A DNA stretch of 64,000 bases from assembly GCA_944470555.2 (NCBI GenBank), contig OX104132.1:3543755-3607754 (forward strand). The letters run 5' to 3'. This stretch comes from Heterobilharzia americana (lineage: Eukaryota > Platyhelminthes > Trematoda > Strigeidida > Schistosomatidae). The notes beneath the pieces were generated by a model, which made no database searches, was not told where the DNA came from, and saw only the letters and a program-made list of their open reading frames with translations. Positions 1 through 64,000 of this stretch are shown in pieces. Position numbers and translations under genes: made by a program. Numbering within the stretch: the stretch's first letter is position 1; every line of letters starts with the position of its first letter.

Positions 1-46
1 TAAAGTTCAATTTAATTACAAAGAAGGGAGTGCGAGGGTGTGAAAA

Positions 47-387
47 TCAATCTAGTGAATTGACTTCATGTTCATGTGTATATTGAGTTGGTAAACCAGT
101 ACGGCCATCTTTAATATGTGCTACTGTTGTCTGACCAATCTTTGGATCTAAACCATACCATGTTCGAGTAATCTGATTATTAGCTATATTCCAATGACTA
201 GATTGAATTAGATCACCTGATGGTTGAACAACTACTAGAGAATCTGAACCAGAACAAGCCTCTTGATGATTATTGTCAGAAATATTTGCTGGAATCAATC
301 GACTATGTCCATTCACTAATGATACATCTGCTAACGACTCAGTCAGTTGAGGAATAACATCTTCGATTGGAACATAAGCTCGACCAC
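47..387 (-). CDS. DPH2: DPH2 exon 5 (C-terminal coding exon)
   Basis: This is the last coding exon of diphthamide biosynthesis protein 2. It begins after a TTTCCCAG acceptor (AG at 389-388) and ends with a TGA at 49-47. The previous exon ends in phase 1 (CCA G) and this exon supplies GT, giving a glycine and in-frame continuation into GRAYVPIEDV. The segment RTWYGLDPKIGQT matches the conserved DPH2 C-terminal segment (RSWQGLEPRLGQT in human DPH2 as I recall it), and ADVSLVNG matches the EVSLVTG stretch just before it. Counting from the first in-frame ATG in exon 1 it encodes about residues 412-524. A TAG acceptor at 412-410 also gives an open frame but would break the phase, so the 388 acceptor is preferred. 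The 10.7-kb intron upstream (388-11054) is full of retroelements. Confidence 0.9.
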
Positions 388-429
388 CTGGGAAATCAAT
401 AAAAGGGAACTACATGAAAAACAAGTTAT

Positions 430-1570
430 GTGTGTAACAAATTCCAACGCTACGCATCATTATAGAACAGAGCAGATAATAGCAGTCAACGGGATCTTTA
501 CCTCAATTTCATCGACTTTGAAAAGGCCTTCGATAGCTTCGACTGAGAAGTAACCTGGCAGCTGCTATATGATGCTACATGCCAAGTGATTCACAATGGA
601 AAGCTCAGTGACGCCTTTGAAGTGAAACAGGAAGGAGTAAGACAAGGTTGTCACCTATTATCACCGAACATCTTCATTGTGGTCGACTGCAACAAACAAC
701 TGTGAGGAGCGAGAAAATGGGCATACGCTAACTGGACCAATGAAAAAACAAAGACCCTAGAACAGTTAGATTTCCCCAATAATGACTTATGTCTCATATC
801 GTATCGCACAAACTCGAAAACCTACAGGCGAAAACTAACAAGTTGACAGAAGAGGCAGCGAAGATGGGACTTCCTTCAGGTGAACATAGAGAAGATAAAA
901 GTGATGAATATACCCAACCAACAACAACAACAAGCACCAATCACTCTCAACGGGACAAACCTAAAGGAAGTATTCTCCTTCACCTACACCTACCTAGGCA
1001 GCATCCTTTCACCTACAGGTAGCACAGGCACAGATAAGGATGTCAAAGCCAACCCGGATCGGAAAAGCAACCCAGGGGTTCATTAACCTGAAACCAGTGT
1101 GGAGATCTACTGTACTCAACTCACCATAAAGCGTGAACAACAACCGAATTTTCAACACTAAGTCAGTCAAGTCAGTGATTCTATGTGATAGTTGACAGAC
1201 GTGGCGCGTTATGAAAAGCGTTTCCAACAAACTACGACATTCATCAACTGTTGCCACCAACGCCCACTCCATACTGAAAATCAGAAGAGTTGGCCAGAAA
1301 GGATAAACAACAAGGAACTCTTGCTGGCTGGCAACGAAACAATCAACCAAGAACCTATCACCCAACAAATATCCACTGGAAGAAAGTGGAGATGCAGTGG
1401 ATTGAGCATACACTGAGAAGACCGATTGAGGACACAACATTCCAGGCCTGGCCCTGGAGTGAAACCGAAATGGGAAATGACAAGTTGGGTGTCCGAGAGA
1501 CATGGAGGAGATCGTGTAAGGAAGAAATGAAAGATGGTGGACAAACGTAAACGTCTCATCGCCAAGCTTG
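430..1570 (+). mobile_element. RTE-like family B fragment (3' part, decayed)
   Basis: This is a degenerate 3' part of a non-LTR retrotransposon. FIDFEKAFDSFD near 500-550 is RT palm motif A. KLENLQAKTNKLTEEAAK near 800-860 and ITLNGTNLKEVFSFTYTYLGSI near 945-1005 follow in order. Several frameshifts and stops break the frame. Other copies of this family in the window are at 7270, 19350, 56460 and 63385. It lies in the last DPH2 intron, in the opposite orientation to the gene. Confidence 0.75.
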
Positions 1571-1879
1571 GAGGATATCAGATTGGCACTAACTTATTTG
1601 TGAGGTGTTCAAACAAAACACCAAACTGTAAGTTGTACCTTTCATAAATAAAGTAACATTAAATGTGACTCAATGATTCAAGCAGTCATAGGTTCGAATC
1701 CCATTCAACTAATGAAGGTTTGACCAGCCAAGTAGTAGTATCACTAGCCTTTAAACAACAAGTGGAACCCATTGTCTACTGTTGTTTGACAAACCAACAA
1801 ATGTATACTCCAAGAGTAAATAAACCACATAACCACTAGCTGTTTCTTTCTAAGAAACATTCGTCTGACTACAGATATC

Positions 1880-2440
1880 CAAGTACCAGAAACAAATATG
1901 GAGTTTCGGTACAACTCATAGATCAGTTCCCATTCAGTTGCCCTATAAAGAAGTTAACATTTCAAGGATGACTGAACAACACTTGGTCTTGATAGGACCA
2001 CTCGTTTATCAGAACACATTCAGAAAACTCAGACACTGAAGGTCAGGCAAAGGCTACTAGGCAAAACAAACAAGTCAGTCGATGAGATTGTGAATCTTCA
2101 GTGAATGAGATGGTTCCAACATGTACTGCGCATGCTGATCCACTGCTTACATCAACATCAACGTGTCATGCTAGGTAAACTTGCATTCGGTTGGAAAGGG
2201 GTTAAAGGTAGTCAAATCAAGACGCAGTATCAGTCTCTCACTGTTGCTCTGAGCCATCTCAGGAGATTTAGACTGTTTGGTTGGGTTTCTCAAGATTATA
2301 GGAATCCGTGGTTGAGGACTGACTCTTGCTGAAATGACTGCCAATCGATCAGTCACAATGGCACACATGTATCCACTCCTTGACAGATATTCAAGCTGCT
2401 CGATTGTGAAACATATCGTGGAGACAGACCACAGGATTGT
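1880..2440 (+). mobile_element. RTE-like family A fragment (C-terminal end of pol)
   Basis: Frames broken by stops read KSVDEIVNLQ*MRWFQHVLRM and then ALSHLRRFRLFGW and NPWLRTDSC. This is the C-terminal tail typical of family A (VVNLHRLRWLGHVLRM... in better copies). Only the last part of the element remains. Confidence 0.65.
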
Positions 2441-3015
2441 TGTTTCTGCAACCTTTGAACCTATTTACAAAACGTGGATCCCCGGATAAAAAAGTAACCT
2501 TCCACATCATTTGTTCATATTCCATAATATTTCTTCTCAAATATTTATGAAGTGATGCGTTATTCCATTGTCAATTAATAATTATTGTGCTGTTATCATC
2601 CACCGATCTCATTAAACCTAACCAATTCTCACGTTTCTTCAATTAAATGTCTATTTAGGCAAGATTTCGTATTTATATATACTGAATGATGAAATAGGTT
2701 GAAGTTTACAAAGTGAGGAGTTATCTAAACAAATTGGTCATATGCTAAATAATAATGACCAATGCTATACATCAAGAAGACAGCTATGGTAACAAAGCAA
2801 GTAATCTTTATCAAGCCTACTATTTAAAGGTGACCATATTATGTAATTGACAGCTAAGCGAGTACAACTACCTAGAGAGAGAATAAAACAACACTTTCTA
2901 TATCACTTCTCTTTACTTAACCACGAGGATATTTTCTTCTTCAATAGTGGCTGCCTATAAACTTAATTTGATCATACTAAACGTATAGGACTATAAGTAG
3001 AGCACTGTAATAGAT
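2441..3015. other. AT-rich intron stretch, nothing recognised
   Basis: Part of the last DPH2 intron. No coding exon or known repeat is recognised. Confidence 0.5.
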
Positions 3016-3019
3016 TGTA

Positions 3020-4265
3020 ATTCCATTTTCTTTTGTTTATTAGAAATATTACACAGTGAAAGAACAGTATCATTCACCGGACAATGTTTCAGACACAATT
3101 TATTATTCATATTCATGTCAATCAGGTAACTAACTCTACAACTTTGAGATAGAGTTCATATAGTCCTAATTACCTCTCCTTCTCTGTGATAATAAGGTCA
3201 GTAGAATTTACCATAAAACTGGGACAACATATGCAGAATCATTCCTGTTACTGAATGTATTTGGTGTTGATTCAATAAACAAAGAGTTGGTGATCAATCC
3301 TCTTCCTCCCTTGACCCAAATAAATTAAATTTTAACAATGTCTCTCTATCCCACCCTACTGTGTGACTGATTGTGTGTAATTGCGTGCACGGCTACAGTT
3401 GAGGTTTTCTTTCTAAATTTCTTATCTTATTATAATCTACTAATCTTGACTGACTGGTCAACTACTTTGACTCACCTATGTACTTGACCTTGCAAGGGAT
3501 TTGATAAACCAGATTAGTTTGTTTAATTGCATCGATAGGATATTTTAATCTACAAAGCTTGTTTCTAAGCGAGTTTGTTTGTTTGTTTGTTTGTTTAAAT
3601 GCCACTCTGATCCTAACCAGTCTTATTGAGAATTCTTCGTAATGCTTTTGAGATGCTTTTCTTGTATGGGTAACACAGTAGAGACTTTGAATTCTCTTTA
3701 AACCCTATCACTCTGTCCTATTGATGCAATTAAGCAAAATAATCTGGTTTACCAAATCTCTTGCAATGATTACAACATCAAATACATCGACCAGTCAGGG
3801 TTGATTAGAATAACAGAGAATAAAAACTTAGCTAAATCAAGATGAGTAGATCCTAATAAGATAAGAAATTTAGAGAAAGGTCGCTTACATCTCTGTACGC
3901 AATTATACACAATCAGTCACACAGTAGGGTAGGATAGAGAGACAGTGTTAAAATTTAATTTATTTGGGTCAAGGGAGGAAGAGGATTGATCACCAACTCT
4001 TTGTTTATTGAATCAACACCAAATACATTCAGTAACAGGAATGATTCTGCATATGTTGTCCCAGTTTTATGGTAAATTCTATTGCCCTTATTATTATCAC
4101 AGAGAAGGAGAGGTAATTAGGACTATATGAACTCTATCTCAAAGTTGTAGAGTTAGTTACCTGATTGACATGAATATGAATAATAAATTGTGTCTGAAAC
4201 ATTGTCCAGTGAATGATACTGTTCTTTCATTGTATGATATTTTCAATGAACCGACTGAAATGAAA
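3020..4265. repeat. Long inverted repeat (arms about 530 bp, spacer about 165 bp)
   Basis: The left arm (about 3020-3545) is the reverse complement of the right arm (about 3710-4265). Matching pairs include ACAGTATCATTCACCGGACA at about 3065 with its complement near 4205, GACCCAAATAAATTAAATTT near 3315 with its complement near 3955, and TTGATAAACCAGATTA near 3501 with its complement near 3745. The outer parts are nearly identical by eye, the inner parts more diverged with indels. Neither arm resembles any other sequence in the window. The right arm ends about 200 bp before the first Penelope-like coding sequence. Some Penelope-like elements carry inverted terminal repeats, but no matching copy is seen at the element's 3' end, so the link is unproven. 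Confidence 0.85.
3573..3597. repeat. (GTTT)n microsatellite
   Basis: Six tandem GTTT units in the spacer of the long inverted repeat. The unit is missing from the opposite arm, so it probably expanded after the arms formed. Confidence 0.9.
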
Positions 4266-4379
4266 TTATAATGACTAGTGACAGATTGAATACGCGATTG
4301 AATACGTGACGTACATGTATCTTCCGTATTGTTGGAAATTTCTTGAGTTTGCCACATCAAGTTTGTTAATTTTTGCAGT

Positions 4380-6790
4380 TCGGTTATAATAAAAGCAAAA
4401 GAAAGGATGACGACAAAGCTGAACAAATCTCAGATTACGAGCGACCATGTGAATTCATTCCCAGTTAACCCAGACAACTATGTGACGAATTTATCATCCG
4501 TTCAGTTATCTGTTTTTATAAAGAGGCGCTCTCTTTGGGTTCAGTTTTTCTGTCCCTCAAACACAAAACTCTGATTTAACAACCGATGCTCAATTTGAAA
4601 ACCTGTATGATCAACTGAGCTCACTTGTCCCAACTTCTCCAGACAATGAGAACTGGCTAAGAGCTAAATTAGTAGACATCGCTCATGGGTTTCATAATCC
4701 TGGTCCAAGACAGAAAAGCATCTTAACGCGTGAGCATTTCCAAGCACTGAAAGGATTACGAAATAACTCTGATATTGTCGTACTAAAACCCGATAAAGGA
4801 TCAGGTGTGGTCGTTATGAACACGTCTGATTATAAAAGTAAGATGTTATCTATTCTCAGTGATGAAAGCAAATTTACGTCAGATGCCCCCTGTGAGGGAT
4901 ACGTAAATTGGAAGGCAGAGTAAATTCTAAACTTGTGAAAATGCTTGGTATGAATTTAATCAATAAGGAGGAATTTAATCGTCTAAAACCTATGGGATCT
5001 GAACATCCACATCTATATGGGTTACCTAAAACTCATAAGCCTGACAACCCACTGCGTCCAATATTGTCTATGTGTCGATCACCCACACATAATCTAGCCA
5101 AATGGTTGGCAAAGCTCTTGAATCCTGTCAGAAGCCATTTATGTAAGTCCTCATTGAAAGATACATTTGACCTTATTGACTGTTTAAATGATATTAATAT
5201 CAAGGATAAGACTATGTACTCGTTCGATGTAAATTCTTTATTTACTAATGTACCTCTAGTAAAAACAATTGATATTTTATGTGACTATATTTCTTCTAAC
5301 AGTCTTATATTCCCTATCCCTATTAATTTTTTAAAAGATTTATTGTTATTATGCACTGATAAAGTTGAATTCACATTCGAGGGCGAACACTTTCAACAGA
5401 TTGATGGTGTCGCGATGGGCAGTCCATTAGGACCGTTGCTAGCTGATGTATACATGTCATATGTTGAAAACATGGCTGACGATCTCATCGGAAGGGTTTC
5501 ACTTTATAAGAGATATGTTGATGATATAGTCATTATATGTGAAAAGCCTGATGATGCAATGTGCCTGCTACAGAAAATGAACACGGCTCAGAATCACATT
5601 AGCCTGACTTGTGAACAAGAGACGAACAACCAGCTACCGTTCCTAGACGTATTGCTCAGTCGACGGGAGGATGGCTCGATCAGGAGGTCGATCTATAAGA
5701 AACCTACATGGACAGGGCAATATCTTAATTTCCATAGCTATTGTCCAGTCCAATACAAACGTGGTTTAGTCAGATGCTTATTCAACAGGATAAACCGTAT
5801 CTGCACCGATGACACCAGGGAGGAAGAAACCAACTTACTGACGACAACTCTGATACAGAATGGATACCCGTTGAGATTTATCGACCGGTGCAAAAGTTAT
5901 GTACCATTGAAAAGTACACAGTGTTCCGTTGCTAAGAAAAATGTCTACATCTCATTACCATTTAGAGGTGATTCACATAGCTTTGTTGTGAGGAAAAGAC
6001 TTAGATCGGCCATCTGTAAAACGTATTATGCAGCTAAGGTCATCATTGTAGAGAAGACCAAGTCCATGTTACAGCACAAACCGAAACAACATATAAACGA
6101 TTACATCACATCCCACTGTGTTTATCAATTTACATGTATGTGTGGACACACATATATAGGGAGGAGTAATCGTGATATGCAGTTAAGGAAGGCTGAACAT
6201 GTACCTAAGTGGCTACAAAAACAAATGACCTCAACAGATCCGATAAGTGCAGGTGACAAACATCCATCTTCGTCTATCGCTAAACATATACTAGAAACTA
6301 ACCATAGGATAGACATGAAAACAGCCTTTAAAGTACTACATAAAAGTGGTCAGAGCCGAGTGCTTAAATTTATTGAAGCTCTTGCCATCCGTAAATTTAA
6401 ACCCCCTTTATGTATACAAAAACAATTTGTACTCACGTTGAACCTACCTTGGTAGTATTGATTTTAATTTTCATACCAAGAATAAGGTTTTCCTTTTTTT
6501 TCTATCCCTTCCTATTCCTATGTTTCCCATTAACTTCATTGACCTTTTCGTAAATTTTCATATAAATAGTTCGACAAGTCCATGTGTGATCAGATTGTTC
6601 GAAATGTATAGCGCTAATACATCGCATGTTTCAGATAATCTTCATCTTCTCATCACGGTGTTTAAGTTTATAAGTTAATTGATGTGACCTTTCATCTGTC
6701 ATGGACTACTTGAAAGATCAAATTGTCAATATGGAGTTTGTACTGTTGATACATGGATGATACTTTTGAAGTCTTTGATAGGTGTATACA
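4380..6790 (+). mobile_element. Penelope-like retroelement, nearly complete coding region
   Basis: This plus-strand element contains an N-terminal region, reverse transcriptase and GIY-YIG endonuclease module in the order of canonical (EN+) Penelope-like elements. Its 3' untranslated part (about 6456-6790) is T-rich and shares GTGTGATCAGATT and a GAAATGTA-like stretch with a second relic near 56150. That match supports this region being part of the element. A truncated second copy follows head to tail at about 6800. The upstream edge is uncertain. Confidence 0.85.
4541..6455 (+). pseudogene. Penelope-like RT and GIY-YIG polyprotein, one frameshift
   Basis: The polyprotein copies RNA into DNA and would nick target DNA through its endonuclease. 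Frame 1 (about 4541-4922) carries the N-terminal motif DIVVLKPDKGSGVVVM. The frame then breaks near 4890-4920, and the remaining 515 residues are open from 4908 to the stop at 6455. In that part YGLPKTHKP is at residues 37-45, motif A FDVNSLFTNVP at 106-116 (catalytic Asp 107), motif B DGVAMGSPLGPLLADVYM at 166-183, motif C YVDD at 203-206, and LPFLDVLLSR follows. The C-terminal third has YQFTCMCGHTYIG and R-AEH, the GIY-YIG signature. The 5' part (4460-4560) carries traces of the usual leader in mixed frames. All visible RT catalytic residues are intact, so the copy is fairly young. Splitting by a single frameshift makes it non-functional as written. Confidence 0.88.
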
Positions 6791-6799
6791 TATTAATTC

Positions 6800-7265
6800 T
6801 ATTCTGAACCATTTCAATGGCGTTCATCAATCCAATTCATTTTCTTGATGTACTAATGACAAGAAACAAAGATGGCTCTATACTGAGAAGTGTAGATATA
6901 GGAAACTAATGTCTAAGGCACAGTATATGTACTTTCTTAGCTTCGTACTGATGAAGTAACAACGTAATATAATAAGGTGCCTCATATTTAGAGTAAGATC
7001 GATTTGTTCCAAGAAGTGTGAGTGTATCCGTGATATTCTTAATGAAAACGAATATCCGGATAAGTTCCTCAAAAACTCACATTAACTACATTGGTACTAA
7101 ACGTGAACTAGACCAGTCAATAGGACGTTTTATGCAGGTCGGCTTTGTATATCCTTCAGTAGTCGGCCAATGCTCAATCCGAGACTAAAGGATAGCCTAC
7201 ATAGATTTTAGCTCTTCATTTTGCATATATCAACTCTTTGAAAGCTATGTAGAAAGAAACCTGCA
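6800..7265 (+). mobile_element. Second, truncated Penelope-like relic in tandem
   Basis: Shifted frames read HFLDVLMTRNKDGSILRSVD (compare LPFLDVLLSRREDGSIRRSI in the upstream copy), then IIRCLIFRVRSICSKKCE and ILNENEYPDKF. This is the region just after the RT core. It starts right after the 3' region of the upstream element, in the same orientation, and breaks off where an RTE-like copy begins. Tandem partial copies are common for this retroelement class. Confidence 0.7.
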
Positions 7266-7269
7266 TAAC

Positions 7270-9390
7270 CGTATTCACAAGGAAGAAGAAAGAAGATAAG
7301 GAATTGACCTCGACGGATACATGGAAGCTGATAGAAGAGAGGATGATGGTGAAGCAGATGAACGAGTCCAAGGATGAAAGGGGAGAAGAGGAACTGAGTA
7401 CAAGGCATAAAACACTGGACAAAGAAGTGAAAAAGAGTGCACGCAAAGACAAAAGACATTTCAATGAAACACTGACAAGTGAAGCAGAACAGGCTGCTGC
7501 AAGTAGGAGAGAACTGACAACACTGTATCAAACAACCAGGTTACTACCTGGGAGGGAAGAGATCAACACAGATGAAACCAATAAAAGATGATGAAGGAAA
7601 TCTAATTACCAAAGAAGAGAAACAAAGGAAACGATGGGTTGACCACTTCAAAAAGCTCTTGAATCGACCACCATCTGCACTTCGACAAGAAATACCACCT
7701 GCAGCAACAGAACTACAAGTGAACACAGGCCCTCCGACAAAAGTCTAAGTCCTCAACGCCATAAGGCTATTAGGAAATGGGGGAAAGCAGCAGGATCAGA
7801 TGGAATCCCGCCAGAAGCACTCAGAACAGACGCAGGGACAACAGCCGACATGTTCACACCACTACTGTAGAAGATCTGCAAGGAAGGAAGGGTACCTGCC
7901 CATTGATTGGAAGACAGGCTACACCTTGTCAAACTCCCGAAGAAGGGTGACCTGAGCCTTAGCAAGAACTGGCGTGGAATCATGCTCCTATCCACCCAAA
8001 GCAAAATATTAAGCCGCATCATCCTGGAGAAACTAAAGGATGCACTGGATTCACACTTACAACCGAAACAGGCTGGCTGGATTGAGGAGGTACAAATCAT
8101 GTGCTGACCAAATTGCAACACTACACACCATCATACAACAGAGCATAGAATGGCAGTCGACTCTCTATCTCAACTTCATCGACTTTCAAAAGGCCTTCAA
8201 CAACGTCGACTGAGAAGTAATTTGATAGGCAACTGCTCAAACACTACGGAATACCACAAACCTCCATCAACCTCATTCAACACCTACATGAATACGCCAC
8301 ATACCAACTAATTCACAATGAGAAGCTCAGTGATGCCTTTGAAGTGAAGATAGAAGAAAGATAAGGTTACCGTCTACTATCACCAACCATCTTCCTGACT
8401 GTGGTCGACTCGATGATCATGTATCAAACTGTGAGGAGCGAGAAGAGAGGGATACGCTGGACACGGGAAAACATCCTCGAAGATTTGGATTTCGTTGATG
8501 ACTCGTGTCTAATGTCACACAAACTTGAAGATCTACAGGCAAAATCCAACAAGTTGACAGAAGGGTCAGGCCAGTCAAGATGGGACTTCATTCAGGTGAA
8601 CGTAGAGAAGACAGAGGTAATGAAGTTACCAAACCAACACCTCCACCATCATCACCACCACAAACAACAAGCTCCAATCACCATCAACGGGAGAAACTTA
8701 AAGGAAGTGGCGTCTTTCACCTACCAACTAGGCAGCATCGTTTAAACCATAGGTGGCACAGACGAGGACGTCAAAGCTAGCCACCATCGGAAAGACAGAA
8801 AGACAGGCGTTCACTAACCTGAAACCAGTGTGGAGATCTACTGCACTGCACTCAGCATAAAGAACAAGACCCGGATTTTCAACACTAGTGTCAGTCAAGT
8901 CAGTGCTTCTATATGGTTGAGAGACTTGACGCGTTAAGAGAGGCATTCCCAACAAACTACACATATTCATCAACAACTGCCTACGCTGGCTCGATGCTGA
9001 AGATCAGATGGCCACAATAATAAACATAAGCAACAAGGAACTCTGACTGGCTGGGCGGCAACGAACCAACACAGCAATAACCTATCACTCAACAAATGTA
9101 CAGTATGAGGAAGTGGAGATGGATTGGGTATACACTGAGAAAACCATTTGGGGACATCAGGCACTAGGCCAGGCATTCGAGTGGAACCCAGATGGGAAGC
9201 GACTAGTTGGGTGTCCCAGTTGAGGATGACATGGAGGAGATGATGTGAGGAAGAAATGAAAGCTTGTAGGCAGTCATGGAGCCAGGTTCAAAAGACTGCA
9301 GAGTACAGAGTGTAATGGAGGCGTGCTACTGAAGCCTTATGTTCCACTGGGAACCCAAGGGAAAATTAAACAATAAATAATAACATTTTG
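7270..9390 (+). mobile_element. RTE-like family B copy, 5'-truncated (2.1 kb)
   Basis: The copy starts in the linker between endonuclease and RT (STDTWKLIEERMMVKQ, 7310-7357) and runs through RT to the 3' end. Visible landmarks are GSDGIPPEALRTD in shifted frame near 7795, KNWRGIMLLSTQSKILSRII near 7965, FQKAFNNVD near 8190, the catalytic region as DFVDDSCLMS (FADD changed to FVDD) near 8488, and NGRNLKEVASFTY near 8685. The C-terminal domain follows with multiple stops. The tail is A-rich (ATTAAACAATAAATAATAA, about 9365-9384). Many stops and frameshifts make it inactive. Confidence 0.82.
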
Positions 9391-10325
9391 AAGCCTGAAC
9401 CCTCATTTATAAGCAAATGTGAAAAATCCCTTTTCTATTATCCTATATGAATAGAATTCTGATATACGATTGTCTTGGTTGTATTGTGTTCGCTCTGAGC
9501 TGGGTTATTTAACTGTGGAGACGCTTTCATTGTCTTTCTAGACAACATCCATAACACTAACTTCAGTATGATGGTAGATGTCAATATCTCTCCGTGAGTG
9601 ATTTAGTAGCTTGCCCTAACCAACTAGTTTCTGATTAGTCGTTTACCTTGATTATATAGATTTTCCTGTCGGCTGTTCCTCTGTTTCATCTCTCACCTTT
9701 CTGCCTTTTATCATTTTTCTTATTAGTTGATAGATTGCAGTCTATGTCTATACATCTGTTGATTGCTGATTGATTGACTGACCTGAATGCATGCCAAGCT
9801 TCTAGGAATTCTCTGATTTTCTTTGTGTTTTCTCTCTCCATCTAACATTTCTACATTGTTAAAATTCATGTTCATAGTTGTTATCTATGTGCATTGAAAT
9901 GAGTGATAAAATGTCGTGTGTGACGTTTACTATAGGCTAATTGGTGTTCATGTAGACGAAGGTGAACAGGGAGACCACTTTGTTCAATCTAGTGTTGACT
10001 ACAGTTATTCCAGTTGATTTTGTAAATGATATACCATTGTATATACTATTGTTACATTATCAAAGTATATAATGCTGAGAACGAGTCTTTCAGATATCGA
10101 AGAAACAGTTGTGGAATCACTGAATATTTTAACAACAAAAGAATATTTAATAATTTTCATCAATGTTATTGACGAATACTTGATTTCATCTACAACTTTT
10201 CATACAAAAAATTTTGTTCAATGATTTAAGTACTCGACTTTCAAGAAAATGGTCAACAACTCGAATCCCCCTCCATCTATCTTTAACCTGACCAATTACG
10301 TGGTAACATAAGTTCCCTGAAGGTT
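9391..10325. other. Intron stretch with no recognised feature
   Basis: T-rich DNA of the last DPH2 intron. No exon, repeat or motif is recognised. Confidence 0.45.
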
Positions 10326-10329
10326 ATCT

Positions 10330-10980
10330 GGTTAGTTTGATATCATCATGTTCGGTGAAGACGCTGATTATATACGGGGCTTCCTGGACGTCATGAGCAG
10401 AAATCTATCAAATGTAAGATGATACTATAAAACTAGTCGGCTGCAAGTACTCGTAGTGAAGTGATGGAATGTGTTGACCACTTCACCTACTTGAGGAGTT
10501 ACATCAACCCGAACAGGTTGGTTGCTGACGAAATCTCAACTCGGATATAGAAGACCCACTTAGTATTTGCCAGCTTGAGTCACCTTCATTGCTGATTGAC
10601 GAGATATTCAACTATCCATTAAAGGACCAGCGTATACTAATAAGTTGCAGTCTGCTCTGTTCCATTATTAAGCGAAGAAATATGAAACGATTACAGGGTT
10701 TTCACCATAGAATTTCTCACCATCATCATATCACCAATGTAGGGGGGTCAGGCGAAAGGTGCTACGTAAGAGTGACAAATAAGTCGATGAGGTTGTGAAC
10801 CTTTTGAGACTGAGATGACTTGGTCAAGTACTACGCATTCCGATCCATCACATAACCAAACTAAGGGAAGTTGGATTAGGTTGAAAAAGGGCTAAGAGTG
10901 GTCACACAAAGATACTGCACCAACTGACTGTTCATCTGAGCCGTCCATAATCCAATAAGAAATGGATTAATTCCTACATA
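10330..10980 (+). mobile_element. RTE-like family A fragment (3' half of pol)
   Basis: Scattered frames give the family A sequence EVMECVDHFTYLRSYINPN near 10460 and NKSVDEVVNLLRLR near 10780, with stops between them. The sequence ends about 75 bp before the downstream edge of DPH2 exon 4. Confidence 0.65.
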
Positions 10981-11054
10981 AAAACAATAAATAATAATAA
11001 TAGTCTAAGAAAAATTCATTGTTTTTTTTTTATATCAATGTATTAATTACCTAC

Positions 11055-11388
11055 CTGGTAACAGATCACAGAAATCTAACCAAAGTTTCTCTGCTGTCCA
11101 AGTACGCTCATCTATTCGATTCAATAACTTTTCAGTTATACTACATGATCGTAAAGCACATTCCATTTCAAATGGTGTAATAATTGGTATATGAAAATCA
11201 TGTGAATCTAATAGGCTAGTTTCAGGGCAAGCAACTAGAATAAACAATTGTAATTCAGGTATATTAGCTAATTTTGCTTCATTCAATTTACCAACTATTA
11301 ATGTGATATATGAACGTCCAGCACGTTTCAATAATTGTTTTAAACGATCAATTATGTTTTGATAGCTTTTTACTGACAATGTACAAAC
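11055..11388 (-). CDS. DPH2: DPH2 exon 4
   Basis: Exon of diphthamide biosynthesis protein 2 between a TTATTTATTTAG acceptor (AG at 11390-11389) and a CCAG/GTAGGT donor after 11055. Its 334 nt encode about residues 301-411 in phase 0 at the start and phase 1 at the end. It contains AGRSYITLIVGKLNEAKLAN and LFILVACPETSLLD, which correspond to the third conserved domain of the Dph1/Dph2 family. The cysteine in VACPE (about residue 354) matches the third iron-sulfur-cluster cysteine position. IITPFEMECAL and DLLPG continue the family pattern. The exon is intact and is isolated between two introns of 6.1 and 10.7 kb. Confidence 0.95.
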
Positions 11389-11479
11389 CTAAATAAATAA
11401 ATAGATAAAAAGTATACATATATGAGAATTACAGACAAAATAATGAGAAAATACACTTTCATTGAATGTATACTAAAAA

Positions 11480-11730
11480 CTTTGACCCATGACCCGTAAC
11501 CCGACAGCCTGAGATCGAACCCAGTTCCATGGCCACCACGTTACCATTATTGAGTAACTGTCTTCATGTTTGACTCCAGTGGTCATGACTTCTTTTTGAA
11601 ACTTTGGGAATCACCTCTCGAAGTTTGATACTAAGAGGAAATAGCTGTCCAGTACTTCCAGGTTTGTAACGTTCCTCCAAATGATGTTAGTTCATGATGA
11701 ATTCCAACCTAAAATCAATTAATAAATCTC
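11480..11730. repeat. Rearranged tRNA-headed SINE copy
   Basis: On the minus strand it reads GGTAACGTGGTGGCCATGGA and GGGTTCGATCTCAGG, the head of the SINE family better seen at 49845 and 53505. Further along on the plus strand is the family tail AGCTGTCCAGTACTTCCAGG and TGATGTTAGTTCATGATGAA. Head and tail lie in opposite orientations, so the copy is rearranged. It sits about 90 bp from exon 4. Confidence 0.6.
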
Positions 11731-11749
11731 CAGAAACCCGCAAACTGAA

Positions 11750-12450
11750 TGGATATATATTGTCACCTATGCTACGAATACACCTGTGATCATATTTCAC
11801 AGTCGTACAACAGGACATAGCGGACTACAGCGCGGTAGACTCCTCCTTCGATAGAAAGTTAAATATCTCGACAGTCAGCACCACAGATCATCCACGTTGG
11901 CAAATGTCAAACAGGCCTACTCTGTTCGAAATGAAATTTTTTCAGCAACTAACCCCTGTTCGAACTCATGTAACTCTGTAAGCAAGCGAAGTAGTCGATA
12001 CATTCCACAACTTCACCCTCTATCATTAAATTCGGAGTAGTTTCACACCCGTCCTGGGGCATCAACTTACATCTGACAGGTGCCAGCCAAATGCATACCC
12101 AATATACTCAGATTTCTGCTCAATGCAGTCAGAAGACCATGGATGTAGTCAGCATCCTTATCTAGTAGGACAATATCATCTTCATACACTTCAAGTTAAC
12201 CAGATAACCTCCAAGGAGTAGGTCAATCTCTGTGAGGTCACATGTATTACGATGATGTCCATCAGAACGAAACCAAACAGGAACCGTGACAGTGGGCATC
12301 GCTGGTAGACATCAGTAGTTGTCGTTAATTCACATGACAACTATCCATAAACCCTGACACGGTTACGTGAGTCCCAGTAGAGAGCTTTGATTAGCGTTAT
12401 ACACTCTCTCGGTATTCTCTTCACAATGAGACACTGACAATCATCATCAT
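11750..12450 (-). mobile_element. RTE-like family A fragment
   Basis: The minus strand in broken frames reads YEDDIVLLDKDADYIHGLL (the YADD motif as YEDD) near 12190-12130 and then HLAGTCQM near 12075. Flanking sequence resembles the family A palm and thumb. Stops are frequent. Confidence 0.6.
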
Positions 12451-12609
12451 CAATATCAACATACGACCAGGCATTACTGCGTAACCCTCCGAGTTGCCAT
12501 ACCTCATATCAGCACATCAAGTAAAAGGCAGTGAAGAGGAAGATGAAGAAAGGAAAGTCCAGTCAAAAGAAATATAAAGTACGAAAAGAGAGAAAGGAGG
12601 AATGAGACA

Positions 12610-15430
12610 ATGATGAGATTCGGTATAGCGTCGTTAAGATGAGGATAATGTATGTGGGGATACATCTGTGCCACTGACATCGATCCTCAGCCATATCTCC
12701 TGGAGTCTCCAACCACTTGTTCCTCTTTTTTCACCAACCCCGACCACCCAGTCTGCATCGCCCCACATGGCTCAAACCAACAGTCAAACACTCCATACAT
12801 TGGCGCCATGTTTTAGTCTAGCCACCTCGAGTCTTTTTCCAGTCTGAACCTACGTCGGCCATCATTTGTGTGACGAGGCAATCGGCGACTAGGCGTACGT
12901 AACACGTGTCCCAACGATCTCAGTCGATGAAGGTTCACAATCCCACCAACTGACCTACCTCTTCTCCCTAAAACTCTACACCTGACGTCTGCGTTACTCA
13001 CGTCGTGACACCACGAAATACGGCTTATACTACGAAGGCAACGGTGGTCAAACACTTGAAACCTTTTCGTCTTCCACCTTCAATAGCCATGTTTCACAAC
13101 CATACAGTAGAACAAAGCCAACTGCTGCACATTACATTCGACCATTAGGAAACAACTAGATATCACGGTGGCGCCAGAGGAGACATAAGCTGGGAAAAAC
13201 TATCCCAGCTTTTTGTATTCCTGCAGAGATTTCATGGGCCACTAACCAGTGCAACAGAGCTGATTCTACCTCCCAGGTAAGTGAATTGGTCAACACACTC
13301 AACCACTTCAGTCTCCATTGTTAGCTGAGGCACCGTTGAAGACCAATCTAAGAGCAACGATTTGCATTTAGGTGGTGAGAAACGAATGTCAGACATTCTC
13401 AAAATGCCACTCAAAGTGTCCAGAAGACTCTGCATCTTATCAGCGTCCTCACCTAACAGGACTGTATCATCTGCGTATTCTAGGTCTAACGAAAATTCTC
13501 CCACGATTAGGTCAACCTCCGTGTAGGTCAGTTAGACTGTTCCTCGAAGTCTTCTGCCCATCGTCCCAGTCGTCTCCCCTGCGAGTAAATCACAGAACCG
13601 TTCTCCCCTGTAGTCTCACTAACCATTATTGACTTATTCCCCCTAGTTTCCTTAATAGGTCTAAATAACTGTCTGTTAGCAATCGCCGCTGCCTTTTCCA
13701 TATCATTAGCTTTCGCTGGTCACCACTGTTCGCGGCCGTTGCCTAGACTCTTTCTCAATCACCTTTTAAGTTGCGCTTGCTCTTCATTGTACTCAGAACC
13801 TGCAGGGATGCCTTCACGTGTATGCATTAGTTCGGAAGAAGGTGCTGATATCAACTAGCTCTTTTAGCCACTCTTTCGGAGTCGGCCACGGTCTTTAGCG
13901 CTGTTTTTACAGCAGAATGGAGATGACACCAAGCTTCTTCTGGATAAGTGGTAGAGTTCTAGCCAATTTCTCACTGAAAGCGGATTTGATGTTTTCGTTG
14001 TCGAGCTGCACTTGCAATGGCTTTGTTCACAATTTCTTCTACATCCATTGAGACGCAGGCATATACGCGCTCAGACCAACGAGTGGTCGCTATCTAGACA
14101 CGTACTGAAGAAGGAGCAGCAGTCTTCCAACGATCCTCTACAGTGATGACTGATAGCAATGTGGTCTATCTGTGTCCATTGCTGAGTTGAGCTCGGTGGA
14201 CACCACGTCAGACAGTGCCTTTTTTTGCGTCTGAAATTTGCGCTAGCTAAAAACAAGCGGTTGTCCGAGCATGGTTGTGATAGGCGATCTGTTCGTTTAG
14301 CCGGGATTCCAAAAGTGCCACCTAAGTGCGTTTCTGCCTCACTCAGTCCACATACCTGTGCATTGAAATCAACTGCAACAACCACCACGTCTGAACGTTT
14401 GGCTTTCGAAAGGAGGCTAGAGTTTTCGGTTGAACTCATCCTTCACTTCATCCAACCTGGGTGAGTAAGCAGAGATTACAAAGAGACAACTGCGAGTTTT
14501 ACTATTCCTTTCAGCTTTCACTGTGCTGTTCAGCCGGGCAACACAGGCGACTATCAACTAGGACCCAGTCTAGTAGTGAGCTTTCTGTCCTAGTGCTTAA
14601 TGCTATACCTACACATGCAAGACACCGAGAGCTAGCCATTGAATCTCCAGAAACTCGAAGGGTGAATTTTGCGGATTCACCAGATTGACTGGGAGGGGTT
14701 AGGTGAATAACTCCACTTGGGTCCTGTATGCGAGTTTCACAAACACAGCACACATCCATGGTCCGAGTTGCTAGAGTTTTAGTCAATGAAGCCTGTTGAC
14801 TAATTAGATGGAGGGTGCAGACACTGAAGGCCCCGATGTGTATTTGGAGCGCAGTTTAAGAAGACCAGGGGTGCTGTTCTGTGTATTCACATTGTTGTCG
14901 AAAGCTTCAGAGCTAGGAGAAATTGAAGATGATGTAGTATTGTTAATTGAGAGACGTGAAGGAAGATTAGAAGGTAATGATGAGGAAGGTGGATAGTAGT
15001 CTGAATAAGCTTGAGTGGTGACAGAGTTGTGAGGACGGTTGATACTTCCCAGCTGCTCACACCGTGAAGGTTATTTTCTTCTTAAGGTACCTGAAAGAGA
15101 TTTATGTGATTGCAGAGCCCGTCGGACATCTGCTTGAGGTCTGTCACATGCAACCTTTTGTGTATGGTTGTTTTCAGCGTTTGTTGTTTTGGGGCCGGAT
15201 GGTCGAGAACAAACGACAAATGAACCAACACCGCCAGCCCAGCAGACCATGGGGCATGGTGGAGTTTGTTATCTTTGGGACTGACCTTTTCTAACCCCCC
15301 CCCCTCCCACTGAGAAGGCAGCATCAGCATGGCACTGCTGGTCAGCCAAGGGAAACATCTTACTGCCATCACTCCCGATCCGGCTAGCAGCAGTACGACT
15401 TCGCCCTCAGACCCCCATTATAGTGTAGTA
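12610..15430 (-). mobile_element. RTE-like family A copy with endonuclease and an internal RT deletion
   Basis: This is the longest family A copy. On the minus strand, IGAFSVCTLHLISQQASL (about 14865-14790) and RTMDVCCVCETRIQDPSG are the start of an APE-type endonuclease. VVVAVDFNAQVCGLSEAE and the final LDSDHSLV (SDH motif, about 14080) follow. A linker runs to about 13560. Then the sequence jumps to GEFSLDLEYADDTVLLGED (13500-13445), the RT catalytic YADD. FTYLGGRISS and, at 13055-12813, MFDHRCLRSISRISW and LRSLGHVLRTP complete the C-terminus. RT motifs before YADD are missing. The 15430-14880 part shows long partly open stretches and is taken as the 5' region; that boundary is uncertain. 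Confidence 0.78.
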
Positions 15431-15689
15431 ATTTACACCACAATGGTAACTGGTTTTCGTACAACCACTACCCAACAAACCTTCCTGGTATGGTAGGACT
15501 TCGAGAAAACGAATGTTCCACCGGAATAGCTCGTTAGGTCATTGTGATATGCAAGCTTGACCACCACCTCAAGGTAGCAGCTATCGTGTTGGCACTCAAA
15601 TGTACATGAATTCAAATAGTTAATATATTCACACTGCAAATTTTAAACAATAAATTCAGTGAATGACTGTATTGGAATGCTTGTTTTTC

Positions 15690-15895
15690 AACAGAAGACG
15701 TAAAGGTGTTCGACTATCATTGCATTAGAAGAATCGATCACATGTCATGGAATCGCCATGTTAATAATAAGGAGGTTAGACGTAGATGAGGTTAGTCAGT
15801 TAATGAAGCTGTGAACAATTATTGGTTGATGTGACTTGAACATGTGCTAGGCATGCCTAGTCACCCACTGTCTTTCTCAGTGCACAATGTTAGCC
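15690..15895 (+). mobile_element. RTE-like family A short fragment
   Basis: One frame gives VFDYHCIRRIDHMSWNRHVN, the family A segment seen as MFDHRCLRSISRISW elsewhere, followed by EHVLGMPSHPL. It lies back to back with the minus-strand fragment that follows. Confidence 0.6.
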
Positions 15896-15929
15896 TAAGT
15901 ACGGTTGCTCCAAATCTAGTGTTACACTT

Positions 15930-16780
15930 ATAAATACACTTACGTTGAGAAAAAAGTAAACGTTATCTAACTGACTAACTGATAAAATCAATGTAGAACC
16001 TAGTACACAACCGCATCGGCTCAACTTGCCACACTTCACAGAAGTATACAAACAACAGGTCGATACAAAATGACTAATATCAAAGTGGATAAAGTAGTTT
16101 GAGAGAAGAAACAATCCGAAGACAAAGTTTAGTGTGAATATTCAAGCTTTAGAAGATGTCAAGAAGTGAGTACATCTGCGGCACTGTAACCGACCGATTT
16201 CCAGCCATGTCACAAAGAGTCAGTCTTCAATTACTGATTCATTTCATCCCTGGGACCCCAACCAGGCAGTCTATATCACTCAACACAGCTCAAGCCAACA
16301 GTCAGGAACTTCATCGACTAGTGCCACGTCTTGGTCTGCCCAGCCACCCCTGAACGTGCTTCCAACGTAATCCAGCTTCCCTTAGCATGTTACGTCGAGG
16401 TATGCAGTAGCTCGGCATGGGCAGTTCATATCCAAGCCATCTCAGTCCACTACGGTTCACAACCTTTTCAATCGACATGCCTGTCTTGCCTAGTATCCTT
16501 CACCTTACCTCAACATTGCTCACACAATGATTCCACCAAACGTGAGCAATCCTACGAAGACACCTATGGTCGAAAAATCATGACTATTTCATGTCTCACA
16601 GTCGTACAACAGTACAGAACGGACTGCAACACAGTATACTCTTCATTTGATAAATAGCCAGACATCTCACCGACCCGGAAGGTGACAAAAGTTAGCAAAT
16701 GCCAAACGGGTCTTTTGTATCCCAGCTGAGATTTCGTCAGCGACCAGTCTATTCGGGCTGAAACTGGGACATTATTCTAA
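15930..16780 (-). mobile_element. RTE-like family A fragment with 3' UTR
   Basis: Read on the minus strand, 16780-16160 is the C-terminal half of family A pol in many broken frames. About 16150-15930 is its 3' UTR, recognised because GACTAATATCAAAGTGGA near 16070 is the complement of the 3' UTR after the plus-strand copy at 57960. A related 3' UTR relic is at 20770. Confidence 0.6.
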
Positions 16781-16789
16781 AACGTTTCT

Positions 16790-17490
16790 GACTGTTGATC
16801 TGTTATACAGACTTACTGGTACGGTTTCGTGTAGCAATTGAAATCGATAGTTGTTAACTCGACATGTGCCTCTAAATCAATGAGTGGTAGAGATGTATCT
16901 ACGCCATATCTTTATCTACACCGTTACATCATATATTGGATTGTTTGCTTTCGTTCATCTTTTTCCCCCTGACTTTCTACATCTTTTTGGTGATATTTTA
17001 TTGTTATTTCCTTATCTTGTCGCCTATTTTTATGTGGTATTATACGATATGATGAATGGAACAAGCATAGAAGTAAACGGTCCTCCTTTGTTACCAGCTG
17101 ACTGTACATACAAGAGGAGATTTCATATTTTGCTTCAAAAACATTCCCACTGAAATTCACTGAAAAATGCATACACAACGTGTAGTTAGTCACTATCTAC
17201 TATATGACGGAATGGTTAAACAACAACAAAAAAACTACATTATAAATACATTTATATAAAAAGTGAAATTCCCTGACACTCAATAACCTTCTGCATATTC
17301 ATAGAGTAGGCAATAAGTTACACGTATTATATGAAGGCGAATAACACTACCTAGTAGGTGGAGAAAAGTTGGTTGAAAATCAACTGCTTCAATCAATGAG
17401 CTACAGATGATAATAATGCCTAATCTTCTGAAGTTATAAACAATAACTACATCTTGAAAGATAGAATAGTATAGAGTAAATCAGATGAAC
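16790..17490. other. Intron stretch with no recognised feature
   Basis: Lies between a family A fragment and the donor of DPH2 exon 3. Open frames around 16884-17193 occur on both strands without any recognisable protein and are taken as chance. Confidence 0.45.
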
Positions 17491-17494
17491 TTAC

Positions 17495-18185
17495 GAGAAT
17501 CCCTATACATTGTGCATCTTTTGCTCTTTCAATCAAATATGATCTCCTCTTTAATAATCGATTCACTTGTATACCAGATACATCTAGATTACAAGTGATT
17601 GGATCAAAAATATGAGTTTTAGATGGATTGACTTCAGGTAGAGAAAGTAGAATACGATATAAAGGAAGCAGATCAGAATTATTAGCTGTCATATGTCCAA
17701 TATACAACATATTCCAACTATGTTCATTAATATTGCTTGTAATAGTCAATTCAGACTGAAAAGGAATAAATAATCTTCCACAACGAATAAATTTGTTTGT
17801 ATTATTATTACCATCAGAGATAGCTTGAATTCTTGTATCTGATGTACTAAAATATGGTTCAGACCAAATTAAATGAAGAGATTTAATTCCAATTGAGTCA
17901 CACATGAGTATTAACTCTTTATAGAATCTGTCAGCGATATCTTTGAAACGGAAGTCGTAAGTAATCACAAGAAATGATGTATCTTCTGAATAGGATTGAA
18001 TTTTTTCAATTAAGTTATGTAAAATTTGTTCAAATGATTGTATCTCAGCTGGAATACATGGTGAATACTTGCCAAATACATAAAACACAGGTATACGTCG
18101 TGTATTTTCTGATAGACAAGCTTGACCGTAATGTACAACTGCATTAACTTCAATATGTTGACCAGATATCTCATCGACACAACAA
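17495..18185 (-). CDS. DPH2: DPH2 exon 3 (largest coding exon)
   Basis: Diphthamide biosynthesis protein 2 works with Dph1 in the first step of diphthamide formation on elongation factor 2, transferring an aminocarboxypropyl group from S-adenosylmethionine. This exon (691 nt) encodes about residues 70-300. It starts after a GTACTTCAG acceptor (AG at 18187-18186) and supplies T to complete serine before CCVDEISGQH. That Cys-Cys (71-72) and the Cys of HYGQACLSENTRR (93) lie in the region that binds the iron-sulfur cluster in the family. FIPFQ, WNMLYIGH and LLKRRSYLIERAKDAQCIGI follow the family order. The exon ends at ATTCTC/GTAAGT in phase 0. Upstream in-frame codons MVYFS in the genomic sequence are intronic. 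No stop or frameshift is seen. Confidence 0.95.
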
Positions 18186-18237
18186 CTGAAGTACACCAAA
18201 TATACAAATTTCAGTCAATGAAAAACAAAACAGAAGT

Positions 18238-18905
18238 TTAGAAGTAGTATTCATCATGGACTGACATAAGTTGGGGAACTAGTGAAAATCTGGAAGCACT
18301 GGACAGTTGTTCCGTCCTAGTATGGGAGTCCCCAGCAGTACGCACCCACGACCCGGCTAGGGATAGAACTCAAGACCTTCAGCTTTCACAGCGAATGCGT
18401 TAACTATTCAGCCACTGGGTTGGTTTCCAGTGGTTCACAATTTCCAACTTCTGCCAATTCACGATATAGCGCGACTATTATCCAAGGTCTTTAGATGCCA
18501 TCCCCTTCTCTTCTGACTAGTTGACGCATCAGGTCACAGCTTCGCATTAGAGCTTCATAATATTCATCTGGAAGCAAGTCACTAATGAGCACTATAGAGT
18601 AATGTATTTTTGAGATGAGTGGGGATTTTTAATTTAGAAGTAGTACTCGCGCTATGCTGTGAATTGACAGAAGTTGGAAATTGTGAACCACTGGAAACCA
18701 ACCCAGTGGCTGAATAGTTAACGCATTCGCTGTGAAACCTGAAGGTCCTGAGTTCTATCCGTAGCCGGGTCGTGGTGCGTACTGCTGAGAAGTCCCATAC
18801 TAGGACGAAACAGCTGTCCAGTGCTCCCAGATTTCCAATGGTTCCCCAACTAATGTCAGTCCATGACGAATACTGCTTTTAAATTTAAAAAAATCCCCAT
18901 TCATC
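18238..18905. repeat. Facing pair of SINE copies forming an inverted repeat
   Basis: A minus-oriented copy (about 18238-18480) and a plus-oriented copy (about 18645-18905) of the same tRNA-headed SINE face each other across roughly 170 bp. Shared segments include AACCCAGTGGCTGAATAGTT (18703) and its complement (18405), and TAGGACGAAACAGCTGTCCA (18801) against its complement with one or two changes (18310). The flank GATGAGTGGGGATTTTTAA (18616) is complementary to 18890-18905. The pair lies in DPH2 intron 2. Confidence 0.85.
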
Positions 18906-18909
18906 TCAA

Positions 18910-19345
18910 AATAGAAGTCTGTTAAAACTAGAAATTTTCACATGGATAAAATGAATCAGTCTGACGACATTGGAACCATTGGGATGTCACTTATACATCA
19001 CTCAGCATAGTTTATGGTTAATTTAAAGAGACATTGAAGTAGAAGTTGGATTTCATTAGGACAAAATAAAAGATATTTGGTTTCAACGAAGAAACCGTCA
19101 ATACGTTTACCCTCCAAAAAACTTCTAGGTAGTCAATGGGAGTTAACAATTATCTCAGTTTTTCTTCCCCGAAACATTGTCGGATATTTAATACTTGTTG
19201 ATCAAGGATTTGATAACACACAAGCAATGTTAACCTCATTTTTGAGTTTATATACTTCAGTATACCTTGACCAAAAAGTGAAATATGATTGAAAATCAAG
19301 CTTTAATAGAAAAAATACGCTAAAATTCGTATCATCAACCTAAAT
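18910..19345. other. Intron stretch with no recognised feature
   Basis: AT-rich sequence between the SINE pair and a family B element in DPH2 intron 2. Nothing is recognised. Confidence 0.4.
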
Positions 19346-19349
19346 GGTT

Positions 19350-20310
19350 ATTATTATATTACTATTTGTCCCTTGGATTCCTAGTGGAACATTCCACTTC
19401 CTTCCTTTAGACTTCTCCCGTTCATAGTGATCAGTAGCTCTTGTCATCATCATCGGGCGAAATCCAAATTTACTAGGGTCTTCGTCTTTCACCGGTCAAA
19501 CAGTGTATACCCACCTTCTCGCTCCTCACAGTTTGTTGCATGATCCAGTGCACTCTGTTCTCTGCTAATCTTTTCAACCTGGCTACACGACTGCCTACAA
19601 GCTCTCATTTCTTCTTCATATCATCTTCTCGATGCCACCCTCGTCTCGGACGCCAAACTCGCCATTTCCCATTTGGGTTCCACTCAAGTTCCTGGCCTGG
19701 TGCGTGATATCCCCGAATGGTCTTCTCAGTGCATGCCCAATGCATCTCCACTTCCTTCTACTGTACATTTGCTGAGCGATAGGTTCTTGCTTTGTTGGTT
19801 CGTTGCCATCCAGCCAGTCAGAGTTCCTTGTTGCTTATTCTTATTATTGTGGCCATCTGAGCTTCAGCAACGAGCGTAGGTGGCAGCTGTTGATGAATAT
19901 CTGTAGTTTGTTGGAAATAGCTTTCTTAACGCGCCAAGTTTTTGAACCATATAGAAGCACTGACTTGACTGACACTAGTATTGAAAATCCGGGTCTTGTT
20001 CTTTATGCTGAGTGCAGTGCAGTAGATCTCCACACTGGTTTCAGGTTAGTGAACGCCTGTCTTTCTGTCTTTCCGATCCTGGTTGGCTCTGACGTTCTCG
20101 TCTGTGCCACCTGTAGTTGAAACGATGTGAAAGAGGCTACTTCCTTTGGGTTTCTGGCGTTGATGGTGATTGGAGCTTGTTGGGAGTGGTGGTGGTTGGA
20201 CATCTTCATCACCTCTATCTTCTCTACGTTCACTTAAAGTCCCATCTTCGCTGCCTCTCCTATCAACTTGTTAGTTTTCGCCTGTAGATCTTCAAGTTTG
20301 TGTGACATTA
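19350..20310 (-). mobile_element. RTE-like family B fragment, chimeric
   Basis: On the minus strand, VNVEKIEVMKMSNHH, PITINARNPKEVASFT and AFTNLKPVWRSTALHSA (about 20230-20005) begin the copy. The C-terminal domain runs to about 19560. At about 19555-19470 the sequence returns to an earlier part of the element (CNKL-GARR, matching MQQTVRSEK of other copies). It then jumps to NGR-LKE-like sequence near 19425 and the 3' tail (CTAGGAATCCAAGGGAC at 19389-19373). So it is either two fused partial copies or one rearranged copy, in DPH2 intron 2. Confidence 0.75.
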
Positions 20311-20387
20311 GACACAAAAGTATTAGGTGTATATATTACTTAATTTGCAAATCCTACAAGACTAAACACTTTAAAAACACTGCTCAC

Positions 20388-20500
20388 CTTGCAAATGAAC
20401 TGTCTCCAAGAATAACGCATAAACTATCAGTCAAAGTATTTAATTGTCTACATATTACAACTGAAATTCCCAAAAGTTCATCTGGGAATTGTAAACCAAC
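20388..20500 (-). CDS. DPH2: DPH2 exon 2
   Basis: 113-nt exon of DPH2 between a TAAGTTTTAG acceptor (AG at 20502-20501) and a GCAAG/GTGAGC donor. It encodes VGLQFPDELLGISVVICRQL and, after a short gap, CVILGDSSFA, about residues 33-69. The QFPDELL and ILGDSS(Y/F) segments are the hallmarks of the first conserved Dph1/Dph2 domain. The exon ends in phase 2 (AG) and joins T of exon 3 to give serine before CCVDE. Confidence 0.93.
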
Positions 20501-20535
20501 CTAAAACTTATAGACAGTGATTAAATTATCATTAC
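20501..20535 (-). other. DPH2: DPH2 intron 1 (35 nt)
   Basis: A 35-nt intron with GTAATG at its 5' end (20535) and TTTTAG at its 3' end (20501). Removing it keeps the frame and brings EETVNWIKSNKFTK next to VGLQFPDELL, as in the family. Very short introns near the 5' end of genes are a known schistosome trait. Confidence 0.88.
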
Positions 20536-20635
20536 CTTAGTGAATTTATTCGATTTGATCCAGTTTACAGTTTCTTCAACTTTGAAAACAATGTGAATAT
20601 CCGAACATTTTGAACTCCATCTTTCAATCATGTTA
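20536..20635 (-). CDS. DPH2: DPH2 exon 1 as seen (N-terminal exon)
   Basis: 100-nt exon after a CTGTATTGCAG acceptor (AG at 20637-20636) and before AAG/GTAATG. It encodes MIERWSSKCS, DIHIVFKVEETVNWI and KSNKFTK. FKVEETVNWIKSNKF matches the usual Y-E-I...I...F segment ahead of the QFPDELL domain. The first ATG is at 20631-20629, four bases after the acceptor, and would give a 524-residue protein (human DPH2 is about 489). Either an upstream coding exon exists that I cannot find, or the acceptor receives a noncoding leader by cis- or trans-splicing. Start choice is therefore uncertain; the exon itself is well supported. Confidence 0.82.
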
Positions 20636-20769
20636 CTGCAATACAGAATTAGCAGTTTGTTTGGTTAACAAGATGAATCTTCGTCAGAAGTATCAAGTAC
20701 ACAACATTAACAATGAATTTTCATTCAATCAATAGAAATCACCTAGATGGAAAAAGAATACAAGTTAGT

Positions 20770-20995
20770 AGATGACAGAAAAAGAAAATTAACGTAGAAC
20801 CTTGTATAGAGGTGCTTAGCGTGAAATTCCTACACTTCATACCAGCATACAAGGAACAAATGAGTTCAGAAAGACTAATGTCGAAATCGATAAAAGTGTA
20901 TAGAAGGAGAAGGAATTCAAAAATCAGTCAGTGAAAAACATCACTTTTTAAGACAGAAAAGTGTGAGTAAATATGCGTAATTATAACCGATTTCA
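20770..20995 (-). mobile_element. RTE-like family A 3' UTR relic
   Basis: About 200 bp align by eye at moderate identity with the 3' UTR at 15940-16150. Shared spots include GTAGAACCT, ACACTTCA-A--A-TA-A, and GACTAATRTCRAARTSGATAAA. No coding part is retained. Confidence 0.5.
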
Positions 20996-20999
20996 TGTT

Positions 21000-22425
21000 A
21001 AATGAAGTTCTAAAAAGTACATGAAGGCCCTATGATTTGAAGTCAAAAATAATAAAAAAAATACAATGCATCAACACTTTATCATGTTTTTCATTATTGT
21101 TATATGTTTGACCAGAAACCAAAGGTAAAAACCTTTCGGTAAAGACAAAATACAATAGACACATTGGGATGCAATAACTTTGTTTATTCAGGCTTAACAT
21201 ACATCACGTATCAGTCATTATTGGCTACTAATTCCTAAAGAACACTGACAATAATAATAATAATACCGAAACTTGACGAACTAGAGAATAATAAAATTGG
21301 CATTGCTGCTAAGTAGTCTTCAAGAGTACATTGAGTAAATAAGAAAGAAACTAACCAGTCAGTTGTTTAATTTACAGAGTTTGGAGTACTTACACAACAA
21401 ATCACTACTCGATGACTCTTTCATTCTAAGGAAGTGTAAACCAGCATAGTACACTGCTTAACAGAATTCCGTAGAAATAGCAATCAAACAAGCAGAGTGA
21501 ATTTAAAATGGAATATATTTATTGTGATCACAAATAGATAGAAGTATTTCCCAGCCAAGTCTAACAAATGAATGATGGAAGAAGACAGATGAGTCAAAAA
21601 GGAAATATGAGTGTCAGATGCAGCATACGATAGCATCTTTAGTCAGATGAAGCATTCTGAGGCACAAGCTTTGTGGAAAATATCCCTGGAAATTTCGTCT
21701 TAGAATCAATAAGGCTGATTGTAATGCGTAGCCGAAATGACTGCAACCCCCAGCTGTCACCATGACATAGTGGTCGAGTTTGCAAATCACAACAATCCAA
21801 CGAGGTATGGTGATTGGAACGACTGTTTTCTGAGATGCTACCATACCAAAGAGGTCTGATGGATAGCGGCAAGACTAAGAACGGAGACAATGATAGTGAA
21901 AATAGCTTCCGCTACGCAGGAGTTTCGAGAGCAGACTTACACTATGTGCTATGCTTATGTTTGCCCTGTATGAACAGCATTTCATGCCAATGCTCACTTG
22001 ACTTCTTTGCAGCATGGGTTAGAAAAGGTCGACCCTAGAAGCACTTTTCATTTGGAAAATTGAATAGTAATAAAACGAAAAGTGCATTAGGAAAGAACGA
22101 GTTTATTACGGTCAGTTTGAGGGTTATTAACAACTTCTTACATCATGAGTAATGCACTACCAAAACTAAATGCACATTTATCAAGTTGTCAACAGGTCAG
22201 TTACTCAGCGAGTATCGTGTGACTCGGCAATACTGGGTAATGATTAAAGTTACCGCACATCAGTACATCAAGGTGGCAGCCCAAGTGAACACAGAGAAAT
22301 ATGGAAACTAGAGAAACTGGTGGAGAGTCGTGAAAACAAAACAAGCCATGACAATAATCATACTCGGTTTAATGACTAAAAAGATGATGTGCGGATGCGT
22401 TTGGGTCACTCAAATCGATTCTGAG
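21000..22425. other. Upstream region of DPH2, nothing recognised
   Basis: This stretch probably holds the DPH2 promoter. Open frames at 21614-21890 (minus) and 21814-22038 (plus) overlap one another and show no known motif. Confidence 0.4.
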
Positions 22426-22429
22426 TCAC

Positions 22430-22910
22430 ATCACCCAGCCACCAATCGCTGGTTTCTGTTGTTACGTGGACCCAAAACACGACGTCTATATATTCCGACA
22501 CGGTTCGAAGAAGCACTCAAACTTCATGCACTGATACCATGTTTTAGTCTACCCTCCCCTCCGTTAGTCCCTTTCCAGCACAAGCCTGCTTAGGCCAACA
22601 CTACGATGAGGAAGATGACCAGGCATGCGTAATACACGTCCATTCTAATCGATGAAAGTTCATAAACTCATCAATTGATGTTTCTTTTCCACCTATAACT
22701 CTACGTCTGTTTTAGACTATTGACGTGGCCGCACCAAGAAACAACCTTTGCGACGCTAAATAAACAATCTAATATGGAATTACATTCTACCACAGTGCTC
22801 CTATTGTACTATGAGCAGTTCCAGGTCACTCAAAAAGTCGCCCTACACGACACAACTTTCCCAACATCTAATATCATTAGGACGAATGCAGCAAACTGAC
22901 AGTTTTCAAG
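22430..22910 (-). mobile_element. RTE-like family A fragment, heavily decayed
   Basis: Read on the minus strand, the sequence around 22735-22600 aligns by eye with the family A segment containing the RNAEVRRRV-like region, the HRLR and the LGHVLRM-like region. Frame is lost. It is the last family A trace before a 24-kb gap in this family. Confidence 0.5.
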
Positions 22911-22914
22911 CTCT

Positions 22915-23995
22915 AGTCTAATTCTAAGGGCAAAATTCTGTTTGTTTGGTTTTACTCCTTCTGTAGGTGCAAGTCTTTTTTGCTTTTCTGTGTTTACCTC
23001 TTAGATTTTGTTTTTTCTTGCAGTTTACAGACTGGGTGTGTCCAGAAACTACAGAGGTGCTAGCAACACCGACTGCCTTTTCGCAACTCCTGTCTGCATA
23101 GCAGTCCAAATGTATAAGTTAGCATAAGTCAGGCAAAAAAGAAAAAAAGAATCATGCAATGTAAAAAGAAGAAATAGGGAGGTCTTTGTGCAGTAATAAT
23201 GAGGGTTTGTGGAAAGTTAACATCAATATATTTGACCGCCCCCACTTATATCGATGTAGACGAGGAAATGTACCCAGATTGGGTGGCGATTATCCCACAG
23301 TGTATCGGATCTTTTCACCCACAAGAAAGCAGTACCATGGTTTGGAGCGGTAGGTACCAATACCAAAGAGCACGGGCGAGAAGATCATGACCCAGTCACA
23401 CCATAATGCGTAAGTAATGCGGGCGAATGCCTAAATAATGGGGTCACTAGCCACGATATACCGACAGATAGGTAAGGGGTAAGAAATTTTCACCTAAAAT
23501 TTCCCGAAAGTCCTATAATACTTGATATTACGGGGGTCACCGAAAAATAGGGGCGTTAAACTCATAGCTGATGTCAGTGGGAAGACTCTGACTAGTGAGA
23601 AAATAGCTAAGCTGTTAGATCTGCGATTTTGAGAAAAATCAAACCCTTACGATAAGCGTCTCTAGGTGTCCTTAACTGGGAACATTTCGAACGGGTAAAA
23701 TTGAAATTCATGGACTAAAGTTTTATATTCCAGAATAATCAGTTGCATTAGTAAGATTTTCTACTCGGTGGATTTTTCAAAACTAACCGGAAAAACCGCA
23801 TCACATCGTGCAATAGTAACATTTAGGTTGAAATATCTAACCGTAAACTGAACAATGCTCAATGTCAATCCAGTGTCTTTAGATGAGGTTTTGTTAACCA
23901 GCTGATTTCTAAGCCCTCACTTTTATGTATTACGGAAAGAATTCCCGTCTTTGGTGTATTCTGATGCAGTAGATTTTCCTACTTGCCTGCTTCAG
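22915..23995. other. No recognised feature
   Basis: Sequence before the first CR1-like relic. Open frames are short and without motifs. Confidence 0.4.
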
Positions 23996-23999
23996 ACCT

Positions 24000-25610
24000 G
24001 GTATATTCGAAGGGTGGTTGAGTCTTGATTAAATTTGTAAGGGATGAATGGATTTTCCAAGAACTGTCATGGTCTGCTCTCCATCTTCAGTGTCGGAGAT
24101 ATAAGACTGATGTACTCTTTTGGCAACCTTTTCGTAAATGCCACTGTGAAAATCTAGTGTTCCCTTGAATATGTTACCGCATGAGTGGTTACCACTGTTA
24201 TCGGTTAGAAGAAACTCATAGTTTTGAACTCTCATGATGTACAAGACCGTGAGCTCCCACACCTTTGCCTGCTTTCCTTTTATGGACTAAAGTTAGTGAG
24301 TCAATTGCCTGTGGTATTCTGCGTATCTTTCGCCCGTTATTATGAGAATTGACCATCTCACACTTCTCTGCACATTCTTGATAGTGTCACCGTCTTCCTT
24401 CACTACGTGAGGATTATCAGGCTGAACACTACTGAGCGTGGTCTGTTTCACACCTTGCAAACCACGGAACAGTTGGGGTTGAAGGCCCTGAGTTGACTCC
24501 TGAGTAATTACACTGTGACATTCGCTTTAACCGCCGTTCTTTTGTAGTCAGTTTTGTCATCCAGTGAGTCACGGAAGTGTAGTCTTAGGTCTTTTCCCAT
24601 AGACATCATGGTGGTCACCCAATCGCTGACGGTATAGATAGTTTTCACAACCTCTGATGTCCAAAGATGGATCAACTTGGGCTTCTCCTGGTTGGGGCTT
24701 TAACGGGTTTCAGCTATTAAGGACCTCAACTGCAGTAGATCATCTTGAAGTACCCTAGCTTCTCCTTTCTTACCTATTGTCCTGTGTATTTCGTTGCCGT
24801 CAGTAAATAGGGGGGTAGGTGGTTACACCTGCACCAGGAGATTGCCTACCAATAGAAAAATAAGTAATAATCCAGAGATCGATGCCCCTGCTTCTCCATG
24901 TCGACAGAAATCTGTCTAAACTGGTGCAGAACTACCCAACCCCTAGGCGTGCATCAAACTAATATGTAAGTGGTCCACCGACTCCAGTCCTTGTAAATTT
25001 AGTCAGTATAGTCTTGTTTGGGACGTCATCTCAAGCTCTGGCTAAGTCTAGAAGGATGACGCTGACTGTTCCCTTGTTGTGCCTTGTATTGACCTAGTCG
25101 TCCCGAGTGGTCATCAGGCTCGTGTCACATGACCACCCGTTCCAGAGGCATTTTCAGCAGGGTGTATGATGTTTATCTCATTTCAGCAGTGACAAACAAC
25201 ATCTGCAGCCAAGCTTTTCAGTAGCATGGAAAGTATATGCAGTTACGCTATCGGTCCCCCATTTTGAAGAACGGTGAGAAGACAGTGCGCTTTTATCCTT
25301 TGTGCGGTTGACTTCTAGCTAGTGCATTAAACAGATTTCACACGGACAAGCCTGGCAGTGGCACAATTTTGTAATGCCACGCTTCTAACGTCGCCACGGC
25401 CCGTAGTTTTCCATAGCTTAAGTGTGGATAGTTGAATAGACCACGATTTTGAGTTTTTTGTCATGACCTCAGGGACGGCCAATCTTTGTCAGTGGTACAT
25501 CAACTCCAAGTTCTTGGTCACTGATATGGAATGTTCATATTATTTCATCCTGCCACCACAGGTGACCTAGCAGTTGGAAAAGTCTTTGACGAACGGGTCA
25601 AATAAACCAG
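24000..25610 (-). mobile_element. CR1-like RT relic (first of two in a row)
   Basis: On the minus strand, with stops and frame changes, the order is a fingers region ALQNCATARLVRVKSV (about 25395-25345), then TGGHVTRA and TRHNKGTVSVILLDLARA (about 25090-25035, RT motif A region), DDVPNKTILTKFTRTGVGGP, a thumb segment EDGDTIKNVQRSVRWSI (about 24400) and a C-terminal piece ending near 24030. This is the usual order for a CR1- or jockey-type RT. It is too decayed to name. Confidence 0.62.
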
Positions 25611-25639
25611 CCACAGACTTAACGATGACTCTGAATACC

Positions 25640-26110
25640 GTCTGGCCTCTCAGAAATTACTAGTCGATGGAATAAAATATCCGAGTCGTGGTAAAATAAA
25701 CGTGGGATATAAAGTACCCGACAAATCTTCATCAAAGAGTTCGAAGTCTCTGCGAAGGCCCCCAAATTACCGAGTACCCTTCAGATGCGATTTCATTGCA
25801 TCAGACATGTGTTTTCAAGTCGTGGTTGAGGATCACCCCCAAAGTCCTCCACTTCTTAGGCATCAAGTATTGGTCTCCTATCTGCTAGGAACTGATGGTA
25901 GGTGCCTCCAGTACATCAAACCACACGTTCTCCAGATTTAACTTCTGAACATCGACGGATTCTGCAGTCACTTTCTGTGCATATCTCCGTCTTGTTTCGT
26001 ATACACTTACCCCGGCAGGCAAGCATTCGCGTAAGCTGTTACGTGAGATAAATATTATTATATCATCGGAGGCTTGGTTGTATCCGGGGGTTGGGCAGCG
26101 TGAAGCAGAA
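25640..26110 (-). mobile_element. CR1-like RT relic (C-terminal half)
   Basis: On the minus strand, ASDDIIIFISRNSL (about 26070, the F/YADD motif as ASDD) and YAQKVTAESVDVQK begin it. LGVILNHDLKTHV near 25830 and a frame-shifted RRDFELFDEDLSGTLYPTF near 25760-25700 give the thumb. It is followed on the same strand by the N-terminal part of another RT, so two partial copies lie head to tail. Confidence 0.58.
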
Positions 26111-26114
26111 AGGG

Positions 26115-27040
26115 AAGTACACCCGAGGTTGTTCCTCAAGGAAACCCGATCCTCATGGGTTGTTTTCTATATGTTGTCCAGTTCCCTTCTCACACTTCGT
26201 TTCTTTTCGTGAGGTGACAGTCTGACGCTGGACCGTTGATCTTACCCAACTGATTTGTTACAGAAGGGAAATTGCCGCCTTGCACAACACACTTCAACCC
26301 ACAAAAATGGATGCTGACCACTGAAACTCTTTCCGTACACCAATGAAAACATGGAGGTCAAAACTAAGAAGGTTAGATTATTCCTCCAGGAAAGATACGA
26401 CTAACCATAAAGTGTGACTTTATCACGGTCATTTACCCAACTAACAACTATGGCACGTGGATTCGGAATCAGTAACGAGGAGGAGGAAACCAGTAGTTTT
26501 CGACCGCTCATTCCTTGTTTTCTATATTTGTTTACCTTTATCGTGGGTGAAAAGTATTTTCTATACACCTGATTTTAGCTGTGCATGGTGGTCACCTTCT
26601 ATGGGATTTAGACCCCTGTTTTGTAGGTTGGTATGTCGGTTAAAATATTCCTGAAACCTTCTCTCCATGTGTGCTGCTGAAAATGGGTCAAATGAACCAA
26701 AATGAGAAGATGGAGGAGTGTGTCGAGGGTGATGATGGCAAAAATGTTACATGTGGATGTAAAGGAGATAAGAGTTATTAGTGATACTTTACGGACATTT
26801 ATGGGAGCGGTCATACACGGCATGTTTGTCGTTTTTGGAAAGACAGTGTGGAAGAGGCTGCAAATTCCTCTCGTCAACTTGTGTTCCATGCAGTGCACCC
26901 CACAGTGCGGAAGATGGAATTAGTTCTCTTGTTAGCTCTCTGGAGAGCTCGCCGCAGTCTCTGGATAACTGTAGGTGATGATCGACTTCTTGTCACTTCT
27001 CCTAAAAAGAAACTCCGTAATAGACCCGGCATACTGAAAA
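26115..27040. other. No certain feature
   Basis: Open frames on both strands (26608-26923) without motifs. It may be older CR1-like sequence. Confidence 0.35.
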
Positions 27041-27049
27041 CTTTGAGGG

Positions 27050-30000
27050 CAGGCGGCAAGATACGTGAACCACTTAGCGAAACGTTCAGCCTTTCCTTCA
27101 CCGGCTGTAATCGCAACCTTGCGACGCTCAGTGGCACCGGAGCACATAAGACCTCGACAACTGAGTTTAGTCTACGCGGCGCAGGTGACGCAATAAACTC
27201 ACTGCAACCCTCACTTGGTGAGGAGCAGGTGGGACACCTGGAATTTTCATTAGCAGTAGCTGTGCGGACTTCTCTATAATGCTAGCAAAAATATTCAACC
27301 TTTCCTTAAACTCTGGCACCTTCCCGGCTTCGTGGAAGACTAGTCATATTACCCCGCGATTAAGAAAGGTTCCAGACTCAGCCCGGAAAATTACCGCCCC
27401 ATCAACATAACATCTGTCCTCTTACGTATAATGGAGAAAGTAGTGAAAAAATACCATTTTCTTTCACCTTTCAAACCACAAACTTATGAACTCCTCGCAG
27501 CATGGATTTTTCCCTTAAAAAATCTCGCATCACGTGTCACATAGACTTCTTCGAACACGTAATTAATGGCAGAGATGACGGAAAAGTGATTGCCTTCCTT
27601 TGCTTCTGTTTCACTAAGGCTTTTGAAAAAGTGCATCACCCCTTACTCCTCCACAAACTGAATTCACTTACGATAAACGACAAGTTTGTACCACTGGATG
27701 GGCTCATTTCTGTTGAGCCGCATACAGGTTTTCAAAACGGATTCACAATATTCCCTTCCCAGAAATATCACCAGTGAAATTGTCCAAGGCTTCGTTCTGG
27801 AACCCCTTCTCTTTACAATGTATATAAATGATGTATGTGCCTGCTTTGATTCAGGGAAAACCTTCCTCTTTGCAGGTAACTTGAAAGCAGTGTACACTTT
27901 TCGCCCTGGACAATGTAGCAGTATCAATACCACCATACAAAACGACCCTGACAAGCTGCAAAGATGGTATGACATGCAGCTGCTACCTCTGAATACACAG
28001 AATTCCGGCTCTATGGTCTTCTGTGAACAGAGCGTACTAACATATCTTCGGCCCGACGACCTTACACTCCAACAACTAGTTAGCATTCGCAACCTTGGAA
28101 TAGGGTGCTCCAGCGACCCTTTTCTTGCAGAACATGCAACGGCAAACTGCCGCAAATCACGCCGCCTCATTGGCTTCATTTATCAAAATTTTCGCCTCAA
28201 TGAAACCAAACTGATTCTGTATAAGATGCGTGTGCGACCACCACTAGGATAATATCCTATCATACTTAATTGCTTGTGGTCCAGTGACAGTCAGAAAGTG
28301 GAGAAAACCCAGCGACATTTTACCAGACTTATTTCCCCAGGTAATTCATACAAGGGCAGGTGTCATGCTAACCGCTTAGAGCCTATGTGGTTAACGTGAA
28401 TAAAATTGAGCTTCAGCATTTTCTGTGAAGTCCTACACCATGAAGTGACTACCAATATGGAAACAGCAAAGTTAGCTGACAAAACATTTCACAATCTTAG
28501 AGATCAAAACCGCCCAGTCACACCACCGTATGCGTTCAAACAGCTCAAATCTTCATCTTTCACGACACTTTGCGCTAACCTTTGGAACAGACTGCAGCAT
28601 GATGCCCGATGCTGCGAAATCGTATCCCAGTTTCGGTCAACCTTGAAGCACCACATAAATGAACCTGGAGTATGCAGGACTCCTGATGTACCCTAAATGG
28701 TAGACACCACGTTTCTTATTGGCCCATCAAATATCTAGAGTCCAACAAGCAAAGATCTAATGCAGCCACCCAAGAATTTATCATACACTGAGTAACCTTG
28801 TTGAATTACATCGTATTCTATGCAAATTTGTGGCAATTGTGTTTGATGCCAGTTACTGTCCCTAAGCTCAATGCTCCCATAGTTCAGCTACTTTTAACTC
28901 CTCCAACAAATAAACATTCCACCAACCATTCCCTCTTTTCTTTGTAATAAGCTGGAGTCTTTGCGCCGTAGTACGAGCCAACCCTGCGTGATAAATCAGA
29001 CTTGAACATGGCGTGAGTGGAGGTATAATGATCATAAGTGTTGTCCAATGTGTGATACATACCAAGCGACGACTGAGTCGATAATGTATGCTCCGCTTAG
29101 CCAGCTGAAAGTTGGCTGGAAATATCCTTCTAGGCATTAGCTCTGTCGAAAATATGCGGAGACCGTAATAGCTGAACAGCAATCATGATGCCAGGGACAC
29201 AAACTTGAACTGCCTTTGCCTGTATGGCGGTATCTTTATGAGACCTTCGACTCCTGTACTTATGATGACAAAATAGTAGTAAAAAAGGGTGGGTTACTAA
29301 AAGATAATGAGTCCATCATGTCTACTACCTCAGCTTACTCTGCACCACTATATTGTCTCTATAGCCCTGATATGTTTACAATCAGCAAACGACACCACGA
29401 CCATCCCTCCCCCACGACCATATAAAGCGTGGTTACCACCACAAGAAAAGGCATAGGTTTTATTCAAATGTTTATAACTTCGTTCAGCTTTTGCATAAAA
29501 GTTTCTGCCCATAGGCGACCGCCTGGTTCAAAATCCTTTATCCTCTCTACTCCATGGTGATATCCCCGGCTTCAGTTTCGTTTTCGTGTGCACCCTCATA
29601 TTCTTGCACATAATCTGGCCCCCAAACAGTTGGCCTTGGGTACTTCACCAAGCTATTTTTGTGGTCATTTCAACGAAGCCACCCACATACATCATGCCTG
29701 ATATAATTCTGCGCAGTATTTTTGCGCTCCCATTTCGAATTTTGCATACTGCTCGGTTTTGTCATTCATTTTTCAGGTTTGCCTAGCCAGCCCTTCATCC
29801 ATGTGGAATCCTACTCACTGCATTTGTCAGCGTGCACCGCGTCATCGAGGCTTTAAGACGAACGCCCACAAACCAACGTCATGGCTGTGTTACCCGCCTT
29901 ACCTTCAGGAATACTGGAGGATCTAAACAACGGCTGAATAAATCTTAACTTCAAACTGAGCTTGCTTCCGTCTGATGAACATTTACGTTGGTGTTTATCT

Positions 30001-30160
30001 GTTTTATTCTTTGTTGTCTGTGAAGCGTTAACCCTCTTTCTCTAAAAGCATCTCTCACGTGCCGTGAATAACGGTGTCTAATATATCACTTGATATTGTG
30101 CATGTGCATGCACATCTTACATGTAATTTATGCTGTATGAAATATATTATTATTGTCATT
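27050..30160 (+). mobile_element. CR1-like element with long 3' UTR
   Basis: The coding part starts in the region before RT and contains LAKIFNLSLNSGTFPASWKT in shifted frame near 27290. ITSVL-RIMEKVVKK, FTKAFEKVHHPLLLHKLNSL (27610-27670) and the frame-shifted palm LGPLLFTMYINDVCACF follow. The catalytic FADD is FAGN (near 27875), so it is dead. LQRWYDMQLLPLNTQ, RRLIGFIYQNFRLNETKLIL and, at 28406-28696, the C-terminal piece with NLWNRLQHDARCCEIVSQFR complete it. A 1.4-kb 3' UTR follows, ending in GTATGAAATATATTATTATT (30136-30155). The 3' UTR is homologous to the one at 33200-34430. Confidence 0.78.
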
Positions 30161-30164
30161 CAAA

Positions 30165-32335
30165 ACATTCCAACCAGTGCATTTGTTAACTGAGACCGGT
30201 CACAGGGAACAGAGGCATGTTAGTAAGTTGCATTTGGTCACTCGTCTATGATTCCACAGTCAGTTGGCTTATGCATATCGGTGCACAGATGTGATACGTC
30301 CAATAAGACATTCGTACCTTGCTACCAAGTTATATTTTTTTCTTCAGCTGACATTCAAAGTTAACTGGTAGTTGGTCTTTACATCTACTCAGGTACAAGT
30401 GCGTGTTGAGGATTAGCACGACAAGTTTCTATCACAATAAGTGAGTGGCCGTGTTTACTTTCATTTCAAAAGTTATTTGAGGTCACAAATCACTCTCAGA
30501 CGTCACATTCAACAGACAATTTATTAACTCAGGCCGCACCCAGATGCTATGGCGCAAGGGGTGCGAAGAATTGTTACTTCCCGCTTCTAAATACTGTGGT
30601 CCAATACCTTCTCTCACACCCGGGCCTTCAGTAGAGGAATGTTTTTCATTCTCACCTTCACTAACAACTTTCCACGCCCATAGGATACGTATATGTGCTT
30701 TCTGAAGCTGTATTTTGCTTCGTCACTTGAAAATGACTTCTGCCTGCAGTTGAGGTCATTAAATGTGATAAATAGTTTTGATGGATGTGGATTTTTTTCT
30801 GACTAGTACGGCTCAGAGAATCTGAAGCGTAATATTAGGTGTGGCTTCTGTGAACATCTGTTTCTTTCACCGTTTGCAAAATTTTGAAGCGGCAGTTGTG
30901 GTACGGTCAGACGCAAGGTTAACTCAACGAAGCTCAGCAAGTTTTTCGAGCGTGACAGTTTTTTGCCGATAAGTGCGTCTCCATGTGGCCGCTGAACTTC
31001 ACATCAGGCAGGTTCTACCACGTTTTACGACCCTCAGGTTTCGGCAGTATGTTAATTTTAGCTACTGGTCGAAAATCAAATGGAAGCCTGAATTCATCAT
31101 AGGCAATGCGGTGGAAGGGGTGCTGCTGTTTTACCTCTTATTGACGAGTTTATATACCACCACATCTTGCGACCTCCTTAACACCTGGCCAATCGGTGCT
31201 CAGGTTTTGTCTCGGCCACTGTCTATTTGAATCGATCACAGCATTCCAAGGGAAAGCGGCTTTCTCTCCCTTTATAGCAGAAATTTCTAAAGCCAGGAAA
31301 CCTTAGTGCTTCAAAGCGTTCCGTAGCAAAACATATCCCCCTTTAGCCGTCAAAATTATTAGATGGATTCCCGAGGTGCAGCCAGTTAGAAAACGGTATA
31401 ATTTACACAAGTGGAGACCTTTGTCATGGACACCCCGTGCGACTGACCGGAGAAGACAGTAATCTAGCAACAACAGTCGGAACGCTATGCAGCGTTCAAA
31501 AATTTTTCAAAAGCTGTGTTTAACAATTCACCAATTGTTTTTCATCCTGTACACCATCTTTCACATGTCGCTGGACCAACTAGCTTAGGATAGATTTCGA
31601 TATGGCTCATAAATGATACGTGCTTAAACGTAACCCACCCAGTGTTTTTGCGTACTCTTGTTGTCACAGCTCCTTAATATGATCATCAAGCGCGCCCACT
31701 CTAACTTCAACTTGAGTACACTTTCTTTCTTTCAATCCTACAGCGAACCCTCAGGGTCTCCACCACGGCCGATATTTTGATTTCTACTTACTGCCAATAA
31801 AGACTAAGTAAGGGACAAAGGGCGAATAAAGGATAAATATATGCAAAATGAAGGGAAGGCTCACTCCAAAAGTTCTCATGGAACTGCGACCAATTTCACC
31901 TTTTTACGCCTTTTCCTTTCGATCGTCTTCGATTGCGCAGTCGCTTTCTTCACTCAACCTAGGTGTTTATCTCTCTGCTTTTACCCCTAAATTCCTTTCA
32001 TTTCCCTTTAGCTGTATAGTTCTCCCCCTCGAATTGGCCTCATTTTCACGCAGTTGCATTCTTCGCCCCTCGAATTCGCCTAATTTTTTTTTAATTGTCT
32101 ACTTTTCCTTGAGAATTCTCCCTGCTTTCCCCCATTTTCCTACTTCTCCCAGTCCTTCCAGTACAATTATGAAACAAATGAATTGCAATAACAGATGGAA
32201 AAATCGACTAGGATGGTTTAGAAAGCATCAAACGATCAGCAGGTAAAATATATTTAGTCCTTTGCAAGCCTTGACGTTACTCAAACATTAGCAGTGGGCA
32301 AGCTATCATTGTAACTTCATCAATTCAATGAATTT
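30165..32335. other. No recognised feature
   Basis: Lies between two CR1-like copies. An open frame at 31848-32246 (plus) is in pyrimidine-rich DNA, is Ser/Phe/Pro rich and has no motif. It is not called a gene. Confidence 0.4.
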
Positions 32336-32339
32336 TCAC

Positions 32340-34430
32340 AAAACGGTTGCTGTCACGTTGTGCTAGTGTGCTAGGACCGATACTTTTCCTAATCTATGTA
32401 AACGATATCTGCAGTGTTATCCGAAATGGCATACCCTACCTTTTCGCTGACGACTTGAAGATAGTCTACAGCTTTTCTCCTGCAGCACTAACACAGGGTT
32501 TTTCTCAAATACAACAAGATCTGAAGAGGATATTCATATGGAGCGAGACCTGGCAGCTCCCTCTAAACCCAAATAAAAGTGGCATCCTCCATTTCAATAA
32601 ATACCACCCAGAAGTAGCACTACACTTGGGTGACATTGCACTGCAGGTATACAACACTGTGAAAGACCTCGGAATCACTTACTCCAGAAGTTTGACTTTT
32701 ACGGAGTATGCAGACTCAGTAGTTTCCAAAGGCAGAAGACTCATGGTCTTCTACACAGAAACATACTCACACCTGAGGCAAGACTTATACTGTACAAGGC
32801 TGTGGTTCGCCAAATATTAGAGTACTGCACGGTTATCTATGGTAGCATGAAAGTATCGGACAGAATTCGAGTAGAGAACATTCAACGAAACTTTACTCGG
32901 CGCCTACTAATACATAACGAAGGACTTCCTTACGAAGCAAGATGCAAAAAACTAGGACTAGAATCCTTCTGGCTGAGACGCCTGAAGCTCAACCCAACAT
33001 TTCTTTTTCGTCTTTTATTTACAAACTCTAAAACGAAATGTGCTATCACTCTTAAATCAACACAGGCATATAATCTGCGTAATAGCGAGTACATCATCCC
33101 AACAAATAAGTATCGCTCAAAACTTCGATGTAGGTTTTTCATAACACAATACAGTACGCTGTAGAACAAACTTCCCGCTCCTACACGAGCATGCCGTTCT
33201 CTCGACCAGTTCCTAAGACTACTTAGTAAATTCCTCCTATCTAACGAATCTCATCAATCCGTTGACGGCCAAACCACAAACGGTAATACCATATACAATG
33301 GTGCTACTGGTACCTAGACTCAAGTGAGACTAACAGCAATGACAAAAGTATACAATGCCGAAAGCTAAACGCAATAGTTAAAATCTAATTTCTTTAAAAA
33401 AATGACCAAGAGTGAACAAGGAGCGGGGTGAGATACGATATGCAACAGTGAACTCAGTAGCTACTCTAATGTAACCTGCTTTTCTTCATAACCTAACTGA
33501 TCTCACGACTTAACACCTATTTCCTAAAAATGTCCCTTAAAGTGGTCTCTCTGCTCCGAAAAGATAAAAGAACTGTCTGTTGGTGCATTTTCATAGCATG
33601 CAACTCTTTATTATTTGCCCTTTGTTATCAGTACTTACATGTAAGTACTCTGCACCAACGTAGTTTTGGTAGCCCCGATATGGTAATACTCAACAGGCAA
33701 CACCATGATCATCCCCCTCGTGACCAGATAAAGGGTGGTTACCGTCTTAGAAAAAACCATGAATTTCACTTAAATGTTTATAACTTCATCAAACGCTTGT
33801 ACATATGTATATAACAAGTGAATACTTGATCCAATATCCCCTAGTCTCTCTATTTCGTAGTGATATCTTCAGCTTCAGACTAATTTTCATTACTGTCGTG
33901 CGCACCTTCACCTTCTTCCACCTAAGCTTACCTCTAAACAGTTGGTTCTGGATTCTTCTTGAAGTGAGTTTTACAGTCAGTACAAAGAACTCACCCAGAT
34001 GTATCATGGTTGATCTACTCCTGCGCGTGTTTGTGCTCCTGTTTCGAATTTCGCCTGCTGCTCGCTTTTGTTATTCACTTTTCAGATTTACCTGGCCAGT
34101 CCTGCATTCAAATGGAATCCTACAAAATGCATTTGTCAGTGGGAAATATTGCCATCAAAACGTAATGACAAACGTGCACACCTCGAGGTCACGACTGTGA
34201 TGCGGCCTCACCTTCAAGAATATCGGATGATTCAAACGATGACAGGATAATCTTCAAATTCGAAATGAGCCTGCCTCAACATACCTCCTATATGCCATAA
34301 ATGACAGTATCTAATGTATAGCTTAACATTGTACACAATAGTCATTTCTCATTACCAAAATGATCAAACCTGTAAACTGGTTTGTATTCATGTAACCTTT
34401 GTTGTATGAAATACATATTATTATTATTAG
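32340..34430 (+). mobile_element. CR1-like element, 5'-truncated, RT palm onward
   Basis: The copy begins inside RT motif B/C sequence: SVLGPILFLIYVNDICSVI, then the intact catalytic FADDLKIVYSF (32437-32470). WSETWQLPLNPNKSGILHF, VKDLGITYSRSLTF and, after a frameshift near 32760-32800, ILEYCTVIYGSM, NIQRNFTRRLLIHNEGLPYE and LGLESFWLRRLKLNPTFLFR follow. The coding part ends by about 33165. A 1.2-kb 3' UTR ends in GTTGTATGAAATACATATTA and a run of ATT units (34403-34428). Its end abuts an oppositely oriented CR1-like element in the middle of its endonuclease. Confidence 0.82.
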
Positions 34431-34431
34431 T

Positions 34432-36090
34432 AGCAGTAGGTGTTCTGTAGACGCCTCCTACCAGGCGCTTGGTGTGTGCAGCCCTGGACCGACACCAGAT
34501 GGAGTCTGGGAGCCCTGAAAGTAGGGTTTCAGTTGCTCGTTCACTTTTGAAGTTGTCACTTATAAGCACCACCACTCCTCCTCCTTCCTTAAACTCCCTG
34601 TCTCTTCTGAGAAGGCACATACCGTCTATATTAGTTTCGATGGCGTTAATGTCCGGTGATAACCAAGTTTCCGTCAGGATTATGATCTTTGGGGCAAGGT
34701 AGGAACAGAGAGATCTTATTTCCCCCATTTTACTTCTAAGTCCCCTCACGTTACTGTGAAGACACGTGGCTATGTTTCCAACGACATGGGGTATCTTGGC
34801 GCTGGCAGACTGGAGGGGGTCATGCGTAGCGGCGGAACTTGCTATAGGACAGCCGGCTCCAGTGGAACCGGACCAATCATTTTTTTCCACACTGGTTTCT
34901 GGGGTTTCATAGAGTCCAGGCTTGATTGCGCATCTTGTCTGTTGACAGTGATGGTGGCTTCAGCGCTAGGAGGTGCTGCCATTTGCCGTTATCGCAGTGT
35001 CCTGGGCCTGCTTTCATAGCAGCGAACATTCCCACCTACGTTATCTTTTACTGTGTACCAAGTTCGCAGTACACTGGTTAAAAGTTCATGACAGCCGAAG
35101 TTAACAGCCATCAAATGTGGTGCCGTTAACGTTGTCAGATGTGAGGGGCGTGGCAGTCTGCAGACCGCCAGCGCCGCTATCCCATTTAATCCCATCCTAG
35201 CTGATAACCACTGACATTGCTGGACGTCGTGAGCATACTCTTCTGCGACTGTACCGGTTGTCAGTTCCGGTGTGCCGTTGACAACCATAGTTGTTGGGTT
35301 CAACGTTTGGGGCGCCTCGCGAGGTGCTTTTCTTTATAACCAAGGGCGGTCTGGTCTGGCTGTGATGCTGGATGACCTGTTGATGACTAGCGTGTGACAT
35401 CAGCAAGAATCCTTCCGCTTCTTTAGCCGAGCCCAGGGTAACTCTCATCGGCGGAGGCTTTCCCTGAGGTGGGTGGTTGCCTTTGCAGAGCCTGCACGGC
35501 TTCGCCTCTAGGCTACCCAGTCCTAATTTGGTGCATACGATTTCCCATTGCTGCTTGTCAAAAGATTCTCTGTTCTCGAGGAGACCATCATGGCACACAG
35601 GGATGTTATATAAGGTTATGGAATTCGACCTGTGATAAGCTTCTCTCTTTTCGTGTACTGTGGGCGGCTTTTTGTGGGAAGGGTGCACCTTCTTTTTCAC
35701 TGTCACGCATTTTTCCCGATGTACAATAGGGTTAGCCGTTAAGGTGACTTCAGGGCTAGGGAATAATGTAGATGGTCGCGTGCCCGGCCTCCGATTGGGT
35801 CTTTTTGGACTATTCACCGGCGTGACTTTTCGGGGAACAGTGCTGACACTGTTGCCAATTGGACCTGGGGTGGTGGTCTGTATGGGTGCCGGCATTACAC
35901 TAGTCACTGCTGTCTTTTGCGACCTCCGTCAGAGAGCCTTTAGAAAAGAGTGGCCATATACGGCACTGTGGGCAGATGTACCGGAACCACGTGCATAGGC
36001 AGCGCGCCATGAAGGTGTAATATTGGTCTGGTATGTCCTTATCACACTTACTGTGCACCTACTTATTGCAGATACATAGTATACTCCTTG
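34432..36090 (-). mobile_element. CR1-like element 5' part: PHD-finger ORF1 and endonuclease start
   Basis: The minus strand first shows a PHD-like zinc finger remnant, CICNK-VHSKCDKD ... YICPQC (about 36080-35955), with a stop at the expected tryptophan. ORF1 then continues at 35907-35197 with ITLYNIPVCHDGLLENRESF, VCTKLGLGSLEAKPCR and MRVTLGSAKEAEGFLLMSHA. The second ORF begins (34890-34440) with CLHSNVRGLRSKMGEIRSLC and KIIILTETWLSPDI, an APE-type endonuclease, and VYRTPTATN where the copy stops. The 3' side is cut by the ATT tail of the plus-strand copy ending at 34430. Confidence 0.8.
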
Positions 36091-36159
36091 AAAAGCTACG
36101 ATCGATTGACATCCATGGTTAAAATCATTTCTTAGTGACCGTAGCCAAATCGTCATGGT

Positions 36160-37865
36160 AAATTCTATGCAGTGTAAGCCTACATTGGTAATTTAACATG
36201 GGGAAGCCAGTTTACAGGTATTATCATGTTGATGTGTGTCTAAAAATCTACAAGATTTTACGGGTTCTGAATAGTACAGAGAATATGTCATTATACTTTA
36301 TTAAAAACGTCGGTAGATCCTGCTATTTACAAGGCGAACAAGAAAATATCAATTTCCAGCGTATGCAGTGTTAAAGTTTAGATAAGAATAATTCTTATCC
36401 TCGTACAATGGATTTGACATGACGGGTGCCAGTTTACAAGCGTCGTCAGTCTGATGATTCATGAGCGTTTGCGAAATAGTATGGGTTCCACCATTGAGAA
36501 TAAAAGCACGCCATGTTTGAATTTCGCGTTAGAACCAGCCGACGTTGTTAGTCCATGTGTATAGTTTGTTATTGAGTAATATTACCGTCTATCCCTTAGA
36601 AATTTTCTCCGTTTTTAGCTTTGCTTACCACGAAAGACACACTTATACTATCTGCATTATCGGTAACGTATCCACAGTTATATAACTAAGAAGAGTGTCT
36701 AAGCCAATGCCATTCTAGGTCACTATGTCACTTTTAAACGTAATATAGATTACTTCCACTTGGAATACTCGTTGTGGTGCATGGAAGAAGACGCTGAAAA
36801 GGTTAATCGTTTAGATGGCAGTGGTTATACACTGACTTTGGGTATCTTCTGAGCCCGCGTAAGCAGCATAATTCGAGAAGCGCATCTGACGCATACTAAC
36901 TTTCGTTTGAAAGGGTCACTTGGTTTAGGGTGCTACAAAACATGTAGTGTAGAGCCACTGCAGGTAAGTCGCGTTCCTAGCCACTGGGTAGATTAGTCTC
37001 TGGTATACTCGTTTGTTCAAATATTTGTGCTGTTATAACATTTGGGAAAGTTTAGATGGTTCGTCGCCTGAAGAGTCATGATCAGTAGGTGGGTTAATCG
37101 TGAAGGAGTGGGAGCAGTCCAATGATTGTTGGCGTCAAACAGCAGGTACTATTTCCACTAAATAGTTACGTTCAGATAGGTATTCAGTATCAAATGTCGT
37201 CATGGAGCTGTTGCTGCGACTGGGAAAAGAAAGAAGAAGCACGAACGGATGTGAAAAAGAGAATTAGCACGCTATCCAGTTTGGAGAAAAGAGAGAAGTC
37301 CCAATTCTTCTAGATCTATTCGAACTTTTGTACATTTTCGTGTATGCGTGTGTAGTCAGCCACATGGTTTTTCCATTATAAGGTTCGTAAAATTTTCTAT
37401 ACCTGGGGCGTATCATGGTGGCTTCGAGAGGAAAACGGTGTGCACTAGGTTGGCTTTACGGAAGAGGACTGGTACTCACACTCTTGTACCCAGTCGCAAA
37501 CCCATCAGTGTCGGAGGAGCTCGAGGACCTTAACAACTTTTAGAGGTCCAAGTACTACCACACTGGAAGCAGTGGCTCGATCATGATCATGCATCGATTG
37601 CTCCTTCATGCTTCATATCTGTGGATATATGAATGTCAAGAAATTTATGGATAGCCATGAAGTGAAAGGATTCGTTGAGTAAAGGTTTAGACCGAGGTGG
37701 GGGCATGCAAGTGCGAATACGATGTGACAGTCTACTCCGCAACTTACTGTACTGTATCACAAGGAATCGTGACCTAAGTTTAAGGCTGTTTTTCTATGAG
37801 TACAGTAGACTCAGGAGTGCTTAGACTGTGCGAGGACGTAGGCTTAAAATCAAGACAGCAACATG
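36160..37865. other. No recognised feature
   Basis: Between two CR1-like copies. Only short frames without motifs. Confidence 0.4.
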
Positions 37866-37869
37866 CATG

Positions 37870-39840
37870 AGTGATAATAATAACAGTAATAATAATTTAT
37901 TTCTGAATTTGCAGGAGCCGCTCAAAAAGCCCTAAAATAGGTCAAGGTTGAGATTAAGGGGTCTTAACTAAAGTGGTCAGTCTTCAGTTTCCCACACCTT
38001 CCTTCAAAATTAAGTTCTTCACGACGGCCCAGTACATAGCGGGCAAACTTTCTTTGAATATTCTCAACGTGTTTCTATGCGAATCATACATACCGCTGAA
38101 GATGATTGTGCCATATTCAGGTACCGAGCGGATCACCACTTTGAATGAAAGCAGCCTAGCCCCAGTGACATGTACGTGTTTAGGCAAAAAGCCAACTGAG
38201 CGCCTACGATTGGATACAAAGGACTGGTCATATTGCGTAAACGTTAAGTTCCGAGAACAGTTAATACCTAAACCGCATACTGAGTTATGTGATTGCAGCA
38301 CAGAATCGTCAGGGTGTAAATTGATGTTTGGGCAGGAATCACTGAAACAGAAGATTCTGCATTTAATAGAATTAAGTGGAAGTTGCCGTATTTCACTCAA
38401 AGCGAGCAAATACGTCGGGTTTTCCTAAATTCTATTACAATCCTCACTTTGTGACGAGTGAGGGGAACTATACACAGTTTTTAAGTCACCAGCAAACATC
38501 TAGGGCCTACCATACTTTACTTTGGAAATATCATTCATATAAAGGAGGAAGAGCAAGGGCCTCAAAAGACCACCTTGGACGATGTCACCCAAAATAGCCT
38601 TTAGGGAGGAATGGGTGTGACTGAAATTTAGTATTTGGGTACCATATCTAGGTAATGGGCTCAAGCTTTGGAATTAATCGACTATGAGGTACCTTACCAA
38701 ATGCTTTCTTGAAGTCAAAAATTGGCCAGTTACGAAAAGATCCTCATCTCGCTTGCCGGTGACTTCCTAAAAGTAACCCGGTAAGCGGGTGCTATGTGAA
38801 CGACATTTTAACAAACCATGCTGCTCAGGGGAAAGTAGCTGATGCGCGACCATATAATCAGTAGCTTCTTGTACAACCATCTTCTTCGTAATACGAGGGA
38901 CCACAGAAGCAATAGTTATGGAGCGATGGCTTTGAATATTCGACATCGGGCCAGATTCATACTTGGGAGATATGTATGACAGCTTTCAGCGGCCAGAGCA
39001 GCATGCCTCAGCAAGAAATATTAAAAATGGCATCGTAGGGGTCGACGGTATGTCTTTACCACTCCTTCTTATGAGGGCAGGTGGGATCCCATCGGGTCCA
39101 GCAGTGCATGAGCTCCTTGGTAAAGCAACCGCATCAGCCGTCTTTTTCTGTGTGAAGGAAACATCACTTAGCGAGTTGTGCATTGGAATGAGAAGTTATG
39201 TGTCTATCACACTATCTTCGTGTGTGGAGCAGCTTGCATAATGATCACTAAATAGCTCACAGATCTTAATTGGGCCATAGTAAAGAATGTTCCCATCAAT
39301 GGTCCGGTTACCGGGAATTACTCTGAACAAGTTTGGAGGGGATTTTAGAGTTCTCACTACTGATTGAACCTTGCCTATGTGTGCGTTGCAGCTGGCTTCT
39401 TACCTGATTGCTTTCAGTAGCCTGTTTGATTTGAAGTTCCAATTAGCAATTTTTGATGAGAGAAGGAACGGAAAGTCATTAGATTGACAGGAATTTCCAG
39501 AATGTCTGCGTATGCTGATGCAAACATTTTCTGTGACGGAATTCACTTTCGGCTTTCTGGTTACTGCTGATACCGCCGGAGCAATAAGGTTGCGAATTTC
39601 ATTCATGCAACTATAGAGGATATCTCTTAGTTTGTGGATTGAGCCGCCGGTGAAGTTAGAACACCAGCCCAAGCATCGCGACAAGCACTGCATTTCTTCC
39701 CAGATTTCCCTTTTATATAATCTAAGTACAGTTGTCTTTGATCTGTGAGCTGACGTGGTACAAGGAGACGATTGGAAGTGACCAAGCGTTCACTGTACGG
39801 AAGCAAGGGTCCCACTCTGCAGAGTGTGCATCCTCCCAAG
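37870..39840 (-). mobile_element. CR1-like element, RT part, decayed
   Basis: On the minus strand: a linker with LRDILYSCMNEIRNLI (near 39610), TAGPDGIPPALIRRSGKDIP (39102-39043), RSITIASVVPRITKKMV and HQLLSPEQHGLLKC. The palm reads RPLLFLLYMNDISKV near 38540, with FADD changed to FAGD, so the active site is lost. LPLNSIKCRIFCFS, LGINCSRNLTFTQY and VPEYGTIIFSGM follow (38370-38080). The 3' end carries ATT-type repeats (TTATTATTACTGTTATTATT, 37898-37879). Confidence 0.8.
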
Positions 39841-39859
39841 TTTATGAGACTGCCCGTCT

Positions 39860-40350
39860 ATTTTAAGTGGCCTCCGTATAAGCGACAAACGAAAAATTGA
39901 AGGGGCACAGAGCCACTTTATATTAAGAGCATCAGAAGCTGGCAGCAGCCCACAACATATCTCCAGGGGCAACATGCTGGGACTGGAACCTCTCTGGAAG
40001 AAGTGACTTGGAGTGAATCCTATATTTTACTGCAAACTACTTCGTGAGCAAATATACCCATGTAACCCGGAAAATAAAAGTTGTAACATCTACGCACTGT
40101 TTGTATAATCACAATCTATTAGCTGAAAATGAGTGTTTTGAGACGAAATTGCCAGGTAATTTCTTCCTCAATAAGTTCTCTCATATCTGGAATAGACTTC
40201 CCGGGAAAATAAGCACTGAAGGTTCACTAGCTGTCTTTCGTTCCTCACTTGATAAGCTCCTCACAGATGATGAGTCTATTACTCCTCTAGGCACTGCAAA
40301 TACGTTCTTGGCCAATGAAGACATACTGGGGCCTCTAAACGTGTAAAGTA
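39860..40350 (+). mobile_element. CR1-like C-terminal fragment
   Basis: Plus-strand frames read LGLEPLWK near 39980 and then, in one open stretch to the stop at 40344-40346, LPGNFFLNKFSHIWNRLPGK and STEGSLAVFRSSLDKLLTDD. This is the usual end of CR1-like pol. It starts close to where the minus-strand element begins, so the two diverge. Confidence 0.68.
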
Positions 40351-40354
40351 AAGG

Positions 40355-41555
40355 TATCATAAATCTCAAATGCCTTTCACCTCAGTGCACTCACGAAGGG
40401 TGTTTGATTACTAGTTCATCAATCTGGATTCTCGGGAGAGATAAAAATCGAAGAGTGAGAGGTGCTTGAACTTAGATATTCACCTGGATTAAATGATTAT
40501 ATGGATACTTGCTTACTTCTGAAATCATTGAACTGGGTAATTATTGGTCAATAAAGCCACGAACATAAGAATTGGTGTTAAAATAGACGTTTGTCTGACG
40601 AGACACTGGAGTTTGCAGACGGGTCATTTGCGTCGACCGCTCACAATGCAAGCACCGAATATTGCGACACTGATGCCACTTTCGTGCAGAAAAAAGAATT
40701 GTGAGTTGTAATGATCCAAACTCAGAACGATGTGTATGTATTATGAAGTGATACATTGCTGCTCTTTTCTTAACTTTTAGGCACGTTTTATCATGATAGC
40801 ATTGAATGTCCTCCCTTCCGCACCGTTCAACACCGCTCAAGTCTTTCGGGTTTCTCTACAATTATCAACTTAGTGATGCCTGTAGACCAGCTTCTCTCAT
40901 GTTAAATTCACAATCTGAGAGTAGAATATTTATTCATTTGCTAGAATAGTATCCGTTTAAACTGACTGGTATCCGCATCAAAGACAAACCAAAAACGGAG
41001 GGAGTCCAAAAGTATTTTACACCTAGTTTACTACAATACAATTGCACACAGGGCTACAATTCTAGGTGAAGGGCCTTGGATATAGAACCACTTTGGATGA
41101 GATGGCCCAGAACTGACCCGACACTTCCTCAACCTACTACATAAATTCGCTTCTACAGCCACTGAACAGCTTCAGTTGGAACAAAACAGTTGTTGCGATC
41201 TGTGGAACGACGCACACAGCGTCTCAATGAGCCCAATTAAATCCTGCTCGTGAGCGAATTTCTTCACCGTAAGACTCCCTAAGATTTGGGCCAGATTGCC
41301 TGTCGAAGCGAGGGCCTCGAAATCAGTTTTCGAGTTTAGCCGGCTGGTAATTAAGTTCTCCTCATCGGGCAACTTATCCGGCTTACTGAGTGTGCCATCG
41401 CTACATTTGTTTCGAACTTTTATCCGTAACCTTAAGGAGACGTTTTCCTGGTTAATCGCTCCCTACTTAACGACACAGATACATATCACACTAATAAACA
41501 CACAACCAAGTCTCAAACCAGCCCGAACACGAGGAATAAATTCTTGAGTGTTTAA
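40355..41555. other. No recognised feature
   Basis: Contains open frames at 40541-40840 and 41172-41372 (minus) and 41296-41547 (plus) with no motif I recognise. Confidence 0.4.
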
Positions 41556-41559
41556 CGGA

Positions 41560-42225
41560 GGAAGCTGATGGAACTTATGGCATAGAAAGGAAAGTTAAAG
41601 TATCAAGAAGCATCCACCAAGGTATCCACAGAGAACGACCTAGGGCTGAGCTTTTCTGAAACACCGGACTCTACTGACAATTATGAAGCAATAGCAGCAC
41701 AGGCGAATGCCTTCATGCGCTCCCTAAGATGGCAGCTTGGATTGTTAACCCCAGAATTATTGCTTACGGTATTTAAAACCTTTGTTGGACACCCCTCCAG
41801 GGCCAGATAGAGGAGCTAATATTCTCGAGAAGGTACAGAGAACAGTGACAAGGTCGGCTGTCTGACTGACATGCAAACCATGCGCAACGCCTCGGAGAAC
41901 TCACCTTGCTCACTTTAGGCTATCGAAGGAAACAAGGCGACCTTGTGACAGCCTACAAGATCATTCACCAAATGGACCGCCCAACTAAGCCAACATTACG
42001 CGTCCAAAACTGGCGGTCCCGTGAGAACCCCCCTCACATATCCCGCCACACGGGGAAGGATGCGTGTGGGATTTAACTTCTCCCATAGAGCATGTGCCTT
42101 ATGGAACGCTCAGCCGAAGGAAGTAGACACATGTGCATCAGCCGACTCCTTCAGACGATTACTGGATGAGCATCTGAGTACAAACGGTTTACTAGGAACA
42201 TTTATCAGTGGCAACTGACGAAACA
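41560..42225 (+). mobile_element. CR1-like thumb and C-terminus, a distinct family
   Basis: Frames read ENDLGLSFSETPDSTDNYEA, ANAFMRSLRWQLGLLTPELL and TVFKTFVG (41640-41790). A shifted frame gives LGELTLLTLGYRRKQGDLVT and YKIIHQMDRP (41890-41975), and finally FNFSHRACALWNAQPKEVDT to the stop at 42218. The C-terminal pattern (YRRKQGDL..YKI) differs from the copies at 27-40 kb. Confidence 0.7.
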
Positions 42226-42229
42226 CTCT

Positions 42230-43027
42230 TCCACCCCTGTATTCCCGAACCCTAGAGTCTGCGATAAGACGCATCTCTCCCCCACCTTATTACCAGTGAC
42301 ACTTATCTTTTAATAAGTAGTTTCCACTCCTCTTTTTCCCATTCCCCACTCACCTTTCAGGAATTGTCCTGGTGCGAACTTGACAGACGCAGAAATCAAT
42401 CACTAATTGTTCGAACTCTTTACATACCCACCAATACGAGACTAAAAATAGCACGATAGCGTAGTCTGATGAAACTGTATATTTGCGAGGTCGTGCTAAG
42501 ATGCCATTGCACGACTGACTAACTGGCTAAAGGGTCGAGTACGAGCAGCGCAACTTAACACGATGGCGTGCCAAGTGGCGACGTTGCCTGACCGGGTGCC
42601 TCACCTTAGCGGGTCAAGTTGAACCATGAAGGTCAGCATCAACGTTGAATCTCGTCGAACCCTAGAAGAATTGTGTGACGCTACAAACCTATTTCTAGCC
42701 CTTTTTAAGTAGTGCTTAATACCTACTTGCACGTGCTTACACAAACATAAATTTCAAACGGTTATTTGATTTTATCAGTAGCCCCCCCCCCCCCGCAAAA
42801 CAAACCAAGCTACAATTTTCAAATAAATTACTTTCAAATAGTCGATCACTATTTCTAAAGCTATAAGCCAGAAAAGCCAGACTCCTGAGGTCATCGAAGG
42901 AGCACAATCGAAAAAAGGAACGGGCCTCAAGACCTAGAAACAAGAGCTCAAAAACCACAAGTTTCCCCTATCCGTACTATTGATGTTGGACATGCGGCCA
43001 TTTTAAATTAAACGCTACCAAGTGGTA
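42230..43027 (+). other. Upstream region of HSBP1
   Basis: Region expected to hold the HSBP1 promoter and 5' UTR. It contains a run of 13 C (42782-42794). No TATA box or other element is assigned. Confidence 0.4.
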
Positions 43028-43102
43028 ATGGCTGGTGGGACGGAACCGAATCAGACGGAAGTAAAACAGAATTCTGAAGATATGCAAGACTTGACTGCAT
43101 CT
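43028..43102 (+). CDS. HSBP1: HSBP1 exon 1
   Basis: The first coding exon of heat-shock-factor-binding protein 1, a small coiled-coil protein known to bind the trimerisation region of HSF1 and reduce its activity. It starts at ATG 43028 and encodes 25 residues: MAGGTEPNQTEVKQ then NSEDMQDLTAS. MQDLTAS matches the VQDLTSVV segment at the start of the conserved coil. The donor is GCATCT/GTAATG in phase 0. The whole protein over three exons is 73 residues, against 76 in human. Confidence 0.88.
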
Positions 43103-43134
43103 GTAATGCTATTCCAAAACCTAATGTCCATTAG
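43103..43134 (+). other. HSBP1: HSBP1 intron 1 (32 nt)
   Basis: A 32-nt GT-AG intron (GTAATG ... CATTAG). With this acceptor the heptad spacing of the coil is the same length as in vertebrate HSBP1. The alternative AG at 43140-43141 would shift the frame and meet a stop soon after. Confidence 0.82.
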
Positions 43135-43201
43135 ATTTCAGGAATGCTCAAGAATATACAGGAATCGTTTAACACCATGAGCGAACAGCTGTTAGGAAAG
43201 A
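43135..43201 (+). CDS. HSBP1: HSBP1 exon 2
   Basis: 67-nt exon encoding ISGMLKNIQESFNTMSEQLL GK plus the first base of an Ile codon. It corresponds to VQTLLQQMQDKFQTMSDQII GR in the human protein, with the same length and hydrophobic spacing. Its 3' end has no GT: the sequence after 43201 is ATATCCTTT, the U12-type AT-AC donor. Joining A to TA of the next exon gives Ile, as in the conserved G(R/K)IDD. Confidence 0.88.
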
Positions 43202-45809
43202 ATATCCTTTTTTTAACACACCTCTATATTTGTGCACTTATTTGTGATTTTTAAAAATTAACATTGGGAACAGAATCATACAGGTGCTGTACACTGTGCG
43301 TGCACTAATAGTTGAATGTATCCCTATTCCAGCCAGCATTTACTTCGGGCGCAATTTGTGATTTTCGAGATTTAGCCCGGACCAAGTGCAGTTACCAGAT
43401 TCCGGGTATGTCGTCTAGAATTTGCAGTTTTTCCCACTGACCGTCTCAATTAAACTGATTTCTAATACACAAACATCAGGCAATGAAACATGAACGATAT
43501 ATTACGTTATATTACCAAATAAGGCTTGTTATAACTGTGTATCTTGATCATTCCAAAGATTAGGGTAAACTGCCCACACTTTGTGACCTTCGGCATATTG
43601 CAAATTAGTACGTACTGATTTGAAAGCCATTCGCTGCTTGTTTGAAGCCTCAGGCATAAATGAGTGCCGTTGACTCTCTTTTTACCATAAAATCAGTTAA
43701 AGCGAGACATAATTAAGGTTTTGATTAGGTGTTGGGATAAGAACTCGAGTACTAGAATGATGTTCAGTGTGTTTTTTGGCTGATTTTATTTACTGTTAGG
43801 AGTATGTGCACATACGAAGCCTCGCAAATTATCTGGTAGCGGTACACTCACATGCACACTAGTTCCCTTCGGTCTTATGGACTTTATCAATAATCCAACT
43901 GAAATGCCTATTAACGTTAAAATAAAGCTGGTTGCTCGATTTTATTGAGGTAACCTCTAAAGGGTGGTGGGATTCTATGATCCCGTCAAAGCCTATATGC
44001 CTAATTTGCATGAAATGTTAATTAGAAATGGCGAACTGACTGTCTTATAGGTCCCAGGCCAAAAGCCTCCACGTGGATCTATGCTGACAGCTGTGTAGCT
44101 TTGCAATTGATCTATTCTGTACTCATGCTTGTGGGATTGAGACGATCGCCGTACAATGAACAAATTTTATGGGGATGAAAAGCACCTATTAGTAGTTAGC
44201 TTTGAAACTCCAGTAATGTTTTTTTAGTTATATAAGCAAGAGTGGACTGTCGTATACAATAATTGCAAGTAGAAATGACAAAGCCGAACCTTTAGCTTTA
44301 TTATGCATAGTTCCCTGTAAGAAAAGCAGATGGAGAGTAAAATTCTGACATAACAGGGTTGAGAGTAGTTGGAAATGGTCAAGATGTAGCATAACCGGTT
44401 CTAGCAAAAATCCTTCATAGTCTATTAAAGATGATAGGCCAACTATAAAAGTGGGACTGGCAAGTTTTTATACCTCCGAGATATTTCTCTTGTGAAATTT
44501 AAGATAACTTGCATCTTTATGCATTTGCACTAGGTATTATGTAAAGTTGAATAAGCAAATTATCTATCCAATGTAAGCTTAGGAGATAGTCACTGTGTAT
44601 GTTGTGCAGAAATATGGTGGCAGTAATGAACGCTCGCTGTTTACACAAGAAGGTGATCATTAGAAACAGCTTACCATTTATTCTTTCATACCTAGTTTTT
44701 CTTGTTAATATAATTCTCAGTAGTTTAAAGTTAAACAGAATAAGACAGAAAAATGAATAAACCTTTTTGTTTTAAATAAGTTAAAAATCAAAATTAAATT
44801 ATTAGAGAAGTAAATATAATTCATTTTTGTGCGTATTTCTTGTAAGCGGTGAATTTTCGATATGAAGTTTTTCATTGTTGTACTGAATTTATCTAAAATA
44901 GTCCAAAACGAAAAGAAACAACTATTACTTGTCTAGTATTGGCAATAAGTCACTGTGTAACTCAAAAACTGTATGAAATTTCGTTCACTAGGCAATGAGT
45001 GACATCGTGTAAGAACTGTTAATAATACCTGAAGGTGCTGAAATGATTAGGTTAGGCATTGCTTGTATCCATGGTTGAAGATCAAATATTTGACCACTTG
45101 TCCATTGATTTGGTTTTAAAAAAATATCCTTGGTATGCTCAGTAGACTTGGTGTTATCATGTCTAGGGTAAGAAATATTTTATAAAACCTGTAATTGAAA
45201 AAAATCACATGTATTGTTTAGGTGCCTACTGCGTTTCTCAATCTTCAGGACCGAAGCCAGTTCAGGCGAAATTGAGCCTAGGACTCATCACTTGAAAGCA
45301 CATTGCTTAAGCCGATTCTCCACAAGTTAGGTATTGCTCATTGTTTGACTTACAACCTGGTACTAGTTTGATGAGACATTTACTTCATTGTATCAGTAAA
45401 CAGCAGTGTTGTTAGTAGAGATTCTGATAAGCTTCACCTTTTAGACCAGCTTCCTTTCTATAATGACTCTTACCGACTAATAATTCCTTGGCAGTATATC
45501 ATATGTCATCTCCAGAAATGAACAGTGGTTTCTCAAGGTTAATGACAAGAGGATTGCTTTTGGACTGTAAACAGTATAATGAGTAAGTAAACGGTGGCGA
45601 TCGTCTACATATCAGTATGTGAGTTGACTCATGGTCACAAAAGGTCAACTATTGATCCTATGAGATGGGAAAAGTAGCTAACAAACTTGTTTATAAATAA
45701 AGGCAGTAAATGTGACTAACATACCCAACACTGAAGCTATGATTTAACGAGAGTAATTTTATCACTATAATATTAATATTTTGCTTATTACTCCTTAACT
45801 GATAAATAC
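43202..45809 (+). other. HSBP1: HSBP1 intron 2: candidate U12-type AT-AC intron (2.6 kb)
   Basis: The intron starts ATATCCTTT (43202-43210), identical to the U12-type AT-AC 5' splice site. Near its end lies TCCTTAAC (45792-45799), identical to the core of the U12 branch-point consensus. It ends AC at 45808-45809, about 11 nt after the likely branch A, inside the usual 10-14 nt window. These borders restore LLGKIDDLSKRVDDIEKN without a gap. No GT-AG pair examined near the borders gives that joined protein. No repeats or exons are seen inside. Confidence 0.85.
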
Positions 45810-45889
45810 TAGATGATTTATCGAAGAGAGTGGATGACATTGAAAAGAATATTGGAGACATTGTAGGAGGTCTTGACAAAGGCGAGTAA
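45810..45889 (+). CDS. HSBP1: HSBP1 exon 3
   Basis: Terminal coding exon of HSBP1. It supplies TA to complete Ile and then encodes DDLSKRVDDIEKNIGDIVGG then LDKGE and TAA at 45887-45889. The conserved human counterpart is DDMSSRIDDLEKNIADL. The C-terminal tail is shorter than in vertebrates. An AATAAA polyadenylation signal lies about 180 nt downstream. Confidence 0.9.
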
Positions 45890-46069
45890 TACCACAGTAA
45901 AGTGTGAGCTTTGCTAACTGTAAATGACAGTACGGTTTACATTTCAAATGTATATTTATAATCTTTCCTCCCTGATATGTATACCAATACTGTAATTTAG
46001 AATTGTTGTAATCTAAAGATTAATCGTTTGTGGTAATGTCTTCTTTATAAAGTTGTCAGATCTGACCAC

Positions 46070-46075
46070 AATAAA
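46070..46075 (+). promoter_or_regulatory. HSBP1: Polyadenylation signal AATAAA, probably for HSBP1
   Basis: AATAAA 181 nt after the HSBP1 stop codon on the same strand, in an AT-rich 3' flank. Assigned by position only. Confidence 0.6.
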
Positions 46076-46428
46076 ATTCATTGCTATAGGATCGTAAAGA
46101 GTACACGCAGTAGGTTAGATAACACCACTGTAGTTGATGAGTAACAGTTCTGAAGTCGAACACAAGTTTTTGGAGGTTTCTTTTAATTACTAGCAAGACA
46201 CAGTATGTTTTCAAATTACTCACTAAGTATTGTACGAAAGGGAATGTAAAGTTTCACAATCAATTCATCCTGTTTACAGTTAAAGAGTTCGTAATTAGCA
46301 ACTGTGAAGAGATTTATGCCATTCAATGAGTTAGAGAAATATAGTTAACATCGTAAATGTACAACGAAGGAAGTTGTATTCGAAATAGGGTACAGTACCA
46401 GCCTTATCAATAGTTGTTCACCTTTTCG

Positions 46429-46429
<1 letters not shown>

Positions 46430-46499
<70 letters not shown>
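46430..46499. repeat. (TA)n microsatellite
   Basis: About 34 uninterrupted TA units. It can form a cruciform or slip. It lies in an otherwise featureless AT-rich stretch from 46090 to 47240. Confidence 0.97.
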
Positions 46500-46500
<1 letters not shown>

Positions 46501-47239
46501 CACAAATCTTTTGATTTAAGGACTTCAACATATCAAAGAGAATTATAGTAGGAGAATCTGTATGTTCAACCTAAGGCAGTTGAAACAACCAAGAATCATT
46601 AACATGAGGTAGATTAGTTGGTTCTAAGAATTAATGATGCTGGTTTCCTTCTGTTAAGAAATATGTTGATGAGTATCCAACAGTCAGGTAGGTGGAATAA
46701 CGGAAGCGTTTTGATAGATTAAGTATTCCAAATGAGAGTTTACTAATGCAGAGAAACCCCAAAAAAGAGAGAAGAACAGTTCATGTTACTATTCGAAGTG
46801 TGCGCAACTTTCATAAATTTGACAAAGATGTGTTGATTAATAGTTATATCCTACTTTATTACCAATGCTTAAGTCTACAATAATAGGAAGTGGCTGGTAT
46901 CAGAAGAGGCGTTTAAACAGTTCAACGTAACTCACTAGATGTGATGGTACTTTAGTTCAATGATTGTATACAGTTGTAGATCGCAACTTTTCAGTCGATA
47001 TCATAAATCCAATAAAATTTGTTTTATTCAAATTTCAATCAAGGTGCTGTTATGTTTTGTGAAAAATATTAGAATAATCATACTTTCACTTATTCTAAGA
47101 ACAAATGTGCAAATTCGACGTCCTAATTATTTAAGGGCTATACTAAGTATGCAGAAAGTTAATTGGTATTTACTACGTTGTTATCACCAAATCATTTGAT
47201 TGCATGGTGAAATGATGCTTCAGAAGTGATCTACACCAA

Positions 47240-48060
47240 CTCCTAATTTAAGTATAGAGAGTGAAGTGACTGAATACGTTTGGAGTAAGATCAGCCCGAA
47301 TAGAATGGTTGCTGACATCTCAGACTCGGATACAAAATTGGCGTTTACTAACCTACGTATATGTGATGCTAGCGGCACATCCGACAACATACATAGTGCA
47401 GCAGCCTGACATACGGTTGTGTTTTAGGGCCGTCGAAATTATAATGGGAATCCAGGTTTTCGACTATAGGTATCTTTTTAACGTTGCTCATATTTGGTGA
47501 AATCACTATGTGAAGTGTTGAGGTGAGGTAGAGAGTAGTAGTAGGTGGTAAGAAAGACAAACCAGTTATTAAGACTGTAGATCTTCATCAATATGAAATG
47601 GGTTTGAAGTGTGTGTATACGAGACCATCATCCTCTTCAACGAGCCATTTCAGTCGAAATAAAATTAATTCAGAAGAATGCTAAGAGTCTCAAGACCAAG
47701 GTATGGCGCCAGTCTTTGACTACTGGTCTCAGTCGTGTAGGTAAGCGTAGGCCACTTAGTGAGGATCCTCAAGACAACCAATTCCGAGGCAAGTCACCTG
47801 GATTTCGTGCGACGGTGACTAGACATGCGTTCCAGCCACTTGAGTCGATGAAGATTTACAACTTCCTTAGCTGACTTAGATATTCTGCCTAAAGCTCTAC
47901 ATCTGATTTTTACGAAACACTTTCAGTTTTCATGTTCCACATCCATAGAGTAGAACAGAGCAAATTGTAGCACAGCACTTGACTATTGATAGGCCATCGA
48001 ATATCGCAGCGGTGCCGTAATTGGTGGGAGTCGGTAAAAACCAAATGAATTTTTCTTACC
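47240..48060. mobile_element. Two opposed RTE-like family A fragments
   Basis: 47240-47420 on the plus strand shows the stretch with EVTEYVWSKISPNRMVADIS (compare EVVECVDQFTYLGGRISS and following in other copies). 47690-48060 on the minus strand gives a C-terminal fragment, recognised from its similarity to the segments with LHRLKWLER and LGRISKSAK-like order. Both are full of stops. Confidence 0.5.
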
Positions 48061-48419
48061 AGGGCAGGGAATTCGTTAATCACTGGCTCATCCTAGTCTC
48101 GCCAGCCAGGTCAGTGTGAACCATTGCCTACTTCATGAAAATGTCCATCAGGTTGAGTAGACATCGACTCGACTTCTCATATAAGTAAAGTGGTTGACAT
48201 GCACAACCATTAATCTCCCTATTCTAACGCTAGGCAACAAGACAAAGCAGTCATGGGGCATTTACTTTTCAGTGATGAGAAACAACTAAACTATTTTCAG
48301 GTTGCCGCTAGTCACGGTGTCCGTTGCCTTTTTGATTAATAAAGGATGCACAGTTGTTGTTGTTATGGTACATGTAGTTGCCCGTTGATACACACGGCCG
48401 AATCGCTCGACTTCTCTCT

Positions 48420-48650
48420 GTTGGCAGATGGGCTCATATGCGGATGCCTCGGTACTGCTGGATATTCATGATGCTATATTGATCTCGGTGACTAGCAGAG
48501 GAGTACAGGACAGGCGTTTCGTCTTATTTGGGACTAGTCAGCTGAATATACCTGCACCTCAGTGCCCAGTGATGTTGTTCCTACTGATGCTCGGACCCAG
48601 TATCTATCGCTTCAAACTCCACAACGTTATCCACTAGGTGTCATAATAAG
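48420..48650 (-). repeat. Sm-alpha-like SINE with decayed hammerhead
   Basis: Read on the minus strand: a tRNA-like head (CACCTAGTGGATAACGTTGT, near 48643-48624), a middle with CATCACTGGGCACTGAGGTG, the hammerhead-like core at 48552-48495, then GAGCCCATCTGCCAACAGAG. A second copy at 59560-59875 has the same order. Sm-alpha elements of schistosomes are known Pol III SINEs with a hammerhead ribozyme. Confidence 0.8.
48495..48552 (-). ncRNA. Hammerhead-ribozyme-like sequence, one core base changed
   Basis: The minus strand reads TTCAGCTGACTAGTCCCAAA then TAAGACGAAACGCC and TGTCCTGTACTCC. The active schistosome ribozyme has CUGANGA and GAAA in its core. Here CUGACUA has the G of GA changed to U, while GACGAAAC is intact and stem II (AGTCCCAAATAAGACG) is nearly preserved. 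Probably inactive. Confidence 0.72.
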
Positions 48651-48651
48651 A

Positions 48652-48795
48652 GGTGGCTATCATGCCACAGTGGGGGTGCAAGTACATCCAGCTGACGCAT
48701 CTCAAATAGGACGAGATGTGTGTCTTAGATTTCTTTGCTAGTCAATATAAGGGATACACAAATGATTATGGATATCCAAACCAAGTTGGGATTTG
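48652..48795 (+). repeat. Sm-alpha-like SINE, plus-strand copy facing the previous one
   Basis: Starts GGTGGCTATCATGCCACAG, with a deleted tRNA-like head, and continues with AAGTACATCCAGCTGACGCA and the hammerhead-like region at 48680-48745. It is head to head with the minus-strand copy. Confidence 0.7.
48680..48745 (+). ncRNA. Hammerhead-ribozyme-like sequence, two core changes
   Basis: TACATCCAGCTGACGCATCT followed by CAAATAGGACGAGATGTGTG and TCTTAGATTTC. The final A of CUGANGA is C, and GAAA is GAGA. The fold is recognisable, but activity is unlikely. Confidence 0.65.
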
Positions 48796-48869
48796 ATAGT
48801 TAGAAATCATTTGGGTAAATTACATTCTTTTTTCGGTATTTGTACTTCTCAACAAATATGAATCATCTA

Positions 48870-48995
48870 CCACCGGGTTTCTAGTCCGATGTTGTACCAA
48901 ATGAGCTACGAGGTCCGATTGCTGACCAGGTTTTCATCGGGCCGGAAACCCGGTTGTAACTGGTTCGAATCCAGAGGCGATCTAAATTTCCATTT
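48870..48995. repeat. tRNA-derived repeat (two arms)
   Basis: The minus strand gives ACCTCGTAGCTCATTTGGTA (box A) near 48925. The plus strand has GGTTCGAATCCAGAGGCG (box B) near 48963. The sequence CTACGAGGTCCGA-TGCTGACCAG is shared with the copies at 54415 and 59310. Confidence 0.65.
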
Positions 48996-49394
48996 CACCT
49001 TCACTCACCATCCAGTATCAATACTAATCTGCCAAACCATGACTATCTCACTCAGATAGTTAAAACGAAACAAAGTAAATCTGTTTCATCTGACGTTTAG
49101 CTATATAGAGTGTCAACAGTTTTATCAAAGTTATAGTAAACCGAATTTTACAATATCCAAGCTTGAGTTTTTCTGGACAAATGACTTTCCGTTGTCAGAC
49201 TGTCGACAAAAATGATTATATGTGGTGTATTAAGTGTGTGAATTACATACTTAGGTTTGTATATAGACATGTGCTCGTGTGTTGGTCATATCATGATGCG
49301 AGGAAGAGCGGGGAGGGGGGGGGTTAAAACAACGACTTCGATTCCGAGAAGAGAAAAGCCTTTCTTTCTTATAACTTTTTAAAGCCTTTCTGAA

Positions 49395-50045
49395 TATTGA
49401 GGGAGTTGTGGGGATTTGGAAATATTTCAAGTTGTTATTCATCGTAGACTGACATCAGTTAGGAGGAACAAAGGAAACCTAGAAGCACTGGACAGCTGTC
49501 TCGTCCTAGTATGGCACTTCTGTTAGCTCACGATATACAGAAGTTGGAAATATGGACGATTGGATTCTGACCCACTGGTAACGTGCTGGCCACGGAACCT
49601 GAAGGCCGCGGGTTCAATCCCAGGTTTCCTTTGTTCCTCCAACGGATATCGGTCTACGATGAATAACAACTTGAAATATTTCCAAATTCCCACAACTCCC
49701 TCAAAATTCAATTGAACTAGTACTCACTAGAGAGTAGCTTTGAGAGGTATTCCCGAAGTTCCAATGAGAAGTCGTGACCGGTGGGGGAAAACCCTGATGG
49801 TCGTGAGGACAGTTACTCAACGGTGACATTGGGTGGCGGTTGCGTTATATCGTGAGCTGACAGAAGTTGGAAATATGGACCATTGGATTCTGACTCAGTG
49901 GCTAGCCCAATGGTAACGTGCTGGCCACAGAACCTGAAGGTGGACGGTTCGGTCCACGGAGGGCGTGGTCGTGGGTGCGCACTGCTCAGGAGTCCCATAC
50001 TAGTTTGACGAAGCAGTTGTTCAGTGCTCCCAGGTTTCCTTTCTG
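49395..50045. repeat. Cluster of tRNA-headed SINE copies, partly palindromic
   Basis: 49395-49512 is the complement of a SINE tail. 49515-49705 is a plus copy with an internal deletion joining GCGGGTTCAATCCCAG to the tail TTTCCTTTGTTCCTCC. The two tails are reverse complements (49395-49480 and 49620-49705). 49760-50045 is a fuller plus copy with box A-like TGGCTAGCCCAATGGTAACG and box B-like GGTTCGGTCCACGG. Confidence 0.8.
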
Positions 50046-50079
50046 AATAATTTCGACATTGACAAAGTCGATTTTATGT

Positions 50080-50610
50080 GACCTGAAATTATAGTAGTTT
50101 AGAGCTATGCCTGAAGCATTTCCAAGCTTTTCCCATCTCTACTGGATTTCTAAGGGATCGAGTGGAACCTTTTCGTTGTTCTTTTTCTAACTTTGACTTC
50201 ATGTGAAGTTTGTCCTATGTATATTGTACTCCAATCTGGGCGTTTTGTTTTATAAGTACAATTAGATTGTGAATCTAGAGGGATCTCATCCTTCACAGAG
50301 ACTAAATTGCTGTGTAGTGTGTTGCTGACATTTTTCACTACACCTCTATTTTCTCATACTAGGAGATGTTCACGAAAACAGGCCAATCTAAAATTCGCTT
50401 CACAGGAGCAAATAAATTTTTTCAATCTCAGTAACACAACTGGGTGTGGGCAAAAAACAAACATCAGCTGCGATTTTCCACACTTTCGAAACAATATCTT
50501 GCATGATGATTTTCCTCTAAAAATTGTATTTTCATGTAAAGCAATTTCTTATTCTCAGTTGAGATTTACTCCTTTCCCACTTTTATCATGATTGATGGGA
50601 TTATTTGACT
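50080..50610 (-). mobile_element. Penelope-like relic of a second family, GIY-YIG end
   Basis: On the minus strand an open stretch at 50338-50150 reads SNCTYKTKRPDWSTIYIGQT then SHEVKVRKRTTKRF. The YIGQT and following basic residues are the GIY-YIG signature of Penelope-like elements. The spacing before YIG differs from the element at 4.4-6.8 kb, so it is a separate lineage. The upstream part (50600-50340) has no clear frame. Confidence 0.7.
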
Positions 50611-51022
50611 ATCAATTCAGTGAACCAATGACACTCACTTTACAGAGTAAATTCATATATCGTAAGAATGAGTATCGGGCGAACGATTGTTATTGCTCAG
50701 CATTTCTGTGCAACCATCACAACAAGTTCTCAGTAATTATTAAAATGTTGTTCGACACTAGAAATTTTCCGTTGTCTTTTGAAAACTGAAATGTGCTATG
50801 GCCATTAACGATGCACGGATATCGAATGTCAGCCACCAACGTTCAACAAATTTCTAGTTGATTCCTGACCCAACTAATTCATAAAGAAGACACGATGGAC
50901 GTGTATTGGGGGGGGTGAAAGACTGAAGGTATATTGATAGTTCGCTGTTTCAACCCTATTGATTGGCCGATCGACCGTCTATCTGCTTACATGTAGAAGT
51001 GATAACAAAAAGTACATTTTGA

Positions 51023-51522
51023 TTGGTCGCTCTCCAGACTAGTCATATATCTTTATCCCCATATCATCAAAAGCTTGGTCCACCCGAGCTCGATCACTGC
51101 TGCAACATGATTTCGCCGCAAAACCCACGTGATCGCACTTCCGATGCCACAGTGCAGACACTGAATGATATGTTTGCAGAATACCAACGATTGGGTAGAC
51201 TCCAGCGTGATGCGAGTTTAGCCAAATCCGAATCCCAAGGTCATTCTGAAGCATAAACAGTTCACCAGACATCGCATTCCTCCGCATTACCCTCTAGCCT
51301 TATCTCGCCTGTTCATCGGCCCAGTAACTCATACAACACCTCGATGAAGACACCCCTTGCGGTCCCTGACATTTCGTCAAATCTTGTCCGCCTAAGTAAC
51401 ATCGATGCCAGGACTGTAATGCTACGGGCAATAAGGATGGATTTTACCGAAAACACAAACTACGATGTGTACAAAGACCATTCTGTAGATACCACCGCAG
51501 ATCTCATTCTTGATAGGTAATT
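51023..51522 (+). pseudogene. Unidentified ORF with one in-frame stop
   Basis: One frame is open from 51023 to 51522 apart from a TAA at 51254-51256. Before the stop it reads TVQTLNDMFAEYQRLGRLQR and DASLAKSESQGHSEA. After it come SSALPSSLISPVHRPSNSYN and VRLSNIDARTVMLRAIRMDF, TENTNYDVYKDH and DTTADLILDR. Composition is protein-like across the stop, so it looks like a gene piece or retroelement gag/ORF1 relic. A CTCTCCAG acceptor-like site precedes it at 51029-51036, and GATAG/GTAATT follows near 51520. I do not recognise the family. Confidence 0.4.
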
Positions 51523-51529
51523 TTCATCT

Positions 51530-52250
51530 TCATGCACCTACCCACCGAAAAAATATCAAGAAGACAACTGATTCCTTCGCGTTGGTCAGATAGATGCAAA
51601 AAAAGACAGTGCGATCCAGTCTGACCGTAGATAGCATTCTTTCAAAGAGGTAGGCGATATAGGGATAGAGAATAATGACTAGTCTGGAGACGGGTCATTC
51701 GAAATATATTTTATGTTATCACTTCTACAGTTAACCTGACAAGCAAGCGGTGAATTAGCCAATCAATAAGATTATCTTAAACAGCGCGCTATCTGTATAA
51801 TCTCCGAGCATCTTCACCGGCAATAGCGGGGCACAACAGTTATACTGGGGGCTATGGGTTCATCATAACATTTGTTTACTATCTAACTCCAATCTTTTGA
51901 ACTAAAATTTTATAACTCATTTCATTCAACAACAATCAGAAAAAAAAATGAATATTTACTTCTTTCTTTGTTCCCTTTTTTTTCGAAGAAAAAATAAGGA
52001 AATAGCAAAAGGGACCTAAAGCTAACTAAAAACGCGGTCAAAGAAAACAATAAACAAGAGATTAAAAGTTACTGAATAGATCAATTTGTATTGTCGTTAC
52101 TGTTTCTATGTATACACAGTAGGCAGCGAAAGAGTCAATGGAATTACTCCTTGATTGGTCTTGACAAGAAACGGAGAGAGAGGGGGGGGGAAAGACAGAG
52201 ATAAGTATCTAAACAGAGTTAAGGGGTAGGGGAGGGGGAAGGAATTTTTT
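51530..52250. other. 3' flank of the membrane-anchored gene, purine-rich
   Basis: On the plus strand this is G- and A-rich near 52150-52240. No other feature is seen. Confidence 0.4.
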
Positions 52251-52253
52251 TTC

Positions 52254-53291
52254 TTAAGTGTCATGTAACATCAGTACTAATCGACGTACAACAATTAGAA
52301 ATAAAGCAATCGCTACACCAATAGCACAAATAATAACAGTATTATATGGAATAATAGACGTTCTCCTTCTGTTCATTGAATAAATTATTGAAGTGTATTC
52401 ATTATTCAGGTTAACTGGACGATTATTATTCAGACTATTAGAAAATAAATCATTTCTATTGGATAATTCACCATTATCACTGTCTATATCTTTAACAAAT
52501 ACTTTACTTGTTTCATTTTTATTCAGTTTCAACTTTGTTATTGTATCATATTCATGATATTTTCTACAATTATCAATTATTTCAAGTGATTCATTCATAC
52601 TACTAATAGATTTTATAGTAGCATCATTATGAGTAGTATATCTTTTTCTATTATCTAGATTATCAGATATCTCTTCTAGTTGAGATATATCAATATTCAT
52701 ATCAAGTGTTTCAGTGGTATTATCGTCAACGGTGATAATGCTATCGCTGACACCGCCACCTTCAGCGCATACTACTTTATCATCATATTTTAATTCTAAG
52801 AGAGTTTCATTCTTTTGCACTGGAATATCAATATTTACATCTTCAGTTTTAATTATATCCTTTTGATGAGATAATAATTTGTTATTTGTTAGTAGTATAG
52901 ATGAATTAGATGAAATAATTTCTATATCATTTGAAATTGGTAAATTCCCTTCTATTTGTGAGTTGATTGAATCATTTTTATGAATATCTTGAAGGTGATC
53001 AGTACTACTACTACTACTACTACTAGTAGTAGTAGTATGTGGTAAACTTGGAATACATTGAACAGTACAATTATCAGCTGAAAGGGTCAGTGTTTCAGTT
53101 TTTTGTGTAGAGAATACTTCAGAAATTGTTTTTTCATGGTTTTTCACATTACTTTCATATGTATCAACAATACTATAAGAACTATGATGATTATGATAGT
53201 GTTCTGACTTATAACTCACTTCTTGTGGTTGAGATAATTCTACACCAGATACTGTATTCATAGTAGATATATTTTCAGTTTTCTTCTCCTT
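52254..53291 (-). CDS. Last exon of a low-complexity protein with a C-terminal membrane segment
   Basis: The exon starts after a TGATTATCAG acceptor (AG at 53293-53292). It encodes KEKKTENIST, then 335 more residues from an internal Met at 53261, to a stop at 52256-52254. Most of it is rich in Ser, Thr, Asn, Asp and Glu, with a run of Thr and Ser from the AGT/ACT repeat (53002-53038). Near the end RRRTSIIPYN leads into the hydrophobic segment TVIICAIGVAIALFLIVV and a short tail RRLVLMLHDT. That layout suggests a tail-anchored protein with a cytosolic acidic body. No conserved domain is recognised. Phase 0 at its start fits the donor of the exon at 62460, about 9.2 kb upstream, so the two are proposed to be one gene. 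Confidence 0.78.
   Translation of the reverse strand, partial: KEKKTENISTMNTVSGVELSQPQEVSYKSEHYHNHHSSYSIVDTYESNVKNHEKTISEVFSTQKTETLTLSADNCTVQCIPSLPHTTTTSSSSSSSTDHLQDIHKNDSINSQIEGNLPISNDIEIISSNSSILLTNNKLLSHQKDIIKTEDVNIDIPVQKNETLLELKYDDKVVCAEGGGVSDSIITVDDNTTETLDMNIDISQLEEISDNLDNRKRYTTHNDATIKSISSMNESLEIIDNCRKYHEYDTITKLKLNKNETSKVFVKDIDSDNGELSNRNDLFSNSLNNNRPVNLNNEYTSIIYSMNRRRTSIIPYNTVIICAIGVAIALFLIVVRRLVLMLHDT
53002..53038. repeat. ACT/AGT triplet repeat, mirror-symmetric, inside a coding exon
   Basis: A run of ACT units changes to AGT units at its centre, making a perfect self-complementary tract. On the minus strand it encodes consecutive Thr and Ser. Confidence 0.9.
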
Positions 53292-53364
53292 CTGATAATC
53301 AAGAAATTAAAAAAAGTGAAAAAAGAGAGGTAACATTCACTTGTTAACTTTCTTTTTGAAGGAG

Positions 53365-53770
53365 TTATGGCGATCTGGAAATATTTCAAGTTGTTATTCA
53401 TTGTAGACTGACATAAGTTGGGGGAAGAAAGGAGACCTGAGAGCATTGGGAGGGGGGGGGGCAAGCCTAATGGCGGTGAGGATAGTTACTCAACGATGAT
53501 ATTGGGTGGCGGTTGCGCTATATTGTGAGCTAACAGAAGTTGGAAATATGGACGATTGGATTCTGACCCAGTGACTACCTGGATGTTAGCATGCTGGCTA
53601 CAGAACCCGAAGGTCGCGGGTTCGATCCCTGGCGAGGTCATGGGTGCGCACTGCAGAGGAGTTCCATACTTAGTCTGATGAAATAGCTGTCCAGTTCTCT
53701 TAGGTTTCGTTTGTTCCTCTCCAATTGATGTCAGTCTACAATGAATAATAACTTGAAACTTTTTTTTAAT
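53365..53770. repeat. tRNA-headed SINE with inverted tail
   Basis: A complementary tail (about 53365-53450), a G run, then a full plus copy (about 53460-53770) with GTTGCGCTATATTGTGAGCT, box B-like CGCGGGTTCGATCCCTGGCG, the middle CTGATGAAATAGCTGTCCAG and the tail GATGTCAGTCTACAATGAAT. It repeats the arrangement at 49395-50045. It lies about 75 bp upstream of the last-exon acceptor. Confidence 0.8.
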
Positions 53771-53979
53771 CAAAAGTTGAATACAAATTCCTGTATAAAG
53801 TTTAAATAGGTTGAACGAAGCGAAAGATCATATGAAAAGTGCATTTCCAACTTAGGTCAAAGAGGAGTATGAAAGTTGTGAAGATCTTTATTTTATGACT
53901 TGAAATTTGATGCCACACCTGGCCACTTTTAACCCCATCTCCTTCTCTTGGTCTTATCTCACTCCAACAGTATACAGCA

Positions 53980-54190
53980 AAGTTAAGCGAGATTTTATTC
54001 GATGAGGTTGTGAATCTTTATCGAGTCAGTTGACTTGGACATACCCTAAGTCATCGACTGCCTCCATATCCAGTGTTAGTAGAAGTTGAAAGATATAGCA
54101 CCAGTCTATGACTCTTATTCTTAACCGTGTAAAGAAGTGTAAACTGTCTGACTGTGGTCCCCGAGACAACAGAAATCCATCACAATGATT
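53980..54190 (+). mobile_element. RTE-like family A short fragment
   Basis: Reads FDEVVNLYRVS-LGHTLSHRL in mixed frames, then SMTLILNRVKKC and PRDNRNPS. It is the C-terminal tail of family A. Confidence 0.55.
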
Positions 54191-54353
54191 TAATCACTCA
54201 CACAACTTGAACCAATCCACACTTGTGTGAGATATGACTCAGTCAGTTGAGTTACTAAAAGTTTTTATTCTTCACACTCTATACTCTTTGTTTCCACGAA
54301 GCACAACAATAATGTTATATACTAGGTGATGGTTGAAGGTGAGATAAAAATCT

Positions 54354-54430
54354 GAACCGCCGCTGGATTCGAACCAGCAACCACTGGATTACAGGGCTGG
54401 TGATCTGCCAATTGAGCTACGAGGTCCGAC
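54354..54430 (-). repeat. tRNA-like sequence (degenerate, probably a SINE head)
   Basis: The minus strand has TAGCTCAATTGGCAGATC and GCTGGTTCGAATCCAGC, a perfect T-arm. The acceptor stem has about two mismatches and the anticodon stem does not pair. The TGT at the expected place would suggest Thr. The flanks (GAGATAAAAATC; GACCAGATTTTTA) recur around the copy at 59225. A working tRNA gene is unlikely. Confidence 0.6.
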
Positions 54431-54605
54431 TAATGACCAGATTTTTACTTTACTGCAATCACCAGTTAGATTTAGATTGGGATAAGAAGTCTTGACTAGG
54501 CAACCAGTGTGAATACTATGATCAAGCGGTAGTAACGCGTCACGAATTCACATAGTAGTCAAGGAAAACATCCTTAGTGATTGAAATGAAATAAAATTCT
54601 GCTCA

Positions 54606-54690
54606 GCAGTCGAACCTCTTAGCTCAGTTGGTAGATTCATCGGGCCCGTAACCTGGTGGTCGCTAATTTTAATCCGGCCGCTATCTCAGA
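54606..54690 (+). repeat. tRNA-like sequence, decayed
   Basis: CTTAGCTCAGTTGGTAGATT is a good box A. The box B region TAATTTTAATCCGG is damaged. Confidence 0.5.
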
Positions 54691-54694
54691 TAGT

Positions 54695-55315
54695 CAAATG
54701 GTAATCAACGCGCTTATAACATCATTTATAATGCTTCTGGAATGTTACGGATGATATTTAGACGCTCATAATAATAATGGTAAACGATTTGTAGGTCTTT
54801 TCTATTCAAATTACAAATGAAACACTGAAAATTATCAAACCTACCGAAGCTGGAAATGAATCATATCGATTCCTGCGTATTTCCACTCTGATATTTAATA
54901 CATCCATCTCTGATTCAGACATAATGATATGGTTGATATTCTCTCTCAATCAGATGGGTTTCCTATTATTATTGGTAGTAGTAGTAGTGTTTACTGTGAC
55001 CTCATCAATACTGTTTGTAGTAACAGGGATGATGGCTACTTATATGTATATGTACACCAGTAAAGACTTGGAGGATAATTGAATATAGTTTCATTAGATC
55101 CACACAATCCATTTACAAGTTGATCAGTGTTTATTCAGGCATACGAGAAATCTTTAATCATTATTACACTACTAAATGTTACATAACATAGTAGAGAGTC
55201 AAAGTAACTTCTAATTCAAAAAGCATACTTTACACGCGATTGATTCCATATTTAATTAGTAAAGTGTCCACGTGATTTTGATATATGTTGTTAATTGACA
55301 AAGAATAGATATAGT
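54695..55315. other. No recognised feature
   Basis: Part of the proposed long intron of the membrane-anchored gene. Short ATT/AGT runs only. Confidence 0.4.
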
Positions 55316-55319
55316 AATT

Positions 55320-56240
55320 ATTTAATCAAACAGGATGTAGCAGGGTCGTCTATCAGGACACAAATTGAATCAATCAATATACTAAAGTTTGCTATCAGTA
55401 AAACATACTATACAGCTAGGCGTATTGTAGTTGAGAATATGAAACACATGTAGCAGCAGAGATCTCAACAGTGTATAAACGATTTCATTATATCATACTG
55501 CGTGTGCAAATACGCACTTAAAGATGGTGAAACATGGCCACGAAAGTAGCCTACAATCTACAATAATGCATAGAGAAACTGTCAGAGGGTGTATACCTGA
55601 GTTTTTTTGAAAGTCCTTAACCACTGACTCTTTCTTTTTGAGAACCCCAGCCAAGTAGTTTACACTTCTTTATACGACTTAGACCAACAGTTAGGGACTT
55701 CATCTACTGGTGCCATGTCTCGGTCTGCCTGGCCACCTTGAACTCTCTCCCGACTTAATCCAACTTACCCTAGCATGCCACGTTGATTTAGGCGGGGGCT
55801 TGGCATGCGCAGTACATATCCAAGCCACCTTGGTCGACTATAGTTCATAAACTTGTCAATCCGACTTGTCTGTTACCCTTCGCTTGATCTCACCATTGCT
55901 CACACGGTGATTCCATCAAACACGAGCAATACTACAAAGACATCTGTAATCAAAACTCTGTAACCGCTTCATGTCGTCTACTTTTAACGATCATATCTCA
56001 TAGCTGTATAACGTCACTAGTTATACACAAATTTAAGCCTTCTTCGTGCGTTATCTTATTACCTTTCTTCTTGTTAATTTCCTTCCTTCCTATCTCCCCC
56101 CCCCTACTTCCATTTTTCATGTCATAACATGTTTTAACAAGTAAATCTGTGTGATCAGATTTTTCAAAATGTACGGTGCAAATGACACTTTTTTTAGATA
56201 AACAGTGTTTGCTACCGACGAGAATGTATATAAGTAGTAT
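55320..56240 (+). mobile_element. Penelope-like relic split by an RTE-like fragment
   Basis: 55375-55560 reads LKFAISKTYYTARRIVVENM and QCINDFIISYCVCKY, matching the segment just before the GIY-YIG domain in the copy at 4.4-6.8 kb. 56030-56230 matches that element's 3' UTR (GTGTGATCAGATT and GAAAATGTA-like). Between them lies a minus-strand family A fragment. Confidence 0.72.
55640..56030 (-). mobile_element. RTE-like family A fragment inside the Penelope relic
   Basis: On the minus strand the C-terminal region of family A is recognisable from its close match to 16160-16600, for example GCCATGTCTCGGTCTGCC at 55710 on the plus strand. It appears inserted into, or recombined with, the older Penelope sequence. 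Confidence 0.6.
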
Positions 56241-56461
56241 ATGTTGAGTGAACGGAAGAAGTCATAAGTAATTACGACCGATATTTTGCCCAAAAAAGCG
56301 CGAAATATGATGTGGCCACATTAAGACAAAGACGATATAAAGAAGAAGAGGAACTGAAACATATTGTGCAAATTGATATTTCAGTGGAAAGGTTCTAATA
56401 TTTCATCAGTAATGTACAAAGTAAGCTCGCCTGGTTAACTAGTTCACTAGTTACCACCCGA

Positions 56462-57915
56462 TCCTAAGCCCGGGTAAAGAGGGAAGGTTGTGCATAGGGC
56501 TAGCAACCCTACACCGGAAAACCGATCCGACCGCTACAGAAACTTCAAAGCACAGACAAAATATAAAAAAAATAATAAAAAAAATTATTCCTCGCTGGAA
56601 TCGGAAAGACGAAATGACGTCGATTGGTGATGGCCTTCGGGAAGCCAGTCAGCTGATGTATCTTCTCTCGATGAAAGTGAAAGTAAGGATGGGGACATGG
56701 AATGTCCGCACCATGCATCAACCTAGCAAGATTTACCAGATTGCGAAGGAGAGTAGAAGGTATTGCATAGAAGTGCTAGGAATCTGCGAAAGCAGGTGGA
56801 ATGGAAGTGGACTCTCCAACTGTCTACTCCGGTCACCCAGACGACAACCATGAGCGAACTGAGGAAGTGGTTATCATGGTGTCCCCGGAAGCGTCGAAGG
56901 CTCTCATACAGTAAGACAAGGCTGTCTACTATCACTTATGATCTTCCTGATTGTGGTGAACTGGATCATGCAGCAAACAATGAGGAGCGAGAATATGTGC
57001 ATACGCTGGAGCGATGGAAACAGCCTAGAAGATTTGGATTCCACCAATGACTTGTGTCAAATGTCGCACAAACTCGAAGACCTACAGGCATAAACCAACA
57101 AGTTGGCAGAAGAGGTGAGGCAGCGAAGAGGAGACTTCAAGTGAATGTAGAGAAGACAGAGGTGATGAAGATACCCAACCAAAGCCACCAACAACAACAA
57201 CAAGCTCCAATCACCACCAACGGGAAAAAATTAAAGGAAGTAGCCTCTTTCACCTATCTAGGAAGCATCGTCCCAACTGCAGGCGGCGGCGGCGGCACAC
57301 ACGAGGACGTCAAAGCCAGCCAGGATCGGAAAGACAGCAAGACAGGCGTTCACTAACCTGAAAGCAATGTGGAGATCTGCTGCACTGCACTCAGCATGAA
57401 ACGTGAACAACATCCAGACTTTCAACACCAATGTGAGTCAAGTCAGTGCTTCTATGTGATGGTTGAGAGACTTGGCGCGTTAACAGAGGCATTTCCAACA
57501 AACTACAGACATCATACATCAACAACTGCCTACGTTCATTCGATACTGAAGCTCAGATGGCCAGAATAATAAGAATAAGCAAGAAGGAACTCTGGCTGTC
57601 TGGCAACGAACCAACCAAGAACCTATCGCTGAACAAATATTCAGTGGAAGGAAGTTGAGATGGATTGGGCATACACTGAGAAAACTATTCGGAGACATGA
57701 CGCGCCAGGCCCTTAGGTGTAATGCAAAGGGGAAACGGCGAGTTGGGTGTCCGAGGTGAGGGTGAGATGGAGGAGATCATGTGAGGAAGAAATGAAAGCT
57801 TGTGGGCAGTCGTGGAGGCAGGTTCAAAAGATTGCAGAGAAGAGAATGGAATGGAGACGTACTACTGAAGCGGTATGTTCAACTAGGAACCAAAGGGATA
57901 AATAATAATAATAAA
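56462..57915 (+). mobile_element. RTE-like family B copy with large internal deletion
   Basis: The 5' part (56462-56920) includes VRMGTWNVRTMHQPSKIYQI and EVLGICESRWNGSG, the start of the endonuclease. In shifted frame come VYSGHPDDNHERTEEVVIMV and SPEASKALIQ. The sequence then jumps at about 56910 to VRQGCLLS-like RT sequence (motif B/C region), followed by LEDLD-, NGKKLKEVASFTYLGSIVPT and the C-terminal domain to about 57900, ending in AATAATAATAATAAAG. So most of the endonuclease and the first half of RT are missing while both ends are kept. Confidence 0.82.
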
Positions 57916-57959
57916 GTACAAAGTGTCATTAAAAGCTATCCTGTCAACGACTAAAGGGT

Positions 57960-58860
57960 GTACTGTTCTTCTGTAAACCTGGAGCAGAAATCTGTGTATG
58001 TTTGGCATGCGTTTCGCTTGCACCTACCAAATGTAAGATGACGCTCCAAGACTGGTCTGCAAAGACTCTGTACCTAATGATAGGGAGTGAAGTTGTGGAA
58101 TATGTCAACCACTTCACCTACCTGGGGAGTTGCATCAGCCCGAAGGTTCATTTGGCATTTATCAACTTGAGTCGCTTATGGCGTCGAGAAGATATCCAGG
58201 TATCTATCAAAAGATGAATATACTGCTCTGTAGCAGTCCGTTCGGTCCTGTTGTACGACTGTAAGACATAGCTGTTAGAAGTAGACGAAATGAAACAATT
58301 AGTTTTTCGACAATAGATGTCTTCGTAGCATTGTCGGGGTGTAGTTAGATCACTGTATGAACAATGTTGACGTTAGGCGAAGGATACTAAGCAAGACAGG
58401 CATGTCGATTGAAAAAGTTGTGAACCTTAACGGACTGAGATGGCTTGGACATGCACCACTCACGCCAAGCCACTTCTCACCTCGACATGCCATGCTAGAG
58501 GAAGTTTGGTTAAGTTGGAAAAGGTTTCAGAGTGTCCGGCCAGACCAAGACGTGACACCAGTCAATAAAGTCTCAGACTGTTGGCCTAAGTCATGTGAGA
58601 AGATATAGACTGCCTGCTTGGTTAGGGTCCTCGAAACAAAAAGGAATCTGTGGTTGATGACTGTTGGTGACATAGCTGATAATCGGTCACAGTAGTGTAA
58701 ATCTATTCACTCCTTACTCATTCATACACCTATGTCCACTTTGATATTACTCCTTTTTCATCCATTTCTTCTTTGTATACTATCATAAGGAATTGAGTCG
58801 ACGCATTAGTATCCGAAGTTCAATATTTATCTCGTCTGTCTGTCTAAATCAATAAACGTT
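57960..58860 (+). mobile_element. RTE-like family A fragment with 3' UTR
   Basis: ACVSLAPTKCKMTLQDWSA and EVVEYVNHFTYLGSCISP (58002-58140) are the region after YADD. NVDVRRRILSKTGMSIEKVV, NLNGLRWLGHA and the tail follow. The 3' UTR (58690-58855) contains CACTTTGATATTACTCC and ends near AAATCAATAAACG. Confidence 0.78.
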
Positions 58861-58864
58861 GACG

Positions 58865-59220
58865 ACTAACTGGTCTTATTTATTGCAACTATACATACTG
58901 GAGCATCGAATTATATTTAATGGATGTAAAATCTATTCTATATGTCAATGCACTTCCGTTCAAGGTTCAGCACTACGTTTACCTCACTAGACAAGAAATT
59001 AATGCATAATAAAGTTGAAGTCAGGTCAAAGTTACCACCTTCAAATGGTAATTCATGATCGCAAATCAAAGTCTTAGCTATGAACAATCCTGGGGATTAC
59101 AATTCTTTGCACCTGATAGCATCAACAGTTTAAACAATGAGAACATTGTTCGATATCATCTTCAATGAGGTGAAGTCGAGTGAAATCTTCACTTTTATGA
59201 GTAAGCATATTGATAGTGGG
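58865..59220. other. No recognised feature
   Basis: AT-rich DNA between repeats. Confidence 0.4.
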
Positions 59221-59224
59221 TAAT

Positions 59225-59345
59225 GATTAAAGGTGGAATAAAGATTTCCATCGCGGCGGGACTCGAACCAATGACCATTGGATTTTCGGTCTGATGCACT
59301 ACCACAGGCTAAGCTACGATACTCGATGGCTGACCAGATTTTTAT
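59225..59345 (-). repeat. tRNA-derived repeat copy
   Basis: The minus strand has CGTAGCTTAGCCTGTGGTAG and CATTGGTTCGAGTCCCGCCG, with TCAGACCGAAAATCC where an anticodon arm would be (GAA, Phe-like). The D-arm is lengthened. Flanks match the copy at 54354. Confidence 0.6.
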
Positions 59346-59559
59346 TTTACTTCATATATTCAAAAGTTTTAATAGAATATGATGATAAATCTATTGACCT
59401 GATTAAATATGATAATTCAATCTTTGTAGATGATTAAGTCATGTGTGAACGTAATTAGCTCATTACGATGAACATTTCTGTCATTCTCTTGATAATTTTC
59501 AAACTAGTTATCTGCCACTTATGTAGACTACACGTGCTACATTGAGTTCTTGACACTAT

Positions 59560-59875
59560 TATTATTATTGTAAGTGTTATTGCTTGTATTACACCGTAGT
59601 TGATTGGACCGAATTGATCACTCTCTGTTGGTATATGGGCTCCTGTGCGGATACCTCGATATTGCCTGTGTTTCAATTATGTATAGTAATGATGAGCAGT
59701 GGAATCCAGGATGCGCATTTCATCCTATTTGGGACTCCCTAGTCAGCTGGATGTACTTGCCTCCCAGTGAGTGATGTTGTTCTCACCGGGATTCTGACTG
59801 AGGAGCGATCGCTTCAAACGCGAGAGGGTTATCCGTTACACCACCGAGCCATGATAGCCACTTTTTGTGAGACGG
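59560..59875 (-). repeat. Sm-alpha-like SINE, nearly full length
   Basis: From the 5' end on the minus strand: GGCTCGGTGGTGTAACGGAT (box A-like), TCACCGGGATTC-complement region, CACTCACTGGGAGGCAAGTA, the hammerhead region (59758-59695), ATTACTATACATAATTG, GAGCCCATATACCAACAGAG and CAATTCGGTCCAATCAACTA, ending in GCAATAACACTTACAATAA. Confidence 0.85.
59695..59758 (-). ncRNA. Hammerhead-ribozyme-like sequence with an insertion
   Basis: The minus strand reads GTACATCCAGCTGACTAGGG then AGTCCCAAATAGGATGAAAT, GCGCATCC and TGGATTCCACTGC. The 3' half with GAAA and the substrate strand CCTGGATTCCAC matches the schistosome hammerhead. The CUGANGA side is broken by about four extra bases. Confidence 0.75.
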
Positions 59876-59884
59876 GTATAGTTT

Positions 59885-60055
59885 TCCTTGCGCATCCTGG
59901 ATTCCACTGCTAGCCACTATCCATCATTACCATATAGTTAAGAACACAAGCAGTATAGAGGGTTCCGCATAGTAGCCAATATGCCAACAGAGACTGATCA
60001 ATTCGGTCCGAACAACAACGGTGTAATGCAAGCAATAACACTAAAACTCTACCCG
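59885..60055 (+). repeat. Sm-alpha-like SINE, 3' part, opposite orientation
   Basis: TTGCGCATCCTGGATTCCAC at 59894 through CAACAGAGACTGATCAATTC and CAAGCAATAACAC repeats the 3' part of the minus-strand copy in reverse. The two form an inverted repeat with a loop of about 170 bp. Confidence 0.82.
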
Positions 60056-60064
60056 TGGCACAAA

Positions 60065-60150
60065 TCGCTATCGTCGTGCGGTGGTGTAGTGGATAACGCT
60101 CTCAAGTTCGAATCCCGGTAGGAACAATATCACTCACTGGGAGGCAATCT
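60065..60150 (+). repeat. Sm-alpha-like SINE, head only
   Basis: GTGCGGTGGTGTAGTGGATA (box A) joins directly to AAGTTCGAATCCCGG (box B) and TCACTCACTGGGAGGCA. The anticodon-like region is missing and the copy runs into a TATC repeat. Confidence 0.75.
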
Positions 60151-60231
60151 ATCTATCTATCCTATCCTATCCTATCTATCTATCTATCTATTATCGTTAT
60201 TATTATTATTATTATTACTATTATTATTATT
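60149..60231. repeat. Compound microsatellite (TATC)n then (ATT)n
   Basis: TATC and CTATC units (60149-60191) followed by ATT units (60198-60231). Confidence 0.95.
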
Positions 60232-60429
60232 AGGACACAAACATGGTACAACTAGGGCACTAAGAAATGCGGAACACAAAATAATAATAACAACATTATG
60301 AAGATATAAGCGAAGGGCAGTGGAGAAAAATAAAATATAATAAAAATAGAATAATTAGAAGGTCAGTCAATTAAGGTAAATTTGAAACAAAATATTCATT
60401 ACTTTTCAGCTGGAGAAGATAGAAGGAAG

Positions 60430-61190
60430 CTACAGCATAACCACCACTGGTTTCGGTTCTGAGCCACATTTGATAACTTTTGGAGCCACTGAGTTGTGTG
60501 ATCTGTCGGACGCCACCCAAAGAGTCGTGATACACCAACAGATGCTAACCTGATACAACTGTCCTTCATCCCAGGTCATACACTGACTACTCCTCCGCTC
60601 CTGCCATCGATTACTAGGGCTAGCAAACAATAAACAGTGTGGAAGCCATTGGGGTGGCATGCGTAACACATATCTAGGCCACTGAAGTCCGTGTTTCCAA
60701 ATGAAGATCTCCATCATGCCGAAATACACCCTATCGTACCTCAGAATTACGTACGTACGGATACGAGCAATCCTGCGGGGACAACGATGATCGAACACAG
60801 AGTCATCTTACATCCTCAGCTCGGTGAGGCCAGATTTCACAGGTGTAGAGCTGAATTATTCGCACTGAAGCACTTTAAACTCAACCTTTTACGGTCAGAA
60901 TAAAGTCACAACGGTGCCAAAGGCGGCCCAGATTGACAGATGCAACTCTGGCTTTCGAAATGCGGTTGGAAATTTTACCAGCATTCACATAACCACTCAC
61001 ATACACGAACTTTTCGACTACTTTCAACGGCTTACCACCAAGAGTGACCTTAGGCACAAGCTCCTGCCAATCTTGCAAAAGTACTTTGTACTTCAGTGGC
61101 GCAAAGTACATACCATACTTACGGAGGAGAAGAGTTGATCGCAGAAATCTTCATTAGATATCTTCAACTTCTAGATCAAAGAATGCTGTA
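60430..61190 (-). mobile_element. RTE-like family A fragment
   Basis: Minus strand: MYFAPLKYKVLLQDWQELVP and VVEKFVYVSGYV (61111-60990), ISKARVASVNLGRLWHR, then MFDHRCPRRIARI (60798) and the C-terminal region. The last part keeps SDRSHNSV. Two main frames are interrupted between 60881 and 60798. Confidence 0.75.
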
Positions 61191-61294
61191 AAAATCATAT
61201 CGAGAGACACATACAAACATGCACAAATCGAATTGAAATGTACTCAACAATCACACGTGCGTTCATGCAGTACGCAATGAGCCCAAACCTAAGT

Positions 61295-61370
61295 AGGTGG
61301 AACAGGGCTCGAACCCGTACCTTATTGGTTGGAAGTCATCTCCTTATCTCAGTGAGCCACAGTCACACAC
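61295..61370 (-). repeat. tRNA-like sequence
   Basis: The minus strand has GTGGCTCACTGAGATAAGGA (box A) and TACGGGTTCGAGCCCTGTTC (box B) with a plausible T-arm. The acceptor stem does not close well. Probably a tRNA-derived repeat. Confidence 0.5.
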
Positions 61371-61604
61371 ACATATGATAAACATTTCCTATTTGGCGAA
61401 GCTAACAGACTTACTACAATCATGACAACAGTATTGAATAGTGTATTAATATTATTATCGTTAGTAAGGCTACTTAACTAATGAATTATATTCAGTCGTT
61501 ACAGTTTGAAAAACCATATCAAATAGAAGGAAATGAAAGTGTTAGACAAGTAAAGAAAATTAAAATAGAGTGAAATTACAGATTATTATTATTTAGGATC
61601 CCAG

Positions 61605-61700
61605 CCCGATAGTTGATTGGTAATCTGCTTGTCACGAGATCTGACTGTCCTCAACTGGATTCCCTGGTAAGGACGTGTGGATGCGCACTGATGACACGTA
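61605..61700 (+). repeat. Short tRNA-headed SINE relic
   Basis: CCCGATAGTTGATTGGTAAT, then ACTGGATTCCCTGGTAAGGA and GTGTGGATGCGCACTGATGA, follow the order of the SINE at 53505-53660. Confidence 0.5.
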
Positions 61701-61719
61701 CTAAACTGTGACGAAAAAG

Positions 61720-62345
61720 ACATCAGTGACTTCATCGACCGTTGCTAAGTCTTGGTTTAAACACCATGAACCCTCTTCCATTATAATCTAACTTTCCCTT
61801 GCATGACATTTCGAGGTAGACGGTAGCTCGACATGTGCAGTGGCTATCCAAGCCATATCATTCAACTAAGGTTCACAACCTCTTCAATCGACTTGCTTGT
61901 CAAGCTTATTACCTTTCGTCTGACTTCAACACACGGTGATCCCGCCATATATAAACACTGCTACGAAGATACATGTGATCGAAACCGTGTAATCACTTCA
62001 TATATTCCACTTTTAACGGTCATTTCTAACAGTTGTAAAACAGAGCAGAACGGACTACTAAAACGTAGTATACTCGTCCTTTGATTGGCAGTCGGATATC
62101 TCACCGGTACCACAAGTGATGCAAGTTGGCAAATGCCGAATGGGTCTTCTGTATCCGAGCTGCGATTCAATCAGTAACCAGGTGAATTGGTCCACCCATT
62201 CCACCATTTCACGCCTTATCACTAAACACGGAGTCGTTGCAGACCAGTTCTGGAGCTTCATCTTACATTTAGCAGGTGCAAGCGAAACGCATGCTAAACA
62301 TACACAGATTTCTGCTCATCTGATCGATGAGTAGATCTTTCCTTA
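61720..62345 (-). mobile_element. RTE-like family A fragment
   Basis: Minus strand: KLQNWSATTPCLVIRREMVE and WVDQFTWLL (62261-62170), then RYPTANQRTSIL-like and C-terminal segments in broken frames. It sits just downstream (in gene orientation) of the donor at 62460. Confidence 0.68.
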
Positions 62346-62459
62346 TGACTTAAAGTGAAATTACTCAGAACTAGATTAGACTGTTAGTCAAGCTACCTCC
62401 CTCCAAGAGATATGAAGCAAACAAAATAACCAGTTAAACATCAACAACATTCAACTCAC

Positions 62460-62929
62460 TTCTCTGATTTGTTTTAACCATTCACTGAAACTAAGTGGTA
62501 CACGTTCTTCAGTTGTTGTTGTGGATGATGATGATGATGACGTTTGACTTGTGGAAGTTGTATTAGTTGTCAGTAGATTTGAATTCATAGAAATTGGTAA
62601 AGGATAATAAACAGGAAAACATAACCAATAGGCAATTTGAGGTGTTGTATCAGTAGTCTTAGAAGGATATATATTATACGGTGAAAATCCTGGCCATAGA
62701 AAGGGATTTACATATCCTGAAGGGTTAACAGTATTCCCTTGATTGACAGAAGATGCAGAGGGAGTTGTCGATGAAGGCAAACCAGTAGTAGTAGTAGTCG
62801 GTATTTTTGACGGTGTATTCAAATTTACAGGTGGTACATTCGACTGAATTGATGTCCCATCTAAACAACAGCTTAGTTGATCGATATTTAACTTTCCAAT
62901 GCTTTTTTATCAGCAATCTCTTCTTCACT
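62460..62929 (-). CDS. Upstream exon of the membrane-anchored gene, apparent 1-nt frameshift
   Basis: The exon follows a TTATTTTTAG acceptor (AG at 62931-62930) and ends at AGAGAA/GTGAGT in phase 0. It first reads SEEEIADKKALES in phase 0, meeting TAA at about 62890. The next frame (one base off) reads LNIDQLSCCLDGTSIQSNV, PPVNL, then a Thr/Ser-rich part, NPFLWPGFSPYNIYPSKTTD, and EERVPLSFSEWLKQIRE to the donor. One extra T in the short T run near 62889 would join the frames, so this is either a real break, a sequencing/assembly error, or an unseen splice. Phase fits the exon at 53291. I recognise no domain. Confidence 0.62.
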
Positions 62930-62934
62930 CTAAA

Positions 62935-63380
62935 AATAAATTCAGGAAGTATACATTAATACATTATCAAACATGATACATAGGTGTAAATAGTATTGTT
63001 CTCAGGTCTGACTCAAATGCGTATAGCTCTATATATCAATAAAGTGATTGATGGAAAAAAAGGTCAGCGAGACAATTTTGAACTCCTGGGAAGTAACACT
63101 ACCATGCATAACTTGAACATTTCTAATTATACAACTCAACGTTTATGTAGTACAAACTGATGCAAAGTGCCAAGTTACAGACTCACTTAAGTTCAAACTC
63201 TACTCAGTATACTTCTATCTAAACATCTCACGTTTCACTTACAACCAGCCTAAAACATAAACCTTCACTAGGTATCGGTTACGTGTCACAGTTAATACTG
63301 TTAGAATGATGAGAATACTAAAAGTAACTGTCCAAATAAACTACAGTTGAGGTGTTTGGTAACTTAATACGACTGACGAT
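62935..63380. other. No recognised feature
   Basis: Intron or upstream DNA between the exon and a family B element. Confidence 0.4.
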
Positions 63381-63384
63381 CTTG

Positions 63385-64000
63385 GAAAAGTAAAACATTA
63401 TTATTTGTTCCTTGGGTACCTGGTGGGATATACGGCTTCAGTAGCACGTCTCCATTCAACTCTGTTCTCTGCAATCTTTTCAACCTGGCTACACAACTGT
63501 CCAGAAGCTCTCATTTCTTCCCCATACGATCTCCTCCGTCTCACCCTCACCTCGGACATCCAACTCGCCGTTTCCCACACAGGTCCCACTCGAGTGCCTG
63601 CTCCGGCGCGTGATGTACCCGAATGGTTTTCTCAGTGTATGCCCAATCCATCTCAACTTCCTTCTGCATACTTATTGGGCGATAGGTTCTTGATTGGTTC
63701 GTTGCCAGACAGCCAGGGTTCCTTCTTGCTTATTCTTATTATTCTGGCCATCTGAGCTTCAGTATCGAATGAACGTAGGCAGTTGTTGATGTATGATGTC
63801 TGTAGTTTGTTGAAATGCCTCTCGTAACGCGCCAAGTCTCTCAACCATCACATAGAAGCACTGACTTGACTCACATTGATGTTGAAAGTCTGGATGTTGT
63901 TCACGCTTTATGCTGAGTGTAGTGCAGCAGATCTCCACATTGCTTTCAGGTTAGTGAACGCCTGTCTTGCTGTCTTTCCGATCCTGGATTGCTTTGACGT
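63385..64000 (-). mobile_element. RTE-like family B copy, 3' end, runs off the window
   Basis: Minus strand: LARYERHFNKLQTSYINNCL and SFDTEAQMARIIRISKKEPW (63840-63720), NLSPNKYAEGS, then AGAGTRVGPVWETASWMSEV (63605-63545), RRRRSYGEEMRASGQLCSQV and EKIAENRVEWRRATEAVYPT, close to the family's full C-terminus. The 3' tail (CCAAGGAACAAATAATAAT) lies at about 63417-63399. The rest of the element continues past 64000. Confidence 0.8.

Follow-up and report, generated by a model that had tools for sequence, protein, structure and literature searches.

Members of the HSBP1 family bind and restrain HSF1 and act as a brake on it. The HSBP1 gene of the fluke Heterobilharzia americana raises the question whether its second intron belongs to the U12-type AT-AC class that is removed by the minor spliceosome, and whether HSBP1 genes of other organisms contain the same intron. 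The gene is located in the stretch of DNA analysed here (64 kb; C6:3543755-3607754), which we call the window. An initial annotation of the window had described an AT-AC intron of 2.6 kb beside a 32-nt U2-type intron in a gene for only 73 residues, and both introns were found as described (Table 1). We estimate a probability of roughly 95% that the fluke HSBP1 gene keeps an ancestral phase-1 U12-type AT-AC intron inside the isoleucine codon of G-K-I-D-D and that this intron would be removed by the minor spliceosome. The splice signals, a protein that is conserved across the junction and minor-spliceosome snRNAs in the same assembly all favour the U12-type AT-AC class. From this sequence evidence we infer that HSBP1 is a target of the minor spliceosome in the fluke and that the intron is spliced accordingly in the worm.

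Table 1. Features of the HSBP1 gene; positions are those of the window.
Feature	Position	Strand	Remarks
HSBP1 gene	43028-45889	+	73-residue product
Coding exon 1	43028-43102	+	25 codons, phase 0 at end
Intron 1	43103-43134	+	32 nt, GT-AG, U2-type, phase 0, after DLTAS
Coding exon 2	43135-43201	+	ends GGA AAG A, phase 1
Intron 2	43202-45809	+	2608 nt, AT-AC, putative U12-type, phase 1
Candidate U12-type 5′ splice site ATATCCTTT	43202-43210	+	start of intron 2
Candidate U12-type branch site TCCTTAAC	45792-45799	+	10 nt before last base of intron 2
AC acceptor of intron 2	45808-45809	+	
Coding exon 3 and stop codon	45810-45889	+	

The predicted protein is readily recognised as HSBP1. It scored 61.3 bits against Pfam PF06825 (cut-off 28.6), while a match to BLOC1_2 stayed below its cut-off (21.6 against 33.4 bits), and the single solved structure with a match, PDB 3ci9 (1.7e-11), is HSBP1. 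Two matches were found in the protein collection, of which the closer is C1LGT8 of Schistosoma japonicum with 73% identity over the full length and the other is the S. mansoni entry A0A5K4F9F2. At the predicted join of exons 2 and 3 the coding sequence reads GGAAAGA/TAGATGAT. The initial annotation had stated that these borders join the protein as in HSBP1 from other animals; in agreement with this, GKIDDLSKR runs without interruption across the intron 2 junction in S. japonicum C1LGT8. C1LGT8 is probably derived from cDNA, in which case it would show at the transcript level that S. japonicum joins the protein in the same way.

Intron 2 starts with ATATCCTTTTTTTAAC and ends with TCCTTAACTGATAAATAC, and the start ATATCCTTT, the branch site TCCTTAAC and the AC end that had been proposed for it are all present. 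The two candidate branch adenosines precede the last base by 12 and 11 nt, a distance of roughly 10-13 nt to the 3′ end of the intron being usual for U12-type branch sites. Intron 2 therefore combines the features of a U12-type AT-AC intron, namely the donor, the branch site with its distance and an AC acceptor that restores the protein. By chance, ATATCCTTT would be expected at a given position with a probability of 6.6e-6 and TCCTTAAC with one of 1.9e-5. Within the window the donor motif was found twice on the plus strand and not on the minus strand, and the branch motif with AC or AG 6-12 nt downstream of it occurred once per strand. On the plus strand 2.28 occurrences of the shorter pattern [AG]TATCCTT were expected and six were seen; three of these donors are located 60-20,000 nt upstream of 45792 and could pair with the branch site at that position. 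The U12 motifs alone are thus not rare enough in 64 kb, and the weight of the argument rests on their coincidence with the protein junction. A chance origin of the motifs was rejected, since they fall exactly on this junction.

How closely the protein constrains the borders was seen in a scan of 170 donors and 220 acceptors near the junction (37,400 pairs), with C1LGT8 as reference. At least 45 amino acids were obtained from 32,188 of the 37,400 pairs. The pair 43202/45809 reached the top score against C1LGT8 (265) and was the sole pair among those tested that produced the 73-residue protein. Borders with GT-AG or GC-AG ends were rejected: the best of these 233 pairs scored 237 and inserts intron residues, each of the six best adds or loses residues, and none yields the protein. 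The earlier statement that no nearby GT-AG alternative gives this protein was thereby borne out (0/233).

We then consider whether the fluke encodes the corresponding machinery. Profile searches with Rfam cut-offs covered the assembly of 664,890,237 bases in 337 contigs. U12 was found in two mutually identical copies of 82.5 bits and U11 in two copies of 80.8 and 71.7 bits, all above the cut-off, and 22 matches to U6atac exceeded the cut-off across the assembly. A cmscan of loci L003, L004, L011-L013 and L014-L016 returned U6atac, and these loci contain AAAAGGAGAGA. Two identical candidate copies of U4atac scored 47 bits against a cut-off of 53, the 3′ part fitting the model poorly in both; they have opposite orientations and are separated by about 1.1 kb (L017/L018, G000:C6:44209058-44210452). 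The 5′ part of the U4atac candidate formed a duplex with U6atac of -44.4 kcal/mol. When the first 60 nt of U6atac were shuffled 500 times by mononucleotide, no variant reached this value (mean -27.3, best -41.1). None of the U12, U11, U6atac and U4atac models had a match in 14 control genomes. The search for these four snRNAs that had been suggested with the initial annotation hence recovered three above the cut-off and U4atac just below it, and the absence of U12 and U6atac, named there as evidence against a minor intron, was not observed, with two copies of the former and 22 matches of the latter. A type I hammerhead ribozyme match was also located near one of the U12 genes (L002).

The snRNAs fit the signals of intron 2. 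The U12 snRNA contains GUAAGGA, which is fully complementary to TCCTTAAC if one A is bulged, and the 5′ end of U11, AAAAAGGG, faces the intron 2 donor. Both this 5′ end and U6atac are complementary to the donor, their pairing energies having been calculated without a shuffled control. In the proposed mechanism U11 and then U6atac would pair with ATATCCTTT, U12 would pair with TCCTTAAC so that the bulged A becomes the branch nucleotide, and the minor spliceosome would join 43201 to 45810. Among the alternatives that we weighed, removal of intron 2 by the major spliceosome in spite of its AT-AC ends fares best and is still very improbable. Rare U2-type AT-AC introns do exist, and the case for the minor pathway is here drawn from sequence, but a full ATATCCTTT donor together with TCCTTAAC at U12 distance, both complementary to U11, U6atac and U12 of the same genome, speaks against a U2-type intron. 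Moreover, TGATAAATAC, which lies between the branch site and the end of the intron, is no pyrimidine tract.

Evidence on the age of the U12-type intron comes from a trace that it appears to have left in protein databases. The S. mansoni entry A0A5K4F9F2 (P0002), which carries the UniRef name HAMP domain-containing protein, resembles HSBP1 up to SEQLLEK and continues with NILFLKSF. Translation of the fluke sequence through intron 2 gives KNILFLTHL. The common NILFL corresponds to A/AT ATC CTT TT, with the slash at the exon border, which indicates that the S. mansoni gene prediction read through the same donor. A0A5K4F9F2 thus appears to be an HSBP1 whose gene model erroneously extends into the AT-AC intron.

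Similar models were detected in other animals with a profile of four rows (the fluke HSBP1, two Schistosoma proteins and a human fragment), for which 120 of 476 matches were listed, i.e. the two Schistosoma proteins and 118 others. The S. mansoni read-through is one of the four rows, and can raise the rank of models with the scar but cannot create them. Residues at the junction were added or changed in 22 of the 118 listed proteins: 15 contain NIL, four NI[DE]M and three another insert (the vertebrate models P0043, P0061 and P0113), and the remaining 96 show no insert. By name, the 15 NIL models belong to nine birds, four mammals and two ray-finned fish and are therefore all from vertebrates. 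The residues after NIL vary between species (FLNEL, YFSGA, VLDEM, SYSLD), as is expected of intron sequence. Among the listed non-vertebrate animal models the scar was found in S. mansoni alone, and the 12 names from insects, ticks and the coral group are without insert and uninformative.

In plants the search was performed with a typed Arabidopsis-like sequence carrying a NILFLFL insert, and 120 of 579 matches were listed. Since this probe favours the rank of NIL models, the 32 NIL-bearing proteins among the 120 listed are not to be read as a rate; they include entries from Arabidopsis, Brassica, Linum, Vigna, Citrus and Rhododendron. A further 75 listed plant proteins are plainly spliced with I[DE][DE]M at the junction, one each reads NDDM and NIEM, and 11 were not parsed, of which eight are altered farther upstream, two differ at the junction but lack NIL (P0164, P0173) and one is normal. 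Five models (P0046, P0050, P0075, P0103 and P0225, from two geckos, two fish and a tobacco relative) have NI[DE]M in place of I[DE][DE]M at equal length; inspection by eye of these four animal models and one plant model gave no explanation by shifted borders with canonical ends.

Judged from protein models rather than genomic DNA, orthologues appear to share intron 2 in the same codon, in the same phase and with the same donor type. The comparison with other flatworms and vertebrates that the initial annotation had called for thus gave the NIL scar in the same codon of S. mansoni and of 15/118 listed animal proteins, all vertebrate, and in addition of 32/120 listed plant proteins. Intron 1 has the same place in the fluke and in vertebrates, as judged by eye from insertions or losses in P0059, P0060, P0080 and P0120. 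Both fluke introns therefore coincide with those of vertebrate HSBP1 as deduced from misread models, i.e. a phase 0 U2-type intron after DLTxx and a phase 1 U12-type intron at GR/IDD. The vertebrate models suggest, by eye, one extra intron near VEE/LE, whereas the stop codon of the fluke gene is in exon 3. In plants the first intron follows QQM (by eye), a place that differs from that in animals; plants and animals thus do not have every HSBP1 intron in common. The simplest account is that intron 2 probably descended from the plant-animal ancestor and was kept in flukes.

The same comparisons bear on two other alternatives. The AG at 45811-45812, 3 nt downstream, could serve as acceptor of an AT-AG intron, alone or alternatively, and give GKNDLSKR, as a TAG directly follows the AC and the reading frame is kept. 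We regard this as even less probable than removal by the major spliceosome: one residue is lost and the Pfam score drops from 61.3 to 47.1 bits, C1LGT8 retains both aspartates of the junction, and the insert-free join in 96/118 listed animal proteins as well as the I[DE][DE]M join in 75/120 listed plant proteins argue against it. The plant model with KNDDM (P0129) is of normal length and is thus not the shorter AT-AG product. A lineage-specific gain of the AT-AC intron in flukes, in favour of which we found no point, is comparably improbable in view of the NIL scar in the same codon of vertebrates and plants. Intron 2 of the fluke HSBP1 is probably an old AT-AC minor intron and not a fluke novelty.

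Minor introns common to human and Arabidopsis have been described before and are few, with 20 cases in Basu et al. 2008 (PMC2426677) and seven in Larue and Roy (PMC10639083). HSBP1 intron 2 resembles the plant-animal U12-type introns treated in these papers in having AT-AC ends, a U12 donor and branch site and an apparently identical position in orthologues; unlike them, the fluke copy is 2.6 kb long and adjoins a 32-nt U2-type intron. In its main text, the paper by Basu et al. (PMC2426677) mentions neither HSBP nor heat shock, and HSBP at the start of a word is absent from the main texts of PMC10639083, PMC2426677, PMC2831892, PMC6717393, PMC6865273, PMC4892727, PMC3728624 and PMC7367187. A full-text literature search for a minor or U12-type intron in HSBP1, HSBP or At4g15802 returned no paper on this intron, two papers that matched being on other subjects by their titles and the openings of their abstracts; catalogues of minor introns may list HSBP1. 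The intron represents a small and well-defined minor intron in a stress-response gene, and its course can be traced in plants, vertebrates and flukes. Where automatic gene prediction fails at an AT-AC intron, a recognisable scar (here Asn-Ile-Leu) remains in protein databases, by which minor introns may be detected without genomes in hand.

The minor-spliceosome components of flatworms are also documented. A complete set of minor snRNAs is given for S. mansoni and S. japonicum by Copeland et al. 2009 (PMC2770079), minor introns are present in Schistosoma according to PMC10639083, and minor snRNAs were reported from a planarian (PMC6312358). Among small RNAs of S. haematobium, U6atac and U4atac were found and U11 and U12 were not, for which the authors suspect misassignment (PMC5993326). 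U11, U12 and U6atac are common to Schistosoma (PMC2770079) and this fluke, and U4atac has candidates below the Rfam cut-off in the latter. According to PMC2770079, each minor snRNA of S. mansoni and S. japonicum, including U6atac, is single-copy, with one to two copies of U12 in S. mansoni; the present assembly differs by 19 tandem U6atac matches plus three others and by two matches each of U12, U11 and U4atac. The tandem array (G000:C2:49974727-50020382; L003-L010, L014-L016) consists of 19 matches of equal score; its repeat unit measures about 1.98 kb, and the array is interrupted at two points. No differences were seen among the eight copies compared, and whole units in L014 showed 99.9% identity with the unit chosen for comparison. 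The three further copies are diverged and are located on C6, C5 and C4.

In human cells unstable U6atac limits minor splicing, and stress-activated p38 stabilises U6atac (PMC3728624). As a speculation to which we attach little confidence, the AT-AC intron might serve as a switch, in which splicing limited by U6atac would delay the release of HSBP1 under stress and the HSBP1 so produced would shut down the heat-shock response. This would account for an AT-AC intron being kept in HSBP1 from plants to flukes, and the enlarged U6atac array of the fluke would then set the tempo of the feedback.

Other features were noted in the window. Four matches to type I hammerhead ribozymes exceed the Rfam cut-off, at 18779-18824 (+), 48503-48547 (-), 48686-48730 (+) and 59704-59752 (-); together with the Schistosoma protein matches they point to a schistosomatid. 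At 10479-10556 (-) a match to mir-3492 scored 44.2 bits (cut-off 44) and may be due to chance or a repeat. An open frame of 519 amino acids at 4896-6455 (+) encodes a reverse transcriptase domain (48.6 bits), and its end resembles, by eye, the GIY-YIG part of a Penelope-like element. A further open frame at 17447-18214 (-) matches the diphthamide synthesis protein PF01866 with 86.7 bits.
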